Assembly (NCBI RefSeq): GCF_000024025.1
Contig: NC_013131.1
Span: 5,890,001 to 5,954,000, forward strand
DNA: 64,000 nucleotides
Reading direction: 5' to 3'
From: Catenulispora acidiphila DSM 44928
GTDB taxonomy: Bacteria; Actinomycetota; Actinomycetes; Streptomycetales; Catenulisporaceae
Below the pieces are notes generated by a model. It saw nothing but the letters and a program-made list of their open reading frames with translations. It made no database searches and had not been told where the DNA came from. A program made the translations under genes and the position numbers. This document shows positions 1-64,000 of this stretch, piece after piece. The first letter of the stretch is position 1. The number at the start of each line of letters is the position of its first letter.

Positions 1-1317
1 GGCGGCAGCCGTTCCGGCGATCGTGCTGAGCACCGCCGTGCCGAGGGACGCGCCGATCTGTTGTGAGGTCATGACCATCGCTCCCGCCACCGCGGTGTCC
101 TGACCGGCGCCCAGTGTCGCCGCGCTGTTCGCGGTGATCAGCACCCACCCGGTGCCGATACCGACGAGGAAGAACACGGGGAACACATGAAGCCAGTAGC
201 CACTGTCAGCCTTCACGACGCCGAGCAGGGCCAGACCGGTTGCGATGGTCAGCAGGCCCGGGCACAGCAGCAAGCGCACCGGCGCGCGCGGTAGAAGCTT
301 GGTCACCGCCCGCACTCCGGCGATGAGTCCGACCGTCAGAGGCAGGAAGGCCAGACCGGCGCGGATCGGTGAGTAGCCCAGGACGTTCTGCAGGAAGAAC
401 GTCAGGAAGAACAGCGCGGCGAACATGCCGACAGCCAGGCTGAACACCGCCAGGTAGGAGCCGGCTCGCCGCCGGTTGAGGACGACCCGCAGCGGAAGGA
501 GCGGCTTGGCGGTCCGAGCCTGCACGAACACGAAGGCGACCAGCGTCAGCACCCCGATCACCAGCGGCACAACGGTGATCGCCGCACTCCACCCGTCGGT
601 CTGAGCCCGAGCGAAGCCGAAGACCAGAGCCATGATGCCCCCGGTCGCCAGCAGCGCACCGAGCACGTCGACACGCACCCCGGCGTTGCGCGGAACGGGA
701 CGCACCGCGTACAGAACCCCGGCCGCGGCAGCGATCGCGATCGGCACGTTCACATACATGCACCAGCGCCAGTCGAGGTACTGGGTGAGCACGCCGCCCA
801 GCATGACGCCGACGCCGGACGCGCTGCCCATCGCGGTTCCATAGATACCGAAAGCCCTGCCGCGTTCGGCAGGAACGGTGAACGTGGTCGCGAGTGTCGC
901 GAGCACCGCCGGCGTCAGCAGCGCCCCGAACACGCCCTGAGCGGCGCGTGAGCCGAGCAGCATCGCCGGGTCGGTCGCCGCGCCGCCGAGCGCGGAGGCC
1001 AAGGCGAAGCCCGTCAGACCGATCATCAGCGCGCGCCGGCGGCCGATGAGGTCTGACATGCGGCCGCCCAGCAGGAGCAGGCCGCCGTAGCAGAGCGCGA
1101 AGATCGTGATCACCCATTGGCGCGCGGGATCGGACAGGCCCAGCGAGCGCTGCATCGACGGCAGCGCGATGTTCACGATCGTCAGGTCCAGGCCGATCAT
1201 CAGCTGCGCCGCGGCGACCGCGGCCAGGACCCACCAGCGGCGGGGATCGGGGAGGGCGGGTTCGGAAGGGGGTCGGAGGGAGGCGGTCTCAGTGGTCCGT
1301 GTGGACTCGGTCGTCAT
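1..1317 (-). CDS. MFS drug-efflux transporter, DHA2/EmrB-QacA type (3' end off window)
   Basis: Proton-driven multidrug exporter of the inner membrane. The open frame begins at the ATG complementary to 1315-1317 and runs off the left edge, so 439 residues are visible and the C-terminus is missing. A Pro-rich cytoplasmic start is followed by repeated hydrophobic segments. The DHA2 signature LDLTIVNIALP lies at about residues 43-53, and the MFS motif A GGRMSDLIGRRR at about 85-96. The gene is divergent from the TetR gene at 1392, with a short palindrome between them, the usual layout of a pump and its repressor. Substrate cannot be told from sequence. Confidence 0.9.
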   Translation of the reverse strand, partial: MTTESTRTTETASLRPPSEPALPDPRRWWVLAAVAAAQLMIGLDLTIVNIALPSMQRSLGLSDPARQWVITIFALCYGGLLLLGGRMSDLIGRRRALMIGLTGFALASALGGAATDPAMLLGSRAAQGVFGALLTPAVLATLATTFTVPAERGRAFGIYGTAMGSASGVGVMLGGVLTQYLDWRWCMYVNVPIAIAAAAGVLYAVRPVPRNAGVRVDVLGALLATGGIMALVFGFARAQTDGWSAAITVVPLVIGVLTLVAFVFVQARTAKPLLPLRVVLNRRRAGSYLAVFSLAVGMFAALFFLTFFLQNVLGYSPIRAGLAFLPLTVGLIAGVRAVTKLLPRAPVRLLLCPGLLTIATGLALLGVVKADSGYWLHVFPVFFLVGIGTGWVLITANSAATLGAGQDTAVAGAMVMTSQQIGASLGTAVLSTIAGTAAA

Positions 1318-1357
1318 GGCAGCACATCCGGTATCGGGATAGGTGAACGCCTGTAGT

Positions 1358-1371
1358 GCTACGACTGTAGC
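1358..1371. promoter_or_regulatory. Probable TetR operator between pump and regulator
   Basis: Perfect inverted repeat GCTAC-N4-GTAGC in the 74-nt gap between the divergent MFS and TetR genes. A TACAAT box at 1388-1393 could be the -10 of the regulator gene, which would put the palindrome over its -35 region. That fits autorepression. Assignment to this TetR is inferred from position. Confidence 0.5.
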
Positions 1372-1391
1372 GTTATAACCGCCGCCCTACA

Positions 1392-2027
1392 ATGGGCACC
1401 ATGGACCCGACGCCCGAACCCCCAGGCGGCACCCGGAATCGCAACCCGCGCGGCAAAGGCGAGCAGCTGCGCGCGGACATCGTCGCCGCGGCCGTGCGCA
1501 TGCTCGACGAACTCGCCGACGACCAGGCGCTGTCGCTGCGCGCGGTGGCCCGGGAGGTCGGCATCGCCGCGACGTCGGTCTACATCCACTTCGCCGATCG
1601 CGACGCCCTGGTCCTGGCGGCCTTGGAGCAGTGCCTGCTCGACCAGGTCGCGGCCATCGAGGAGGCGGAGGAAGCCGCCACCGACCCGGTGGCCAAGCTG
1701 CGCGCGCGCACCCTGGTGCTGGGCGACTGGGCGTATCAGCACCCTGGTTTGTACAAAGTCCTCCACGAGAGCACGCTGAACCAGCGCTCGGCCATGGCGT
1801 TCAAGGCGAAGCTGTTCGAGGGCACGACCATCGCCGTCCGCCGCTGCATGGACGCCGGACTCGCGCCGGCCGACGACGTGGACGCGGTCTCGCTGGATCT
1901 GCGGGCGGCCGTGCACGGCACCGTCTCGATGCGCGTCAACCAGCCGGATCTGCCGTGGCCGCCGCTGGAGGAGCAGGTCGACCGGTTCCTGGTCAAGCTC
2001 GTCGGGGTCGCTGCCCCATCGTCATGA
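1392..2027 (+). CDS. TetR family regulator with WHG-type C-terminal domain
   Basis: One-component repressor, 211 residues. The N-terminal helix-turn-helix spans about residues 25-72 (LSLRAVAREVGIAATSVYIHF). The C-terminal ligand half contains HGTVSMRVNQPDLPWPP, which resembles the TetR_C_33 (WHG) domain. A second ATG at 1401 is nine bases downstream; if TACAAT at 1388-1393 is the -10 box, the transcript would begin near that second ATG and be leaderless, so 1401 is a real alternative start. Divergent from the MFS pump it probably represses. Confidence 0.88.
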   Translation: MGTMDPTPEPPGGTRNRNPRGKGEQLRADIVAAAVRMLDELADDQALSLRAVAREVGIAATSVYIHFADRDALVLAALEQCLLDQVAAIEEAEEAATDPVAKLRARTLVLGDWAYQHPGLYKVLHESTLNQRSAMAFKAKLFEGTTIAVRRCMDAGLAPADDVDAVSLDLRAAVHGTVSMRVNQPDLPWPPLEEQVDRFLVKLVGVAAPSS

Positions 2028-2058
2028 GGATGGCTCGGCTATCAGCATGGCTCGGCCG

Positions 2059-2520
2059 TCAGCTCGCTGAGCTCTCCTCGTGCTTCGCGCGCCATGCGTC
2101 GTGCGCGTTGTAGAGCATCCGCTGGTGCGTTTCATGGAGACCGCTGATGGCATCGCCGACCCCTGCCTCGACCAGCCGCCCGACCGCGTCGATCAGCTTC
2201 ACCACGTCTGACACGGCGAGTCCGTCGATCAGCAGTCGGTGGTGATAGTCGAACGACAGCGGACCGTTCTGCAGTTCGGCGATGGTCTTCTCGGTCTGGT
2301 GCGCCACCTCGCGATGCAGCGCCGGAGCCAGGCCCGAGGCCAGGATCACCGCGATCTCCTCGGCGAGCGCGTCGCTCTGCGCGGCGGTCAGCTCATCACC
2401 CACCGCGTCGCCGATCACCCAGCGGGTGACGTCCCGGAAGTGCTCGCGCAGGACCGGGACATCGGGATCGGCCAGGCCGCCCGAGTACGCGCCGGGAATC
2501 GGATCGCCGCTGTCTGCCAT
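2059..2520 (-). CDS. Uncharacterised 153-residue protein
   Basis: I do not recognise a family. The product is soluble, acidic and largely helical in character, without a signal peptide, membrane segment or obvious catalytic motif. It has conserved-looking aromatic and charged stretches (HFRDVTRWVIGDA, SFDYHHRLLIDGL). It sits between the TetR gene, whose stop is about 30 bases away on the other strand, and the type VII-like cassette on the same strand. It starts at ATG 2520, about 60 nt downstream of the lipoprotein stop, so it may be co-transcribed with the cassette. Confidence 0.65.
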   Translation of the reverse strand: MADSGDPIPGAYSGGLADPDVPVLREHFRDVTRWVIGDAVGDELTAAQSDALAEEIAVILASGLAPALHREVAHQTEKTIAELQNGPLSFDYHHRLLIDGLAVSDVVKLIDAVGRLVEAGVGDAISGLHETHQRMLYNAHDAWRAKHEESSAS

Positions 2521-2583
2521 GGCGGCAATCTAGCCCGGATGTCCGACAGGCCGCCCGGAAAGGACGGCCTGTCCCCTGGAATC

Positions 2584-3198
2584 TCAGGACCCTGACTTCT
2601 CGATCTCCGCGACGATCCGGGCCGCCTCATCGCTCAGCGACACCGAAGAGCCCTTGGCCAAGGGCTGCGAGGCGTGCGCGGTGTACCAGGACTCGACAGC
2701 GGGACCGGCGGTCACCTTCCCACTCGCGTCGAGCGCACCGGGCAGATCCGAGCCGGCGATCAGCCCGGCGTCCAGAAGCTCGGAGGCGATCACGGCGTGC
2801 GCCGCCCCGGCCGCTGCGAGCTTCGGGACCTGGCCGATGAGCGCCTGCGCCTTCACCGCCTCATCGGCTAGCGAGACGTGCGAGGACGGCGACAGCGTCC
2901 CGTTGCCTCCGGTGCCGAACCAGGTCTGGAACCCGGCGTTGTAGACCACGGTCCCGCCGACGACCATGTCCGGTCCGACCGGCTGGTCGGTGGGCTGGCC
3001 GGTGTCCAGGACCAGTTGCAGGACGGCGACCCGGGCGCGCACTCCGGGGTAGTGGTAACCACCGTCGGTCGCCGACGATGTCGTCCCCCCATGACCGCCG
3101 CTGCCGCTGCCGCTGGAGCCGCAGCCCGCCGCCGCGCCGGCGAGCGCCGCCACGGCGAGGACGGCGGCCCCGCGCCGAAGCCGCTGGCCGCGCCTCAC
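2584..3198 (-). CDS. Lipoprotein of type VII-like cassette 1, two internal repeats
   Basis: Predicted secreted lipoprotein, 204 residues. The GTG start at 3198 overlaps the stop of the upstream 754-residue gene (GTGA), which decides the start; an in-frame longer reading from 3321 would bury 41 residues in that gene. Residues 1-26 form a twin-Arg-rich signal ending in AAGC, with Cys26 as the probable lipidated residue, followed by a Gly/Ser linker. Two repeats follow: about 84-121 (VVYNAGFQTWFG ... SLADEAVKAQALI) and about 162-199 (VTAGPAVESWYTA ... SLSDEAARIVAEI). The same unit forms the C-terminus of the upstream protein. Function is not known; a surface partner or immunity role is only inference. 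Confidence 0.8.
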   Translation of the reverse strand: MRRGQRLRRGAAVLAVAALAGAAAGCGSSGSGSGGHGGTTSSATDGGYHYPGVRARVAVLQLVLDTGQPTDQPVGPDMVVGGTVVYNAGFQTWFGTGGNGTLSPSSHVSLADEAVKAQALIGQVPKLAAAGAAHAVIASELLDAGLIAGSDLPGALDASGKVTAGPAVESWYTAHASQPLAKGSSVSLSDEAARIVAEIEKSGS

Positions 3199-5459
3199 TG
3201 GTGGAGTCCGAAGGCGTTCTGAACCTGGATCGCGTACGTCTCCAGCGATTTCGATCCGTCCACCGGCTCTCCAGTCTTGGGGTTGATCGGTCCCAGGGGT
3301 GTGTTCTCGTGGTTGCCCCACCAGGACTGGAACGCCGGTCCGTACACGACCTTGCGGGTCGTCGCGTCCACGATCCCGGGGCTGTCGGCGAGGTCGAGCT
3401 TTCCGGAGTCGTAAGCGCCCTGAGTCGCCAGGAGCCGGGCGAGGTCGACCTGGCTGATGTTCGCGTTCATGTTGTCGATCGTGGCCTGAGCGGCGTGCGT
3501 GGTGTCGAAGAAGCGCCCGATGGGACCGGCGCCGGGACCGACCGTGGGCTGCAGCAGGCCGTCGAGCGTCTGCACGATGCCGACCGAGGCGCCGGGGATG
3601 CCGTCGGCCGGGCCCGGGGCGTTGCCCAGCGCGCCGGCCAGCATGTTGAACATCACCTGGTGGTTGGCGTTGGTGGCGTCGACCTGCTGCGCGGCACTCA
3701 GGTGCTTGCCGTTGACTACCGACTGGGTCAGGGCCACCAGGTTGGCGTAGTTGGGGGTGAAGTCGAGCTGGGGTCCGCCCTGGATGGCGGCCTTCACCGC
3801 ATCGCTGTACTGCGCCTGCACGAAACCCTGGAACCCGCCGGCGGACTTCGGGTCGGACATGATCTCGTCCAGGAAGGCCTTGGTCTCATCGGTGGTCGCG
3901 ACGAAGTCGTACGGGTTGCCGGGCATGTCCCCGCGCGGCAACACGCCGTCGGTGTGGCTGTCGGCCGCGGATTGCGCCAGATCGAAGGAGTAGGCGTTGC
4001 CGTAGTTGTAGAGCGCGCCGCGGATGGAGTCCGGCAGCGGGCCGACGGTGTAGATGTGCTCGTTGTTCGACGGGTCCCACGAGCTGAACGCGGCCGTGGC
4101 CCGCACGACGTTCAACGCCGCCTGCATCCCCTGCTGTGAGGCCGGGTCCGAGCCCGGCGTCTTGGCCAGGATCGCGGCGTTCAGGAACCCCGCGATGGTG
4201 TTCGGGTCGATGACCAGATGCGGGCCTTCGTTCTCGTTCATCGTCGTGTAGTAGGCACCGACTGTCTCGGTGATCGGCGCGGAGCCCTCCAGCAGCTGGG
4301 TGGCCAGTTTCAGCCCGCCGTCGCCGGACAGCGCCAGCCGTGCGGCCGTGCCGTCCTGGGTCGCGGCGGTCAGCGCCTGGCTCAGCGCCGCGTCGTAGAC
4401 GTCGGTCGGTCCGTTGAACGGCAGGTTCGCCGTCTCGTCGGAGAGCTTGGTGGTGAGGTCCGCCAGGAACTGCGCGCCGTCGCCGTCCCCGAAGTCCTTG
4501 CCGTTGCCGTCGGCGGCGACGAGCCGGGCCAGGCCGAGCAGCCCGGCTCCGGTGGTGGGCGCGATCAGCAGGTTGAGATCCCCGGCGGAGGCGGCCTTGG
4601 CGGTGGCCTTGCCGAGCATGCTCATCAAGGCCTGGTCCGCCGGCGGCAGGCTGCCGTCGGGGAGCTTGTCGTGCTGGTCCAGGTAGCCGGGGACCTTGGC
4701 GGCCACCGGTCCGAAGGCGAGCCAGAAGTCCGGGATGTTCCCGTACTGGTTCACCATGTCCTGTAGTTCGGCGCGCACGGCGTCGGGCGGCAGCGCGCCC
4801 GGGGCGTTGTTCATCGCGTCGTTCAGCGATTGGATCTGGGCCTCGTAGATGCCGTCGCCCAGGTGCTCCAGGCCGGCGCCCAGATCGGTGAGGTTCCCGC
4901 CCGCTTTGGTGAAGGTGGCGTTGAAGCTGGCGTAGCGGGGGTCGCTCAGGGCGGTCCTGACGCTGCGCAGCTCGTCGTCGGCGTTCGCCACCGCCGACGC
5001 GGCGGCCCGCATGGCGCTCTGGTAGTCCCCGGCCGCGTTCTGCGCCTGGTGCGCCAGCTGCTCGGCCAGGCCGCCCGGGCCGTCGACGGTCTGCGGCGCG
5101 CTGGCCGCCTCAGCGTGCAGCGAGCTCTGGACCTTGGCGAAGGAGGCCTTCCCGTCGCGCAGCTTCTGGGCGAAGGCGCGCACCGCCGAGGCGGCCTGGC
5201 TGTAGGCGTCGCCCATCTTGCCGAGCAGCCCGGGAACCGGTGACAGGGTACTGCGGAAGGCGTCGGCGCTCTTGCCCATCCAGGCGTTCATGGACGGGTC
5301 GCCGAGCAGTCCGGACAGGCTGACCCGGACCTCCTCGACGTCGTCCTCGCGGGCGGTCAGGCCGGCGACGACGGCGTCGAACTGCCCCGGGTCGTCCGGC
5401 CACGGGTTGTAGGTCGGGAGCGGGACGCCTCCCGCCGAAGGCGCGGCGACGGCGTTCAC
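3195..5459 (-). CDS. Large WxG-containing type VII-like substrate protein
   Basis: 754 residues, GTG start overlapping the stop of the 99-residue gene upstream (GTGA). No classical signal peptide. The N-terminal 110 residues resemble a type VII secretion substrate: PWPDDP near residue 20, then a long helix, W60-M-G62 followed by KSADAF, then another helix. The middle is alpha-helical and Ala-rich with no enzyme motif I recognise. The last 60 residues (DLADSPGIVDA ... GPAFQSWWG ... SLETYAIQVQNAF) repeat the unit found twice in the lipoprotein encoded next. Three-gene translational coupling implies a shared job. Export by an ESX-like machine is inferred, since no secretion apparatus genes are in the window. 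Confidence 0.75.
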   Translation of the reverse strand: MNAVAAPSAGGVPLPTYNPWPDDPGQFDAVVAGLTAREDDVEEVRVSLSGLLGDPSMNAWMGKSADAFRSTLSPVPGLLGKMGDAYSQAASAVRAFAQKLRDGKASFAKVQSSLHAEAASAPQTVDGPGGLAEQLAHQAQNAAGDYQSAMRAAASAVANADDELRSVRTALSDPRYASFNATFTKAGGNLTDLGAGLEHLGDGIYEAQIQSLNDAMNNAPGALPPDAVRAELQDMVNQYGNIPDFWLAFGPVAAKVPGYLDQHDKLPDGSLPPADQALMSMLGKATAKAASAGDLNLLIAPTTGAGLLGLARLVAADGNGKDFGDGDGAQFLADLTTKLSDETANLPFNGPTDVYDAALSQALTAATQDGTAARLALSGDGGLKLATQLLEGSAPITETVGAYYTTMNENEGPHLVIDPNTIAGFLNAAILAKTPGSDPASQQGMQAALNVVRATAAFSSWDPSNNEHIYTVGPLPDSIRGALYNYGNAYSFDLAQSAADSHTDGVLPRGDMPGNPYDFVATTDETKAFLDEIMSDPKSAGGFQGFVQAQYSDAVKAAIQGGPQLDFTPNYANLVALTQSVVNGKHLSAAQQVDATNANHQVMFNMLAGALGNAPGPADGIPGASVGIVQTLDGLLQPTVGPGAGPIGRFFDTTHAAQATIDNMNANISQVDLARLLATQGAYDSGKLDLADSPGIVDATTRKVVYGPAFQSWWGNHENTPLGPINPKTGEPVDGSKSLETYAIQVQNAFGLHQ

Positions 5460-5755
5460 AGCGCCTCGATCATGTGGCCGTGGACGTGGGTCTGGCGCGC
5501 CTGGGCGGCCAGATCCTCGTCCAGCTGTTCCGCGGCGGCCGCGGCCGAGGTCGCCATCGCCGCCAGCGCCGTCAGGTAGTCGTTCAGACTGGAGCCGCAG
5601 GCGGTGTCGTTGATCGAGAACGACTCGAGGTTGTCGTTGAGCACGTCGGAGCAGACAGCCTCGCTGTAGATCGGAGCTTTGAGATCCCCGGTCAGGCTCT
5701 GCAACCGCGCAGCGAAATCGGACAGCGCTCGGCTGTCCAAGTACAGGTCCGGCAC
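5456..5755 (-). CDS. Small WXG100/EspC-like helical protein, cassette 1
   Basis: 99 residues, GTG start with a GGGGGGA ribosome site a few bases upstream. The size, two-helix pattern and lack of signal peptide match WXG100/EspC-like partners of type VII substrates, though the W-x-G turn itself is missing (SFSINDTACGSSLNDYL lies where the turn would be). Its stop overlaps the start of the 754-residue gene. By analogy with ESX pairs it may dimerise with that protein. A TACAAA element in the 63-nt gap upstream could be the -10 of a cassette promoter. Confidence 0.65.
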   Translation of the reverse strand: MPDLYLDSRALSDFAARLQSLTGDLKAPIYSEAVCSDVLNDNLESFSINDTACGSSLNDYLTALAAMATSAAAAAEQLDEDLAAQARQTHVHGHMIEAL

Positions 5756-5818
5756 AGTGGTCCCCCCGCGTGTACCTGGTGTTTTGTAAAGTTGTGGTGA
5801 CAGCGCGTCGATCCTAAT

Positions 5819-6766
5819 TCAGTTTTCTGTTACTCCACAACCGTGGTGACGCATGTCCGTCTTCGAGCTGAACGCCGACCCGGAGACGAACGCGGCGACC
5901 GCTTCGGCGAACACTTCAGGTTCCTCCAAGTGCCCCATGTGTCCGCTGTTCTCCAGGATCAGCAGACGCGATTCCGGAATCAGGGCATGGAGTTCCTGAC
6001 CCCAGCGCACCCCGCAGATCACGTCGAAGCGCCCTGCGACGACCAGCGCCGGGACGCGCAGCGCGGGCAGTGCGGCGCGGTCGTCGACGCTGTCGGGGAC
6101 GCCGTGCTCGTCCAGCCCGGAGATGTAGGTGGCCCGCAGCGCCTTCTGCAGCTCGGTCCAGGGCGCCGGATCAGTCCAGTACGAGGCGACGTAGGCCGGG
6201 ATGATCCCGCGTGCCACGCGCATCATCGACTCGTCGTCGGTGATGTGCGGGATCTGCGCGAACGCGTTCAGGGCGTCGGGCAGCAGCGGATTGCCGGCGT
6301 GCCGCTCGGCGAGTTCGCCGACCATCCGCGCGGCTTCGGCGCCGAAGGCCTGGTCGGTGGCCGGGGCGCTTTCGTAGAGGACGATCCCGGCCAGCTGGTC
6401 CGGGCGCAGGATCGCGTGGTACTGCGTCACGAATCCGCCGTGCGAGTGCCCCAGCAGGTGCACGCGCTCGACAGGGAGGAGGTCGATCAGCTCGGACAGA
6501 TGACGGCTGTACAGGTCCCTGGTGTAGCCGTGGGGATGCGTCGCCAGGCGTCCGGAGTCACCGGTGCCGGCCGGTTCCATGTAGACCATGGTCAGGCGCT
6601 GCTCGAGCGCTGGGGAGCGCAGGTACTCCCAGGCGATGCCGGGACCGCCGGGAACTGCCACGCACACCGGTCCGGTGCCAAAGACGTGGTAGCGCAAGGT
6701 GATTCCGTCGGCTTCGTAGGAATGCGAGCCTTCGCTCAGCGGTCCGGAGGTCGAGGGGTGAGCCAT
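5819..6766 (-). CDS. Alpha/beta hydrolase, proline iminopeptidase-like
   Basis: 315 residues, cytoplasmic. It carries the fold's signature parts: oxyanion region VPGGPG at 38-43, GTGDSGR near 67-73, nucleophile elbow GHSHGG with Ser108, acid in VAGRFD (Asp248), and catalytic His276 or His279 in NSGHMGHLEEP. The HGGPG-like start suggests the prolyl aminopeptidase/epoxide hydrolase branch, but substrate cannot be assigned. ATG at 6766 has GGGAG eight bases upstream. It lies about 100 nt after the ECF sigma gene on the same strand, with a 7-bp hairpin in the gap. Confidence 0.85.
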   Translation of the reverse strand: MAHPSTSGPLSEGSHSYEADGITLRYHVFGTGPVCVAVPGGPGIAWEYLRSPALEQRLTMVYMEPAGTGDSGRLATHPHGYTRDLYSRHLSELIDLLPVERVHLLGHSHGGFVTQYHAILRPDQLAGIVLYESAPATDQAFGAEAARMVGELAERHAGNPLLPDALNAFAQIPHITDDESMMRVARGIIPAYVASYWTDPAPWTELQKALRATYISGLDEHGVPDSVDDRAALPALRVPALVVAGRFDVICGVRWGQELHALIPESRLLILENSGHMGHLEEPEVFAEAVAAFVSGSAFSSKTDMRHHGCGVTEN

Positions 6767-6867
6767 GAGCGGACTCCCGATCTTGAGGGTGAGTGGTTCA
6801 CCGACAAGATGCGAGCGGCGCGCCGGAGTTCGATTCCGGCGGCGTGATCTGGCTCACAGGGCGGACC

Positions 6868-7848
6868 CTAGGCCGCGAGCCGTTGCTCCATCACGGATTC
6901 GGCCAGCGGACGCGGGTGGAACAGCCGGAGCCGCGCGACCCTGCCGCCGTCGAGGTCCATGACCCACGCCGCGGTCGGCGGGCAGTGTTCGGGGTTGTCG
7001 GGCGGGCTGGTGATGTCCATCTCCCACACCGCCAGCGACCGGCCGGCGATCACCTTCACCGGCCGCTGACGTACGCCGGCAGCCAGATCGCAGTCCATCG
7101 CGCGGGTGATCAGGGCACTGCCGCCGAGCCGGGACCCCCCGTACATCAGCGCCACGTCCGGCGACCAGCGCTGCGCGACGACCCGCCCGAACTCGCCGGC
7201 TTCGGCGGTGGCGAGGGTGTCGTGCGCCTCGTCCCAGCTCGCGGCGGTGCGCGTGCGGGCGTCGCTGTGCGCGGCCTCGGCGGTGGCGGCGAGCGCGGCG
7301 GCGAGCTTGGCGCGCGCCTGGTTCAGCCTGCTGCGGACGGTGCCGGCCGGGACGCCGCAGACGCGGGCGATCTGGTCGTAGGCGGTGACGTGCTCGCTGA
7401 AGTGGCGCAGCACGAGCGTGAGCCGCAGCGCCGGGGACAGCTGCTCGATCGCCTCCCAGAGCCAGTCCTGCATCGCGTGGTTTTCGAGCAGCTCGTCCGG
7501 GCCGGGAGCCGAATCCCGGTGCGAGGCCAGCTCGTCGAGGGGAACGAGGCGCTGCGCGTCCCGCAGCTGCCCGCGGCACTGGTTGCGCACGATCATCCGC
7601 AGCCACGCCCCGGCGGCGGCCGGGTCCCGCACGTCGCCGATCCGGCGCAGCGCGACCAGGACCGCGTCCTGGATGGCGTCGTCCGCATCCGGGCCCGGAC
7701 CCAGGATGCTCAACGCCACGGCGCGCATGCCGGCGCGGTGCTGCTCGAGCAGGAGCGCCAGTGCCGCGACGTCGCCGGTTTGCGCGGCGCGGACCAGCGC
7801 CGTGTCGGTGTCGGTGTCGGTGGGCGTGCCGGCGGTCGCGGTGCTCAC
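6868..7848 (-). CDS. ECF sigma factor, SigJ-like, with C-terminal SnoaL-like domain
   Basis: 326 residues, GTG start preceded by GGGGAG. Region 2 covers about residues 17-85 (DADDAIQDAVLVALRRI, then the WLRMIVRNQCRG promoter-melting helix), and region 4 about 130-190 (YDQIARVCGVPAGTVRSRLNQARAKL). Residues from about 200 to the end form a SnoaL/NTF2-like domain, the arrangement seen in SigJ-type ECF factors, where the tail is thought to control activity instead of a separate anti-sigma protein. No anti-sigma gene is adjacent, which agrees. The gene starts 20 nt after the MFS stop, so pump and sigma factor are likely co-transcribed. Confidence 0.92.
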   Translation of the reverse strand: MSTATAGTPTDTDTDTALVRAAQTGDVAALALLLEQHRAGMRAVALSILGPGPDADDAIQDAVLVALRRIGDVRDPAAAGAWLRMIVRNQCRGQLRDAQRLVPLDELASHRDSAPGPDELLENHAMQDWLWEAIEQLSPALRLTLVLRHFSEHVTAYDQIARVCGVPAGTVRSRLNQARAKLAAALAATAEAAHSDARTRTAASWDEAHDTLATAEAGEFGRVVAQRWSPDVALMYGGSRLGGSALITRAMDCDLAAGVRQRPVKVIAGRSLAVWEMDITSPPDNPEHCPPTAAWVMDLDGGRVARLRLFHPRPLAESVMEQRLAA

Positions 7849-7868
7849 GTGCTCCCCAAGCCTTTCCG

Positions 7869-9428
7869 TCAGGCAGCCGCGCGCAGGTCGTCGGCTGCGG
7901 CGAGTGCGTAGTCAACCTTGTCATCCGCCGACGCGATCTTCGAGGCGGGCTTCAGGAACAGCGCGAGCCCGATGCCGACCGCCAACGCGGGTGCGATCCA
8001 CAGGTAGCCGTTGGCGGTCGCGTGCGCGAAAGCGTCCAATGCGCTGTGGCGCAGCCCGACCGGCAGGTGAGCGATGCTGTCGGGGCGGGCGGCGTCGAAG
8101 CCGCCGGCGCTCGGCAGGCCGCGGGTGCCGGTGGCGAAGCCGGTGTTGAGCAAAGTGCCGAAGACCGCGACGCCGAACGCGGCGCCGATGGAGCGCGCGA
8201 AGGTGACCACCGCGCTGGCGGCGCCGAGATCGCCGGCCGGCACGCTGTTCTGAACGGTCGTCAGGACCACCATCGGGACCATGCCGATGCCGATTCCGGT
8301 GATCAGGAAGTAGACGCTCAGCAGCACAGTGCTGGTGGCGCCGCCGATGGTGCCCAGCAGAAGCAGCCCGGCCAGGTTCGCCGCCAGACCCGCGAGCAGG
8401 ATGACCCGCAGGCGTTCGACGTGCGCGGCCCAGCGTCCGGCGAGGGACTGGCTGACGACCAACCCGGCGACCAGCGGCAGCATCGAGATTCCGGACAGCG
8501 TCGCCGAGACGCCGTGCACGATCTGCAGGTAGGTCGGCAGATACACCAGCACCGAGAACATCGCGGCGTTGGCGAAGAAGGCGATCAGCGAGGAGAAGAC
8601 GACGGTCCGCGAGCCGAGCATCGCCGGCGGCAGCACCGGCGCGGCGGCGCGGCGCTCGACCGGGATCAGCACGGCGGCCAGGGCGACGGTCGCAAGGATG
8701 AGCCCGACGATGCCCGGCGAACCCCAGCCCCAGCGCTGGCCGAAGGAGGTGACCAGCACCAGACCGGTGGCTATCGCAGCCAGGATCAGCGAACCGAGAT
8801 AGTCGATGCGCGCCTTGGCTCCGCGCGTCGCCTTCGGAAGTGCCCGCGCCGCGATCACCAGGGCGACCAGCCCGACCGGCAGGTTGATCAAGAACGCCCA
8901 CCGCCAGGACAGGTGGTCGGTGAAGATCCCGCCGAGCAGCGGCCCGACGATGCTGGCCACGCCGTAGACCGACCCGAACATGCCCTGGTACCGGCCGCGA
9001 TCGGCCGGCGGGACGATGTCGCCGACCAGCGCGAAGGTCAGCACGATCATGCCGCCGCCCCCCACACCCTGCAGCACCCGGGCGCCGATCAGCTCGGCCA
9101 GATTCTGCGCCACCCCGCACGCCACCGAGGCGATGAGGAACGTCGACGTCGCCGCCAGATAGAGCCGCTTGCGCCCGAACATGTCGCCGAGCTTCCCCCA
9201 CAGCGGCGTGACCGCGGTCGAGGCCAGCAGATACGCGGCGCTGACCCACGCGATGTCGTCGAAGCCGTTCAGATCCTCAGCGATCCGCGGCAACGCGGTG
9301 GAGACGATCGTCTGGTCCAACGACGCGAGCAGCACGGCCAGCACCAGCGCACTCATCGCCGCGGCCACACCTGTCGGCCGAGCCGTGGAAACCTGCCTGC
9401 TTTCGGAAAACTGCCGGATCTTCGGCAT
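7869..9428 (-). CDS. MFS drug-efflux transporter, DHA2 14-helix type
   Basis: 519 residues, ATG start with a GGAGGT-like site (GGTGGGAGGTACCTC). DHA2 motif LASLDQTIVSTALP at about 34-47, motif A GKLGDMFGRKRLY near 80, and about 14 hydrophobic segments; full length for the family. The upstream gap carries an operator-like palindrome and the frameshifted start of a divergent TetR gene, so the pump seems to have lost its dedicated repressor. It heads a probable operon with the ECF sigma gene 20 nt downstream. Confidence 0.92.
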   Translation of the reverse strand: MPKIRQFSESRQVSTARPTGVAAAMSALVLAVLLASLDQTIVSTALPRIAEDLNGFDDIAWVSAAYLLASTAVTPLWGKLGDMFGRKRLYLAATSTFLIASVACGVAQNLAELIGARVLQGVGGGGMIVLTFALVGDIVPPADRGRYQGMFGSVYGVASIVGPLLGGIFTDHLSWRWAFLINLPVGLVALVIAARALPKATRGAKARIDYLGSLILAAIATGLVLVTSFGQRWGWGSPGIVGLILATVALAAVLIPVERRAAAPVLPPAMLGSRTVVFSSLIAFFANAAMFSVLVYLPTYLQIVHGVSATLSGISMLPLVAGLVVSQSLAGRWAAHVERLRVILLAGLAANLAGLLLLGTIGGATSTVLLSVYFLITGIGIGMVPMVVLTTVQNSVPAGDLGAASAVVTFARSIGAAFGVAVFGTLLNTGFATGTRGLPSAGGFDAARPDSIAHLPVGLRHSALDAFAHATANGYLWIAPALAVGIGLALFLKPASKIASADDKVDYALAAADDLRAAA

Positions 9429-9458
9429 GAGGTACCTCCCACCTTTCTGTCACATCAC

Positions 9459-9486
9459 TGTAGCACTTACTGAATGAGAGGCTACA
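9459..9486. promoter_or_regulatory. Operator-like palindrome upstream of MFS pump
   Basis: TGTAGC at 9459-9464 and GCTACA at 9481-9486 form a perfect 6-bp inverted repeat around an inner imperfect palindrome CTTACTGAATGAG. The site lies 31-58 nt upstream of the MFS start and directly before the TetR remnant. The core GCTAC/GTAGC word also occurs in the operator at 1358-1371 beside the other MFS/TetR pair. Confidence 0.45.
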
Positions 9487-9489
9487 TTG

Positions 9490-9600
9490 ATGAGGCGGTC
9501 GGTGCCTTCGAAGCCCGCACGCCGAGGGTCTGAGCCCGCTGGATTGCGGTCGATGCCGCAGCCGCGTCCACCATCGCCATCGCCGCGCAGTCGCCCCGTC
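9490..9600 (+). pseudogene. Truncated, frameshifted TetR N-terminus
   Basis: From ATG 9490 the frame reads MRRSVPSKPARR. Shifting by one base at the following G-run gives GLSPL, and a further shift gives IAVDAAAASTIAIAAQ. Together these match the usual TetR opening (arginine-rich start, GLS, then a helix of the I-V-D-A-A type). The DNA then runs into the 3' end of the SRPBCC gene on the other strand, so the rest of the regulator is missing. The reading needs two frameshifts in about 110 nt, so it is suggestive rather than proven. Confidence 0.4.
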
Positions 9601-10056
9601 TCAGGCCCGCGTCAGCTGGTTGCGCGCCTCGACCGCCTTGATCGTGTTCTTCAGCGCCTTGGCCAGCACGCCCTTGCCGGGACCGCCGAGCAGGACGCCG
9701 GTGAGGCGGCCCTTGAGGTTCTTGCCTTCGCGGACGACCACGACGTCGAGCTGGGTGGAGCCGTCGGGCTGGGGGGTGAAGGTGTAGGTGTGGCCGGAGG
9801 CGCCGCCCCAGATGTTGGAGTCGGTGGTGGTCATCACCACGCGGTGCGGGTCGGTCCAGTCGTAGGTGAGGCGTTCCCAGATGCCGCCGGAGCCCTCGGT
9901 GACGTCGGCGTGGCCATCGCTCTGGGAGTGCACTTCCAGGAATTCGTCGGCGCTGTTCGGGAACAGCTCTCGGCGGCCCGGGCCGAAGTCGGTGAGGCTG
10001 GCCACGAACTGCTCGGGGGTGGCGAGGGTCTGCTCGGTGAAATGAATGGTCGCCAT
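9601..10056 (-). CDS. SRPBCC family protein (START/Bet v1-like fold)
   Basis: 151 residues; ATG at 10056 follows AAGGAG with good spacing, which rules out the longer in-frame reading to 10392. The pattern matches the polyketide cyclase/dehydrase-like SRPBCC superfamily: N-terminal strand MATIHFTEQ, a helix with PEQFVASLTDF, an Asp/Glu-rich middle, the strand pair around GHTYTFTPQPDGSTQLDVVVV, and a long C-terminal helix ending ALKNTIKAVEARN. Such proteins bind hydrophobic ligands; the ligand is unknown. Divergent from the LAL ATPase gene, with GC-rich inverted repeats in the gap (GAACCCTGG at 10142-10150 and CCAGGGTTC at 10206-10214). Confidence 0.8.
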   Translation of the reverse strand: MATIHFTEQTLATPEQFVASLTDFGPGRRELFPNSADEFLEVHSQSDGHADVTEGSGGIWERLTYDWTDPHRVVMTTTDSNIWGGASGHTYTFTPQPDGSTQLDVVVVREGKNLKGRLTGVLLGGPGKGVLAKALKNTIKAVEARNQLTRA

Positions 10057-10249
10057 GGCGGGTCTCCTTGTGTTCCTGAAATCGATGCGCGTCCGGTACG
10101 CATTCAGGCTCGCCGAAGCCGGGCTGCGTCGAGCCAGTACCGAACCCTGGTGGGACCCGACCCGGGGCCCCACCGGAGCCCTGGTCCCGGGGGCCCGGGG
10201 CGCGGCCAGGGTTCTTCCCTGGCGCGGGAGGCGGCCGGCGGAGGGGATC

Positions 10250-10972
10250 GTGACAGTCGTGACAAGTGATCCCTCAGCAGCGCCGCTGCACGGCCGGGCC
10301 CGCGAACAGCAGGTCCTGGACCGGCTGCTCCACGATCTGCGCGCCGGCCGCAGCCGCGCGCTGGTCCTGCGCGGGGACACCGGTGTCGGCAAGAGCGCCC
10401 TGCTGGGCTACCTGGCGGGGCAACCCCTGGCGGGTCGGGTCGTGCGCACCGCCGGGGTGGAGACCGAACCCGAGGTCGCCTTCTCAGCCTTGCAGGAGCT
10501 GTGCTCGCCGCTGCTGGACCGTCTCGGTCGGCTGCCCGCCGCCCAACAGTCAGCCCTGGCCACCGCGCTGGGTCTGGAAGAGGGCGCCTCACCCGGACCG
10601 CTGCTGATCGGGCTCGCGGTCCTCGGGCTGTTCGCCGAAGCCGCCGACGACGAACCGCTGGTCTGCATCGTGGACGACGTCCAGTGGCTCGACGGCATGT
10701 CCGCAGCAGTCCTCGCTTTCGTGGCCCGCCGGCTCGACGCCGAAGCGGTCGCCTTGGTCTTCGCGACCGCCGACAGCCGCTTCCTGGCCGGACTGCCCGA
10801 ACTGCGCGTGGCACGCCTCGGCGAGGACGACGCCCGCGCGCTGCTGGACTCGGTCCTGCCCGGACCGATCGACCCCGCGCTGCGGGACCGGATCATCGCC
10901 GAATCGCAGGGCAATCCATTGGCGCTGGTGGTGCTCTCGCGCCGGACCGAGGAAGGAGTGGGTCGACCATGA
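10250..10972 (+). CDS. Stand-alone LAL-type ATPase domain (truncated LuxR-like)
   Basis: 240 residues, GTG start after GGAGGGG. It is only the AAA/STAND ATPase half of a LAL regulator: GDTGVGKSAL Walker A near residue 45, VCIVDDVQWLD Walker B, and NPLAL near the end. It stops where the winged-helix, TPR-like and LuxR DNA-binding regions normally begin. Its stop overlaps the next LAL gene's start (CCATGA), so the two are translationally coupled. It is either a relic of a tandem duplication whose tail was replaced by the downstream gene, or a working ATPase partner of it. The clean reading frame and coupling favour retained function. Confidence 0.75.
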   Translation: MTVVTSDPSAAPLHGRAREQQVLDRLLHDLRAGRSRALVLRGDTGVGKSALLGYLAGQPLAGRVVRTAGVETEPEVAFSALQELCSPLLDRLGRLPAAQQSALATALGLEEGASPGPLLIGLAVLGLFAEAADDEPLVCIVDDVQWLDGMSAAVLAFVARRLDAEAVALVFATADSRFLAGLPELRVARLGEDDARALLDSVLPGPIDPALRDRIIAESQGNPLALVVLSRRTEEGVGRP

Positions 10973-13830
10973 CGACGATGGTGGGGCGAGGCGAGGAGCT
11001 GGCCCGGCTCGCGGCGTTCGTGACAGCCGGGACGGGCCAAGCCCTGGTGCTGCGCGGGGAAACCGGCGTCGGCAAGAGCGCCCTGGTCAACCACACGGCG
11101 GCGAGCGCCGAGCGCGAGGGGCAGCGCGTCGTGCAGGCAGCCGGTGTCGAGGCGGAATCCGAGCTGCCCTACGCAGGTCTTCACCAGCTGCTCTACCCGG
11201 TGCTGGCCGAGCTCGGTCCGTCGCAGGACGGCGCCTGGCGCCAGCTCGACGCCGTCTTCGGCCGCACCGAGGGAGGCGACCCGCCGTCCGTCATGACGCT
11301 CGGCATCGCCGTCCTCAGCCTGCTGAGTCGCGCCGCCGACGACCAGCCGCTGGTCCTCGTGCTCGACGACGGCCAGTGGCTCGACGACCCCAGCGCGGAC
11401 GTCTGCGGCTTCGTCGGCCGCCGCCTGACCGGCAGCCGTGTGAAGCTGCTGGTGGCGGTACGCACCGACATCGCCTCGCGGTTCGACACCGCGGCGCTGC
11501 CCGAGCTGCCGGTCGCCCCGCTGACGCGCGAAGACGCGGCGTTGCTGCTGGACCAGCGCTATCCGCAGCTCGGCAAGCAGACCCGCCACACCGTATTGGA
11601 GCAGGCGCAAGGGAACCCGCTGGCGCTGCTGGAGCTGCCGGCGCATCTGTCCGCTCAGCAGGACGACAGCATTCCGGACGACTTCTTCGCCCAGCCCGGC
11701 GTCGCCCTGCCGCGCCGCCTCCAACACCTGTATGGCGGCCGTATCGCAGCCCTCAGCGACACCGTCCGCGCCGAGTTGCTCATGGGCGCCCTGGACGGCG
11801 TCGGCTCTCGGCCCGGAGACGGCGCGGCGGGCCTGCGCTACCGCATGCACAACGTCGACGAAGCGGTGGCGAGCAAGCTGCTGGAGGTCGATCCGGCCAC
11901 CGGCGACGTCACCTTCCGCCACCCGCTCGTGCGCTCCAGCGTCGTGCAGACCGCCACCCCCAACCAGCGCCGCGCGGCGCACGAGGCGCTGGCGCACGTC
12001 CACCGCAAGAACCTCGAACGCCGCGCCACGCACCTGGCCGCCGCGACCGTCGACCCGAACGAGGACGTCGCCGACATCCTGGAGGCCGCGGCCGAATCGG
12101 CGACCCGGCGCGGCGGCGCCCTGACCGCCGTGACCTGGCTGACCCGCGCCGCCGAGCTGAGCGTGACGCACAGCGACCGCTCGCGGCGGCTGTCGGATGC
12201 GGCATTCATCGCCGGGCACGCCGCACGCCTCGGACAAGCGCGCGTGCTGGTCCAGGCCGATGCGGACGCCCACGCCTCGGAGTCGCCGGCGGCGGTGCTG
12301 GCCGCCGGGTATCAGGCCTTGTATCAGGACGGCGATGTCCGCTCCACCCACCGCCGCGTCACCGCCGCGATGGAGAAGCTGCGGGATTGCGGTTCAGCGG
12401 GGTCCGGGTCCGGGTCCGAGTCCGAGTCCGGGTCCGGGTCCGGGTCCGAGTCCGAGTCCGGGTCCGAGTCCGGGTCCGAGTCCGGGTCCGAGTCCGGGTC
12501 CGGGTCCGAGTCCGAGGAGGTCCTGGCCCGACTCGTGATCCTCCTGTTGGCGATCGCCCAATTCACCGGGGACAGCGGAACCTGGGAGCGATGCCTGGAT
12601 CTCGTGGAGTCGCTCGAGGAACCGGTGGCCGAGCGAGCCCGGCTGTTCAGCAACACCTGGAGCGACGTGGTCCGGCACGGTGCGGGCTGGGCCGCGCCGG
12701 TGGCTCGGGCCGTCGCGGACCTGCCAGATCTGGAGCCGTGGGAGGTCTCGCGGCTGGCTGTGGCCTCCTACCACCTGGACATCCTCAGCGAATACCGTCC
12801 CTACCTGCAGCGCGTCGTGGACCGCGAGCTGGAGACCGGCGCGGTCGCCAGCGGCATGGTGATGCTGCACCTGATCATGTTGGACCAGATGGCCGTCGGG
12901 GAATGGGACGAGGCCGAACAGATCGGGCGGCACGTCCTGGAGCTGGCGATCGGGCACGGCCACGAGTTGTTCGCCGCCCAAAGCCGCGGCTACCTGGCGC
13001 AGCTGGCGGCGATGCGCGGGCAGGCGGCGCGCGCCAGAGACCTGCAAGCCGAGGTCGACGCCTGGGCCCGGCCGCGCGGTCTGGGCTTCCTGACTCAGCT
13101 CGCTGATTCCGCCGGCGCGACCGCTGCCCTCAGTGCCGGGGACTACGAGGCGGCATACCTCTACGCCATCGGCATCACGCCGCCGGGATCCTTCCAGGCG
13201 TACACGTATCAGGCCTCGCGCACGCTGCTCGACCTGGTGGAAGCCGCACTGCACACCGGACGCGCCGCGCGGGCCCGGCAGCACGCCCTCGCCGCGCGCG
13301 AGGCCGGACTCCCGGAGATCTCACCGCGCCTGGCGCTGATCACGTATGGGGCGCTGGCGATGACCGCGGAGTCGGATAAGGAGGCTGCGGAGATGTTCAC
13401 GCTGGCCGAGTCGCATCCGGAGGCCTCGCGGTTTCCGTTTGAGCTGGCGCGGATCCAGCTGGCGCACGGCATCCGCGTCCGGCACGTCGAGGGCCGTGCG
13501 GCGGCGCGTGAGTTCCTGGTGCCGGCGGCGGAGGCGTTCGAGCGGCTTGGCGCGGGAGGCTGGAGCGAACGCGCGCGCTCGGAAGTGCGCGCCACCGGCA
13601 CGCCGCCGCGCGCCTCGACGCTGAATCTGGCCTCGCTGACCTGGCAGGAGCGGCGCATCGCCGACCTGGCAGCCAGCGGGCTGACGAACAAGGAGATCGG
13701 CAAGCGGATGCATCTGTCGCCGCGCACCGTCAGCTCGCACCTGTATCGCATCTTCCCCAAGCTCGGCATCACCACCCGCGCGGCGCTGCGCGATGCGCTG
13801 AGCCGCACTCCGGATGTCTCTCAGGTGTGA
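10969..13830 (+). CDS. LAL-type LuxR family transcriptional regulator with Gly/Glu-Ser repeat
   Basis: 953 residues. N-terminal STAND ATPase with GETGVGKSAL at about 30-39 and LVLVLDDGQWLDD as Walker B; a long helical TPR-like middle; C-terminal LuxR HTH (LTWQERRIADLAASGLTNKE, then SPRTVSSHLYRIFPKLGI) in about the last 65 residues. Large ATPases of this kind activate carbohydrate or secondary-metabolite operons. The ATG at 10969 overlaps the upstream stop. A run of 19 Gly-Ser or Glu-Ser dipeptides at about 478-515 breaks the TPR-like region and is encoded by a hexanucleotide repeat. Walker B has DDG where relatives have DDA or DDV. Confidence 0.9.
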   Translation: MTTMVGRGEELARLAAFVTAGTGQALVLRGETGVGKSALVNHTAASAEREGQRVVQAAGVEAESELPYAGLHQLLYPVLAELGPSQDGAWRQLDAVFGRTEGGDPPSVMTLGIAVLSLLSRAADDQPLVLVLDDGQWLDDPSADVCGFVGRRLTGSRVKLLVAVRTDIASRFDTAALPELPVAPLTREDAALLLDQRYPQLGKQTRHTVLEQAQGNPLALLELPAHLSAQQDDSIPDDFFAQPGVALPRRLQHLYGGRIAALSDTVRAELLMGALDGVGSRPGDGAAGLRYRMHNVDEAVASKLLEVDPATGDVTFRHPLVRSSVVQTATPNQRRAAHEALAHVHRKNLERRATHLAAATVDPNEDVADILEAAAESATRRGGALTAVTWLTRAAELSVTHSDRSRRLSDAAFIAGHAARLGQARVLVQADADAHASESPAAVLAAGYQALYQDGDVRSTHRRVTAAMEKLRDCGSAGSGSGSESESGSGSGSESESGSESGSESGSESGSGSESEEVLARLVILLLAIAQFTGDSGTWERCLDLVESLEEPVAERARLFSNTWSDVVRHGAGWAAPVARAVADLPDLEPWEVSRLAVASYHLDILSEYRPYLQRVVDRELETGAVASGMVMLHLIMLDQMAVGEWDEAEQIGRHVLELAIGHGHELFAAQSRGYLAQLAAMRGQAARARDLQAEVDAWARPRGLGFLTQLADSAGATAALSAGDYEAAYLYAIGITPPGSFQAYTYQASRTLLDLVEAALHTGRAARARQHALAAREAGLPEISPRLALITYGALAMTAESDKEAAEMFTLAESHPEASRFPFELARIQLAHGIRVRHVEGRAAAREFLVPAAEAFERLGAGGWSERARSEVRATGTPPRASTLNLASLTWQERRIADLAASGLTNKEIGKRMHLSPRTVSSHLYRIFPKLGITTRAALRDALSRTPDVSQV
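12400..12513 (+). repeat. Hexanucleotide tandem repeat, 19 units, in LAL gene
   Basis: Nineteen head-to-tail copies of GGGTCC or GAGTCC inside the LAL regulator, encoding alternating Gly-Ser and Glu-Ser. The two unit types are mixed irregularly. Because the unit is six bases, gain or loss of copies keeps the frame, so the linker length can vary without killing the gene. Confidence 0.95.
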
Positions 13831-13911
13831 GATCCGGACTGAACCTATGATCATGGTGAACGCCATGGTCAGCCGACGGACACCGGCCCGACTTCAGCAG
13901 GGAGAGCAACG

Positions 13912-16623
13912 ATGTTGGTGGGGCGACACGCCGAGTGCGCGCGGCTGGACGCCCTGCTGACGGCGTTGCGGGACGGTCGCAGCGCGGCGCTCGTGGTGGT
14001 CGGCGAGGCCGGTGTCGGCAAGAGCGCGCTGCTGGACCACGCGGTGCGGTCCGGCACGGACGTGCGCGTCATGCGCGCCTCCGGTGTCGAATCGGAGATG
14101 GAACTCCCCTACGCCGCCTTGCACCAGCTGTGCCTGCCGCTGCTGGACGGGATCAACCGGCTGCCGACGCCGCAGGCTGACGCGCTGGCGCGGATCTTCG
14201 GCATGCGCGCCGGTGACGTGCCGAGCCCGTTCTTCGTCGGACTCGGCATCCTCAACCTGCTCGCTGACGCCGCGCGCGAGCAGCCGTTGCTGTGTCTGGT
14301 GGACGACGCGCACTGGCTCGACGAGGCTTCGGCGCAGGTACTCACTTTCGTGGCACGTCGGCTGCGTGCCGAGTCGATCCTCCTGGTGATCGCCAGTCGC
14401 CGCGCGATCCCTGCCATGCAGGGTCTGGCCGAGCTGACGGTCCGGGGTCTGGGCTCGGAGGACGCGAAGCAGCTGTTGAACTCCGTGCTGCGCTGGCCGA
14501 TGGATGACGGCGTCCGAGCGGCGATCCTTGCCGAGGCGCGCGGCAACCCGCTGGCGTTGCTGGAACTCCCGCTGGCTTCGCCCGATCGCCTCGCCGGCGG
14601 CTATGGCTTTCTGGAGGCGTCGGCGTTGCCGGGGCGGATCGAGGAGAGCTTCCGTCGGCGGATCGCGGAGCTGCCCGCCGATTGCCAGGACCTGCTGCTG
14701 CTCGCCGCCGCCGACTCGACCGGCGACCCGGTGCTGGTCTGGCGTGCCGCCGCGAGCCTCGGGCTGAGTCCGGAAGCGGCGCGGCCGGCGGCTGAGGTGG
14801 ATCTGCTCGCGATCGGTGTGCGGACCGCGTTCCGCCACGGTCTGGTCCGCTCGGCTGTGTATCGCTCGGCGTCGGCGGAGGCCCGGCGGCGGGCGCACCG
14901 GGCTCTGGCTGAGGCGACGTCGGCTCAAGCCGATCCGGACCGGCGTGCCTGGCATCTGGCGCACGCCACGGAGAACCAGGACGAGGCTGTCGCGCTGGAG
15001 TTGGAAGCCTCGGCGGATCGCGCGCAGTCCCGGGGCGGTCTGGCTGCGGCGGCTGCGTTCCTGGAACGCGCGGCGTCGCTGACGGCCGATCCGGCGGTGC
15101 GCGCCGATCGGGAACTCGCCGCCGCGCAGGCGAAGTACCACGCGGGGGCGCCGGAGGGTGCGCGTGTCCTGCTCGACAAGGTGGAAGCCGGTCCTGCCGA
15201 CGAGTTGCGGTCCGCTCAGGTCCGACACCTGCGCGCCTACATGGCTTTCGCCACCGGGGACTCCGCACAAGCGCCGGTTCTATTGCTGGACACGGCTCGG
15301 CGGTTCGAGCGGCTCGACCCGGTGCTCTCGCGCGAGAACTATCTGGACGCCCTCGCCTATGCGTTGATGGCCGGTCGCTACGCCGACCGCGCGACCGTCG
15401 CGGACGTGGCCGCCGCCGCGCTGACGGCGCCCTCGGCCGGCGCGGACCCGCACGCTCCGGACCAGCTGCTCGACGCCTACGCCGTGCTGTTCACCGAAGG
15501 CCACGCCGCCGGGACTGCGCTGGTGCGGCGTGCGCTGGACGCCTTCCGCCGCGACGAGTTGCCGGTGGCGGAGGCGACGCGCTGGCTGGTCATCGCCGCC
15601 CACGGCGCCTACGAGATCTGGGACGACGAAGCCTGGGAGGCGCTCACCGCGCTGAACGTCCGGCACACCCGGGCCTCCGGCGCGCTGACGATGCTGCCGG
15701 TCGTGCTGACCCAGCGGATCGCCGCCTGTCTGCACGCCGGCCGGTTCCAGGACGCGGCCGACCTGCTCCAGGAGTCCGAAGCCGTCGCCGAGGCCACCGG
15801 CATCGCGCGCCCCGCCTACGACGCCGCCGCCGTGGCCGCCTGGCGCGGCGACACTGAAGCACACGCTCTCATCCAGGCCGCGGAGGCCACCGCGGCCCAA
15901 CGCGGCGAAGGCCTCGGCGTCACCCTGATCAACTACACCAACGCCGTGCTCCACAACGGCCTCGGCGCGTTCGAGCAGGCCAAGGACGCCGCAGCGCTCG
16001 CGGCGGCGAACCTCACCGAGACCGCCTTCGCCTCCTGGGCCCTGAGCGAGTGGATCGAGGCCGCGATCCGCTGCGGCGACCGAAACGAAGCCGAGCACGC
16101 CCTCGAGCGGCTGGCCCGAACCACGACCCCGAGCGGGACCGCCTGGGGCGCAGGCATCGAGGCACGCTCCCGCGCCCTACTCGCCGAAGGCCCACCAGCC
16201 GACGCCCTCTACCGCGAAGCGATCGACAAGCTCGGCCGCAGCCACGGCGTGGTCGCCCTAGCCCGCGCGCACCTGCTGTACGGCGAATGGCTGCGGCGCC
16301 AAGGACGCGAACCCGACGCCCGCGCCCACCTGACCACCGCACACACCACCTTCACCGACATCGGCGCCCAAGCATTCGCCCACCGAACCCGCGCCGAACT
16401 CACCGCCTCCGGCATATCAGTCCCGCAGCCCACCACAACCCCCACCGTGGAACTGACAGAGCAGGAACGCCAAATCGCCCGCCGCGCCCGAGAAGGCCGC
16501 TCCAACGCCGAAATCGGCGCCGAACTCTTCCTCAGCGCCCGAACCATCGAATGGCACCTCCGCAAAGTGTTCACCAAGCTCGGCATCAGCTCCCGCAAGG
16601 AGCTGCGCACGGCGCTGCCGTGA
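13912..16623 (+). CDS. LAL-type LuxR family transcriptional regulator
   Basis: 903 residues, ATG after GGGAGAG. Order: STAND ATPase with GEAGVGKSAL at 31-40, LLCLVDDAHWLDE Walker B near 125, arginine finger-like GNPLALLELP near 205; helical TPR-like region to about 820; then LuxR HTH (LTEQERQIARRAREGRSNAE ... SARTIEWHLRKVFTKLGISS) at the C-terminus. Closely similar in layout to the regulator at 18006-20762. It is 81 nt downstream of the previous LAL gene on the same strand. Target genes are not evident; its 3' end borders the non-coding inverted-repeat region. Confidence 0.93.
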   Translation: MLVGRHAECARLDALLTALRDGRSAALVVVGEAGVGKSALLDHAVRSGTDVRVMRASGVESEMELPYAALHQLCLPLLDGINRLPTPQADALARIFGMRAGDVPSPFFVGLGILNLLADAAREQPLLCLVDDAHWLDEASAQVLTFVARRLRAESILLVIASRRAIPAMQGLAELTVRGLGSEDAKQLLNSVLRWPMDDGVRAAILAEARGNPLALLELPLASPDRLAGGYGFLEASALPGRIEESFRRRIAELPADCQDLLLLAAADSTGDPVLVWRAAASLGLSPEAARPAAEVDLLAIGVRTAFRHGLVRSAVYRSASAEARRRAHRALAEATSAQADPDRRAWHLAHATENQDEAVALELEASADRAQSRGGLAAAAAFLERAASLTADPAVRADRELAAAQAKYHAGAPEGARVLLDKVEAGPADELRSAQVRHLRAYMAFATGDSAQAPVLLLDTARRFERLDPVLSRENYLDALAYALMAGRYADRATVADVAAAALTAPSAGADPHAPDQLLDAYAVLFTEGHAAGTALVRRALDAFRRDELPVAEATRWLVIAAHGAYEIWDDEAWEALTALNVRHTRASGALTMLPVVLTQRIAACLHAGRFQDAADLLQESEAVAEATGIARPAYDAAAVAAWRGDTEAHALIQAAEATAAQRGEGLGVTLINYTNAVLHNGLGAFEQAKDAAALAAANLTETAFASWALSEWIEAAIRCGDRNEAEHALERLARTTTPSGTAWGAGIEARSRALLAEGPPADALYREAIDKLGRSHGVVALARAHLLYGEWLRRQGREPDARAHLTTAHTTFTDIGAQAFAHRTRAELTASGISVPQPTTTPTVELTEQERQIARRAREGRSNAEIGAELFLSARTIEWHLRKVFTKLGISSRKELRTALP

Positions 16624-16681
16624 GGCGCGGGAGCTGGCGCTTCTGGCTTGCGGATGGGTTGGGGTCGTGTTGCTTCACAAA

Positions 16682-16767
16682 CCGCCGGCCGCCAACGCGG
16701 CCTAGCCATCCTTCACCGAACTGCGTTCCCTGCGAGGCCATTCAAACCGTGCGCGAAGCTGTAAAAA
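16682..16767 (+). repeat. Third, partial copy of the inverted-element end module
   Basis: About 86 nt (CCGCCGGCCGCCAACGCGG, then CCCTGCGAGGCCATTCAAAC and GCGAAGCTGTAAAA) matching, with several substitutions, the outer end of the right arm near 17811-17893 in the same orientation, and the left arm near 16850-16930 in reverse. It begins about 60 nt after the LAL stop. It therefore also forms an inverted pair with the left arm, about 80 nt apart. Confidence 0.75.
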
Positions 16768-16849
16768 GGGGCGCTCATAGCTTATGTGTGGGTGGCGGGG
16801 CGGGGCGAGGCGAGGGCTGGTGCGGTTTGTTTGTGGTTTTTTATAAGCT

Positions 16850-17119
16850 TTTTACGTCTTCGAGCATGGTTTGATGGCCTCGCAGGGGGCGTAGTTCGGT
16901 GGTGGGTAGCTAGGCCGCGTTGGCGGCCGGCGGTGGTGGAGCGACACGACCGCGCGTAGGTCCGAGTCGCTGCGCACACGTTTGGGCTGGCGGGTGTCTG
17001 CCGCGTTTGAGGGGCACCTGAAGTCAAGGTCAAGGGCAGGCGCCTCCGGCGGGGGCACTCCGCAACGGGGGGTCGGGCCGGGTCGGGCTGCTCGGCGGCG
17101 GTTCGAATGTTGGTCGCCT
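16850..17119 (+). repeat. Left arm of large inverted element pair
   Basis: Inverted relative to 17620-17893. The outermost 41 nt (16850-16890) are an exact reverse complement of 17853-17893. An 18-nt exact block lies at 17001-17018 against 17725-17742, with recognisable similarity in between and up to the hairpin. Short open frames exist but none has a start with a ribosome site and a credible protein. No gene is seen here. Confidence 0.85.
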
Positions 17120-17120
17120 T

Positions 17121-17282
17121 TGTCCCGGATCCCTCGCCGCTGTCGTCGCCGTAGACGGAATCATTGCGGCCTGGCGGAGTCAAGTCGGATCGCAATTGCT
17201 GTGGTGCTGTTTCGTTCGACTTGACACCGCCAGTCCACAATGATTGGCAGAGCCCGCCGACAGCGACGAGGGATCCGGGACA
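17121..17282. repeat. Hairpin element H1 of inverted pair (MITE-like or structured RNA)
   Basis: 162-nt imperfect palindrome. Ends TGTCCCGGATCCCTCG (17121-17136) and CGAGGGATCCGGGACA (17267-17282) are exact inverted repeats. An inner stem pairs AATCATTG with CAATGATT and GGCGGAGTCAAGTCG (17173-17187) with CGACTTGACACCGCC (17217-17231), one mismatch. Small side hairpins CCGTAGACGG and GGCAGAGCC sit between outer and inner stems. Compared with H2 the stems differ by paired changes. Confidence 0.85.
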
Positions 17283-17459
17283 ACACCCTTGTGGGGAGGA
17301 GGTCCCCCGCCTATCGCAGAATGCTCACCACTTGCAGGCTTCCAGTCCCGGCGCGATGCCGGCAAAAGGCGCAACTGCCTTTCCCAAAAGGTGTCGGCGA
17401 GTAGGTGAAGCAGTAGCCTGGCACCCACGTCGGTGGATCCTCCACACCATACGGGGTTG

Positions 17460-17619
17460 TGTCCCGGATTCCCCGTCGCGTCGGCGGGCTCTGCCAATCT
17501 TTTCGGACTGGCGGTGTCAAGTCGGGCGTTTCTCGACCACAGCAAAAGTGATGCGACTTGATACCGCCAGGCCGAAAAGATTCCGTTTACGGCGACGACG
17601 CGACGGGTAATCCGGGACA
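17460..17619. repeat. Hairpin element H2, inverted and co-varying copy of H1
   Basis: 160-nt imperfect palindrome. Ends at 17460-17480 and 17599-17619 pair at 20 of 21 positions. The inner stem pairs 17496-17524 with 17554-17582 at 27 of 29 positions around a 29-nt loop. Read on the minus strand it aligns to H1 along its whole length, with the inner stem changed from ATCATTG/CAATGAT to ATCTTTT/AAAAGAT, so pairing is kept. Side hairpins are also conserved (CCGTAAACGG, GGCAGAGCC). Confidence 0.85.
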
Positions 17620-17893
17620 AGGCGACCACAAGCAACGACCGCCGCCCAACAACGCGGCGCCCCCTCCCCGGAGCGAGTGCCGCTCGCCGCGAAGGCGCCG
17701 CCGGAGGCCCCGCCCTTGATTTCTGGTGCCCCTCAAACGCGGCCGCGACCCGCCAACCCCAACGCATGCGCAGTGACTCGGACCGGTGCGCGGTCGTGAA
17801 CACGAACAACCGCCGGCCGCCAGCGCCGCCCAGAAACACTCAACCGAACCGCGCCCCCTGCGAGGCCATCAAACCATGCTCGAAGACGTAAAA
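17620..17893 (+). repeat. Right arm of large inverted element pair
   Basis: Reverse-complement partner of 16850-17119; its outer 41 nt are an exact match. The sequence directly next to H2 (AGGCGACCACAAGCAACGAC) also mirrors the sequence next to H1, so the two copies are continuous from hairpin to outer end. The 176 nt between H1 and H2 (17283-17459) partly mirror too (ACACCCTTGTGGGGAGGAGG against the reverse of the end of that stretch). From 17894 to the LAL stop at 18006 I see only low-complexity C/A-rich DNA. Confidence 0.85.
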
Positions 17894-18005
17894 GGCTTCT
17901 AGAAACCCACTAACCAACCGCACCAACCCAACCAACCTGCGCACCGCCCCGCCCCGCAGCCCACCCCATATCAATCAGCCGCGCCCCCAAAGCCCGTCCC
18001 CGCCC

Positions 18006-20762
18006 TCAGCGCTCCCCCGCCGACAGGGCGCCGTCCAGCTCACGGCGTGAGGAGATTCCGACCTTGACGAAGATCTTGCGCAGGTGCCATTCGACTGTGC
18101 GGGGGCTGAGGAAGAGCTGTGCGCCGATCTCGGCGTTCGAGTGGCCGGCGGTCACCAGGCGGGCGATCTGCGCTTCCTGGGGTGTCAGGACCGGTGTGCC
18201 GATGGTCTGCTTGCGCACGGTCTCGCCGGTGGCGAGTAGTTCTCTGCGGGCTCGTTCGGCGAAGGCCTCCAGGCCGATCGTTACGCATGCCTCGTGTGCC
18301 GCGCGTAGTTCCTCGCGGGCGTGGGCGCGGCGGTTCTGGCGGCGTAGCCACTCGCCGTAGAGCAGGCGGGTGCGGGCCACGAAGACGTCGAGGCCGCCGT
18401 CGGTGAAGTGCGCGATGGCCTCGCGGTAGCGGTCTTCGGCCTGGTCGGCGGTGCCGACGAGGGCGTCGGCGACCGCGTGGGCGCCGAGGGCCCAGGGTGT
18501 GCCGGCGCGGCTCCAGTCGCTGAGCCGCTCGCGGGCCTGTGCCGCCGCGGCTGCCCCGTCGGCGCGGCTCGCCGCCTCGACCAGTTCGCTGCACGTCCAG
18601 CGGTAGGCGACAAGGTCCTGATATTCCATGCCGCGCAGCGCGGACTCCATCGCCTGCGGATAGTTGCCCAGACCGTTGTGCAGCACCGCTCGCGAGCACG
18701 CCGCCATGCCGATGAGCCGCCCCAGACCGCGCTGCTCGCCGTCGCGTTCCATCGCGTCGATCACGTCCAGCGCCGAGCGCTCCCGTCCCCGATACGCGCT
18801 GAGCAACGCCGTGGTGACCAGGCTGGTCGCCGCACCCGCCGCTTCCTCGGTCGCCGAAGCCTCGGCCAGCAGTGCCCAGGCTTCGGGAAGGCGTCCGACA
18901 TACCCCAGCGAGGCTGCCCGATACGGCAACGCCGTCGACAGGATCGAAAATGCTCCGGTCCGCCGAGCGAAGCCGACCGCGCGCTCGGTGACGCTCAGCC
19001 AGGCCTGCAAGTCCCCGAGCTCGACTGCCGCATTCGCCGCCGGCCACATGTCAGCCAGGTCCGCGTCGTCGGTGAGGGTGCTCAGCGCCTGCTCCAGCAA
19101 CGGGAAGGCGGCGACCGGTCCCTCCAGACTCCAGGCGGTCAAGGCGCGCAGGAAGACGCCTCCCATATCGTCGCTCGGCGGCAGCTCGCGAGCGGCTTCG
19201 GCGGCCCGCCGCATCCCGCTCGCGTCGAGCCGTCCGGCCCAGATCGCCGCGCCGAACGCCGCCAGGCACGTCTCGCGCGCGGCAGCCGGATCCAGGTCCC
19301 GCAAACCGCGCGCGGCGTCGATCAGCGGCTGAACGGCGCCGAGCCCGGAGTTGGTCATGGCCGAAGCCTTGGCGCGCAGCCGGTTGGCATCGGCCTGCTG
19401 CAACGGGCTCAGCGGACCCAATTCGGCGGCGGCGAGCAGGTCCGGCAGCCGGTATGGCAGTCCTGCCTTGAGATAGGCCTGCGCCGCCGCCAACGCTCGC
19501 CGCGCGCGCTCGGACGGATCCGGGCTGAGCGCGGCTGCCTGTTCCAGGAAGGAGGCGGCGGCTGCCCGGCCGCCGCGCGCCAGGGCACGGTCGGCGGAGC
19601 GCTCCAGGTCGGCGGCGACCTGCTCGTCCGGGCCGAGCGCGGCGTGCGCGCGGTGCCAGGCGCGCCGGTCGGGGTCGCGATCGGCGTCGGTGGCTTCGGC
19701 GAGGGCGGCGTGGACCGCCAGCAGCGTGGCTCCGTCCGCGCCGTGCCAGACGGCCGAGCGCACCAGCGGGTGCCGGAAGCGCAGCGGCGTGCCGGGGTTG
19801 AGCAGTCCGGCGGCCTGCGCCGGTGCGGCGGCGTCGGGTCCGACCTCCAGCAGGCGTAGCGCGCGCCACAGCAGCAGCTCGTCGCCGACCGGCTCCACCG
19901 CCGCGACCAGCAGCAGCGTGCGGGTCTCGGCGGGCAGCGCCTCCACACGCCGCCGGAAACCCTCCTCGACCCGGGTCGCCAGCGGCGCCGAGCCCGGTCC
20001 GCCGAAGCCGAACGCCAGCTCCGCCGCCGACAGCCCGCGCGGCAGCTCCAGCAGCGCGAGCGGGTTCCCGCCGGTCTCGGCGACGATCCGGTCCCGGACG
20101 CGGGCCTCGACCGGACCGGGCAGCACCGCATCGAGCAACGCCCGCGCCTCGGCGTCCCCAAGCCCGCCGATGCTGAGGGCGGGCAGCCCGGAGAAGCCGT
20201 CCTCCGTCTGCTTGTCGGTGACGCGCTCGGCGAAGACCAGCGCCACGGATTCGGCGTCCAGGCGCCGTCCGACGAAGGCGAGGATGCGCTGGGACATCAG
20301 GTCCAGCCACTGCGCGTCGTCGACCAGGCACAGCAGCGGGGCGCCGGTCGCCGCCTCGGCGAACAACCCGAGCACCGCCACGCCGACCAGCAGCATCTCC
20401 GGTGCGTTGCCCGCGCTCAGCCCGAAGGCGACGCGCAGCGCGTCCTGTTGCACCTGCGGCAGCTGGTCCAGGTGCGTCAGCAGCGGAGCGCACAGATGTT
20501 GCAGCGCCGAGTAGGCGAAGTCGGACTCGGCCTCGACGCCGGCGGTCCGGACCGTCTGCATCCGCACCGGCGGCAGCTGTCCCACGCGCCCCGACGCCGC
20601 CTGCTCGGCGAGGTGGTCCAGCAGCGCCGACTTGCCGATACCGGCTTCCCCGCGCAGCACCAAGGCCCGGCTGCGGCCTTCGCGCACCTCGCGCAGCAGC
20701 CGGTCCAGGGTCTCCAGCTCGCGGTTCCGCCCGAGCAGCTGGTGTTTCGCGTCTTGCGGCAT
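18006..20762 (-). CDS. LAL-type LuxR family transcriptional regulator
   Basis: 918 residues; ATG at 20762 follows GGAGGAC, so the open frame beyond it (to 21698) is not coding. STAND ATPase with GEAGIGKSALL at about 38-48, LLCLVDDAQWLD Walker B, GNPLALLELPRGLS; long TPR-like helical middle; LuxR HTH (LTPQEAQIARLVTAGHSNAE ... SPRTVEWHLRKIFVKVGISS) ending 20 residues from the C-terminus. It converges on the LAL gene at 13912 across the inverted-element region and diverges from the SDR gene at 20958, which it might control. Confidence 0.93.
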   Translation of the reverse strand: MPQDAKHQLLGRNRELETLDRLLREVREGRSRALVLRGEAGIGKSALLDHLAEQAASGRVGQLPPVRMQTVRTAGVEAESDFAYSALQHLCAPLLTHLDQLPQVQQDALRVAFGLSAGNAPEMLLVGVAVLGLFAEAATGAPLLCLVDDAQWLDLMSQRILAFVGRRLDAESVALVFAERVTDKQTEDGFSGLPALSIGGLGDAEARALLDAVLPGPVEARVRDRIVAETGGNPLALLELPRGLSAAELAFGFGGPGSAPLATRVEEGFRRRVEALPAETRTLLLVAAVEPVGDELLLWRALRLLEVGPDAAAPAQAAGLLNPGTPLRFRHPLVRSAVWHGADGATLLAVHAALAEATDADRDPDRRAWHRAHAALGPDEQVAADLERSADRALARGGRAAAASFLEQAAALSPDPSERARRALAAAQAYLKAGLPYRLPDLLAAAELGPLSPLQQADANRLRAKASAMTNSGLGAVQPLIDAARGLRDLDPAAARETCLAAFGAAIWAGRLDASGMRRAAEAARELPPSDDMGGVFLRALTAWSLEGPVAAFPLLEQALSTLTDDADLADMWPAANAAVELGDLQAWLSVTERAVGFARRTGAFSILSTALPYRAASLGYVGRLPEAWALLAEASATEEAAGAATSLVTTALLSAYRGRERSALDVIDAMERDGEQRGLGRLIGMAACSRAVLHNGLGNYPQAMESALRGMEYQDLVAYRWTCSELVEAASRADGAAAAAQARERLSDWSRAGTPWALGAHAVADALVGTADQAEDRYREAIAHFTDGGLDVFVARTRLLYGEWLRRQNRRAHAREELRAAHEACVTIGLEAFAERARRELLATGETVRKQTIGTPVLTPQEAQIARLVTAGHSNAEIGAQLFLSPRTVEWHLRKIFVKVGISSRRELDGALSAGER

Positions 20763-20957
20763 CTGTCCTCCGGCGTGGGTTCCTCCCGGAGGAGATTGAG
20801 GCCATCTTACGAGCGCGCGGAGGTGGTTGAGCTGCACGGATGGGCCGTCCGCGAGTGACGCGGCTGACTCAGCGCCAGATGACTGATGTCCCGGCGATGC
20901 CGCGGAGGCGACATTGGTGGTTGTCGGAGCTGGCGATGAAGATGAAAGGAATTTGAC

Positions 20958-21797
20958 ATGGCTCGCACATGGTTGATCACTGGGGCGTCCCGGGGTTTCG
21001 GTCGGGGTCTGGCCGAGGCGGTGTTGGACAGTGGGGATCAGGTTTTGGCGACGGCGCGGCGTCCGGAGCAGTTGGCGGATCTGGTCACGCGCTATGGCGC
21101 CTTGGTGCGTACTGCGGCGTTGGATGTGACCGACGTCGAGGCGGCCAGGGCTGCGGTGGCTGCTGCGGTGGGGGAGTTCGGGCGTCTGGATGTGGTGGTG
21201 AACAATGCCGGGTTTGCCAACAGTGGTCCGATTGAGGAGATGGCTGAGGCGGATTTCCGGGGTCAGTTCGAGGCGAACTTTTTCGGTGTGGTGAATGTGA
21301 CGCGGGCGGCGTTGCCGGTGTTGCGGGCGCAGCGGTCGGGGGTGTTTGTGCAGTTTTCTTCGGTGGGTGGCCGGGTGGGTGGCACGCCGGGGATGGGTGC
21401 GTATCAGAGTGCGAAGTTCGCGGTGGAGGGGTTCTCGGAGGTGTTGGCTGCGGAGGTGGCGCCGTTCGGGGTGAAGGTGGTGATTGTGGAGCCGGGTGCG
21501 TTCCGCACTGATTGGCAGGGCTCGTCGATGGAGCTGCACGCTGTCGGTGCCGACTACGAATCCACGGTCGGGGCGATGAACGCCTACCGCGCCGAGAACA
21601 GCGACAACCAGCCCGGCGACCCGGTCCGTGCCGCGCGAGTGATCATCGATGTGGTCGGGCACGACGACCCGCCGCGCCGCCTCCTGCTCGGCGCGCAAGC
21701 CGTCACCAGCGCCCTGGCCGCCGGCGAGGCGCGTGCGGAGGAGACCCGGAAGTGGGCCGACGCCAGCGCCGCCGCCGACTTCCCGCCCGGGGAATGA
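20958..21797 (+). CDS. Short-chain dehydrogenase/reductase, classical type
   Basis: 279 residues, ATG after AAAGGAA. Rossmann motif TGASRGFG at 8-15, NNAG at 82-85, Ser134/135 and Y149-x3-K153 as the catalytic set: an NAD(P)H-dependent oxidoreductase of unknown substrate. Codon use changes inside the gene. Up to about 21530 third positions are rich in G and T, and beyond that they turn strongly to C, like the neighbours. The encoded fold continues unbroken, so this may be a recombinant of two alleles or paralogues. A paralogue follows 62 nt downstream. Confidence 0.92.
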   Translation: MARTWLITGASRGFGRGLAEAVLDSGDQVLATARRPEQLADLVTRYGALVRTAALDVTDVEAARAAVAAAVGEFGRLDVVVNNAGFANSGPIEEMAEADFRGQFEANFFGVVNVTRAALPVLRAQRSGVFVQFSSVGGRVGGTPGMGAYQSAKFAVEGFSEVLAAEVAPFGVKVVIVEPGAFRTDWQGSSMELHAVGADYESTVGAMNAYRAENSDNQPGDPVRAARVIIDVVGHDDPPRRLLLGAQAVTSALAAGEARAEETRKWADASAAADFPPGE

Positions 21798-21859
21798 GCG
21801 GCCGTCGTTCCTCCCGTTCTCGCAGACTCACCAACAAACTCACCGAAAGAGACCGTTTC

Positions 21860-22717
21860 ATGAACCGCAAAACCTGGCTGATCACCGGCGCCTCCAGCGG
21901 CCTGGGCAAGGCGCTCGCCGAACACGTTCTGGCCCGGGGCGACCAGGCGGTGGTCGTCGCCAGCTCGACCGCCGCCACCGCCGAGCTGGCCGCCCGCTAC
22001 CCGGAGACCGCGCTGGCCGTGCGCCTGGACGTCACCGACGCCGGGCTGCGGGCGGCGGGCGTCCGGCTGGCGGAGGAACGCTTCGGCGGCATAGACATCC
22101 TGGTGAACAACGCCGCGATCGACTTCGTCGGCGCCCTGGAGGAGCAGCGGGAGGCCGACTACCGCCGGCTGTTCGAGGTCAACTTCTTCGGCGCCGTCGA
22201 GCTGACCCGCGCCGTGCTCCCCGGCATGCGCCGCCGCGGCTCCGGCGTCATCGTCAACGTCTCCTCGATGGACGGCCTGGCCAGCCTCCCGGCCAACGGC
22301 TACTACTCGGCGAGCAAGTTCGCCCTCGAAGGCTTCACCGAGGCACTGTGGCAGGAGATCGCACCGCTCGGTCTGCACGCGATGATCATCCAGCCCGGCT
22401 CCTTCCGCACCGGCATCGAGCACCGAACCAAGGCCTCCGGCGACCCGATCGAGGACTACGCCGCGACCGCCGGCGCCTTCCGCGCCATGCTGGGCAACCT
22501 GTCCCCGGAGATGTTCCCCGGCGACCCCGACAGAGCCGCCGAGGTCATCTACGCGGAGGCGACGGCGCCCCAACCCCGCCACTGGGTCGTCCTGGGCAGC
22601 GACGCGCAGCGCCGCATCGGCGTCAAGCTCGACCAGCTCCGCGCCGAGTTCGACGCCGGCAAGGACGTGGCGCTGAGCACGGACTTCCCGGGGAGCGCAG
22701 ACAACGCGGTCCTCTGA
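21860..22717 (+). CDS. Short-chain dehydrogenase/reductase, paralogue of upstream gene
   Basis: 285 residues. Start ATG 21860 follows GAAAGAGACC; it opens with MNRKTWLITGASSGLG, parallel to MARTWLITGASRGFG of the gene before. NNAA at 83-86, Ser136, Y149-x3-K153. The tail has the same region before the C-terminus (GDPDRAAEVIYAEA against GDPVRAARVIIDVV). Tandem duplication is likely. It converges on the TIGR01777 gene, with a shared hairpin at the junction. Confidence 0.92.
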   Translation: MNRKTWLITGASSGLGKALAEHVLARGDQAVVVASSTAATAELAARYPETALAVRLDVTDAGLRAAGVRLAEERFGGIDILVNNAAIDFVGALEEQREADYRRLFEVNFFGAVELTRAVLPGMRRRGSGVIVNVSSMDGLASLPANGYYSASKFALEGFTEALWQEIAPLGLHAMIIQPGSFRTGIEHRTKASGDPIEDYAATAGAFRAMLGNLSPEMFPGDPDRAAEVIYAEATAPQPRHWVVLGSDAQRRIGVKLDQLRAEFDAGKDVALSTDFPGSADNAVL

Positions 22718-22756
22718 AACACCTCTTAGTCACCTCTGAGACACCCCGCTGACGCA

Positions 22757-22791
22757 ATGGCCTCACATGCTCGACGAGCGCGTGAGGCCAT
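22757..22791. terminator. Bidirectional hairpin between convergent genes
   Basis: 10-bp perfect stem ATGGCCTCAC / GTGAGGCCAT with a 15-nt loop that itself can pair GCTC/GAGC. It lies 40 nt after the SDR stop and overlaps the last codons of the minus-strand epimerase gene. No T-run follows on either strand, which is common in high-GC actinobacteria. Confidence 0.6.
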
Positions 22792-23689
22792 GCCCGTGCC
22801 CGGCCAGCGCCTGGCGTACCGCAGTCTCGATATCGTTGTCCCGGAAACGGAATCCGGCTGCCAGCAACCGCTCCGGCAGGACCCGCAGACTGCCCAGCAC
22901 CTCCGGGCCCATCTGCCCGACCCCGATACGCAGCGCCCACACCGGCAGCCGCAGCCGCGCCGGTCTGCCGACCGCCGACGCCAGCGCCTTCGTGAACTCC
23001 TTCGCACGCACCGGAATCGGCGCCGAGAGGTTGTAGGGACCCTCGCACTGCGGGCTTTCCCCCAGAAACTGAATGGCCGCGACAGTGTCGTGCAATGTCA
23101 GGAAGCTCCAATACGCGCGGCCCGAACCCAGCGTCGCGCCCACGCCGAACCGGAACGGCGTCAGCAGCCGCGGCACCAAGCCGCCGGCCGCGGACAGCAC
23201 CAGAGCGGTCCGCAGGTGGCAGACCCGCACCCCAGCGTCGGCAGCCGGACCGGTCGCGGCCTCCCATCGCGACGTGACCAGCGGCAGGAAGCCGTCGCTG
23301 CCGGCGGCGCTGGACTCGGTGAGCTCCTCGTCGCCGCGATCGACGCCGTAGTACCTGATCCCGGACATCGAGAGCAGGACTGCCGGCGGTCTCGCGGCGC
23401 GCGCCGCCATCGTGGCCAGCGCCGAGGCGGTGCCGATGCGGCTGGCGGCGATCAGGTCGCGGTAGCCGGCGTTCCATCGCCGGTCGCCGAGCGGAGCGCC
23501 GGCCAGGTTGATGACCACGTCGGCGCCGTCGAGAAGGCGCGGATCGGGCTTCGCCGGGTCCCATCGCACTTCGTCAGGGTTCTGCGTCGGTCGGCGGACC
23601 AGGCGGACGACGTCATGGCCGTCCTGGTGGTAGGCCGAGCTCAGCGCGCCGCCGATCAGCCCGCTCGATCCGGCGATGAGGACGCGCAC
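22763..23689 (-). CDS. TIGR01777 family NAD(P)-binding epimerase-like protein
   Basis: 308 residues, GTG start placed directly after the upstream TAG stop. Extended SDR of the YfcH/SulA-like group: nucleotide-binding GSSGLIGGAL near residue 7, VVINLAGAPLGDRRW near 58, SGIRYYG as the Tyr-containing active-site segment, RTALVLSAAGG, and C-terminal domain (DUF1731-like) with LRVLPERLLAAGFRFRDNDIETAVRQAL. Full length. The reaction is unknown for the family. Co-transcribed with the membrane protein upstream. Confidence 0.9.
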   Translation of the reverse strand: MRVLIAGSSGLIGGALSSAYHQDGHDVVRLVRRPTQNPDEVRWDPAKPDPRLLDGADVVINLAGAPLGDRRWNAGYRDLIAASRIGTASALATMAARAARPPAVLLSMSGIRYYGVDRGDEELTESSAAGSDGFLPLVTSRWEAATGPAADAGVRVCHLRTALVLSAAGGLVPRLLTPFRFGVGATLGSGRAYWSFLTLHDTVAAIQFLGESPQCEGPYNLSAPIPVRAKEFTKALASAVGRPARLRLPVWALRIGVGQMGPEVLGSLRVLPERLLAAGFRFRDNDIETAVRQALAGHGHGLTRSSSM

Positions 23690-24139
23690 CTAGTGCCCCA
23701 CGCTCGCGACCAGGGTGAGCACGAACCCGGATCCGACCAGCAGCAAGATGGCGCGTGCACTGATCCGCAGCTTGCGCCGGAAGCCCGGGCGCTCCTCGGG
23801 GAGTGCGAACACGCGCGCCGGCCAGTGGCGCCACGACACATGGACGAAGACGGCGGTCGCCGCGACGTCCAGGGCGAGCGCGATGCCGTAGACCACCCGC
23901 GCCCCGGCCCACGGGCCCAGCGCGATGATCGCCGCGGCGCTCGCGATCAGCGTCGCCGCCATCGCCAGCACGCGCCAGCGGTTGCCGTGTGCGAGGACTG
24001 TGATGAAGTCCTCGAGCTGGTCGTCGTCGGTGAAGAATTGCGCGCTGCGCGGCTGTACGAGCGCCAGGCTGTAGGTCATGGAGCCGGTCCACACCGCGGC
24101 CGGCAGGAGGTAGACGGCTTCGAGAATCACGATCGGCAC
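23690..24139 (-). CDS. Small four-helix membrane protein (DUF1772-like)
   Basis: 149 residues, ATG start. About four transmembrane segments: near residues 5-25, 57-77, 82-102 and 128-146. The spacing, N-terminal helix with Trp and loop FFTDDDQLEDFITVLAHGNRW recall the DUF1772/anthrone oxygenase-like group; I hold this loosely. Its stop abuts the start of the TIGR01777 gene with no gap, so the two form a pair. Confidence 0.75.
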   Translation of the reverse strand: MPIVILEAVYLLPAAVWTGSMTYSLALVQPRSAQFFTDDDQLEDFITVLAHGNRWRVLAMAATLIASAAAIIALGPWAGARVVYGIALALDVAATAVFVHVSWRHWPARVFALPEERPGFRRKLRISARAILLLVGSGFVLTLVASVGH

Positions 24140-24234
24140 AGTACGCCATCGAACCTATGTCGCCGAGGGCGAAACGCTGCTAACCTCCCGGGTTCAGGGG
24201 ACTGATACGTACACAGGTTGATCACACGGGGTGA

Positions 24235-24585
24235 ATGATGGGCGACCATCTCAGAGCCGATCTGAGAGCGATACAGGACCTGACCGGAACACTTCACGGC
24301 CTGGCCCAACAGCTCAATGAAGCGTTCAACTACCCGGTCGGGGACTTCACGACCGAGGCCGGTGCCGCGGACCTGGCCGCCGCGCTGGCCGAGTTCTCCG
24401 ACAACTGGACGATCCGGCAGGCGAACCTGTTGAGCGACTTGAACGATCTCGGACAGGTCGCCGAGGCGGCCGCGGCCACCCTCAGCGCCACCGACACGCA
24501 CCTGGCGCAGGCCGTGAACGGCGCGCTGACCAAGGCCGAGACGCCCGCCCCGCCGCCGCACACCGGCCGCCGGATGCCGGTATGA
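24235..24585 (+). CDS. Small EspC/WXG100-like protein, cassette 2
   Basis: 116 residues; ATG ATG opens the frame, so 24238 is equally possible. Helical, no signal peptide, Pro-rich tail. The central LAEFSDNWTIRQANLLSDL followed by a helix with TDTHLAQAV resembles actinobacterial EspC-like/WXG100 proteins that accompany type VII substrates. Its stop overlaps the next gene (ATGA). Same place and size class as the 99-residue gene of cassette 1. Confidence 0.75.
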   Translation: MMGDHLRADLRAIQDLTGTLHGLAQQLNEAFNYPVGDFTTEAGAADLAAALAEFSDNWTIRQANLLSDLNDLGQVAEAAAATLSATDTHLAQAVNGALTKAETPAPPPHTGRRMPV

Positions 24586-26486
24586 GGCCCGCCGAGGGAG
24601 GCGGTGGCGGCGACGGCTGGTGGCCGCTGAGCCCGAACGGCGATCCGGCCAAGGGCAACGCCGGGACGCTGTCCACGCATGTGACGGCGTACACGAAGAT
24701 CGCCTCGCAAGCGGCGTCGGTGTCGAAGGCGTTGACCGGCCTGTGTGTCGACGAATTCTGGGACTCCGACTCCGGCACGGCGTTCAAGGTGCGCTGCGAC
24801 AACCTCGCCGCCGAACTCGCCAAGATCGTCTCGCGGTATCAGACCGCTGCCGACGCGCTGAAGGCCTACATCCCGGACCTGGAGCACGCGCAGACGAACG
24901 CGGCCAGCGCCAAGAGTCTCGGCGACAGTGCGGAGTCCGACTTCGCCGCCATCGGCTACACCTACAACCCGAGCGGGGAGTTCGGCGCCACCTTCACCGG
25001 CGTCCGGGTGCCCTTCGCCCCGACCGTGCCCTCCGCCAAGCCGATGTCCCCGGTGGACCCGCACTGGGGCAAGTACCAGACGGCGGCTCAGGAGTGGAAC
25101 ACCGCGGTGCGCCGGGTCGCCGACGCCGCGCACCTGCACGACACCAGCGCGTCCGCCGCCGCCCGCAAGATCAAGGCGGTCGCCGAGGGCGACGGTGTGT
25201 CCAACCAGCACTGGACCGCCCTGGACGGGCAGCAGCGGGCCTTCCTGTCGCAGCTGACCAACCCCGCCACCGTCGAGTCCGCGGTCCTGAACCTGCCGCT
25301 GGTCAACCCCAACGGGGAGCAGAACGGCGGCGTCAATCCGGAGCTGCCGATCGATCCGTCGGTGCTGGAAGCGGTCCTGGACGACCTGCGGTCCAAGAAC
25401 GTGGATCCCAAGCAGTACAAGACGCTGCTCGACCAGTATTGGGTCGCCACCGCCGCGCAGCACGCCGGCATCGACCTGAACGAGTGGGACCCGGCGGCCG
25501 GCACCGGTCCGAACATGGCCAACATCCAGGCTGTGTACACGTACTACGGGAAGCTGTTCCTGGACCATCCCGAGCTCCAGTGGGCCGGTATGGCGAACAT
25601 GATCGGGCCCTCCTTCGCCGGCGGGTTCATGGACATCGACATGTTCCGCAAGTTCGCGCAGGACTTCGCGACGAAGGTGGACGGCCTGCCGGCGGCGGTG
25701 CGCGAGTCCCTGCCGCCGGAGCTGCAGCAGCTGGCCGCAGCCGGCGGCCAGATGTCGGCCACCGAGCTGAAGTACTTCGAGACCAAGTTCCTGGCGATGC
25801 AGAAGCACATCTTCTTCGACCAGGCCGCCGCGCACGAGGCGTATCTGGCCGGGCCGCCGAACAACAAGACGGCCTACATCGACGAGATGCAGAAGGCCGG
25901 GCTGTTCCCCGGCGACGTCCCGCCGGACAAGACCGCGAACGCCTGGCACGTCATCGCCAACCCGCACAGCACGCCGCAGCAGGTCATGGACGCGAACGGC
26001 ACGCTGCTCTACCGCGAGCAGAACGTCGTGATCAAGGACCAGTACAACCAGATGTACAACCACGACGGACCGGTGGGCAAGGCCTTCACGTACATGATGA
26101 CCACGGTCGGCGCGGCGTCCATCCCGGGCACGCACACGCCCGGGGAGTACCGGCCGATCACCTTCGGCGGCGACGTCAGCGTCCCGGTGGTCGTCGGCAA
26201 GGAGACGGTCGGGGTCCATGTGACGACACCGCTGCCGGACTTCAACATCACCAACACGCAGGACCGCTGGGACTACGTCACGCACGACACGCTCCCGGCG
26301 TACCAGAAGCTGCTGCAGCAGGATCCGAACCTGGCCCGGCAGATCGTCGCCACGCCGGTGCAGGACCGGATCGCGCAGCAGCGGCTGTCCGCGCGCTGGC
26401 CGACCATCGCCGACGACCTGCTGGCCAAGGACTGGGACATCAAGCTGGACCACCACTTCACCCCCGGCCTTGACCTCCCCTGGTAG
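24582..26486 (+). CDS. Large type VII-like substrate protein, cassette 2
   Basis: 634 residues. The N-terminus GWWPLSPNGDPAKG resembles the putative type VII signal domain (WxPLG-x-DP pattern). A helical region follows with W60 in DEFWDSDSGTAF, the same position as the W-x-G of the cassette 1 protein. Residues from about 280 to the end are compact and rich in aromatic residues (ELQWAGMANMIGPSFAGGF, KYFETKFLAMQKHIFF), more like a folded effector or enzyme domain, but I recognise no catalytic motif. There is no signal peptide. Coupled to the small gene by ATGA; the lipoprotein gene follows after 14 nt. Confidence 0.75.
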   Translation: MRPAEGGGGGDGWWPLSPNGDPAKGNAGTLSTHVTAYTKIASQAASVSKALTGLCVDEFWDSDSGTAFKVRCDNLAAELAKIVSRYQTAADALKAYIPDLEHAQTNAASAKSLGDSAESDFAAIGYTYNPSGEFGATFTGVRVPFAPTVPSAKPMSPVDPHWGKYQTAAQEWNTAVRRVADAAHLHDTSASAAARKIKAVAEGDGVSNQHWTALDGQQRAFLSQLTNPATVESAVLNLPLVNPNGEQNGGVNPELPIDPSVLEAVLDDLRSKNVDPKQYKTLLDQYWVATAAQHAGIDLNEWDPAAGTGPNMANIQAVYTYYGKLFLDHPELQWAGMANMIGPSFAGGFMDIDMFRKFAQDFATKVDGLPAAVRESLPPELQQLAAAGGQMSATELKYFETKFLAMQKHIFFDQAAAHEAYLAGPPNNKTAYIDEMQKAGLFPGDVPPDKTANAWHVIANPHSTPQQVMDANGTLLYREQNVVIKDQYNQMYNHDGPVGKAFTYMMTTVGAASIPGTHTPGEYRPITFGGDVSVPVVVGKETVGVHVTTPLPDFNITNTQDRWDYVTHDTLPAYQKLLQQDPNLARQIVATPVQDRIAQQRLSARWPTIADDLLAKDWDIKLDHHFTPGLDLPW

Positions 26487-26500
26487 CGGCGGCCGATACC

Positions 26501-27601
26501 GTGAAGTCTGTGACCGCCCGTCCCGCCGCGTCCATCCTGGTTTGCCTCATCCTGGCCTTGGGAGGCTGTAAGAACATGAGCACGTCCTCGGGCGCCGCGT
26601 CCCCGCCGAGCGCAGGCGGCTCCCACGCGCCGGGCACCGCGGTCCACGACGGCAAGCTGACGATCGACCTGCGCCACCCGCCGACCCGCGCCGACCTCGG
26701 CTACCCGGCCGGTCAGAACTTCGTGGCCTACCAAGCCGGCTTCGCCACCGCCAACGGCGCCCCGATCGCCACCACCCTGATCCTGCCCACCGGCACCCTG
26801 CACATCCCCGCCTACAACATCAGCGCCGACGGCGGCAACCCCCTGATCAATGACGACCCGGACCACCGGCGCCCCCCGGTGGACCTGGTGGTCACCCGCA
26901 CCTTCGGCAAGCTCTCCGACGCGCAGGCATCAGTGGCAGCCGACGCCCCGACCCTCGGCATCCCCGTCGCGCCCAGCGCCACATACCAGTCCGGCACGGA
27001 CTACAGCGCAGTCCACGACTGGCTGTCGGTGACGGTCACCATGCAGGCACCCGCCGCCGACGGCCACGTCGACGTCCAATACGCCTTCAACTTCGGCATC
27101 TACCACAACCCCGCCCGCGACCGCATCGAACACGACGGCGTGGTCTCCATCGACCTGACCCGCCTCCCGACCCGCGACGACCTGGCCATGCTCCCGACCT
27201 ACCCGAGCACGGACCTCAACCCGGAGCCCGGCAAGACCCTGAGCGTGCACCTGAAGCTCCCCGCCGGCACCATCCAGCGCCAGGTCACCGAGGTGACCTC
27301 GACCTCCGAGAGCAAGACCGTGGCCGACCCCCGCGGCATCGGCCAGCCTCTGCGCACGAGCTTCACCACCACCGCGACGACGATGGACCAGCTGAAGGCG
27401 AACCTGCTGGCGGACGCCGCCGCCCTGGGCCTGTCGCCGCAGGAGATCCAGAACGGCTTCAACGGCAACCCGGGCCAGAACTACGGCGCCACGCTGCAGG
27501 GACACTCGACGGCGGTGTACGACGTCGATGTCAGTTTCGGGGGCAAGGTCGGGCCGGGGAATTTGAACAGTGCTACGTATAACTTCATGTATCGGCGCTG
27601 A
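26501..27601 (+). CDS. Lipoprotein of type VII-like cassette 2, internally duplicated
   Basis: 366 residues, GTG start; GTG 26510 is an alternative. Signal peptide ends LALGGC at about residue 23, a proper lipobox. After a Ser/Ala linker the protein has two related halves, about 52-205 and 213-365. Each opens with (L/V)(T/S)IDL-x3-PTR-x-DL, then LP-x-GT, then a helix with ADA-x2-LG(I/L), and ends in a strand with YAFNFG or YNFMYR. No known domain. It takes the same third place as the lipoprotein of cassette 1; an immunity or anchoring role is a guess from context. Confidence 0.78.
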   Translation: MKSVTARPAASILVCLILALGGCKNMSTSSGAASPPSAGGSHAPGTAVHDGKLTIDLRHPPTRADLGYPAGQNFVAYQAGFATANGAPIATTLILPTGTLHIPAYNISADGGNPLINDDPDHRRPPVDLVVTRTFGKLSDAQASVAADAPTLGIPVAPSATYQSGTDYSAVHDWLSVTVTMQAPAADGHVDVQYAFNFGIYHNPARDRIEHDGVVSIDLTRLPTRDDLAMLPTYPSTDLNPEPGKTLSVHLKLPAGTIQRQVTEVTSTSESKTVADPRGIGQPLRTSFTTTATTMDQLKANLLADAAALGLSPQEIQNGFNGNPGQNYGATLQGHSTAVYDVDVSFGGKVGPGNLNSATYNFMYRR

Positions 27602-28544
27602 TCTCGCGCTTGCGCACCGGCTTGCTGACCGCGCCGATGTGATCGGCGCGCGTCACTTCGAGGCCGGCGGGGTGGCCTGGCGGGCAAAGAGTGACGGCAG
27701 TCCGGTCGGCGTCGCCGATCACGAGATCGAGCGCACGCTTCGCGCGCTGGTCGGCGAGGCGCGTCCTGAGGATGCGTTCCTTGGCGAAGAGTTCGGGGCG
27801 CGGGGTGTTGGGCGGCGCCGGTGGATCGTCGATGCGATCGACGGCACTGCGAGCTTCGTGGCCGGCGAGCCGGAGTGGGGGACGTTGATCGCGCTGGATA
27901 GTGGGGATGCGGTCGCGGTCGGGGTGGTCACGGCTGCGGCGTGCGGGAGGCGGTGGTGGGCGGCGCGTGGTGGTGGAGCGTGGAGTGCCGGCTTGCCGAT
28001 GAGTACTGACCTCGACCTGGCGATGGATCCGCGGGCGCCGCTCGTCGGCCTGCCGATGAGTCCGGTCGCGCCTCGTGCCCACCTGCCCATGGATCCGGCT
28101 GCGGCGCCAACCCGCCTCGCCGTGAACACGGCCACTGATCTGCGTGACTCCTCGATCGGCATCTGGCCTCCGCCTGCCCGGCTCAACCCGCGCGGCCGAC
28201 AGCTCGCCGCCACTCTCGCGGCCTGCGCGCGGACCACGCTTCCCTCACTGGACTGGTCCAGCTCGCTCACGCCGACCGCACCGGTTCGCAAGCCCTCCAC
28301 CGGCTCAGGAACCTGCCATGGTGCGCTGCTCGTGGCCACCGGGCGCCTCGACGCCTTCCTGCTGCTCGGTGCAGGCGCCTGGGACGTCGCCGCGCTCGTG
28401 CCGATCGTCGAGGAGGCGGGCGGTGCGTACAGCGATCTGGCCGATCACCGGAGCGGTGACGCGCGGACCGCGTTGTTCTCAGCTCGCGGCATTCACCAGC
28501 AGATCCTGGATATCGCGGCGCGCCCCACTCCCCCGAGCGCGTGA
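27570..28544 (+). CDS. Inositol monophosphatase/HisN-like phosphatase with insertion
   Basis: 324 residues from a GTG overlapping the lipoprotein gene by 32 nt; the start is uncertain, but homology-like sequence (DLALAHRLADRADVIGARHF) begins at once, so a later start would cut it. Mg-binding motifs are present: GEEFG near 72, IVDAIDGTASF near 88-98, and GAWDVAALVPIVEEAGG near the end. This is the set used by inositol phosphatases and HisN-type histidinol-phosphatases. Between strands, about residues 148-185, lies an unusual insertion repeating LPMS/LPMD-like units. Ends in a strong hairpin. Confidence 0.82.
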   Translation: MLRITSCIGADLALAHRLADRADVIGARHFEAGGVAWRAKSDGSPVGVADHEIERTLRALVGEARPEDAFLGEEFGARGVGRRRWIVDAIDGTASFVAGEPEWGTLIALDSGDAVAVGVVTAAACGRRWWAARGGGAWSAGLPMSTDLDLAMDPRAPLVGLPMSPVAPRAHLPMDPAAAPTRLAVNTATDLRDSSIGIWPPPARLNPRGRQLAATLAACARTTLPSLDWSSSLTPTAPVRKPSTGSGTCHGALLVATGRLDAFLLLGAGAWDVAALVPIVEEAGGAYSDLADHRSGDARTALFSARGIHQQILDIAARPTPPSA

Positions 28545-28593
28545 CCGCGCGGCTCCCCTTGTGCGGTGGGGAGTGCTGCGCGCGGTCACGCGC
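28537..28593 (+). terminator. Strong hairpin terminator after phosphatase gene
   Basis: 15-bp perfect stem, GCGCGTGACCGCGCG at 28537-28551 and its complement at 28579-28593, with an inner CTCCCC/GGGGAG stem. It overlaps the stop codon. The rest of the 305-nt gap to the convergent kinase gene holds a wider inverted repeat, GAGACCC (28633-28639) with GGGTCTC (28705-28711), and no gene that I can see. Confidence 0.7.
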
Positions 28594-28849
28594 GGTGCTG
28601 GGCAGCGGTGCGGCCAGCCGGCCCCCTGGCGCGAGACCCCGGTGTCCGCCCCCCGGCGGCTGACAGCGGGTCCGTTGTCTGTCGGACGCGGTGCCGCTGA
28701 CGCCGGGTCTCACGGTCGGCCGGACCGCCGCCCACGGACCTTGGTGCGGTCCTGTCCATCGAGCTTAGGAAGGTCGCGGGGTCCCGGGCAGGTGTTGCCT
28801 GTAGCCAATAACTCAGTGTTCGAATTCACCCTCGGTGAGGCGGAGGTCT

Positions 28850-29758
28850 TCAGGAACCGTCAGCGAGATCGTCAGCGTCGCCGAGGATGCGGTCCAGGCT
28901 GCGGCGCCCCATCCGGCTCATCGCCGGGTTGGTGTCGAGGTAGTACCAGACCACGCCCATGGCTTGCTGGAATGCCCAGGCCTTGCCGCGTTGCCATTGC
29001 AGGTCGTCGCAGGCGAGGGTTTCGCGCAGGGCGCGGCGTGGCTCGGCGTCGAGCAGGTGCCAGGCGGCGACGAGGTCGAGGGCGGGGTCGGCCGCTGCCA
29101 GGCCGCCAGCGTCCAGGACACCGGTCAGGCGGCCGTCGGCGACCAGGACGTTGCCGGGGATCAGGTCGCCGTGGGTCATCCGGTCGGGGTCGGTGCGAGG
29201 CAGGTCGCGCAGAACCGCCCACAAGTCGCGCAGGCGCGGCACGTCAAGAAGGTGCTCGCTGCGCTCGAAGCACGTGTCCATCCACGCGTCATGCGCACGC
29301 AGGTCGCCGCCCCGGCCTTTGCCGCCGAAGACGCGGCCGCGCGTGTCCAGCGCACGGACGCCGCCGATGAACTCGGCCAGGTCGTGAGCGAACGGGATCG
29401 AGGCGTGCGGGTCCTCTTCGGTGGCCGTCGCGCCGGGCAGCCAGGTCTGGACGGACCAGGGCGCCGGGTAGCCGGCGCCGGGTTCGCCGAGCGCGACCGG
29501 CTCGGGGGTGGGGAAGCGGGTGCTGCCGGCCAGTTCGCGGGACGCCTCGGCTTCGGCCTCGAGCTCGCGGCGGATCGTGGCGGGCGGGCCGGGCTTGAGC
29601 GGAAGCCGGGCCGCGAGCCGGTCGCCGATGCGGAAGATGGCGTTGACCGTGCCCTGCGAAGCGAGCTGCGTGACGGGCAGTTCGCGCCACTGCGGGAACT
29701 GTTCGTCGACGAGCCCTCGGACGATGTCTTCGGACACGGTCAGCTGATCGTCATGCAT
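28850..29758 (-). CDS. Aminoglycoside phosphotransferase-family kinase
   Basis: 302 residues from ATG 29758 (GTG 29764 is also possible); the longer open frame is not convincing. Protein-kinase-like fold of the APH family: N-lobe GTVNAIFRIGDRLAARLPLK with the ATP-binding Lys, catalytic loop HGDLIPGNVLV (H-x-D-x4-N), and the metal site at LDAGGLAAADPALDLVAAW. In close relatives the last reads LDWGD, so LDAGG departs from the usual Asp pair while the first Asp is kept. Substrate is unknown; most such chromosomal genes do not confer drug resistance. Confidence 0.88.
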   Translation of the reverse strand: MHDDQLTVSEDIVRGLVDEQFPQWRELPVTQLASQGTVNAIFRIGDRLAARLPLKPGPPATIRRELEAEAEASRELAGSTRFPTPEPVALGEPGAGYPAPWSVQTWLPGATATEEDPHASIPFAHDLAEFIGGVRALDTRGRVFGGKGRGGDLRAHDAWMDTCFERSEHLLDVPRLRDLWAVLRDLPRTDPDRMTHGDLIPGNVLVADGRLTGVLDAGGLAAADPALDLVAAWHLLDAEPRRALRETLACDDLQWQRGKAWAFQQAMGVVWYYLDTNPAMSRMGRRSLDRILGDADDLADGS

Positions 29759-29846
29759 CTGCACCGCGGAAGTCTCGCACGCGGTCGCGACTCCTGAACA
29801 CTCCTGCACGATCAATGGCGAGTCGTCAGCCGTCAGCGATAGCGAG

Positions 29847-30671
29847 TCAGCGCGGACCCGGCGTCGCGGTGGTGAAGTCCCCGCCGAGGTAGCGGACCTC
29901 GGGGTCGTCGGGGTCGATCGGCTGGTTGGCGAAGCGGTCGGCGAAGGCTGAGGAGTCGTCCTGCGGTTCGTAGCCCAGGCGGCGGGCGGAGTCCAGGTTG
30001 CCCCAGGCGGTGCGGTTGGCTGAGACGCCGTAGACGATCTCGTAGCCCAGGTCCGGTGTGGTCGCCAGGGTGTGGAAGAGTCGCACGGCGTCGCCGGGGC
30101 TGAACCAGGTGTCCAGCATGCGGCGGGTCTTGGGCTCGGCGTAGCAGGCGCCGATGCGCACGCATGCCACCTGAAGCCCGTGGCGGTCGTGGTAGAAGGA
30201 GCCGATTGCTTCGCCGAAGACCTTCGATACGCCATAGAACGTGTCGGGGCGGGTCCGCGCGTCGGCTGGGATGCGTCCGTTGCCCAGCGACGAGCGCTCG
30301 TAGTACCCGACCGCGTGGTTGCTGCTGGCGAACAGGAAGCGCGGCACGCCGGCGCGCGCCGCGGCGTCGAAGACCCGGTACGTGCCGTCGATGTTGGCGT
30401 GCAGAATCGCGTCGAAGTGGTCTTCGATGGGAATTGCCGCCAGGTGGATCACCACGTCGATGCCCGCCATCGCGGCGTCGAGCGTCGCGGCGTCGCTGAT
30501 GTCGCCGACAATCCACTCCGCCCCACCGGGATCGTCCGGCATCCGCAGATCCAAGCACCGCAGCTGCCAGCCGAGCGCCGCCAAACCGGTGCGCAGGAAC
30601 GTCCCCACTCCCCCGGCGGCACCGGTGATCAGCATCCGCCGCCCGGCGCTCTCGCTCACATCCTCAGGCAT
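29847..30671 (-). CDS. udh: NAD-dependent uronate dehydrogenase
   Basis: 274 residues. Extended SDR/epimerase fold with TGAAGGVG near residue 17, HLAAIP, SSNHAVGYY, and Y-G-V-S-K as the catalytic Tyr/Lys. The order and loop sequences (NIDGTYRVFDAA, VRIGACYAEPKTRRMLDTW, ANRTAWGNLDSARRLGY) fit uronate dehydrogenase, which oxidises glucuronate or galacturonate to the aldarolactone. Context agrees: it is last in an operon with glucarate and 5-dehydro-4-deoxyglucarate dehydratases. Start overlaps the upstream stop by 8 nt. Confidence 0.87.
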   Translation of the reverse strand: MPEDVSESAGRRMLITGAAGGVGTFLRTGLAALGWQLRCLDLRMPDDPGGAEWIVGDISDAATLDAAMAGIDVVIHLAAIPIEDHFDAILHANIDGTYRVFDAAARAGVPRFLFASSNHAVGYYERSSLGNGRIPADARTRPDTFYGVSKVFGEAIGSFYHDRHGLQVACVRIGACYAEPKTRRMLDTWFSPGDAVRLFHTLATTPDLGYEIVYGVSANRTAWGNLDSARRLGYEPQDDSSAFADRFANQPIDPDDPEVRYLGGDFTTATPGPR

Positions 30672-31782
30672 CCGCCAGCGCCTTTCCGATCGCCGTCAGG
30701 TCATCGGCGCCGGCCAGCCCGGCGTGGTAGATCCGAACTCCGGCAGCCCCAGCCGCGCGAACATCGCCGATGACCCGCGCCAGTCCGTCCGGATCGCCGC
30801 CCATGCCGCGAATGCCGAGCAGACCGGCGTAGACATCCACGCCGTGCCCGACCGAAGCTGCGACCGGCTCCGCGCTCCCTTTCCAGCAGTTGACCACAAC
30901 GCCGCTGGTCCCACTCGGCAGCGTCGCCATGTCCAGCCCGGTATTGGCCAGGCTCACACGCGGTCGCGGAGTCGCATGGAAGGACACTGCGAAGCCCGGA
31001 TCAGACCGCTGAGAACGCACCTCGCGCACCATCGCCTCCCGCAACCGATCCGCGACCCGACCGCGCATCGCAGCCACCGCATCGCCCAAGTCCGCGTCGA
31101 ACACCGCACCGACACGACCCTCGAACGTCGCATCCAGCCGCGCACGAACCGCCGAACGCAACTGCGCGGCGTTCACACCAGCCTCGCGATAGGCAGCGCA
31201 GCACGCAGGACAGAAGCACAGCGAGAACAGGAACTGCTCGTCCTCGGACAACGGAATACCGGCCACCTTGTCGTGCTGGTTCAGGTGGTCGAACCCGTAC
31301 CATCCGGCGGCTTCGAATTCGACCCCTGCGATATCCGGACGCTCGGCGACCACCGCCGCCAATCCGACCGCGTATTCGAGGACTGATTCATTCGCCGGAC
31401 ACAGCGCCCACGGATACACATCGCCGTAAGCGTTGACCACATGCGGCCCGTCAAAGCCGTCGACGTGATCGACCACCACCCACGCATGCGTCGCCACGCC
31501 CGCGCCCGCCAGCGCCGACGCCGTCTCCCCGAACACGTCCTGCCCCGGAACCCAGCCCTGAGCCTCCGGCAGCAGCCCCGACCACGCCGAACCGACCGGC
31601 AGATACGCAGCGCTCCGCTCGGCGACGATCACCCGGTGCGCCGGATGCCGCGGCGTCAGCGCGCGCGTCGCATGGTAGAACGCTGCGACGGTCGCGTGTC
31701 CGACGCCGAGCCCGGCGATCCGCTCAGCCGCCGCCGGATCCCCGACGACGTCCCACGGATACACATAGATCCCGGCGTCCAT
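30664..31782 (-). CDS. Unrecognised protein of uronate operon, TIM-barrel-like
   Basis: 372 residues; ATG 31782 shares its A with the TGA of glucarate dehydratase, fixing the start. I do not recognise the family with certainty. It opens with a beta strand MDAGIYVYPWDV and carries repeated strand-helix alternation, a Cys cluster LCFCPACCAAY near residue 187, VEFEAAGWYGFDH, and ends VRIYHAGLAG. This recalls glycoside-hydrolase-like (GHL) TIM barrels, where a CFC-type cluster also occurs. Position inside a uronate catabolic operon suggests a role on uronic acid, a uronide or the lactone between udh and gudD. Confidence 0.7.
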   Translation of the reverse strand: MDAGIYVYPWDVVGDPAAAERIAGLGVGHATVAAFYHATRALTPRHPAHRVIVAERSAAYLPVGSAWSGLLPEAQGWVPGQDVFGETASALAGAGVATHAWVVVDHVDGFDGPHVVNAYGDVYPWALCPANESVLEYAVGLAAVVAERPDIAGVEFEAAGWYGFDHLNQHDKVAGIPLSEDEQFLFSLCFCPACCAAYREAGVNAAQLRSAVRARLDATFEGRVGAVFDADLGDAVAAMRGRVADRLREAMVREVRSQRSDPGFAVSFHATPRPRVSLANTGLDMATLPSGTSGVVVNCWKGSAEPVAASVGHGVDVYAGLLGIRGMGGDPDGLARVIGDVRAAGAAGVRIYHAGLAGADDLTAIGKALADA

Positions 31783-33089
31783 CAGAACCTCGGCCGCCGT
31801 CCGGTGAACTCCGGCTGCACCCGGCGCATCCACGTCGCGTCGTCGCGCTTACGGAATCCGCAGGTCAGGTACTGCTCATGCAGCCGTGCCAGCGCGTCTT
31901 CGTCGACGGCGACGCCCAGACCCGGACCCTCGGGCACCGTCAGCGCGCCGCCGACGAACCGCAGCGGACCGCCGGCGATAACCTCCTCGGTCTTCCACGG
32001 CGAATGCGTGTCCAGCGCGTACGTCAGGTTCGGCGTGGCGGCAGCCAGGTGCGTCATCGCGGCGAGGCTGATGCCCAGGTGCGTGTTCGAGTGCATCGAC
32101 AGTCCCAGCCCGAAGGTCTCGCAGAGCCCTGCCAAGGCCTGCGTCGCCCGGAACCCGCCCCAGAAGTGGTGGTCGGACAGGATCACCTGGACCGCGCCCA
32201 GCCGCACCGCCTCGGGGATCTCGGCGAACCCGGTCACGCACATGTTCGTCGCCAGCGGCAGCGATGTCTTCGCCGCGACCTCGGCCATGCCGGGGATGCC
32301 GGCGGTCGGGTCCTCCAGGTATTCGAGTTCGCCTTCCAGCGCCGCAGCGACCCGGTGGCTGGTCTCCACCGACCAGTTCGCGTTCGGGTCCAGCCGGACC
32401 GGACGGTCCGGGAAGGCCGCCCGCAGCGCCTTGACCGCCGCGACCTCCTCTTCGGGGGCGAAGACACCGCCCTTGAGCTTCAGCGAGCCGAAGCCGTACA
32501 GCTCCACCATGCGGCGGGCCTGCGCGACGATGCCGTCCGGATCCAGCGCCGCGCCCCAGTCGTCGGCGGGGTAGTCGCCGGGGTGCTCAGCCCACTTGTA
32601 GAACAGGTAGGCGCTGAAGTCGACGCGGTCGCGCACCGCGCCGCCGAGCAGGTCCACCACCGGCTTGCCGGTCGCCTTGCCCTGGATGTCGAAGCACGCC
32701 ACCTCGAACGCCGAGACCGCCTGCGCGACGGTCTTGTCCGCGCTGGCGGCACCGATCAGCTCGGTCGGCGAGGAGGCCGACGCCGAGGCCAGGGCGCCGG
32801 AGACGCGCCGGGTGAGGTCGTTGAGGTGGAAGACGTCCAGGCCCGGGAGGGTCGCGGCGGCTTGGCGCAGCTGGGCGAGGGTGGCGTCGTCGCCGTAGGC
32901 CTCGGAGACGCCGGTGATGCCGGCGTCGGTGCGGACCTGGATGATCGAGCGCAGCTGGAACGGCTCGTGCACGCCGGAGGCGTTCAGCAGCGGCGGATCG
33001 GCGATCGCGACCGGGGTGATGTCGACGCCGGTGACGACCGGTCCGCGCTGCGTGCTCTCGCTGCCGCCCCGACCTGCCTGAGTGCTCAC
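31782..33089 (-). CDS. gudD: Glucarate dehydratase, enolase superfamily
   Basis: 435 residues, GTG start overlapping the upstream stop (GTGA). Dehydrates D-glucarate to 5-dehydro-4-deoxyglucarate. Enolase-superfamily barrel features: SLKLKGG (K-x-K base), DPNANW and EYLEDP (metal Asp and Glu), TNMCV (third metal ligand), SDHHFWGG and SMHSNTHLG (His base region). The TNMCV and DHHFWGG stretches are typical of glucarate dehydratase rather than other subgroup members. N-terminal capping domain contains FQLRSIIQVRTDAG. Usual family length. Second gene of the operon. Confidence 0.92.
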   Translation of the reverse strand: MSTQAGRGGSESTQRGPVVTGVDITPVAIADPPLLNASGVHEPFQLRSIIQVRTDAGITGVSEAYGDDATLAQLRQAAATLPGLDVFHLNDLTRRVSGALASASASSPTELIGAASADKTVAQAVSAFEVACFDIQGKATGKPVVDLLGGAVRDRVDFSAYLFYKWAEHPGDYPADDWGAALDPDGIVAQARRMVELYGFGSLKLKGGVFAPEEEVAAVKALRAAFPDRPVRLDPNANWSVETSHRVAAALEGELEYLEDPTAGIPGMAEVAAKTSLPLATNMCVTGFAEIPEAVRLGAVQVILSDHHFWGGFRATQALAGLCETFGLGLSMHSNTHLGISLAAMTHLAAATPNLTYALDTHSPWKTEEVIAGGPLRFVGGALTVPEGPGLGVAVDEDALARLHEQYLTCGFRKRDDATWMRRVQPEFTGRRPRF

Positions 33090-34051
33090 GCCGCGGCTCC
33101 GACCTTGTGCTCGGCCAGGACCGCGCGGCCGTCGGCGATCAGCTGCTCGAGCTGCTCCAGGTGCTCCGGAGCCGGCTCGGTCAGCGGTGAGCGCACCGGT
33201 CCGGCGTCCAGCCCGTCCAGGCGCACACCGGCCTTCACCAGCGAGACCGCGTAGCCGGCGCCCTTGTTGCGCAGCTCGACCAGCGGCTTGTAGAAGCGGT
33301 CGATCAGCGCGTCGGCGAGCGCCCCGTCGCCCTCGCGGCAGGCGTGGTAGAACGCCAGCGCGATGTCCGGGGCGAAGCAGAACACCGCCGAGGAGTACAG
33401 CGGGACGCCGATCCCGCGGTAGGCGAGCTGCGTCATCTCGGCGGTGGGCAGGCCGTTGAGGAACAACAGGCGGTCGGCGCCGTGCCGCATGCGGACCGCC
33501 GCGACGATGCGCTGCATCAGGTCCAGGTCGCCCCGGCCGTCCTTGAACCCGATGATGTTCGGCACCTCGGCCAGGTCCGCGACGGTCTCCGGGGCGAAGG
33601 TGACGTTGTCGCGCTGGTAGATGATCAGGTCCAGCTCGGTGGAGGCGGCGATGCTCCGATAGTGGTCGGCGAGCCCCTGCTGGCTGCCGGAGACCAGGTA
33701 GGGCGGCAGGACCAGCAGCCCGTCGACCCCGGCCTGCTCAGCGGCCCGCACGAACGACGCGGCCAGCGGCGCCCCGTAGCCGACACCGCCGAGCACCGGC
33801 GCCCGCCCCGCCGTGACCTGCACCGCGACCCGCAGCACCTCGGCGTACTCGCGCTGGTCCAGCGAGAAGAACTCGCCGGTCCCGCACGCCGCGAACACCG
33901 CCGACAGCCCAGGACGCGCCGGATCCAGCAGCGCCAGCCGGCTCTCCAGATGCGCCGCGAAGGCGTCGAGGTCGACGTGCCCCTGGTCCGGGGTGAACGG
34001 CGTGACAGGGAAGAAGAGCAGGCCGTCGAGGCGGTCTGTCAGGGTACTCAT
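33086..34051 (-). CDS. kdgD: 5-dehydro-4-deoxyglucarate dehydratase
   Basis: 321 residues; start ATG 34051 after AAGGCACC. DHDPS/NAL superfamily aldolase-fold enzyme that dehydrates and decarboxylates 5-dehydro-4-deoxyglucarate to 2,5-dioxopentanoate. Seen: FFPVTPFTPD at the N-terminus, GTGEFFSL substrate loop, IIYQRDN with the catalytic Tyr, and IIGFKDGRGD with the Schiff-base Lys. First gene of the operon kdgD-gudD-unknown-udh, all linked by 1-8 nt overlaps. No 2-oxoglutarate semialdehyde dehydrogenase is in the window, so the last step must be encoded elsewhere. Confidence 0.92.
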   Translation of the reverse strand: MSTLTDRLDGLLFFPVTPFTPDQGHVDLDAFAAHLESRLALLDPARPGLSAVFAACGTGEFFSLDQREYAEVLRVAVQVTAGRAPVLGGVGYGAPLAASFVRAAEQAGVDGLLVLPPYLVSGSQQGLADHYRSIAASTELDLIIYQRDNVTFAPETVADLAEVPNIIGFKDGRGDLDLMQRIVAAVRMRHGADRLLFLNGLPTAEMTQLAYRGIGVPLYSSAVFCFAPDIALAFYHACREGDGALADALIDRFYKPLVELRNKGAGYAVSLVKAGVRLDGLDAGPVRSPLTEPAPEHLEQLEQLIADGRAVLAEHKVGAAA

Positions 34052-34171
34052 GGTGCCTTCCTTCAGCTTGCGGCGGCGCCGGTGGCGGTGGCGCGTCCGT
34101 ACCTCATGATCCAGGGGTAGCACGCTTAAGCTTTCGACGCCCACGCGGGGTCGTGCGGATGGTTAACGCTC

Positions 34172-34201
34172 ACATGCGACGGGCTTGTTATCTCCGCATG
34201 T
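34172..34201. promoter_or_regulatory. Inverted repeat upstream of uronate operon
   Basis: ACATGCG (34172-34178) and CGCATGT (34195-34201) are exact inverted repeats, 16 bases apart, about 120-150 nt upstream of kdgD and in the 193-nt gap behind the HAD gene. A possible operator for the operon or a weak terminator for the HAD gene; the loop has no T-run. Confidence 0.35.
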
Positions 34202-34244
34202 CGGAAAACAACTCACCATGCCCTCAAGCTGCACCTCGCGACGG

Positions 34245-34913
34245 TCACACCGAGCTGGACGCTCGGACGATCGCGAACGCCTCAGCGATCGTCGCCACGA
34301 CGTGCGTCGGCCGCGAAACCCCCTCGGGCATCACCTCGGGCAGCGCCTCGCCCTGCGAGATCCAGATGGTCCGCAGTCCGGCGGCCGCTCCCCCGGCGAT
34401 GTCCTTGTCCAGCCGGTCGCCGACCATCCAGCCGTGCGGTCCCAGCTCGACGCCGAGTTCGTGGGCTGCTATCTCGAAGATCCGGCGATGCGGTTTGCGG
34501 TGGCCGGCGGCTTCGGAGTCGATGACCGCGTCGACGTGGGGGCGCAGTCCGACGCTGTCCACCTTGGCCTGCTGCACGGCGGTGGATCCGTTGGTGACCA
34601 CGCCGAGGCGCCAGCCTTCGCCGCGCAGCTCGGTCAGCGCGCGGCGGACCTGGTGCTCCAACACGAACTTGCCCGGGAACACCGCGGCGACCTGCGCCAT
34701 GAGTTCCTCGTCGGGGGCGGTTATGCCGTAGTGCGCGCGGGCGTCGGCGACGAAGCCCGGCCAGCTTTCGGCGGCGACCACGCGGAGGAAGACATCGGCG
34801 GCGGCGTCGGGACCGCCGGGGACGTACTCGGCGGCGAAGTCCAGGGACCAGGCGCGCAGGGCCGCCTTGGCGTCCACGAGGGTGTCGTCGAGGTCGAAGA
34901 AGGCGAACCGCAT
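34245..34913 (-). CDS. HAD-superfamily hydrolase (phosphoglycolate phosphatase-like)
   Basis: 222 residues, ATG start. Motif I FFDLDDTLVD with the nucleophile Asp at about residue 6, motif II VVTNGST, motif III Lys in GHRKPHRRIF, motif IV MVGDRLDKDI. An alpha-helical cap lies between motifs I and II (subclass I). Phosphatase acting on a small phosphorylated metabolite; exact substrate cannot be told. It is 7 nt upstream-to-downstream of the GGDEF/EAL gene stop on the same strand and may be read with it. Confidence 0.9.
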   Translation of the reverse strand: MRFAFFDLDDTLVDAKAALRAWSLDFAAEYVPGGPDAAADVFLRVVAAESWPGFVADARAHYGITAPDEELMAQVAAVFPGKFVLEHQVRRALTELRGEGWRLGVVTNGSTAVQQAKVDSVGLRPHVDAVIDSEAAGHRKPHRRIFEIAAHELGVELGPHGWMVGDRLDKDIAGGAAAGLRTIWISQGEALPEVMPEGVSRPTHVVATIAEAFAIVRASSSV

Positions 34914-34920
34914 GCGGTGA

Positions 34921-37248
34921 TCATAGGTGCAGCGTCTCGAACGCCGCGGCGGAGACCGGCTCGGCGAACAGGTAGCCCTGGCCCTGGTCGCAGCCGAGCG
35001 CGCGCAGGTACTCGTACTGGGCCTCGCTCTCGATGCCCTCGCCGACGGTGATCATGCCCAGGGCGTGCGCCATGGTGACGACGGCGGTGACGATCGCGGT
35101 GTCGCCGCCCTTGTGCTCCAGGCCGTTGACGAAGGCACGGTCGATCTTCAGCGCGTTGGCGGGGATGCGGCGCAGGTGGCCCAGGGAGGAGTAGCCGGTG
35201 CCGAAGTCGTCGAGCGCGATCTGCACGCCCAGATCAGAGACCTGCGACAGGACCGCCTGGGCGAACTGCGGAGCCTCGTGCACGGCGGTCTCGGTGACCT
35301 CCAGGGTCAGCTGCTCGGGCTCGAGCCCGCTGCCGCGCAGGGCGTTGGCGACCTCGGCGACCAGCCCTTCGTCGTTGAGCTGGCGCGGGGACAGGTTCAC
35401 CGCCATGGTCAGCGGCGGCTTGCCGGGATCGCGGCGCCGGTTCCAGACGGCGAGCTGCCCGCACGCCTCGTGCAGGACCCAGCGGCCGATGGGCACGATG
35501 AGATCGCAGTCCTCTGCGATCTCGATGAACGTGGACGGCGGGAGCAGGCCGCGTTCGGGGTGCTGCCAGCGGATCAGGGCCTCCATCCCGATGATCTGCC
35601 GGTCGCGCAGGTTGTACACGGGTTCGTAGACGAGGCGGAACTCCTTCTCCTCGATCGCACGGCGCAGCTCGCCTTCCAGCCAGAGCCGGGAGACCGCCTC
35701 CTCGCGGACGCTGTCGTCGAAGAAGATGTAGCTGCCCGAGCCGTGGTTGCGCGCCTTGACCCGGAACATGGCGGCGTCGGCGTCCCGCAGCAGCTCGTCG
35801 GCCGTCGTCATCGGGTCGGACGTGACGGCGATGCCGATGCTGGCGCTGATGTGGATCGGCTGGCCGTCGCGCTCGAAGGGGGCGGACAGGGCGCGGGTGA
35901 CCCGGCGGGCCACGTCCGCGGCGTCCTTGCGTCCCTGGACATGCTCGCACAGGATCACGAACTCGTCGCCGCCGAAGCGCGCGACCAGGTCGCTGCCCTG
36001 GCGTACGGCGCTGCGCAGCCGAGCGGCGGTGGCCACGAGCAGGGCGTCGCCGGCGGCGTGGCCGAGGCTGTCGTTGACCACCTTGAACCGGTCCAGGTCC
36101 AGGAACAGCACCGCGAGCCGGCCGCCCTGCACGCGCATCTTGGCCAGTGCCTGATCGATCCGGTCGACGAGCAGCGCGCGGTTGGCCAGGTGGGTCAGCG
36201 GGTCGCGCACGGCCTGCTCGGCCAGGGCGTCCTCGATGCGCTTGCGGTCGGTCAGGTCGTGGCTGACGGTCAGCACGCTCACCACGGTGCCCGTCGCGTC
36301 CCGCTCCGGGACCAGCCGCGTGTGGAAGAAGCGCCGAGTCCCCGCCAGCACCAGGTCGTGCTCCACCTCGTCGCCGACACCGGTCCGCAACACCCGCCGC
36401 AGCGTCTGCTCCCACTCCCGCACGAACTTTTCCTGATGCCCCGCCTCCCGGTTGGTCCGCCCGACCAGCTCGCTCTCGGGCACGCCGGCCACCCGCAGCG
36501 CAGCGGGGTTGGCGTAGGTGTAGCGCAGCTGCCGGTCGAACCGGCACATCGGGTCAGGACTGGACTCGATCAGCGCGCGCAGCTCGGTCCCGATCCGGTC
36601 GAGCTCAGCGGTCTTGGCCCGCAGCTGCGCCTCGGTGGTGGTCCGCGCGGTGATGTCACGGGAGATGCCGAAGGTGCCGATGATCATGCCGTCGAAGTCC
36701 CGCAGAGGCTGCTTGCTACAGCTGAAGACTCGCTCAGAGGCATCCGGCAACGTGTTCGCCTCACGGATGTCGAACATCGGGACGCCAGTCCGAATGATCT
36801 TCTGCTCGTCCTGGAACGCGTTCCCGGCATGCGCGGAGGTGAAGTAGTCGAAGTCGGTCTTGCCGATCATCTCCGTGGGACTCTCGGCACCGGTGAGGTC
36901 GGCCTGACTACGGCTCACCCGGATGAAGCGCGACTCCCGGTCCTTGAAGAAGATGGTGTCGGCGCAGGCGGACAGGAGGTTGTAGAGGCAGATGCGGTCG
37001 AGTTCGTCCTGGTCCAGGCGGGGGACGTCGGTGGCGGCGGCCGCGTCGCCGGTGGCAGTCGCCTCGGCGCCATCGGCGGTCGCGGCGGGGGCGTCGGGGA
37101 CGGCGCCGGGAGCAGCGTCAGGTGCGGGAGCGGCGCTGCCCGTACCGGCCTCAGCCTCAGCCTCGACGCTCACCTCAGGAGCAACATCGACCTCTATACG
37201 CGCCGCACCAGCATCCCGACCTGGCGTTTTCTGATTCCCGACGGACAT
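34921..37248 (-). CDS. PAS-PAS-GGDEF-EAL cyclic-di-GMP signalling protein
   Basis: 775 residues. After an Ala/Pro/Glu-rich N-terminus of about 75 residues come two PAS-like sensor regions (about 80-200 and 210-345), a GGDEF domain with intact ARFGGDEFVIL, and an EAL domain with intact MEALIRW, DDFGTGYSSL and LKIDRAFV. Both catalytic motifs are preserved, so it could make and break cyclic di-GMP. No signal peptide or membrane segment: a cytoplasmic sensor. Starts ATG 37248. A palindrome and a hairpin lie in its upstream region, and no known c-di-GMP target is adjacent. Confidence 0.93.
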   Translation of the reverse strand: MSVGNQKTPGRDAGAARIEVDVAPEVSVEAEAEAGTGSAAPAPDAAPGAVPDAPAATADGAEATATGDAAAATDVPRLDQDELDRICLYNLLSACADTIFFKDRESRFIRVSRSQADLTGAESPTEMIGKTDFDYFTSAHAGNAFQDEQKIIRTGVPMFDIREANTLPDASERVFSCSKQPLRDFDGMIIGTFGISRDITARTTTEAQLRAKTAELDRIGTELRALIESSPDPMCRFDRQLRYTYANPAALRVAGVPESELVGRTNREAGHQEKFVREWEQTLRRVLRTGVGDEVEHDLVLAGTRRFFHTRLVPERDATGTVVSVLTVSHDLTDRKRIEDALAEQAVRDPLTHLANRALLVDRIDQALAKMRVQGGRLAVLFLDLDRFKVVNDSLGHAAGDALLVATAARLRSAVRQGSDLVARFGGDEFVILCEHVQGRKDAADVARRVTRALSAPFERDGQPIHISASIGIAVTSDPMTTADELLRDADAAMFRVKARNHGSGSYIFFDDSVREEAVSRLWLEGELRRAIEEKEFRLVYEPVYNLRDRQIIGMEALIRWQHPERGLLPPSTFIEIAEDCDLIVPIGRWVLHEACGQLAVWNRRRDPGKPPLTMAVNLSPRQLNDEGLVAEVANALRGSGLEPEQLTLEVTETAVHEAPQFAQAVLSQVSDLGVQIALDDFGTGYSSLGHLRRIPANALKIDRAFVNGLEHKGGDTAIVTAVVTMAHALGMITVGEGIESEAQYEYLRALGCDQGQGYLFAEPVSAAAFETLHL

Positions 37249-37308
37249 CGCGCCGACCCGATCCGCGCACGGACGACCGGCCTGACTGCGCCATGCGCTG
37301 TGCTCGTG

Positions 37309-37380
37309 CTGAAGCCTTCAGTCCTTAACATGCTAAACCCGGCGCTCGCACGACGGTAAAGCCGAGGCGCCAGACCGGGT
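37309..37380 (-). promoter_or_regulatory. Palindrome and hairpin upstream of GGDEF/EAL gene
   Basis: CTGAAGCCTTCAG (37309-37321) is a perfect palindrome. ACCCGG (37337-37342) pairs with CCGGGT (37375-37380) around an inner CGCTCG/CGAGGCG stem whose loop contains GACGGTAAAGCC. Being upstream of the mapped arabinofuranosidase promoter, it would belong to the minus-strand leader. The loop word is near a c-di-GMP-I riboswitch word, but on the opposite strand and without the rest of that fold. Confidence 0.35.
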
Positions 37381-37416
37381 GGATCGACCATGTCGAGCCG
37401 TGTGCACGGGCGGGTG

Positions 37417-37430
37417 AGAAACAGGTTTCT
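37417..37430. promoter_or_regulatory. Palindrome upstream of arabinofuranosidase promoter
   Basis: AGAAAC-AG-GTTTCT, 6-bp half sites, 31 nt upstream of the -35 box at 37461. Position fits an activator site for the plus-strand gene. Confidence 0.35.
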
Positions 37431-37460
37431 TCGTCCACGAAGATTCACGTGGTGGAAACC

Positions 37461-37489
37461 TTGACGCGCCATCTTCGGCCGGTGATAGT
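37461..37489 (+). promoter_or_regulatory. Promoter of arabinofuranosidase gene
   Basis: TTGACG (-35), 17-nt spacer, GATAGT (-10), close to the actinobacterial housekeeping consensus. It gives a leader of about 165 nt before the start at 37660, which holds the palindrome at 37560. Confidence 0.55.
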
Positions 37490-37559
37490 GAGGGGCGTCG
37501 CGGTAGTCGCGCCCCCCAAAATCCCCTTTTGTGATCACGGGGTGCGCGCGAGGCGGCGA

Positions 37560-37573
37560 TGTTACCGGTAACA
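37560..37573. promoter_or_regulatory. LacI-type operator in arabinofuranosidase leader
   Basis: TGTTACCGGTAACA, a 14-bp perfect palindrome with central CG, the usual shape of LacI/GalR-family operators on actinobacterial sugar genes. It lies about 65 nt downstream of the predicted transcription start, which would allow roadblock repression released by a sugar. The regulator gene is not in the window. Confidence 0.6.
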
Positions 37574-37659
37574 CTGCTCCGCACAGCTCTTCCCCACAGT
37601 TCCCCCACAGTTCCCCACCGCTGCTCCTCAGCCATCCCCACCAGCAAAGGAGACCCCGT

Positions 37660-39219
37660 ATGGCCCTCGGATCACGCCTGTCGCGTCTGTCCACGTTCAG
37701 ACGCAAGGTGCTGGCGGCCGGCGCCGTGCTGGCGCTGACCTTCGGCATCGCCGTGGAGACGACCGCGGTTTCGCACGCCGCCGTCACCGGGCCCTGCGAT
37801 ATCTACGCCTCGGGCGGTACGCCGTGCGTCGCCGCGCATAGCACCACGCGCGCGCTGTACGGGTCCTACAACGGCAGCCTGTACCAAGTGCGGCGCGCCT
37901 CGGACAGTGCCACGGCGAACATCGGCGTCCTGAGCGCCGGAGGTTATGCCAACGCCGCAGCGCAGGACTCCTTCTGCGCTAACACGTCCTGCGTCATCAC
38001 GGTCATCTACGACCAGTCCGGACGCGGCAACAACCTCACCGACGCCCCGGCCGGCGGCGCGGCCGGAGGACCGGACAACCTCGCCAACGCCTACGCCGCC
38101 CCGACCGTGCTCAACGGGCACAAGGCCTACGGCGTCTACGTCGCGGCCGGCACGGGCTACCGCAACGACCACACCAACGGCATCGCCACCGGCGACAACG
38201 CCGAGGGTGAGTACGCCGTCTTCGACGGTACGCACTACAACGGCGGCTGCTGCTTCGACTACGGCAACGCCGAGACCAACAACAACGACGATGGCAACGG
38301 CACCATGGAAGCCATCTACTTCGGCAACATCAAGGTCTGGGGATACGGCTCCGGAAACGGTCCGTGGATCATGGCGGACATGGAGAACGGCCTGTACTCC
38401 GGGCAGAACGCCGGCTACAACGCCAACGACCCCACGATCAACTACCGCTACACCACCGCCATCATCAAGGGCACCGCCAACAAGTGGGCGATCCGAGGCG
38501 GTAACGCACAATCCGGTGGCCTGTCCACCTTCTACAGCGGACCGCGGCCCAACGTCTCGGGCTACAACCCGATGCGCAAGCAGGGTGCGATCATCCTCGG
38601 CATCGGCGGCGACAACAGCAAGGGATCGGCGGGAACCTTCTACGAAGGCGTCATGACCTCCGGCTACCCCTCGGACGCCACCGAGAACTCGGTCCAGGCC
38701 AACATCGTCGCCGCCGGATACAGCTCCGGCTCGAGCTCCGGCGGTCTGACGCCCGGCTCGCGCATCTCGGTGCGCGCGACGACCTCATGCTGCACCAGCG
38801 ACTACCTCCGCCATGACGACGCCGACACCAAGGCCGTCATCTCGGCCATCTCCTCCAGCAGCTCGGCGACCGACAAGGCCGACGCGACGTGGATCGTCCG
38901 CGCCGGTCTGGCCGACAGCTCCTGCGTGTCCTTCGAGTCCGCCAACGATTCCGGGCAGTTCCTCCGGCATTACAACTACGAGCTCTACATCGCGGCGAAC
39001 GACGGATCCTCGGTGTTCGCCCAGGACGCGACGTTCTGCCCGAAGGCCGGGAACAGCGGCCAGGGCACGTCGTTCCAATCGGTGAACTACAACACCAAGT
39101 ACATCCGGCACTTCAACTACACCGCCTACATCGCCAGCAACGGCGGCTCGAACGCCTGGGACAGCACCACGTCCTGGGCCGACGACACCAGCTGGGTCGT
39201 GAGCACTCCGTGGGCCTAA
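37660..39219 (+). CDS. Secreted GH54 alpha-L-arabinofuranosidase with CBM42
   Basis: 519 residues; ATG 37660 follows AAAGGAGA, so the longer frame is excluded. Signal peptide about 1-42. Catalytic GH54 domain (GPCDIYASGGTPCVAAHS to about residue 370) has the hallmarks of the fungal and actinobacterial AbfB family: vicinal cysteines in GGCCFDYGNAE, the nucleophile Glu in GTMEAIYFG, and the acid/base Asp in GGDNSKGSAGTFYEG. The C-terminal AbfB domain (CBM42, SRISVRATTSCCTSDYLRHD onward) binds arabinofuranose side chains. Releases arabinose from arabinoxylan or arabinan outside the cell. A leader palindrome suggests sugar-dependent repression. Confidence 0.95.
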   Translation: MALGSRLSRLSTFRRKVLAAGAVLALTFGIAVETTAVSHAAVTGPCDIYASGGTPCVAAHSTTRALYGSYNGSLYQVRRASDSATANIGVLSAGGYANAAAQDSFCANTSCVITVIYDQSGRGNNLTDAPAGGAAGGPDNLANAYAAPTVLNGHKAYGVYVAAGTGYRNDHTNGIATGDNAEGEYAVFDGTHYNGGCCFDYGNAETNNNDDGNGTMEAIYFGNIKVWGYGSGNGPWIMADMENGLYSGQNAGYNANDPTINYRYTTAIIKGTANKWAIRGGNAQSGGLSTFYSGPRPNVSGYNPMRKQGAIILGIGGDNSKGSAGTFYEGVMTSGYPSDATENSVQANIVAAGYSSGSSSGGLTPGSRISVRATTSCCTSDYLRHDDADTKAVISAISSSSSATDKADATWIVRAGLADSSCVSFESANDSGQFLRHYNYELYIAANDGSSVFAQDATFCPKAGNSGQGTSFQSVNYNTKYIRHFNYTAYIASNGGSNAWDSTTSWADDTSWVVSTPWA

Positions 39220-39238
39220 ATCCCAGCTGATCTCACCG

Positions 39239-39284
39239 GCCGGTCGCGCCGTCGCCCAGGGATTCCCCCGACGGCGTGACCGGC
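39239..39284 (+). terminator. Hairpin terminator after arabinofuranosidase gene
   Basis: 16-bp stem with one mismatch: GCCGGTCGCGCCGTCG (39239-39254) against CGACGGCGTGACCGGC (39269-39284), 14-nt loop, 20 nt after the stop codon. No T-run. Confidence 0.7.
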
Positions 39285-39323
39285 ATCTATCCACGCCATC
39301 AGCCTTCTGTGACACTTTGGCCC

Positions 39324-40736
39324 ATGCAGATCGCCGTCATCGGAGCCGGGATCGCCGGGCTGGCCGCGACCAAGGTGCTCACCGCCGTGGGGCATGAGGT
39401 CACGACCTTCGACACCGAGCCGGAATTCGGCGGCGTGTGGAGTCCCACGCGCCACTACCCAGGTCTGACCACGCAGAACACGCGGATGACCTACGAGTAC
39501 TCCGACCACCCCGCGCCGGCTTCGTGGCCCGACTACCCCAGCGCCGAGCAGTGGCACTCCTATCTGCGCAGCTACGTCGACCGCTTCGGCATCGCCGCGA
39601 ACCTGCGGCTGGGCACCGGCGTCACGCTGGCCGAGCCCACCGCCGCCGGCTGGAAGGTGAGCCTGGACTCCGGTGAGAGCGTCGAGGCCGCACACCTGGT
39701 CATAGCGAACGGCGTGTTCTCGCGTCCGGCGATCCCCGACTGGCCGGGACGTGCCGGGCACGCCGATGCCGGTGGCGTCGTCAAAGCACCGTCGCAGCAC
39801 CTCACCCTGGACGACGCACGCGGCAAGCACGTCGTGGTGGTCGGCTTCGGCAAGTCGGCGTGCGACACCGCGATGGCGCTGTCGACGGTCGCCGCTTCGG
39901 TCACGATGGTCCCGCGCCGACTGCTGTGGAAGGCCACGAAGGTGCTGGCCGGCAAGCATTTCGAGGACGTGGCGATGACCCGCCTGGGCGAGACGCTGTT
40001 CGCCAACCCGCGGCGCTTCGGGCCGCTGTTCGGCGCCGTGAGCAGGGCGACGGTCAAGAAGCACGGTCTGGCTGCCATAGGACTGATCCCGCCCGGGCGC
40101 TTCGATGACATCGCGTCCAGCAGCGCCAGCATGGCGACCGACGGGTTTTTCGACGCGGTGCGCGCCGGCACGATCGCGGTCCGGCGCGACCGTTCCATCG
40201 TCGAGCTGCGCGGCCAGGACGGTCCGCAAGCGGTGCTCGACGACGGCAGCGTGCTCGCCGCCGACCTGATCGTCGCCGCCACCGGCTTCGTGCAGAGCGT
40301 GCCGTTCCTGGGCTCGCCGCTCAGCGCGCAGAACGCGGACGGCGACTTCGAACTGTTCCGCAATGTCCTGCCCCACGACATCCCGAACCTGACCTTCGCC
40401 GGCTACAACACCTCGCTGATCAGCTCGCTGAGCGCCGAGGTCGGCACGACCTGGATCGCGGCGCACCTGGCCGGCGCCCTGACGCTGCCGTCGCCGACTG
40501 CCCGGAAGGTGCAGGTCGGCGCGGATCTGGAGGCACGCAAGGCGCGCATGCGCGGCAAGTACGCGAGCGGCACGGTGGTCCTCCCGCGCTCGCTGGGGAA
40601 CATCGACCACATGCTGAGCGACATGCACGCCGTACTGCCGTGGCGCGTGCGGATGGCACAGTGGACGCGGCGGTCGTACTCCACCGACTTCCGGGAGACG
40701 CTGGGCGCGGCGTGGAGGACGCTGGGCTCTGGTTGA
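39324..40736 (+). CDS. Flavin-containing monooxygenase-like protein
   Basis: 470 residues; ATG 39324 directly opens the FAD-binding strand MQIAVIGAGIAG. A second nucleotide site, VVVVGFGKSACD near 170-182, should bind NADPH. The layout of GVWSPTRHYPGLTTQNTRM matches the FMO/Baeyer-Villiger-like family (FGGVW region). Probably oxygenates an organic substrate; which one is unknown. No clear ribosome site upstream. It converges on the VOC gene, whose stop is 4 nt away. Confidence 0.85.
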   Translation: MQIAVIGAGIAGLAATKVLTAVGHEVTTFDTEPEFGGVWSPTRHYPGLTTQNTRMTYEYSDHPAPASWPDYPSAEQWHSYLRSYVDRFGIAANLRLGTGVTLAEPTAAGWKVSLDSGESVEAAHLVIANGVFSRPAIPDWPGRAGHADAGGVVKAPSQHLTLDDARGKHVVVVGFGKSACDTAMALSTVAASVTMVPRRLLWKATKVLAGKHFEDVAMTRLGETLFANPRRFGPLFGAVSRATVKKHGLAAIGLIPPGRFDDIASSSASMATDGFFDAVRAGTIAVRRDRSIVELRGQDGPQAVLDDGSVLAADLIVAATGFVQSVPFLGSPLSAQNADGDFELFRNVLPHDIPNLTFAGYNTSLISSLSAEVGTTWIAAHLAGALTLPSPTARKVQVGADLEARKARMRGKYASGTVVLPRSLGNIDHMLSDMHAVLPWRVRMAQWTRRSYSTDFRETLGAAWRTLGSG

Positions 40737-40740
40737 TGTT

Positions 40741-41184
40741 CTAGTTGATATCGAACTCGTTGCCCTCAGGGTCCTTCATCCCGACCGCGTAATGGTCGAG
40801 TCCTTCCTGGCACATGACGACGGTGATGGTCGCGCCGAGGCTCGCCAGGCGCCGGGCTTCGGCATCCACGCGCTGCTTGCGGATCTCGAGCGGGTCGGAC
40901 CGCTCGCCGCTGGCGTGGATGTCGATGTGCAGCCGGTTCTTCACCGCCTTCGGCTCGGTCACCACGTTGAACCAGATCGCCGGACCGCCGCCGAGCGGAT
41001 CGCTGATGCGGTCCGCGCCGTCGATCAGATCCTCCTCCGGCAGCCCGAGGTCGCGGTAGTAGTCGTTCCACGTCGCGAAACCGGCCGGGGGCGGTGCGAG
41101 TTCGTAGCCCAGCGCGGCAGCCCAGAAGCGCGCCTGGCGATCGGGGTCGGTGCAGTCGATCACCAGCTGGTAGCGGACGGACAT
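40741..41184 (-). CDS. VOC (glyoxalase/bleomycin-resistance fold) family protein
   Basis: 147 residues, ATG start. Opens YQLVIDCTDPDRQARFWAAALGYEL and ends DHYAVGMKDPEGNEFDIN, the two beta-alpha-beta-beta-beta halves of the VOC fold, with metal-type residues at the start of the second half and in the C-terminal Glu. Typical single-gene actinobacterial VOC protein; ligand or reaction unknown. Confidence 0.88.
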   Translation of the reverse strand: MSVRYQLVIDCTDPDRQARFWAAALGYELAPPPAGFATWNDYYRDLGLPEEDLIDGADRISDPLGGGPAIWFNVVTEPKAVKNRLHIDIHASGERSDPLEIRKQRVDAEARRLASLGATITVVMCQEGLDHYAVGMKDPEGNEFDIN

Positions 41185-41256
41185 CGCCGATTCCTTCCTG
41201 GAGCCTCAGTGTTCGGGTCTTTGACCGGATCGATCATCCCGGACAGGGTTGCTGTC

Positions 41257-42225
41257 ATGAGGAGATTCACGGAACGGATCGTTGTCCGCACGGTTTCGGT
41301 CGCGGCTTCGCTCGCCTTGGTGGCGGCGGCGCTTGGCGGGTGTTCTTCGGCTTCGAACGCGCCGACATCCTCGGTTCCGTCAGCTTCATCGACATCATCG
41401 ACTCCGGCAGCTTCGTCGGCAGCGAGCACGTCCGCAAGCACCGACACCGATTCGGCGGCGTTCGCGCAGATCGCGGCGCACTATCAGGCGCAGCTCGGCG
41501 TCTACGCCGTGGACACCGGTTCGGGACGCACGGTCGGGTACCAGGCGGACCAGCGGTTCGCGTTCTGTTCGACGATCAAGGCTCTGGCCGCCGCCGAGCT
41601 CCTGCACCGTGACACCGATGCGCAACTCGCCCAGACCATCCACTACTCCGCCTCGGATCTCGTCGACTACTCCCCCGTCACCTCCCAGCACGTCAACGAC
41701 GGCATGACCCTCACCGCGGTGATGACGGCGGCGATCGAGGTCAGCGACAACACCGCGCTGAACCTCATGCTCGATCGGCTCGGCGGACCGGCGGGGTTGC
41801 AGACGGCATTGCGCGGCATGAATGACGCGACGACCGATGCCGACCGTCCCGAGCCGGCGGTCAACTCCGCGGTGCCGGGCGACGTGCGCGACACCAGCAC
41901 ACCCCGTGCCATGGCTGAGGATTTGCGCGCGTATGTACTTGGCAACGCGCTGTCCCCGCAGCGGCGTGCGTTGCTGACCTCGTGGCTGACGGCGAACACC
42001 ACCGGCGGCCCGTACATCAGGGCTGCGGTGCCGGCGGGCTGGACGGTCGGGGACAAGACCGGCAACGGCGACTACGGCACGCGCAACGACATCGCCGTCC
42101 TGTGGCCGCCGCACCGCGCGCCGATCGTGATCGCAGTGCTCTCCCATCGCGACGGCAAGGACGCGACCTCCGCCGACGCCCTGATCGCCGACGCCACGAA
42201 GGTCGCCCTTCAGCAGCTCGGGTGA
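41257..42225 (+). CDS. bla: Class A beta-lactamase, lipoprotein form
   Basis: 322 residues; ATG 41257. Lipobox LGGC with Cys29, then a Ser/Ala/Thr-rich linker to about 65. All class A motifs are present: S-T-I-K with Ser105 and Lys108, S-D-N at 163-165, E-P-A-V-N with Glu199 on the omega loop, and K-T-G at 267-269. It should hydrolyse penicillins and related lactams at the cell surface. A Cys precedes the active Ser (FCSTIK), but there is no Cys after KTG, so the carbapenemase-type disulfide is absent. It is a normal chromosomal actinomycete enzyme with no mobile element nearby. Confidence 0.94.
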   Translation: MRRFTERIVVRTVSVAASLALVAAALGGCSSASNAPTSSVPSASSTSSTPAASSAASTSASTDTDSAAFAQIAAHYQAQLGVYAVDTGSGRTVGYQADQRFAFCSTIKALAAAELLHRDTDAQLAQTIHYSASDLVDYSPVTSQHVNDGMTLTAVMTAAIEVSDNTALNLMLDRLGGPAGLQTALRGMNDATTDADRPEPAVNSAVPGDVRDTSTPRAMAEDLRAYVLGNALSPQRRALLTSWLTANTTGGPYIRAAVPAGWTVGDKTGNGDYGTRNDIAVLWPPHRAPIVIAVLSHRDGKDATSADALIADATKVALQQLG

Positions 42226-42294
42226 GCTGCGCGCCGGCGCGCGGCGGACGGACAGGCGCGTGAAGATGGGTCCATCACCAGAAGGGACACCGCG

Positions 42295-42699
42295 ATGGAC
42301 TCTGAGGCCCGCACAAAGGCCGCGATCGAGGAGCACTGGCAGGCATCGGAGCGCGGAGACGTCGAGGCCGAGCACGCGCTCTACGCCGAGGACGCGATCC
42401 TGGACTACCCGCAGTCCGGCGAGCGGTTCCGCGGCCGGGCCACGATCGCGGCGCAGCGCGGCGGGCATCCCGCCGATCGGCACTTCACCGTGCTACGGAT
42501 CACCGGGGTGCGGGATCTGTGGGTGAGCGAGTGCGTCATCACCTATGACGGCGTGCCGAGCTACTCGGTGAGCATCATGCAGTTCGCCGGCGAGCAGGTG
42601 GTCCATGAGACGCAGTACTTCGGCGACGCTTTCGGCGCGCCGACCTGGCGCGCGGCCATCGCCGAGCCGATGCCGGGGCGGGACATCACGAAGGCGTGA
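42295..42699 (+). CDS. SnoaL-like/NTF2-fold protein
   Basis: 134 residues, ATG after AGAAGGGA. Opens with a helix AAIEEHWQASERGDVEAEHALYAEDAILDYPQSG, the cone-shaped NTF2-like start, then FRGRATIAAQRGGHPADRHF and a strand-rich second half. No catalytic residues can be assigned. It lies between the beta-lactamase and the SpoIIE phosphatase genes on the same strand. Confidence 0.85.
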   Translation: MDSEARTKAAIEEHWQASERGDVEAEHALYAEDAILDYPQSGERFRGRATIAAQRGGHPADRHFTVLRITGVRDLWVSECVITYDGVPSYSVSIMQFAGEQVVHETQYFGDAFGAPTWRAAIAEPMPGRDITKA

Positions 42700-42752
42700 T
42701 CTGTCTGGGCCGACGGTCCCGAGAACTGTCCCCATCAGGACTTCGGGGCGCG

Positions 42753-42784
42753 TGTTCACCTACGATGAGACAACCGGGTGAACA
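42753..42784. promoter_or_regulatory. Inverted repeat before SpoIIE phosphatase gene
   Basis: TGTTCACC (42753-42760) and GGTGAACA (42777-42784) are exact inverted repeats 16 bases apart, straddling a TACGAT -10-like box at 42761-42766 and lying 32 nt upstream of the chosen start. Confidence 0.4.
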
Positions 42785-42815
42785 TGGCAGCACATCGTCG
42801 TGCGGAAGGCCACGG

Positions 42816-44567
42816 ATGGAACGAGACGGCGGAGCCTCGCGGAGTGATCGTCCAGGAGGGCGCGCCGACGCCCTGCTCGGTACCGTCGCGTCGTTGAGCT
42901 CCGAGCTGCTGCTCGACGTGCTCGCCGAAGCTCCGGTCGGGATGGGCCTGCTCGACGCGGAACTGCGTTGGGTCTACGCCAACGCCGCCTTCTTCAGCAC
43001 GACCGACCTGGCGGCGTCTCAGATTCTGAACAGGCCGGTCGTCGCGACGCCGTTCGCCGCCGATCTGCCCGCGATCAGCCGGGTGCTGCTCGGCGGGAAC
43101 GTCCGGGACGACGCCGACGGCGGCGCGTCCGGACCGGTCACCGCGACGGCGACCGGCTGGCACGTCCGCTATCGGCGGTTGGCGGCCGACGGCCGGATCA
43201 CCGGGGTCGTGGCGGCCGTGACCGGGCCCGCGACGCCTGAGCAGACCGGTCTCGACCTGGCGCGGCGCCGATTGGCTGTGCAGGGTGCCGCCGCCGAGCG
43301 CATCGGCACTACGCTGGACGTGGACATCACCTGCATCGAGGTGGCCGAGTTCACCGTGCCGACGATGGCCGATCTGACGATCGTCGAGGTGATGCCGTAT
43401 GGGATCGCCGATCGCGGCGCCGGTCCGGGCCCGGGTCCGAGCGGTTCCGGCTCGTTGGAGGCGCCCCGGCTGCGCCGGGCGGCCCTGGCCTGCGCTCCGG
43501 ATCTGCGCCGCCGGCTCGGCGCGCTCGCCCTGCCCGGCGCCTCGGTGCGGCCCGGTGCCGAATCGGCGGTCGCGCGGAGTCTGGCCGAGAGCCGGTTAGT
43601 GGTCGGCAACCAGTTGTCCGACAGGGAGTTGGAAGACTGGGCAGAGAGCGTCGAAGCCCTGGCCGCCTATCGGATGGCCGGTGTGGACTCGATCCTCGCT
43701 GTTCCGTTGAGTGCGCGCGGGCAGCTGGTCGGCGTGATGACGCTGGCGCGCAGCAGCCGTGGCGGCTCGCCGGGGTTCAGCGACGACGACACCGTGCTGA
43801 TCCAAGACCTCGCCGATCGGGCCGCGGTCAGTATCGAGAACGCGCGGCAGTACGCCGACTCCCAGAGCGTGACGCTGGAGCTGCAGCGTGCGCTGCTGGT
43901 CGAGCCGGGGCGTCCGCACGCGAACCTCGAAGTCGCCGCGCGCTACCTGCCCTCCGGCAACCGCGCGCTGGTCGGCGGCGACTGGTACGAGATCGTCCGG
44001 CTGCCGTTCGGACGGACGCTGCTGGTGATGGGCGACGTCATGGGACACGGCGTCGAGGCGGCGGTCGACATGAGCATCTATCGCTCGGCGATCCGTGACG
44101 CCGGGGGCATGGACCTGCCACCGCACGGGATTCTGCGGCATCTGGACACCCTGATCTCGCAGGACGAGTCGGCGCGGCCGGCGACGTGCCTGCTCGGCGT
44201 CGCCGATCCGAACCGGGGGCGCTGGACGTTCGCCAGCGCCGGGCATCTGCCGCCGGCGCTGTTCTCCGCGGGGCGCCCGACCGAGTTGGTCGCCATTCCC
44301 ACCGGTCCGCCGCTGGGGACCGGGTACGGCGGGTACGAGCAGGCGATCGTCGATCTGCGAGCCGATCAGGTGTTGTTGATGTACACCGACGGTCTCGTGG
44401 AGCGGCGCGGCGAGGACATCGACGTCTCCCTCGCCCGGCTCGCAGCACTGCCGCTGCCCGCCGGGGGCGGGTTGGAGGATCTTCTCGACGACGCGCTGCG
44501 GCTGGTCGCGCCGCCTGCGGTCGAGGACGACATCGCGATTCTGGCCACTCGCGCGACGCCTCGGTAA
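42816..44567 (+). CDS. SpoIIE-type serine phosphatase with PAS and GAF regions
   Basis: 583 residues from ATG 42816, chosen because GGAAGG sits six bases upstream; the open frame extends back to 42696. PAS-like region at about 25-140 (LLLDVLAEAPVGMGLLDAEL), a GAF domain at about 150-375 with LSARGQLVGVMTLARSS and DLADRAAVSIENARQY, and a PP2C/SpoIIE domain at about 385-580 (GGDWYEIVRLPFGRTLLVMGDVMGHG, GHLPPALF, YTDGLVERRGEDID, EDDIAILATRA). The metal Asp residues of GDW and GDVMGHG are intact. Likely part of an anti-sigma/anti-anti-sigma switch, but no such partner is adjacent. Confidence 0.92.
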   Translation: MERDGGASRSDRPGGRADALLGTVASLSSELLLDVLAEAPVGMGLLDAELRWVYANAAFFSTTDLAASQILNRPVVATPFAADLPAISRVLLGGNVRDDADGGASGPVTATATGWHVRYRRLAADGRITGVVAAVTGPATPEQTGLDLARRRLAVQGAAAERIGTTLDVDITCIEVAEFTVPTMADLTIVEVMPYGIADRGAGPGPGPSGSGSLEAPRLRRAALACAPDLRRRLGALALPGASVRPGAESAVARSLAESRLVVGNQLSDRELEDWAESVEALAAYRMAGVDSILAVPLSARGQLVGVMTLARSSRGGSPGFSDDDTVLIQDLADRAAVSIENARQYADSQSVTLELQRALLVEPGRPHANLEVAARYLPSGNRALVGGDWYEIVRLPFGRTLLVMGDVMGHGVEAAVDMSIYRSAIRDAGGMDLPPHGILRHLDTLISQDESARPATCLLGVADPNRGRWTFASAGHLPPALFSAGRPTELVAIPTGPPLGTGYGGYEQAIVDLRADQVLLMYTDGLVERRGEDIDVSLARLAALPLPAGGGLEDLLDDALRLVAPPAVEDDIAILATRATPR

Positions 44568-44594
44568 GTCAGGCAGTTGCGCAACAAGAATCCG

Positions 44595-44623
44595 TAGACG
44601 GCGGGTTTCCTGGCATTTAGCAT
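44595..44623 (+). promoter_or_regulatory. Promoter of GH79-like gene
   Basis: TAGACG, 17-nt spacer, TAGCAT. The downstream operator at 44647 would then lie about 20 nt past the start of transcription. Confidence 0.4.
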
Positions 44624-44646
44624 CAGCGCCGTTCACCCACGCAATA

Positions 44647-44668
44647 GGTGTTCATGTATGTGAACACC
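44647..44668. promoter_or_regulatory. Operator palindrome upstream of GH79-like gene
   Basis: GGTGTTCA-N6-TGAACACC, perfect 8-bp half sites. The core TTCATGTATGTGAA (44651-44664) differs by one base from the core of the palindrome upstream of the alginate-lyase-like gene (51912-51925). Placed between promoter and ribosome site, so repression is the likely mode. Confidence 0.65.
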
Positions 44669-44688
44669 GTCCCGCCAGGAGGCTTCTT

Positions 44689-46617
44689 TTGCGGCACGCG
44701 TCCCAGTCCGGCGGTCTCCGCCGCCGAACGTCGATCGTCGCGGCCGCGGTGGTGCTGTCCGCCGCGGCCGCGATCCCCACGGCCTTGGCCGCGCAGGCTC
44801 CGTCGGCGGCTGCCGCGGTCGCCAGCCCGACCGCGAGCGCGGTCATCAGCGTCTCGAGCGCCGGTACCGGTACGGCGCTGACGAATGCCGACGTCGGTCT
44901 GTCCTACGAAGCGTCCTTCCTCGCCTTGCCGGGCTTCGGGCAAGGTAACCAGTTCCAGTACCTCAAGACCCTGGGAACCTCGGTCGTGCGTATCGGCGGC
45001 AACCAGGTCGACCGGAGCTTCTGGACGTCCACCAATGAGGCGCAGCCCTCGTGGGCGGACGCCACGATCACCCCCGCCGATCTGACCGCGCTGGCGAACC
45101 TGGCCACGAAGAGCGGCTGGAAGGTGATCCTGGGTGTGACCATGAAGGAGTACGACCCGGCCCGCGCCGCCGACGAGGCCAAGCACGCCGCGGCCGCGCT
45201 CGGCTCGTCGTTGCAGGACATCGAGATCGGCAACGAGCCGGACCTGTATCCGCAGTACAGCGGCAACTCCGCGCAGTACGTCACCGACTTCCACGCCTAC
45301 GTGCGGGCGATCACCGCCGCGGCGCCCGGGGTGAAGATCGAGGGCAGCGACGCCGCGACGTCGCCGACCGGCGCGCTGCAGACGGCGTTCGTCAACGACC
45401 AGGCGTCGATGGCGAGCCCGCAAATCAGCGAGCTGACGAGCCACCATTACCCGCTGTCGAACTGTGGCAGTCCGAACCCGGCGCCGAGCATCGCCGACCT
45501 GCTGTCCTCCTCGACGCACGCGAAGGAGACCTCGGCGGCCGACAGCGCGGTGACGGTCGCGAAGCGGCTGGCGCTGCCGGCGGTCATCGACGAGGGCAAC
45601 TCGGTGGTGTGCAGCGGGATTCAGGGCGTGTCGGACGTCTACGCCTCGGCGCTGTGGGCGGTGGACGAGGAGCTGAACTTCGCGCAGGAGGGTGCGGCCG
45701 GGTACTACATGCACGGCACTGTGACGCAGTGCTACGGCACGACGAGCTACCCGTACTACACGCCGCTGTGCGCGGCGACCGCGGCGGATGCCGCTGCCGG
45801 CAACGTGTCCGCGCAGCCGGAGTACTACGGGCTGGCAGCGGTGCACGCCGCGGGCACGGGCAACTTCCTGCAGGTCAACAACCCGTCTTCGGCGACGGTG
45901 CGCGCCTACGCGATCCAGCATGCTGACAAGTCGGTCACGGTGGTGCTGGACAACGTGGCGGATCCGGCGTCCAACGGCGCGACGAGCGTGCAGCTGAACC
46001 TGCCGCAGACGTTCGGATCGGCGTCGCGGTTCGACCTGTCGGCGTCCAGCCTGACCACCAGGAGCGGGATCACGCTCGGCGGCAAGACGGTGCAGTCCGA
46101 CGGGACGCTGCCCGCGCCGGCGACGACGTCGTCCTCGGTCGGCTCGAACACCTTCTCCGCCTCCGTCCCGGCCGGCGACACGGCGCTGATCACCTTCTCC
46201 GCACCGTCCGGCGCGAGCCCGACCACGCTGGTCGGCAGCCCGTCCGGGAAGTGCCTGTCGGTCACCGGCGGTTCCACCGCGCCCGGGACGACGTCGGACA
46301 TCTACACGTGCAACGCCAGTGCCGGCGAGAGCTGGCTGGTCAACGCCAACGGGACGGTCACCGGCGCGTTCAGCGGTCTGTGTCTGGAGGTGCAGGGAAG
46401 CGCGACGGCGGACAAGTCGTATGTGGGTGTGAACACGTGCACCGGCGCGGCGAACCAGCAGTGGATGGTGCACTCGGCGCCGGGTGCGGCCGGGACGATC
46501 GTCGGGGCGCAGTCCGAGAAGTGCCTGAGCGTGTTCGGGGCGTCGACGGCCAACTATGCGCTCGCTGAGATCTACACGTGCAACGGGAGCTCGAGTGAGA
46601 ACTGGAGCGAGCACTAG
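44689..46617 (+). CDS. Secreted GH79-like glycoside hydrolase with ricin-type CBM13
   Basis: 642 residues. The start is TTG, set by a full AGGAGG six bases upstream (44677-44682); no ATG or GTG is placed as well. Signal peptide about 1-35. A clan GH-A barrel follows, with acid/base Glu183 in EIGNEPDLY and a likely nucleophile Glu302 in VIDEGNSVV, and a beta domain to about 500; the pattern fits GH79-like beta-glucuronidase/heparanase relatives. Residues 507-642 form a ricin-type trefoil (ESWLVN, NQQWMV, SENWSEH). Substrate is probably a glucuronide-bearing polysaccharide; released uronic acid could feed the kdgD-gudD-udh operon. Confidence 0.85.
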   Translation: MRHASQSGGLRRRTSIVAAAVVLSAAAAIPTALAAQAPSAAAAVASPTASAVISVSSAGTGTALTNADVGLSYEASFLALPGFGQGNQFQYLKTLGTSVVRIGGNQVDRSFWTSTNEAQPSWADATITPADLTALANLATKSGWKVILGVTMKEYDPARAADEAKHAAAALGSSLQDIEIGNEPDLYPQYSGNSAQYVTDFHAYVRAITAAAPGVKIEGSDAATSPTGALQTAFVNDQASMASPQISELTSHHYPLSNCGSPNPAPSIADLLSSSTHAKETSAADSAVTVAKRLALPAVIDEGNSVVCSGIQGVSDVYASALWAVDEELNFAQEGAAGYYMHGTVTQCYGTTSYPYYTPLCAATAADAAAGNVSAQPEYYGLAAVHAAGTGNFLQVNNPSSATVRAYAIQHADKSVTVVLDNVADPASNGATSVQLNLPQTFGSASRFDLSASSLTTRSGITLGGKTVQSDGTLPAPATTSSSVGSNTFSASVPAGDTALITFSAPSGASPTTLVGSPSGKCLSVTGGSTAPGTTSDIYTCNASAGESWLVNANGTVTGAFSGLCLEVQGSATADKSYVGVNTCTGAANQQWMVHSAPGAAGTIVGAQSEKCLSVFGASTANYALAEIYTCNGSSSENWSEH

Positions 46618-46693
46618 GTTGGCGGCGCCCACGATTCCCACATAGTCGACCGCGTTTGCTCCCGCCCCGCGCACCTGTCAGGATCACGTTTTC

Positions 46694-48661
46694 GTGATCG
46701 CTGACGCCGCGGGGCCATCCTCGCAGACCACCACCGGTGCCGACCCGGACGCCGGGCACCGGACGCACAAGGCCGGCGCGGCCGCGCTGATGCTCGGCGC
46801 GCTGGGGGTCGTGTTCGGGGACATCGGGACCAGCCCGCTGTACGCGATGCAGACGGTGTTCACCGCCGACAACAGGGCGGTGGGCACCTCTGCCGACCAG
46901 GTCTACGGGGTGGTGTCGCTGATCTTCTGGGCGATCACGCTGATCGTGTCGATCAAGTACGTGAGCTTCATCCTGCGGACCGACAACGACGGCGAGGGCG
47001 GCATCATGGCCCTGACCGCCCTGATCCAGAAGCTGGACTTCCGCTCCACCCGGAGCAAGATACTGCTGGTCGCGCTCGGGATACTCGGTGCGTCGCTGTT
47101 CTACGGCGACGGCATGATCACCCCGGCGATCTCGGTGTTGTCGGCGGTCGAAGGGCTCAAGGTCTCGGCGCCGGGACTCAAGGACTACGTCGTGCCGCTG
47201 ACCGTGGTGATCGTCATCGGGCTGTTCGCCATCCAGAAGTTCGGCACGGCGCTGGTCGGCGGGCTGTTCGGACCGGTGATGACGGTCTGGTTCCTGATCA
47301 TCGGCGTGGCCGGGGCGTCGGAGATCGCGGCGCACCCGGGCATCGTCAGGGCCCTGTCCCCCACCTACGGCGCGCAGTTCCTGGTGCACCACGGCGTCGT
47401 GGCGTTCATCGCGCTGGCCTCGGTGGTGCTGGCGGTGACCGGCGCCGAGGCGCTGTACGCCGACATGGGCCACTTCGGGCGCAAACCGATCCACCGCGCC
47501 TGGTTCTTCATGGTGTTCCCGGCGCTGACGCTGAACTACCTGGGGCAGGGCTCGCTGATCCTGCGCCGCCCGGAGACCGTCTCCAACCCCTTCTTCCTGC
47601 TGATGCCGAGCTGGTCGCAACTGCCGATGGTGATCCTGGCCACGATAGCGACGGTCATCGCCTCGCAGGCGGTCATTTCCGGGGCTTTCAGTGTGACCCG
47701 GCAGGCGATGCAGCTGGGCTTCCTGCCGCACATGACCATCCGGCACACCTCCGAGCACGAGATCGGGCAGGTCTACGTCCCGGTCGTGAACTGGTTCCTG
47801 TGCTGCACGGTCACGGTGCTGGTCATCGGCTTCGGCTCCTCGGCGTCGCTGGCGTCCGCCTACGGCGTCGCGGTGACGGCGACGTTCATGCTGAACACCA
47901 TCCTGTTCCTGGCGGTCGCACGGGTCCTCAAGGGCGTCGCGCCCTGGAAGATCGCGGTGGGCGCGGTCCTGTTCCTGACCACCGAGACCGCGTTCTTCGC
48001 GGCCAACCTCACCAAGGTGATCCACGGCGGCTGGCTGCCGCTGCTGGTCGCGACGTTCGTCTTCACCGTGCTGAGCACCTGGCGCCGCGGCCGTGCGATC
48101 GTCACCCCGAACCGCACCACGCTGGAGGGCCCCCTGCGCCCCTTCGTGGACGAGGTGGACGCCCTGGAGCCGCCGATCCACCGCGTGGACGGCGTCGCGG
48201 TGTTCCTCAACGCCAACATCGAGACCACGCCGCTGGCCCTGCGCGCCAACGTCGAGCACAACCACGCGCTGCACAAGACCGTGGTCATCCTGTCGATGAT
48301 GGTGGAGAAGGTCCCGCACGTCCCAGCCGCCGAACGCCTGGTCTTCGACGACCTCGGCCACACCGACGACGGCATCATCCACCTCACCGCCCGCCTGGGC
48401 TTCCAGGACGAACCCGACGTCCCCCGCCTCCTGCGCCAAGCCGTCGACCACCCCGACGCCGGCGAGATCGCCGGCATCGACGTGGACACGGTGTCGTACT
48501 TCCTGTCCCGCATCGCCATCGTCCGCACGAACGCCAAGGGGATGCGCTCGTGGCGCAAGCGGCTGTTCCTGACGATCGCGCACAACGCGGCGAGTCCGGT
48601 GAACTACTTCGGCTTGCCGGCTGATCGGTGCGTGATCATGGGAGCGCATGTGCCGGTGTAG
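46694..48661 (+). CDS. kup: Kup-type potassium transporter
   Basis: 655 residues, GTG start. KUP/HAK/KT family potassium-proton symporter of the membrane: GALGVVFGDIGTSPLYAMQ near residue 37, DNDGEGGIMALTALIQ, GASLFYGDGMITPAISVLSA, ALYADMGHFGRKPIHRAW, then about 12 transmembrane segments and a C-terminal cytosolic domain of roughly 190 residues. All parts of the family core are present and length is usual. Single gene; no ribosome site stands out and no c-di-AMP riboswitch could fit in the 76-nt upstream gap. Confidence 0.95.
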   Translation: MIADAAGPSSQTTTGADPDAGHRTHKAGAAALMLGALGVVFGDIGTSPLYAMQTVFTADNRAVGTSADQVYGVVSLIFWAITLIVSIKYVSFILRTDNDGEGGIMALTALIQKLDFRSTRSKILLVALGILGASLFYGDGMITPAISVLSAVEGLKVSAPGLKDYVVPLTVVIVIGLFAIQKFGTALVGGLFGPVMTVWFLIIGVAGASEIAAHPGIVRALSPTYGAQFLVHHGVVAFIALASVVLAVTGAEALYADMGHFGRKPIHRAWFFMVFPALTLNYLGQGSLILRRPETVSNPFFLLMPSWSQLPMVILATIATVIASQAVISGAFSVTRQAMQLGFLPHMTIRHTSEHEIGQVYVPVVNWFLCCTVTVLVIGFGSSASLASAYGVAVTATFMLNTILFLAVARVLKGVAPWKIAVGAVLFLTTETAFFAANLTKVIHGGWLPLLVATFVFTVLSTWRRGRAIVTPNRTTLEGPLRPFVDEVDALEPPIHRVDGVAVFLNANIETTPLALRANVEHNHALHKTVVILSMMVEKVPHVPAAERLVFDDLGHTDDGIIHLTARLGFQDEPDVPRLLRQAVDHPDAGEIAGIDVDTVSYFLSRIAIVRTNAKGMRSWRKRLFLTIAHNAASPVNYFGLPADRCVIMGAHVPV

Positions 48662-48771
48662 GCGGTAGCCGGGGTCGTTGAGGCGGGCTGGTCGAGGCTG
48701 GGTGGTCGAGGCAGGTCGTCAGGGCCGTCTTTCGCCTGGCGCCGCCTCGCACCTCGACTGATCATGAAGAC

Positions 48772-50358
48772 ATGCCCGATCTCGCACTCGTCTCCGGCGC
48801 CACCGGCTACATCGGCGGGCGGCTGGTCCCCGAGCTGCTCGGCAGCGGGTTCGCCGTGCGGTGCATGGCCCGCGATCCGGGGCGTCTGCGTGATCATCCC
48901 TGGTTCGACGCGGTGCAGACCGTGCGGGCGGACGTGACCGAGCCCGCCGAGCTGGCGCAGGCGTTCGAGGGGGTCACGGTCGCGTACTACTTGATCCACT
49001 CGCTGGGTAGCGGCGCCGGTTTCGAGCAGACCGAGGCACGGTCCGCGCGCGGGTTCGGCGCGGCGGCGCGTGCGGCCGGAGTGAAGCGGATCGTATACCT
49101 CGGCGGGATCGTGCCCGAAGGGGTCCCGATCGGTGCGCTGTCGCAACATCTGCGCTCGCGGGTGCGGGTCGGGGAGATCCTGCGGGACAGCGGCGTGCCG
49201 ACGGTGGAGCTGCGGGCGGCGGTGGTGATCGGGTCGGGGTCGGCGTCGTTCGAGATGGTGCGCTACCTCACCGAGCGGCTGCCGGTGATGGTCACGCCGC
49301 GGTGGGTGCGGACCCGGGTGCAGCCGATCGCGGTCCGCGACGTGCTGCGCTGCCTGGTCGGCGCCGCCGCCGCGCCGGAGGGGGCGGTCGGCGGCGGCGG
49401 GGTGTTCGACATCGGCGGTCCGGAGGTGCTGACCTACCGGCAGATGATGCAGCGCTACGCGCGCGTGGCCGGGCTGCCGCGCCGCCTGATCATCCCGGTG
49501 CCGCTGCTGACCACCGGCTTGTCGAGCCTGTGGGTCGGGGCGGTGACGCCGGTCCCGGCCGCGATCGCGCGGCCGCTGGTGGAATCGCTGCGGCACGAGG
49601 TGGTGTGCCGGAACCGGCGGATCACCCGGCTGGTCCCCGACCTCCCGCAGGGCCTGCTCTGCTTCGACGAGGCGGTGCGCCTGGCCCGGACCCGGCTGCG
49701 CGACGCCGACGTGGCCACCCACTGGGCCTCGGCCTCCCCGCCCGGCGCCCCCAGCGAGCCGCTGCCGACCGACCCCGACTGGACCGGCGGCACCGTGTAC
49801 GAAGACGCTCGCACCTTCCTGCTGGCCGCGCCGCCGGAGGGAGTGTGGCGGGCCGTGGAGGGCATCGGCGGGGAGACCGGCTGGTACTCCTTCCCCCTGG
49901 CCTGGGCCGCACGCGGCTGGCTCGACCAGCTCAGCGGCGGCGTCGGCCTGCGCCGGGGACGGCGCGACCCGCGCACCCTGCGCCTCGGCGACGCCCTGGA
50001 CTTCTGGCGGGTCGAGGCCATCGACCGCGGCCGGCTGCTCCGCCTGCGCGCCGAGATGAAGATGCCCGGCCTGGGCTGGCTGGAGCTGCTGGTGGCCCCG
50101 GCCGACGAAGGACGAACACGCTACACGCAGCGCGCCGTGTTCCTGCCCCGAGGCCTGTTCGGACACCTCTACTGGTGGTCGATGCGGCCATTCCACTCGG
50201 TCATCTACCGAGGCATGGCGCGCACCATCGCCCGCGTCGCGCGCGAGAGCGCCGGACGGGAGGAACCGCGAGCCGGACTGACCACCGACGCCGCGAAAGC
50301 CTCGGCGCCAGGACCGATACCGGCAGGTGGAGACGACCCGAGAGACCGGCGCTCATGA
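48772..50358 (+). CDS. SDR-DUF2867 fusion protein
   Basis: 528 residues, ATG start. Residues about 1-300 are an atypical extended SDR (SGATGYIGGRLVPELL at 8-23, YYLIHSLGSG, RIVYLGGIVPEG). Residues about 330-490 are a DUF2867-type domain (TGWYSFPLAWAARGWLDQL, GDALDFWRVEAIDRGRLLRLRAEM), and the end is a charged tail. The two-domain layout is that of actinobacterial and cyanobacterial NAD(P)H-binding proteins of unknown reaction. It converges on the FAD oxidoreductase gene across 144 nt of repetitive GC-rich DNA (GCCGGCTGCCGGCTGCC). Confidence 0.88.
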   Translation: MPDLALVSGATGYIGGRLVPELLGSGFAVRCMARDPGRLRDHPWFDAVQTVRADVTEPAELAQAFEGVTVAYYLIHSLGSGAGFEQTEARSARGFGAAARAAGVKRIVYLGGIVPEGVPIGALSQHLRSRVRVGEILRDSGVPTVELRAAVVIGSGSASFEMVRYLTERLPVMVTPRWVRTRVQPIAVRDVLRCLVGAAAAPEGAVGGGGVFDIGGPEVLTYRQMMQRYARVAGLPRRLIIPVPLLTTGLSSLWVGAVTPVPAAIARPLVESLRHEVVCRNRRITRLVPDLPQGLLCFDEAVRLARTRLRDADVATHWASASPPGAPSEPLPTDPDWTGGTVYEDARTFLLAAPPEGVWRAVEGIGGETGWYSFPLAWAARGWLDQLSGGVGLRRGRRDPRTLRLGDALDFWRVEAIDRGRLLRLRAEMKMPGLGWLELLVAPADEGRTRYTQRAVFLPRGLFGHLYWWSMRPFHSVIYRGMARTIARVARESAGREEPRAGLTTDAAKASAPGPIPAGGDDPRDRRS

Positions 50359-50502
50359 CCGGTGGGTGAGTCGCGTCGCTGGGGCACCTGCGCGGCCGGC
50401 CGCCCCAGGGCCGGCTGCCGGCTGCCGGTACTGGCGCTGGCGCTGGCGGCATCGGCGGACGCGAGGGATTGACCAACCGCACAGACCACCCTGAAGGCGT
50501 GG

Positions 50503-51750
50503 TCAGGACCCTGATCCGCGACCCCGCAGATCTGCCGCCACCTCGCGAGCGGCTCGGGCTCCGGACGCCATCGCCCCCTGCACCGATCCAGTGGCGCGGT
50601 GGTCACCGCATACGTACCGCCTCGGCGCGATTCGCGTCGGCCTGCTCAGCGGCCAGGGCGGCAGCATCGCCGGCAGGGCGTCGGGCACATGGTAGGTCGC
50701 CAGCAGCTCCCAGGCGACGGTGTCAGTGCGGTAGATCTCGCTCAGCACGTCGGGCAGCGGCAGCTCCGCGTGCTCGGGCGGCGCGCCGAGTACCGACGTC
50801 GCGATCAGGGCGCGTCCGTCCGGGCTGTAGTCCGGGCACACGTCGCTGAGGACGACCGTGTTCAGGATTCGCATACGCTCGTCGACGATGATGGCCGGTT
50901 CTCCCAGCGGCGTGCGCGCGGCGACGTGGTAGTACGTCGTGACCGTGCGCGTCGCCACCTGTGGGATGGCCGGGACCAGCTCGGCGGCCTGGCGCGGACC
51001 GGTCGCCACGACCACCGCCGCCGCGGCGTGCTCCCCGCCGTCCGCCAGCGCCACACCCTCGTCGGTCACCGCGGCGACCGGCGTCTCCAGCCGCAGGCAC
51101 TTGGCCGGGAGTGCGTCGGCGAGCTGCGCCGGCACGGCTCCGATCCCGGCCGCGGGCAGCGCAAGGCGGCCGCGGAGCATGCTGCGCCACACCAGGTGCA
51201 GCATGCGGCTGGAGGTCTCCAGGTCCGGTTCGAGGAACACGCCCGCGAAGAAGGGCCGCAGCACCCGATCGATGAACTCCGCCGACAGCCCGGCGCCGCG
51301 CAGGCCGGCGTACGCCGACTCGTCCCTCTGCTCCTTCAGACGCCGCACCGGCAGCGCTCCGTCGCGCACGCTCATCGCCGACAGCGCCGCCAGATCGCGC
51401 ACCGAACCTGGAAGCCCGGCGTTCCACACGTCCTTGACGACGCGCCGGTCGGACGCCGGGTTGGCGATCCGCGCGCGCCCCTTGGCGCCGTGCAGCAGCA
51501 TGCCCTGATAGAAGGGGTGAAGATCCAGCGCCGCCAGCGCCACCCGTTTGCGGACCTGCGGATAGGCGGGGTTGAGGACCTGGAATCCCCGGTCTAGGAC
51601 GAACCCGTCCCGGCGGTCGGAGCGCATGCGTCCGCCAGGCTGGTCCGAGGCTTCCACGATCGTGACGTCAAAGCCCTGCGCCACCAGGTCGGCGGCGCAC
51701 ACCAGACCGGCGACACCCGCGCCGACGACCACGACTTCGTCTGTCTTCAC
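50503..51750 (-). CDS. FAD-dependent amine oxidase/phytoene desaturase-like oxidoreductase
   Basis: 415 residues from GTG 51750, chosen because AGGGTGG lies a few bases upstream and the FAD strand starts at once (DEVVVVGAGVAGLVCA). The dinucleotide motif is followed by EASDQPGGRMRSDRRDGFVLDRGFQVL, typical of the NAD(P)/FAD amine oxidase family, and the C-terminus has the FAD-closing GDHRATGSVQGAMASGARAA. Substrate unknown; carotenoid or amine substrates are both possible from this fold. Monocistronic. Confidence 0.87.
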   Translation of the reverse strand: MKTDEVVVVGAGVAGLVCAADLVAQGFDVTIVEASDQPGGRMRSDRRDGFVLDRGFQVLNPAYPQVRKRVALAALDLHPFYQGMLLHGAKGRARIANPASDRRVVKDVWNAGLPGSVRDLAALSAMSVRDGALPVRRLKEQRDESAYAGLRGAGLSAEFIDRVLRPFFAGVFLEPDLETSSRMLHLVWRSMLRGRLALPAAGIGAVPAQLADALPAKCLRLETPVAAVTDEGVALADGGEHAAAAVVVATGPRQAAELVPAIPQVATRTVTTYYHVAARTPLGEPAIIVDERMRILNTVVLSDVCPDYSPDGRALIATSVLGAPPEHAELPLPDVLSEIYRTDTVAWELLATYHVPDALPAMLPPWPLSRPTRIAPRRYVCGDHRATGSVQGAMASGARAAREVAADLRGRGSGS

Positions 51751-51851
51751 AGCCGCCACCCTGACACAGCCGCGCCGCGCGGCAGCGTGTCCGGCGGCTG
51801 ACACGCCGCCGGCGCTCCGCCGCCCGCGAGTAAAGCTGGTTTACGCGTTCA

Positions 51852-51880
51852 TTGACGCGCGCCGTCTCCAGCGCGACACT
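51852..51880 (+). promoter_or_regulatory. Promoter of alginate-lyase-like gene
   Basis: TTGACG, 17-nt spacer, GACACT. The palindrome at 51910 would lie about 22 nt past the transcription start, much as at the GH79-like gene. Confidence 0.45.
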
Positions 51881-51909
51881 GAGGCCGCGAGATTCATAAC
51901 CCTGTCACT

Positions 51910-51927
51910 ATTTCAGGTATGTGAAAT
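51910..51927. promoter_or_regulatory. Operator palindrome upstream of alginate-lyase-like gene
   Basis: ATTTCA-GGTATG-TGAAAT, perfect 6-bp half sites with a 6-nt centre. Core TTCAGGTATGTGAA matches 13 of 14 bases of the site before the GH79-like gene at 44651-44664. Lies 30-47 nt upstream of the start codon. Confidence 0.65.
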
Positions 51928-51956
51928 GTCCTCATCAGGTGGAACGGGAGACCTCT

Positions 51957-53255
51957 GTGAAACGCCGAACGACGCCCCGGATCATCGCCGCCCTCGTGCT
52001 CGTCGCGGGTGTGCTGACGCCGTCCGCCGTGGCCTCCGCCGCGACCGCCGCGCATCAGGGCCCGGCCCTCCGTCCGCTTCCGGTGCCGGCGACGGTCGTC
52101 CTGGACGGCTACCGGCTGGCGCTGACCCGGGACCTGGTGCGGGTCGGGCTGCCGTCGCTGAACGCGCCGCTGGCCGAGCTGCGCACCCAGGCCGACGCCG
52201 CCCTGACCGCCGGGCCCTGGTCGGTGATGGACAAGCCCGAGCTGCCGCCGAGCAATGACAAGCACGACTACCTGAGCCAGGCTCCTTACTGGTGGCCGAC
52301 GCAGCCGGCGACCGCGGCCAACCCGTGGGGCTGCCCGTACGTGCAGCGCGACGGCGTCCGCAACCCGGCGATCGACGACATCACCGACCACGCCGAGCGC
52401 GGCGAGATGTTCAACGCCGTCTACGACCTCACGCTGGCCTGGTACTACACCGGCGATGCCGCCTACGCGCAGCGCGCGGCGCTGGACCTGCGCACCTGGT
52501 TCGTCGACCCGGCCACGCGCATGAACCCGAGCCTGGACTTCACGCAGGGCATCCCCTGCATGGTCACCGGCCGGGGCATCGGCATCATCGACTTCTCCCA
52601 GCAGTTCACCGACCTGCTGGACGCGGTCGCGCTGCTGGACACCGGCGCGCCGGGCTGGTCCTCGGCGGACCGGGCCGGGATGACCACCTGGAACAAGCAG
52701 TTCCTCAGCTGGCTGCAGACCAGCAAGAACGCCTCGGACGAGGCGGCGTCGACCAACAACCACGGCTCGTTCTTCGACATGCAGGAGGCCGCGCTCGCGC
52801 TGGCGACCGGGCAGCGCACGCTGGCCCGCTCCATCGTGACGACGGCGGAGACCCAGCGGCTGAACGTGCAGATCGCGGCGGACGGCAGCCTGCCGCTGGA
52901 GCTGTCCCGGACGCGCAGCTTCCACTATTCGACGTTCGACCTGGTGGCGCTGACCCGGCTGGCGATGATCGGCCAGCATGTCGGGGTCGATCTGTGGCAC
53001 TACAGCACGCCGGGCGGCGGCACGTTGTTCAAGGCGGTGGACTTCGTCGTGCCGGCGGCTACCGGACAAGCCGCGTGGACGTATCCGGAACTCCAGTTCC
53101 AAGCGTTCGCGGCGGTCGATGACATCCACGCCGCGGCCGACGCCGGGGACCGGACGGCGCGCGCCGCTGTGGCGAAGCTGCCGACGCCGCCCGGCGGCGA
53201 CCTGTGGTTGCTGCGTCCGGCGCCCGAGCAGTTGGATCCGATCAGCGGTTCCTGA
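51957..53255 (+). CDS. Secreted alginate-lyase-family protein
   Basis: 432 residues, GTG start after GGGAG. Signal peptide about 1-30 ending near ASAATAAHQ. The rest is an all-helical toroid-type fold of the Alginate_lyase (PF05426-like) family: YWWPTQP near 108, MFNAVYDLTLAWYYTGD, STNNHGSFFDMQ near 262-273 with the catalytic Asn/His, and SFHYSTFDL near 321 with the Tyr. Should cleave a uronic-acid polysaccharide by beta-elimination; the true polymer is unknown and need not be alginate. Terminated by a 10-bp hairpin. Confidence 0.88.
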   Translation: MKRRTTPRIIAALVLVAGVLTPSAVASAATAAHQGPALRPLPVPATVVLDGYRLALTRDLVRVGLPSLNAPLAELRTQADAALTAGPWSVMDKPELPPSNDKHDYLSQAPYWWPTQPATAANPWGCPYVQRDGVRNPAIDDITDHAERGEMFNAVYDLTLAWYYTGDAAYAQRAALDLRTWFVDPATRMNPSLDFTQGIPCMVTGRGIGIIDFSQQFTDLLDAVALLDTGAPGWSSADRAGMTTWNKQFLSWLQTSKNASDEAASTNNHGSFFDMQEAALALATGQRTLARSIVTTAETQRLNVQIAADGSLPLELSRTRSFHYSTFDLVALTRLAMIGQHVGVDLWHYSTPGGGTLFKAVDFVVPAATGQAAWTYPELQFQAFAAVDDIHAAADAGDRTARAAVAKLPTPPGGDLWLLRPAPEQLDPISGS

Positions 53256-53283
53256 TAATTCGGCGTGCAGCTCAGAGCTTCGG

Positions 53284-53326
53284 CTGCCGGTCTCCGCGAT
53301 GCGTTTTCCGCCGCGTAGACCGGCAG
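53284..53326 (+). terminator. Hairpin terminator after alginate-lyase-like gene
   Basis: CTGCCGGTCT (53284-53293) and AGACCGGCAG (53317-53326), perfect 10-bp stem with a 23-nt loop, 28 nt after the stop. Confidence 0.65.
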
Positions 53327-53439
53327 TCGAGCCGCGCCGCGCCGCTTCCGAACCAGCCTGCTTCAGCCGTATGAGTGAGTGCCTGCGGCTAATGCGCGGA
53401 TCTGTAGCGAGTCAGACCTCGCAGCCATAGCCTTGGGGA

Positions 53440-54429
53440 GTGAAGTCCCCAGCGGTCCCGCAGCAGGGGGCCACGGCCCCGGTCGGCGGCGTCATCGGCA
53501 CCCACGAGCTGACCAAGGTCTACCGGGACACGGACTTCGCCGCCGTCGACCGGCTGGACCTGGAGGTGCGGCCGGGCGAGATCTTCGGTCTGCTCGGCCC
53601 GAACGGCGCGGGCAAGACCACCACGGTCGGGATGCTCACCACCCGGGTGGTGCCGACCTCGGGGCGGGCGTTCGTCGGCGAGGTGGACGTGGTCGCGCGG
53701 CCGGCGCTGGCCAAGCAGCTGATCGGCGTGGTCTCGCAGCAGAACACCCTGGACCGGCAGCTCACCGTCTGGGAGAACCTGTACGTCCACGGACTCCTCT
53801 TCGGCATCGCGCGCGCCGAGTCCCGCCGCACCGCCGACCGCCTGCTGGAGCAGTTCCATCTGGCCAAGTGGGCCAAGGCCTCGGTGTTCGCGCTGTCCGG
53901 CGGCATGGCGCAGCGCCTCATGGTCGCCCGCGCCATCTTCCATCGACCGGCGGTGCTGTTCCTGGACGAGCCGACCGCCGGGCTGGATCCGCAGAGCCGG
54001 CTGGCGCTGTGGGACATCCTCGGCGAACTCAACGCCGACGGCCAGACCATCCTGCTGACCACGCATTACATGGAGGAAGCCGACCGCTTGTGCGAGCGCG
54101 TGGCCATCATGGACCACGGCCGCATCCTGGCGCTGGGCACCCCGGCCGAGCTCAAGCACGAGATCGACGCGGACACCATCGTGACGCTCCGGGCTCGCGG
54201 CGACCTCGAGGCGCTCGGCGCCGCGTTGCGGGAGGCGGTCGCGGGGGTCACGGCGCTGCGGGCTTCCGGGGACAGCTTGGAGATGCATCTGCGCGGGGCG
54301 GACGGCGCGCTGGCGCGGATCGTCACCGCCGCCGAGAGCGCCGGCTACGACGTGGCCGACCTGTCGGTGGCCGCGCCGAGCCTGGAGGACGTGTTCATCG
54401 GCCTGACCGGTAAGGAGCTGAGGGACTGA
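53440..54429 (+). CDS. ABC transporter ATP-binding protein, DrrA type
   Basis: 329 residues, GTG start. Walker A GPNGAGKTT at 53-61, Q-loop VSQQNTLDRQLTV, signature LSGGMAQRL, Walker B AVLFLDEPTAGLD, switch His in LLTTHYMEEADRLCERVAIMDHG, then the roughly 90-residue C-terminal domain of the DrrA family. The signature has Met-Ala where many relatives have Gln-Gln or Met-Gln. Energises the membrane partner encoded next, with which it shares a TGATG junction. Family members export antibiotics, lipids or other hydrophobic compounds. Confidence 0.94.
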   Translation: MKSPAVPQQGATAPVGGVIGTHELTKVYRDTDFAAVDRLDLEVRPGEIFGLLGPNGAGKTTTVGMLTTRVVPTSGRAFVGEVDVVARPALAKQLIGVVSQQNTLDRQLTVWENLYVHGLLFGIARAESRRTADRLLEQFHLAKWAKASVFALSGGMAQRLMVARAIFHRPAVLFLDEPTAGLDPQSRLALWDILGELNADGQTILLTTHYMEEADRLCERVAIMDHGRILALGTPAELKHEIDADTIVTLRARGDLEALGAALREAVAGVTALRASGDSLEMHLRGADGALARIVTAAESAGYDVADLSVAAPSLEDVFIGLTGKELRD

Positions 54430-55316
54430 TGGCCGCGCGAACCGAGACCGTGCGCGGCACGGGACAGCAGATCGGCTCCCGCCCGAGGCGTTCGGCGGCT
54501 GCGGCGTCGCGCACGGCGCTGGGCGCGCTGATCCTGCGGGACCTGATGGTGCTCAAGAAGAATTTCTGGGAGTTCGTCGCGCGCACCGTGATCCAGCCGT
54601 TCCTGCTGGTCTTCGTGTTCTTGTACGTCTTCCCCACCATCGGCCAGGGCATCGGCGGCGGAGGCGGCACGCGCAGCGAGTCGGCGTTCGCCACGGTACT
54701 GGTCCCGGGCGTGGTCGGCATCGCGATCATGTTCCAGGGCATCCAGGCGGTGGCACTCCAACTGGCGGCGGAGTTCGGCTACACCCGCGAGATCGAGGAC
54801 CGCGTCCAGGCGCCCTGCCCGATCTGGCTGGTCGCGCTGGCGAAGGTCTTCTCCGGCGCGGTACAGGGCATGATCTCGGCCGTGCTGGTGTTCCCCATCG
54901 CCGCGGTGGTGCACGCGAAGGGCGTACACGCGGACCTGTCGTACCACTGGTGGATCCTGCTCACGCTGCTCCCCCTGGCCTGCGTGGCGATGACCTCGCT
55001 CGGGCTGCTCCTGGGCACCACCTTCGAGGCGCGCAACATCGGACTGATGTTCGGATTCGTGGTACTGCCCCTGACCTTCCTCGGCGGCACCTACTACCAG
55101 TGGACCCGCCTGGCACCGGTCAAGGTCGGCGGCTTCCCCTGGCTCCAGACCCTGGTCCTCATCAACCCCCTGATCTACATCAACGAGGGCATGCGCGCGG
55201 CCCTGACCGACGCACCACACATGCATCTGTATGTGGTGTACCCGGTACTGATCGCCTTCCTGGCACTCTTCCTGGGCTGGGGACTGCGGAACTTCCGGCG
55301 CCGGGTGCTCTCGTAA
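54429..55316 (+). CDS. ABC-2 type permease, DrrB type
   Basis: 295 residues, ATG overlapping the ATPase stop by one base. Six hydrophobic segments: after a basic N-terminus, TM1 near residue 58-75, then five more from about 95 to 285. The ABC-2 signature LLLGTTFEARNIGLMFGFVVLPLTFLGG lies near 190-220. Forms a dimer with two DrrA-type ATPases to export a hydrophobic substrate. No biosynthetic genes are adjacent to suggest the cargo. Confidence 0.93.
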   Translation: MAARTETVRGTGQQIGSRPRRSAAAASRTALGALILRDLMVLKKNFWEFVARTVIQPFLLVFVFLYVFPTIGQGIGGGGGTRSESAFATVLVPGVVGIAIMFQGIQAVALQLAAEFGYTREIEDRVQAPCPIWLVALAKVFSGAVQGMISAVLVFPIAAVVHAKGVHADLSYHWWILLTLLPLACVAMTSLGLLLGTTFEARNIGLMFGFVVLPLTFLGGTYYQWTRLAPVKVGGFPWLQTLVLINPLIYINEGMRAALTDAPHMHLYVVYPVLIAFLALFLGWGLRNFRRRVLS

Positions 55317-55344
55317 GCGGCGCTCGCATCATCGCCAAGCATCG

Positions 55345-55890
55345 CTAAGCCGCCACAGGCGGGTACCACACCCCGAACCACTGGTCGGCGCCGTACTCCT
55401 CGAAGCGGTCGACCTCGGCGAAGCCCAGCTTGGCGGCCAGGCGCCGGGAGGGGTCGTTGGCAGCCTGCGTGCACAGGACGACCGGCTCACCGGGACGTAC
55501 GGTGGCGACCCAGGCGAGGACAACCGTGCAGGCCTCGGCGGCGTAGCCACGCCCCCAGGCATGGGGCAGGAGCATGTAGCCGAGCTCAGTCTCGTTCGCC
55601 TCGGGACGAACATGCCCGGGGTGCACGGCGGCGCGCCGATCGAGGGTGATCAGACCGATCATGGAGCCGTCCAACTCGATGACGAAGAACCCGAACCGCT
55701 GGCCAGGAACCTCCGGCGCGGTGCGTTCGAGCTCCTCGCGCGGCCGCGCGCCGCCGACGTAGGTGCCCACCTCAGGCGAGGCGAACAGGTCGATGATCGT
55801 ATTCCGGTCGCGGGCTTCAGTCGGGCGCAACACCAGCCGCCGGGTCCTGATCGGATCCGGCGGCCAGGCGGCGCGGTCGGTTTCAGGCAT
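55345..55890 (-). CDS. GNAT family N-acetyltransferase
   Basis: 181 residues from ATG 55890; the frame extends to 56010 but homology-like sequence (TRRLVLRPTEARDRNTIIDLF) begins soon after this Met. RimJ/RimL-type layout: FGFFVIELDGSMIGLITLD, then ELGYMLLPHAWGRGYAAEA with the acetyl-CoA loop, and CTQAANDPSRRLAAKLGFAEV. Acetylates an amine or protein N-terminus; target unknown. Converges on the ABC permease gene, 28 nt away. Confidence 0.9.
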   Translation of the reverse strand: MPETDRAAWPPDPIRTRRLVLRPTEARDRNTIIDLFASPEVGTYVGGARPREELERTAPEVPGQRFGFFVIELDGSMIGLITLDRRAAVHPGHVRPEANETELGYMLLPHAWGRGYAAEACTVVLAWVATVRPGEPVVLCTQAANDPSRRLAAKLGFAEVDRFEEYGADQWFGVWYPPVAA

Positions 55891-56016
55891 AGGGCGCAAC
55901 CTACCCCGGGTTCTGCAATGTATTACCAACGGCCGATTCACCATGGGCGATGCGGGAGGCTGGAGGGTGGAGGCTTCCTGTGGCGCGATCCTGATCAGAT
56001 GCCCGGACAAGCACGC

Positions 56017-56406
56017 TCAGGAGCAATCCACCCACGCGACCAGGTCACTGTCATTCTCGGTGCCGGTCACGTGGATCACACCGAACCTGATGCGCTGCCC
56101 GGACGTCGACGGTTTGAGGCAGTCGATCGGACCGCCGTTGTGCCAGCTGTTGTTGCTGTCCTTCCACGGGACCGACCCGAGCCCGAAGCTCTTCCCAGTC
56201 CGCGTCCCGTCCAGCGCGATGCCGAACTCCGAGCCGTCCCCGCCGACGATGCTCACCGTGCCATGCAATACCTGCGGAGTGGCGGTATCCGTCGGCAGGC
56301 TGCGGCCGATCCACAGACCGACCCCCGCCACAACGATGATGCCGACGGTCACCCCCGCGACCGTCGGCAGTACCCGCTTCGACCCGATCCGCGCGCGTAT
56401 CCCCAT
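56017..56406 (-). CDS. Small membrane-anchored protein of unknown function
   Basis: 129 residues from ATG 56406; the long frame to 57612 is a shadow of the aldolase gene. Basic N-terminus, one transmembrane helix at about 13-33, and a small outside domain with two Cys (residues 96 and 128) likely bridged: PWKDSNNSWHNGGPIDCLKP ... VAWVDCS. This pattern resembles small exported actinobacterial proteins seen as hypotheticals. It starts 20 nt after the threonine aldolase stop, so it may be last in that operon. Confidence 0.72.
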   Translation of the reverse strand: MGIRARIGSKRVLPTVAGVTVGIIVVAGVGLWIGRSLPTDTATPQVLHGTVSIVGGDGSEFGIALDGTRTGKSFGLGSVPWKDSNNSWHNGGPIDCLKPSTSGQRIRFGVIHVTGTENDSDLVAWVDCS

Positions 56407-56426
56407 CCGCGCACCATACGTGCGTA

Positions 56427-57506
56427 TCAGCCCTCTGCGGTAGCGGAGGAACCCTGCGCCATCTCCTCGCGCACGGCGTCGGCGAAGGCGTCGATGTCCG
56501 GCTCCGTGGTGTCGAAGGAGCACATCCAGCGGACTTCGCCGGTGTGCTCGTTCCAGGTGTAGAAGCGGAAGCGTTTTTGGAGGCGTTCGGTGACGTCGGG
56601 GGGCAGGATTGCGAAGACTGCGTTGGCCTGTACCTGCTGGGTGATGGTCACGCCGGGGATGGTGCGTACGGCGTCGGCTAGGCGGGTGGCCATGGCGTTG
56701 GCGTGGGAGGCGTTGCGGTGCCACAGGTCGTTGGTGAGGAGGGCTTCGAACTGGGCGGAGAGGAAGCGCATCTTGGAGGCCAGCTGCATGGACATCTTGC
56801 GGAGGTACATCACGCCGTGGGCTGCGTCGGGGTTCAGGACCACGATGCATTCGCCGGCCAGGAGGCCGCTTTTGGTGCCGCCGAAGGTCAGGACGTCTAC
56901 GCCGGCGTCGGTGGTGAATTCGCGGAAGGGGCGGCCCAGGGTGGCGGCGGCGTTGGACAGGCGGGAGCCGTCGAGGAAGACCTTCATGCCGTGCTGGTGG
57001 GCGTGGTCGCAGATCGCCTTGATTTCCTCGGGGGTGTAGCAGGTGCCGAGTTCGGTGGACTGCGTGATGGCGACGACCAGGGGCTGGGCTCGGTGCTGGT
57101 CGCCCCAGCCCCAGGCGTGAGTGTCGATCAGGTCGGGGGTGAGTTTGCCGTCGGGGGTGGCGACGGTCAGGAGCTTCAGGCCGCCGATCTTCTCCGGGGC
57201 GCCGCATTCGTCGACGTTGATGTGCGCGCTGGCCGCGGCGATCACCGAGCCCCAGCGCTCGCTCATCGCGTCGAGGGCGACCACGTTGGCGCCGGTGCCG
57301 TTGAACACCGGGAAGGTCTCGGCGCGCGGGCCGAAGTGGCCGCGGAAGATCTCCTGCAGGTGCTCGGTGTAGACGTCCTCGCCGTAGGAGATCTGGTGGC
57401 CGCCGTTGGCGACGGCGATCGCCTCCAGGACCTCCGGGTGGATCCCGGCGTAGTTGTCGCTGGCGAAGCCACGGTAGTCGGGGTCGTGGCGGCGGGTGAT
57501 GGTCAC
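56427..57506 (-). CDS. ltaE: Low-specificity L-threonine aldolase
   Basis: 359 residues, GTG start. PLP fold-type I beta-eliminating lyase family: FASDNYAGIHPEVLEAI near 15, YGEDVYTE, the PLP-stacking VFNGTGANVVALDA, FLDGSRLSNAAATLG with the PLP Asp, and TFGGTKSGLL with the Schiff-base Lys. Splits L-threonine or allo-threonine into glycine and acetaldehyde. The leader holds three tandem AAGGAAGC units, each able to serve as ribosome site. Follows the SDR gene by 51 nt and likely belongs to one transcript with it and the DUF6421 gene. Confidence 0.9.
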   Translation of the reverse strand: MTITRRHDPDYRGFASDNYAGIHPEVLEAIAVANGGHQISYGEDVYTEHLQEIFRGHFGPRAETFPVFNGTGANVVALDAMSERWGSVIAAASAHINVDECGAPEKIGGLKLLTVATPDGKLTPDLIDTHAWGWGDQHRAQPLVVAITQSTELGTCYTPEEIKAICDHAHQHGMKVFLDGSRLSNAAATLGRPFREFTTDAGVDVLTFGGTKSGLLAGECIVVLNPDAAHGVMYLRKMSMQLASKMRFLSAQFEALLTNDLWHRNASHANAMATRLADAVRTIPGVTITQQVQANAVFAILPPDVTERLQKRFRFYTWNEHTGEVRWMCSFDTTEPDIDAFADAVREEMAQGSSATAEG

Positions 57507-57510
57507 GGTG

Positions 57511-57535
57511 TTTCCTTGCTTCCTTGCTTCCTTGG
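57511..57535 (-). repeat. Triplicated Shine-Dalgarno-like unit
   Basis: On the minus strand AAGGAAGC occurs twice, followed by AAGGAAAC, just upstream of the threonine aldolase GTG. Unit length is 8 bases. Confidence 0.7.
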
Positions 57536-57557
57536 GCCTTGGTGAGGCGTCTGCGAG

Positions 57558-58271
57558 TCAGGGCGCGAGCCGGACGCGGGTCCCGTTGACCTCGGCGGCC
57601 GGGCTCGCCCACAGCTTCACGATCTCCGCGGCCAGGTCGTCGACGTGGGTGAAGCCGGGGAACTTGCCTTCCGGCTTGGCTTCCTTCATGGCGTCGGTCA
57701 GCAGTGCCTTGACGACCAGCACCACCGCGGCGGCGTTGTCGCCGCGCTTCTTGAAGCCGTCGGCCAGGGCCAGCGTCCAGGCCTCGGCGGCGGCCTTGGC
57801 CGCGCCGTAGGCAGCGTTGCCGGCGGTCGGGGCGGAGGCCGCGGTCGCCGAGATCAGCACGAAGCGGCCGTCGCCGGCGGCGTCCAGCGCCTCGTGGAAC
57901 GCCAGCGAGGTGTGCTGCGTGGTCTGGACCAGCAGCTTGTGCAGCAGGTCCCAGTCCTCGAGCTTGGTCTCGCCGAAGCTCTTCGAGCCGCGCCAGCCGC
58001 CGACGAGGTGGACCACGCCGTCGACCCGGCCGTGCTCGGCGCGCACGCTCTCGGCGAAGGCCTTGGTCGCCTCCAGGTCCAGCAGGTCCACCGCCGCCGG
58101 GACGGCGCGCCCCGGCTCGACCGCGGCCGCCGCGCCCCGCTCGGCGTTCTCCATCGTGGTGTCGACGCCGATGACGGTCGCGCCGGCCGCGGTCAGCGCG
58201 CGCACCACCGCGCCGCCCGCCCCGCCGCCGGCACCGGCGACCACGACCACGGACTCGGTGTTCAGGCTCAT
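57558..58271 (-). CDS. Short-chain dehydrogenase/reductase
   Basis: 237 residues, ATG start. Nucleotide-binding GAGGGAGGAVV near 12-22 (Gly-rich variant of TG-x3-G-x-G), HLVGGWRG, Ser in LISATAAS, and Y-G-A-A-K as catalytic pair in AAYGAAKAAAEAW. Classical SDR length. Lies between the DUF6421 and threonine aldolase genes on one strand; reaction unknown. Confidence 0.9.
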   Translation of the reverse strand: MSLNTESVVVVAGAGGGAGGAVVRALTAAGATVIGVDTTMENAERGAAAAVEPGRAVPAAVDLLDLEATKAFAESVRAEHGRVDGVVHLVGGWRGSKSFGETKLEDWDLLHKLLVQTTQHTSLAFHEALDAAGDGRFVLISATAASAPTAGNAAYGAAKAAAEAWTLALADGFKKRGDNAAAVVLVVKALLTDAMKEAKPEGKFPGFTHVDDLAAEIVKLWASPAAEVNGTRVRLAP

Positions 58272-58332
58272 TGCTGGAAGTCTCCGATCGAAACAGGGTC
58301 CGCCGACAGGGGCGCGGGAGCGACCTTAACGC

Positions 58333-58425
58333 GTCAGGCTGCGAAGCCGGTCGCCAGTCAGCCGGTCAGGCTGCGAAGCAGATCAGCCAGTCAGCCGGTC
58401 AGGCTGTGAAGCAGATCAGCCGGTG
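58333..58425. repeat. Three tandem repeats of 32-33 bp at DUF6421 3' end
   Basis: Units begin at 58333, 58365 and 58398 with GTCAGGCTGCGAAGC or GTCAGGCTGTGAAGC and contain CAGTCAGCCG; the third runs into the stop region of the DUF6421 gene (stop at 58416). Confidence 0.8.
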
Positions 58426-60548
58426 ACGCCCCGCGTCGCCTCGATGACCGGCTTCAGCTTCTTGTTCAGGGCCTCGTAGAACATCGAGAGCGGGAACTCG
58501 TCCGGCAGCACCGCGTCCACCAGGCCCTTCGGCGGACCGTCCAGCGGCAGCGCCGAGGCGCCCTGGGCCCAGACCGAGTTCGGGTTCGGCGCGACGTAGC
58601 CGGCGACCAGCTGGTAGGCGGCCATCCAGTGCGCGGGCTTGGGCCGGTCGATGCCGTCCCGGTACAGGGTTTCGACCTCGGTGGCCAGCTCGATCACCGC
58701 GTCGGCGATCCGGGCCCAGTCCACGGCCAGCCGGTTGTCGGTCCAGTGGATCAGCCCGTGCCGGTGCAGGTAGGCGAACAGCAGCTGCCCGCCGAGACCG
58801 TCGTAGTTGCGGACCCGGCCGCCGGTGATCGGGAAGCGGAACAGGCGGTCGAACAGGATCGTGTACTGGACCAGGCGCGCGTGCGAGGCGCCGGGACCGG
58901 CGTCGCGCTCGAGGGTCACCGCGGCGCGGAACGCCGTCAGGTCGCAGCGCAGTTCCTCCAGCGAGTACAGGAAGTACGGCATCCGCTGCTTGATCATGAA
59001 CGGGTCGAACGGCAGGTCGCCGTGGCTGTGCGTGCGATCGTGGATGAGATCCCAGAGCACGAACACCTCCTGCGTCAGCCGCTGGTCCTCCAGCAGCCGC
59101 GCGGCGTCCGGCGGCAGCGACATCTTCAAGGTGGCGGCGGCGGCCGAGGTGACCATGCGGAAGCGCGCGGCCTCGCGGTCCTGCATGATCGCGCCCCAGG
59201 TGAACACCGGCGTCTCGCGGACGGCGACGGTCTCGGGGAACAGCACGGCGCTGTTGGTGTCGTACCCGGCGGTGAAGGCGTCGGGCGCGACGAACTCGAT
59301 CGGCAGGAACTGCGGGTTCGGATACTTCTCCCGCTCCAGCCCGGCGATCCAGTCCGGCCACACGATGCGGATGATCAGCGCCTCGAAGTTGCGGTCCAGG
59401 TTGCCGTTCTGCGTGTACATCGGGAACACCACGAGATGCTCGCGGCCATCCTCGCGCTGCGCCGCCGGGTGGAAGGCGGTCAGGGAGTCCAGGAAGTCCG
59501 GCACGCCGAAGCCGTCCTCGGCCCAGCGGCGCAGGTCCTTCAGGACGGCGTCGAGGTAGTCGGCGTCGTGCGGGAACTGGGGCGCCAGCTCCTCCACCGC
59601 GGCGCCGATGCGCCCGGCCAGGGACTCGGCCTGCGCGCGGTCGTGGCCGGCCTCGAAGTCGATCGAACCGTCCTTGGACTGCAACGGCCGCAGCTCCTCG
59701 ATGGCCGCCTTCAGGTCGCCGAAGGTGGCCGAGGAGGCGACCGGGTGCTGCCCGGCGTCCGCACCGGCGCGCTTGGGACGGCGCGAAGCCCAGGTGACGG
59801 CGTTGATCCAGAGCGTGCGGTGGTCGTAGTCGGCGATCGAGTCGTCGCCGAACATGTCGGAGTCGGCGAACACCGCGACCCGGCCCTTGCCGAAGCGCAC
59901 GCCGACGGCCAGCGGCCGGTCGGCGGGGTCGGCGGTCGGCGAGGAGTTCAGCAGCGGCAGGATGTCCGCGCCCTCGGCGGTGAACAGGGTCCCGGAGCGG
60001 AAGAAACACGCCTCGGCGACGCCGGCCAGCACGTCCTCGGACTCGATCCGGTTCTCCGGCAGCGCGGCGCGCTCGGCCAGCACCCAGCGGGCGTTGCCCT
60101 GGTGCCGGCGGGTGGCGTCCTGCACCGTGAAGTGATCCATGCCGACGCCGAACCGGCCGAGCAGCGCGGCCAGGTTGGAGCCGTTGTCCTGCTCGCTGTC
60201 GGCCAGCAGGACCAGCCCGCCGCCGGCGGCCACGTAGGCCTGCAGGGTGTCCAGCTCGGCCGGGGTGAGGACCGGCGTCCCGACGCCGGTGGTGCGCTCG
60301 CGCGCCGGATCGGCCGGGTGCGCGATCACCAGCACGTCCGAGCCGGACAGCGCCTCGGCGGTGAACGCCCCCTCGCGATGCGCCTCGACGCCGTAGCCGC
60401 GCACGCGCAGCAGGTCGGCGGCATACGTGTAGCCGGCGTCGGCCGGGTTCACCGGGTTCATCGCCAGGGCGCGGGCCGGATCGATGGTCCAGGCCTCGCT
60501 ATGAGCCTCGTCGAACAGGACTCGCAGGATTCCCGTGTGCTGCCGCAT
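58416..60548 (-). CDS. DUF6421 family protein with N-terminal amidotransferase-like domain
   Basis: 710 residues, ATG start. Residues about 1-245 look like a DUF4350/class I amidotransferase-like flavodoxin fold (VLVIAHPADP, YVAAGGGLVLLADSEQDNG, GKGRVAVFADSDMFGDDSI), with no clear catalytic Cys. Residues about 270-710 are the DUF6421 part, with a striking conserved-looking stretch LWDLIHDRTHSHGDLPFDPF, rich in His and Asp and suited to metal binding, and YTILFDRLFRFPITGG. Reaction unknown. It heads a probable operon with the SDR and threonine aldolase genes. Confidence 0.82.
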   Translation of the reverse strand: MRQHTGILRVLFDEAHSEAWTIDPARALAMNPVNPADAGYTYAADLLRVRGYGVEAHREGAFTAEALSGSDVLVIAHPADPARERTTGVGTPVLTPAELDTLQAYVAAGGGLVLLADSEQDNGSNLAALLGRFGVGMDHFTVQDATRRHQGNARWVLAERAALPENRIESEDVLAGVAEACFFRSGTLFTAEGADILPLLNSSPTADPADRPLAVGVRFGKGRVAVFADSDMFGDDSIADYDHRTLWINAVTWASRRPKRAGADAGQHPVASSATFGDLKAAIEELRPLQSKDGSIDFEAGHDRAQAESLAGRIGAAVEELAPQFPHDADYLDAVLKDLRRWAEDGFGVPDFLDSLTAFHPAAQREDGREHLVVFPMYTQNGNLDRNFEALIIRIVWPDWIAGLEREKYPNPQFLPIEFVAPDAFTAGYDTNSAVLFPETVAVRETPVFTWGAIMQDREAARFRMVTSAAAATLKMSLPPDAARLLEDQRLTQEVFVLWDLIHDRTHSHGDLPFDPFMIKQRMPYFLYSLEELRCDLTAFRAAVTLERDAGPGASHARLVQYTILFDRLFRFPITGGRVRNYDGLGGQLLFAYLHRHGLIHWTDNRLAVDWARIADAVIELATEVETLYRDGIDRPKPAHWMAAYQLVAGYVAPNPNSVWAQGASALPLDGPPKGLVDAVLPDEFPLSMFYEALNKKLKPVIEATRGVTG

Positions 60549-60702
60549 GTGTCACCTCGCCGGGGTCGGGATGACGGAACGCGTGATCCGATCATCGGAG
60601 GAGCTGTGGAAGAAATCGTGTGACGGCAGTCTATCGAAGAAAATCCTTCGGGTTCAATCCTTGATCGCAGGAGTTACTTGCGAGGAAGGTGGGTAACAGA
60701 AC

Positions 60703-60729
60703 GCCTCGGACCCAGGCTGGATCCGAGGC
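60703..60729 (-). terminator. Hairpin downstream of quinone oxidoreductase gene
   Basis: GCCTCGGA (60703-60710) pairs exactly with TCCGAGGC (60722-60729), about 95 nt beyond the oxidoreductase stop on the minus strand and between it and the DUF6421 gene. Confidence 0.5.
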
Positions 60730-60756
60730 GCGGTGCGGGCAAGTCGGGAGCGGCGA

Positions 60757-60824
60757 TCAGTCGTCAGTCAGCCGTAGTCAGCCGTCGGTCGGTCGTCGGT
60801 CAGTCGTCGCTCAGCCGTCGGTCA
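60757..60824. repeat. Degenerate GTCAGTCGTCGG-type tandem repeat
   Basis: About 68 nt of short irregular repeats of GTCAGCCGTCGGTC-like words directly at the 3' end of the oxidoreductase gene. Shares CAGTCAGCCG with the tandem repeat at 58333-58425, which also sits at the 3' end of a minus-strand gene. Confidence 0.65.
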
Positions 60825-61802
60825 CTCCGCGACGACCGTCAGCACGATCTTTCCGGAGACCCGGTTCGTCTCCCCGAGCTCGTGCGCCTTCGCTGCCTCG
60901 GCCAGCGGCAGCTCGGCCTCGACCACCGGGCGCAGCCGGCCGTCGGCGGCCAGATCGCGGATCGCGGTCAGCGCGGCGAGGTCCGGCTCGACCAGCATGA
61001 AGTCCGTGGTGACGCCGCGCTCAGCGGCAAGCGCCTTGCGCTCGGCGCTGACGTCGTAGTTCAGTGCCACGAGCGTCCCGCCGGGGTTCAGGATGCGCAG
61101 CGAGCGCTCGAAGTAGTCGCCGCCGATCGCGTCGATGACGGCGTCGACGCCGCTCACGGCCTCGGCGAAGTCCACCTCGCGGTAGTCGACCGCCTCGTCG
61201 GCGCCGAGGTCGCGCAGGAAGTCGTGCTTGGCGGCGCTGGCCGTGCCGATGACGTACGCGCCGAGCGCCTTGGCGATCTGCACCGCGAGGTGGCCGACGC
61301 CGCCGGCCGCGGCGTGGATCAGGACCCGCTGCCCGGGGCGGACCTTCGCGAAGTCGTGGAGCGCCTGGTAGGCGGTGAGGGAGGCCAGCGGGAGCGCGGC
61401 GGCCTGGACGTGGGTCAGGTTGGCGGGCTTCAGGACGAACTGGCGCGAGGGCGCGGCGACGTACTCGCTGTAGCCGCCGGGGAAGTGCGGGAACAGGGGC
61501 ATGCCGAAGACCTCGTCGCCGGGCTTGAGCACGGTCACGCCGCGGCCGACCGCCTCCACCACGCCGGAGACGTCCCAGCCGAGGATGACGCCCTGCTCGG
61601 TGGCGCCGTTGCGGCCGGTCCAACCGCCGGAGGAGCGGGTCTTCCAGTCGGCCGGGTTGATGGCGGCGGCGTGGACGCGGACCAGCACCTCCGTCCCGCC
61701 GGGCTGGGGCTTGGGGACGCGGGTCTCGGTGAGGACGTCGGCGGAGCCGGCTTCGGTGGCGACGATCGCTCGCATGGTCGCAGGCAGGGTCTGTTCGGTC
61801 AT
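60822..61802 (-). CDS. Zinc-independent NADP-dependent quinone oxidoreductase (MDR)
   Basis: 326 residues, ATG start. Medium-chain dehydrogenase/reductase: GroES-like N-half (VLVRVHAAAINPADWKTRSSGG, ILGWDVSGVVEAVGRGV), then Rossmann motif AAAGGVGHLAVQIAKALGA. The structural and catalytic zinc Cys are missing, placing it with quinone reductase/zeta-crystallin types. Divergent from the AraC-type gene at 61874, which probably controls it; a palindrome lies between. Confidence 0.92.
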   Translation of the reverse strand: MTEQTLPATMRAIVATEAGSADVLTETRVPKPQPGGTEVLVRVHAAAINPADWKTRSSGGWTGRNGATEQGVILGWDVSGVVEAVGRGVTVLKPGDEVFGMPLFPHFPGGYSEYVAAPSRQFVLKPANLTHVQAAALPLASLTAYQALHDFAKVRPGQRVLIHAAAGGVGHLAVQIAKALGAYVIGTASAAKHDFLRDLGADEAVDYREVDFAEAVSGVDAVIDAIGGDYFERSLRILNPGGTLVALNYDVSAERKALAAERGVTTDFMLVEPDLAALTAIRDLAADGRLRPVVEAELPLAEAAKAHELGETNRVSGKIVLTVVAE

Positions 61803-61846
61803 GACTCCACGGTCGCGGATCGGGTACCGGTGCCGACAGTGGCCCG

Positions 61847-61875
61847 ATGGCCAACATATGAAAGAATTGGGCCAT
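61847..61875. promoter_or_regulatory. Operator-like repeat over the AraC-type start
   Basis: ATGGCCAA (61847-61854) and TTGGGCCAT (61867-61875) are inverted repeats with one extra G. The site covers the regulator's start codon and the 71-nt divergent gap, suiting autorepression. Confidence 0.4.
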
Positions 61876-62932
61876 GGCTCAGATGGCTCGCTCCTGCCTC
61901 ATCCCTCGGACCGGCGCCGGGACCGGCACAGGGACCGACACCGGCTCCTCCGCCGACGCCGGGCACCCGCGCCACCGCGTCGTGGTCCTCGCCCTGGACG
62001 GCGTGATCCCGTTCGACCTGGGCATCCCGGCGCGCCTGTTCGGCGCGGCGCCCGGTCCGGACCTGGAGCCGCTGTACGACGTGGTGACCTGCGGGGTGAG
62101 CGCCGGACCGGTCACGACGTCCGGGGACTACTCGCTGTACGTCGAGCACGGCGCCGAGGCGCTGGCCGAGGCGGACACGGTGATCGTGCCGCCGGCCTAC
62201 CCGATCGTGGACGACCTCGCCGACGGCGCCCCCTTGGCGCCGGAGCTGGCCGCCGCGCTGGCCCGCATCCGTCCCGGGACGCGGAAGGTGGCGCTGTGCA
62301 CCGGCGCCTACGTCTTCGCCGCCGCAGGTCTGCTCGAGGGCCGCAAGGTGACCACGCACTGGCACCAGGCCGAGCGGATGGAGGAGCTGTTCCCGACCCT
62401 GTCAGTGGACCCGAACGTGCTGTTCATCGATGACGGCGACGTCCTGACCTCCGCCGGCGTCGCCGCCGCCATCGACCTGTGCCTGCACATCATCCGCACC
62501 GACCACGGCAGCGCGGTGGCGAACGCGGCGGCGCGCGCCTGCGTGGTCCCGCCCTCGCGCGACGGCGGCCAGGCGCAGTACATCGAGCGCCCGGTCCCGA
62601 CCCCGGCGGCCACCGGCACCGGACCCGCGCGCGCCTGGGCGCTGGAGCGCCTGCACGAGCCGCTGACGTTGCAGGACCTGGCCGAGCACGCGCGCATGAG
62701 TATCAGGACCTTCACCCGCCAGTTCCGCACCGAGACCGGCCAGAGCCCCGGCCAGTGGCTCACCGGACAGCGCGTGGACCTGGCGCGACACCTGCTGGAG
62801 GCCACCGACCTGCCGATCGACCGGGTCGCGGAGCAGGCCGGATTCGGGACGGCGACCTCGATGCGGCAGCATCTGCGGGCTTCGGTCGGCGTGTCGCCGC
62901 AGGCGTACCGGCGGACGTTCGCGCGGACCTGA
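61874..62932 (+). CDS. GlxA-type AraC family regulator with DJ-1/PfpI domain
   Basis: 352 residues, ATG start; the first 30 residues include a Thr-Gly repeat (GTGTGTDTG) and may not be conserved. DJ-1/PfpI-like sensor at about 35-215 with the elbow Cys in VALCTGAYVFAAAGLL and THWHQAERM; AraC HTH at about 250-350 with two helix-turn-helices (LTLQDLAEHARMSIRTFTRQ and DRVAEQAGFGTATSMRQHLR). Divergent from the quinone oxidoreductase, its probable target. Confidence 0.92.
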   Translation: MAQMARSCLIPRTGAGTGTGTDTGSSADAGHPRHRVVVLALDGVIPFDLGIPARLFGAAPGPDLEPLYDVVTCGVSAGPVTTSGDYSLYVEHGAEALAEADTVIVPPAYPIVDDLADGAPLAPELAAALARIRPGTRKVALCTGAYVFAAAGLLEGRKVTTHWHQAERMEELFPTLSVDPNVLFIDDGDVLTSAGVAAAIDLCLHIIRTDHGSAVANAAARACVVPPSRDGGQAQYIERPVPTPAATGTGPARAWALERLHEPLTLQDLAEHARMSIRTFTRQFRTETGQSPGQWLTGQRVDLARHLLEATDLPIDRVAEQAGFGTATSMRQHLRASVGVSPQAYRRTFART

Positions 62933-63033
62933 CAGGCGACCTCAGAGGCGACCTCAGTGATGACCACAGAGCCGGCCAGACCAGGAGCGAAAACCGGTCG
63001 CGCGACAGCGGTCGCCCGAGGCAGGCTTCGATC

Positions 63034-64000
63034 ATGACCACTCCGCGATTCCTCCCCGGCCTGGAGCTGTCACGGCGCTTCTACCACGAGGCCGTGCTCC
63101 CGATCCTCGACGCGGAGGTCCCGGGGCTCCCGCACGCCGCCGCGCGGCTCGGCAGCGGGTCGGAGGTGCTCGGGTTCGACACGGCGCGCTCGGCGGATCA
63201 CGAGTGGGGTCCGCGGCTCCAGCTGTTCCTGGCGGCGGATGATGTGACGCGGTATCGCGAGCGGCTGATGTCAGCTTTCGCATATCAGCTCCCGAAGACG
63301 TTCCTCGGCTACCCGACGCACTTCGAGGCCGCCGGAGGAGACGGCCACATCGGCTCCATGCAGACCACGGACGGACCGGTGCGGCATCGGGTCGAGATCG
63401 CGGACGTCGACAGCTGGCTCGCCGGGTGTCTGGGCTTCACGCCGTCGCGCGGTGTGACGACCGCCGACTGGCTGGCCACGCCGACGCAGCGGCTGCTCGA
63501 GGCGACATCCGGCGCGGTGTTCCATGACGGGCTCGGGCCGCTCACCACCGATCGCGAGCGGCTGGCGTGGTATCCGGACGACATGTGGCGCTACGTCCTG
63601 GCCTGCCAATGGAAGCGCCTCGCCCAGGAGGAGGCCTTCGTCGGGCGCTGCGGCGAGGTCGGGGACGAGCTGGGGTCGGCGGTGGTCGGCGCACGGCTGG
63701 TCCGGGACGTCATGCGCTTGGTGCTGCTGATGGAGCGGCGGTATCCGCCGTACAGCAAGTGGCTCGGGTCGGCGTTCGCGCGGACGAGTGCGGCGACCGA
63801 GCTGATGCCGCACATGATCGCCGCGCTCGCTGCGACTGATTGGAAGGCGCGGGAGCGGGCTTTGGTCCAGGTCTACGAGCGGGTGGCGGCGCTGCACAAC
63901 AGCCTGGAGCTGACCGATCGGCTCGATCCGAGCGCCCGGCTCTACTTCGAGCGACCGTTCCAGGTCATCGGGGCGCATCGCTTCGCTGAGGCACTGATGC
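63034..64000 (+). CDS. DUF4037 nucleotidyltransferase-like protein (3' end off window)
   Basis: Open from ATG 63034 to the right edge, 322 residues visible. The start FLPGLELSRRFYHEAVLPIL and the following ARLGSGSEVLGFDTARSADHEWGPRLQLFL give a GS-x-n-D-x-DW-like pattern of nucleotidyltransferase-fold proteins, in the arrangement of DUF4037 (G-[F]-D-x4-D-H-x-W-G). The second half is helical with WYPDDMWRYVLACQWKRLAQEE, typical of that family. Biological role not known; the C-terminus is missing. Confidence 0.85.
   Translation, partial: MTTPRFLPGLELSRRFYHEAVLPILDAEVPGLPHAAARLGSGSEVLGFDTARSADHEWGPRLQLFLAADDVTRYRERLMSAFAYQLPKTFLGYPTHFEAAGGDGHIGSMQTTDGPVRHRVEIADVDSWLAGCLGFTPSRGVTTADWLATPTQRLLEATSGAVFHDGLGPLTTDRERLAWYPDDMWRYVLACQWKRLAQEEAFVGRCGEVGDELGSAVVGARLVRDVMRLVLLMERRYPPYSKWLGSAFARTSAATELMPHMIAALAATDWKARERALVQVYERVAALHNSLELTDRLDPSARLYFERPFQVIGAHRFAEALM

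Follow-up and report, generated by a model that had tools for sequence, protein, structure and literature searches.

The stretch of DNA analysed here, hereafter the window, comprises 64,000 nucleotides of the genome of Catenulispora acidiphila DSM 44928 and contains two convergent genes for LuxR/LAL-type regulators (AAA_16 and GerE domains), one on the plus strand (13912–16623) and the other on the minus strand (18006–21698), the latter with an N-terminal start that is probably overcalled. A tandem repeat rich in Ser, Gly, and Glu (GSGSESESG...) was also observed in a LuxR/LAL-type gene of the window (12440–12570). Between the convergent genes lies a structure of 1,216 nt with no assigned strand (16770–17985), very probably a non-autonomous ISL3-type element, in which no internal gene or transposase was found. 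The preliminary description had reported two facing copies at this place, and the pair is real: positions 16814–16937 and 17806–17929 are 85% complementary, further inverted arms are confirmed at 16945–17029/17714–17798 (85%) and 17142–17261/17480–17599 (83%), and a run of 42 nt, TTTTACGTCTTCGAGCATGGTTTGATGGCCTCGCAGGGGGCG, is common to both outer ends. However, the two copies are the halves of a single element that is longer than first delimited.

The element is organized in the order end, arm R, segment A, hairpin H1, spacer, hairpin H2, segment B, arm R, and end. Its end motifs, GGCGCTCATAGCTTATGTGTGGGTGG at 16770 and GGCGCGGCTGATTGATATGGGGTGGG at 17985 on the minus strand, define by motif match a left ISL3-type terminal inverted repeat (16770–16795, plus strand) and a degenerate right one (17960–17985, minus strand). 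The long inverted arm R, of about 240 nt, spans 16815–17060 (left, plus strand) and 17690–17929 (right, minus strand). The subterminal A segment occupies 17061–17119 on the plus strand, with the GGGGGCACTCCGCAACGGGGGG type starting just upstream of it, and the B segment 17621–17689 on the minus strand; most full copies carry one A and one B end. H1 (17120–17283, plus strand) consists of an outer stem, a side hairpin, a long inner stem, and a second side hairpin, and H2 (17460–17620, minus strand) is inverted relative to it. The spacer between them (17284–17459, no strand) differs in sequence between species, measures about 98 nt in most relatives, and is itself palindromic in several species. 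Outside the element, a truncated arm of an older copy (about 16663–16769, minus strand) is cut at an internal CTTTTTAC, a position of cutting that recurs at three other sites (L033, L038, and L045). No 8-nt duplication surrounds the window copy, whose flanks TAAAAAGG and CCCAAAGC differ, and, since its left end also abuts the truncated older arm, this copy has probably been rearranged.

The element belongs to a family with many members. A blastn search with the core and the left arm as queries located about 31 sites in the same genome, and the core also matched all nine of the other sampled Catenulispora genomes and none of 50 genomes outside the genus. With a covariance model of the hairpin, the nine congeners gave 138, 112, 20, 20, 107, 2, 22, 72, and 142 hits, respectively, and G012, a genome of another genus of the same family, some 30 diverged ones, whereas three other genomes of that family gave none. 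Across the class, 297 genomes added a single weak match (G142), few candidates having been scored per genome, so that the absence elsewhere is soft; this match is a single hairpin that is only putatively related to those of the element. Plasmid and phage collections, as well as distant blastn searches, yielded no matching sequence. In every pair seen, the hairpins keep the orientation H(+)–spacer–H(−). The diverged elements of G012 (L128–L139) contain two inverted 158-nt hairpins within long inverted arms and again lie mostly between convergent genes. In G007, two contigs, C49 and C44 (L063 and L064), stop exactly at the midpoint of a hairpin, likely an assembly break at the palindrome.

Several lines of evidence indicate that copies have inserted. 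In the congener G005, complete copies of 950–1125 nt terminate in GGCGCCCCTGCTTGATGTGTGGGTG and GGCGCTGCTGACCTATGTGTGGGTG, with ends of the form GGCGC..TG..ATGTGTGGG, and 5 of 10 complete sites are bordered by perfect 8-bp target duplications (CATTTTGT twice, ACAAAATG twice, and ACATATCG once); imperfect duplications match at seven of eight positions at one further site and at six of eight at three, one of them a short version of 260 nt. In C. acidiphila, the agreement is 7/8 at L037 and 6/8 at L042 and L039. Moreover, orthologous sites that are empty have been found: the convergent genes that flank L061 stand 103 nt apart in G009 as against 601 nt with the element, L055, at which the neighbouring gene in C. 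acidiphila takes its stop codon from the element end, has an empty counterpart in G001, and the site of L035 lacks the element in four genomes. The window site also lacks it in G004, G009, and G007, a comparison in which paralogy of the LuxR pair is possible at 70–75% identity. At three other sites, the element adjoins the same gene in another species too, and thus some insertions are old or some spots have been reused. At L033, a nested copy sits within the CTTTTTAC of an older arm that continues on its far side. The hairpin ends TGTCCCGGAT, which had been proposed as the ends of the mobile unit, turned out to be internal, since it is the outer GGCGC ends that the duplications adjoin; as transposon ends they were also rejected on the grounds that copies lacking a hairpin retain hairpin remnants.

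A search of the C. acidiphila genome for the pattern of the element ends returned one pair 1,403 nt apart (G000 9915267–9916669), which delimits an autonomous insertion sequence (IS) of 1,403 bp with 27-bp ends and a perfect 8-bp duplication, CATTTTTC. This IS lies directly behind a terminator-like hairpin (GGCCCGTCGCGG-TTCG-CCGCGACGGGCC), at the terminator T-tract, and its long ORF of 425 aa matches DDE_Tnp_ISL3 of Pfam (E 7e-71) and the NCBIfam equivalog transpos_ISL3. Its ends agree with those of the elements in the same genome at 19–22 of 26 positions, and the C. acidiphila A-end consensus agrees with the IS end of L192 at 21 of 26. The likeness holds family-wide in other Actinobacteria: among 21 related ISL3 elements of other genomes, whose boundaries were picked by best score so that single cases may be due to chance, 14 have ends of the same form with duplications of 7–8/8, many of them A/T-rich. 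No copy was found that combines a cognate transposase with the hairpins, and we infer from the likeness of the ends that the transposase encoded at G000 9915267–9916669, or a close relative, would serve as the helper. Transposase genes of three other types were rejected as autonomous partners because they are secondary insertions within copies, namely IS256-type (L113 1191–2546), IS110 (L038 3937–5181), and IS3-type (L077 1647–2929). The same applies to a MITE of about 205 nt present twice in L112 of G005 (G005:C21:137500-142500, 1990–2790), with ends CAATGCCGCGTAGTTAAG and repeats of about 9 nt. This MITE has entered the two hairpins of a single element at the identical position, which suggests that the hairpin is perhaps a preferred target.

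Crude gene calls, made from codon composition only, put the arms almost always behind the 3' end of a gene and most two-armed copies between convergent genes. Pneumococcal repeats exhibit a similar bias towards convergent genes (PMC3049150), as do REPs in their location (PMC3733652). In G005, five insertion sites (L176, L179, L181, L182, and L184) have the target CGGCATTTTGTTAG, or a closely similar sequence, adjoining a short hairpin, which gives the impression that a particular short repeat or type of terminator is preferred.

Taken together, these observations make it highly probable that the feature at 16770–17985 is a copy of a non-autonomous ISL3-type transposon, presumably moved in trans. 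An ISL3-family transposase would recognize the GGCGC..TGAC..ATGTGTGGG ends and insert the element with 8-bp duplication, usually into A/T runs such as CATTTTGT and CTTTTTAC. In a genome of 70% GC, such runs should concentrate in the T-tracts of intrinsic terminators, which would place copies behind genes and often between convergent ones. The terminator T-tracts would thus be the reason for the location, and the A/T-run target together with tolerance of insertion there is sufficient to explain it. Assignment to the non-autonomous members of the ISL3 family is favoured by the ISL3-like ends, the 8-bp duplications of G005, and the putatively cognate autonomous IS, while the IS and the element have ends that are alike without being identical and the window copy has no duplication. 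The suggestion of a palindromic mobile element in need of a helper transposase is therefore supported by the target duplications, the empty sites, and the autonomous ISL3 IS with matching ends, whereas an origin or recombination structure, also suggested earlier, found no supporting evidence.

The core of paired hairpins is not confined to ISL3-type carriers. In the sister species G002, the same kind of core, identified by its match to the hairpin model and by some 50 nt of arm R, is enclosed by ends TGCCGTATCAGGCAACGTTTGCC flanked by CTAG, with both ends present at L159 and L166, so that carriers are not limited to ISL3, and the elements of G012 apparently have a third type of end. At the G002 loci L146–L175, the paired hairpins, of about 178 nt, make up a second subfamily, in elements with TGCCGTATCAGGCAACG ends and CTAG flanks. 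The presence of the core inside differing ends implies that two or more kinds of terminal repeat have become linked to it. A tentative and rather doubtful reading is that selection maintains the paired cloverleaf hairpins as a DNA-structured core, conserved in two genera of one family, and that this core has persisted by exchanging its terminal repeats and thereby being carried by several transposase systems unrelated to one another. A related alternative treats the double-hairpin core as a selfish unit in its own right, such as a single-strand fold or a cruciform that serves as substrate, carried in differing transposon shells; the arrangement H(+)–spacer–H(−) is kept in three diverged groups, namely ISL3-type (C. 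acidiphila and G005), CTAG-flanked with TGCCGTATCAGGCAACG (G002), and the apparent third type (G012), yet no hairpin was found moving alone and the losses of hairpins in C. acidiphila look like deletions instead of clean excisions, which leaves this possibility unlikely.

The long hairpin of the preliminary description is confirmed, as the DNA fold of H1 (17120–17283) has an energy of −62.6 kcal/mol, with z = −11.2 relative to shuffled sequences, and the paired changes reported for the inner stem (ATCATTG/CAATGAT against ATCTTTT/AAAAGAT) are present, together with changes in the outer stem. Covariation was evaluated in 60 hairpins from ten Catenulispora genomes, whose sequences are related, so that the cells counted are not independent events. 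In 41 supported pairs, 98.2% of the cells pair and both sides change in 24 of the 41; the 258 double-change cells far exceed the 65.7 of shuffles (0/500) and the 34 or fewer of slid controls, and pairing, double changes, and covariation score all surpass both types of control. RNA under selection should favour G–U over A–C on the transcribed strand. Here, 7 G–U cells stand against 27 A–C cells, or 7 against 10 when one poor pair is left out, and this lack of preference argues for a process at the level of DNA rather than RNA. The hairpins would accordingly be maintained as DNA, either as a selected DNA fold or because template switching linked to replication corrects the palindrome. For the long arms, mutual correction was considered and rejected, identity within a site (0.752) being just above that between sites (0.731; permutation p of about 0.01).

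The same figures bear on whether the hairpins could belong to a structured non-coding RNA or a bidirectional 3'-UTR/terminator element that is transcribed, selected as RNA, and active behind genes. Strong compensatory change and the usual position of the arms after a gene 3' end, in one orientation, would suit such a function. Nevertheless, wobble pairs are no more frequent than the equivalent mismatch, no Rfam match and no tRNA or tmRNA occurs in the window, no promoter-like site was found, insertion is evident from the target duplications and empty sites, and the A/T-run target accounts for the position; a non-coding RNA, as proposed in the preliminary description, is thus improbable. Mobilization of REP/BIME-type palindromic repeats by a Y1 (RAYT) transposase is the least credible reading: the elements are palindromic, extragenic, arranged in inverted pairs, often between convergent genes, and targeted by IS insertion, as in REPs (PMC3733652), whereas the 8-bp duplications, like the long inverted repeats at the termini, speak for a DDE transposase, the unit measures 1 kb as opposed to a GTAG-tagged palindrome of 20–40 nt, and the ends match ISL3.

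As a non-autonomous ISL3-type transposon, the element is unusual in its size and internal structure. MITEs are commonly below about 600 bp and have no coding capacity; typical copies of this element, at 950–1216 nt, act like MITEs and are larger. ISL3-family IS (NF033550/PF01610) share with it terminal repeats starting in GG and 8-bp duplications, while the element differs in its lack of a transposase, its long inverted arms, and its double-hairpin core. The bacterial MITEAba12 (PMC6382973) is likewise non-autonomous, with a putative parent IS and multiple copies, although the element described here has a length of 1.0–1.2 kb, asymmetric ends, two covarying cloverleaf hairpins, and more than 100 hairpin copies in some species. 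Pneumococcal BOX, RUP, and SPRITE (PMC3049150) are also mobile repeats with structure and are enriched between convergent genes; from these the element is distinguished by its larger size, GC-rich composition, and ISL3-type ends. REP and BIME sequences (PMC3733652) resemble it as extragenic palindromes in inverted pairs located at 3' ends, and differ in unit size, ends, and target duplication.

Non-autonomous elements normally need only their ends to be kept, whereas here it is the interior that has been preserved, through many compensatory changes and with hardly any wobble pairs. This provides a natural case in which the maintenance of palindromic DNA by selection on the fold can be set against correction linked to replication. 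Some assembly breaks in these genomes may be due to the hairpins. Moreover, insertion into A/T runs, which would mostly be the T-tracts of terminators, suggests a possible and simple reason for the build-up of such elements between convergent genes in GC-rich genomes.
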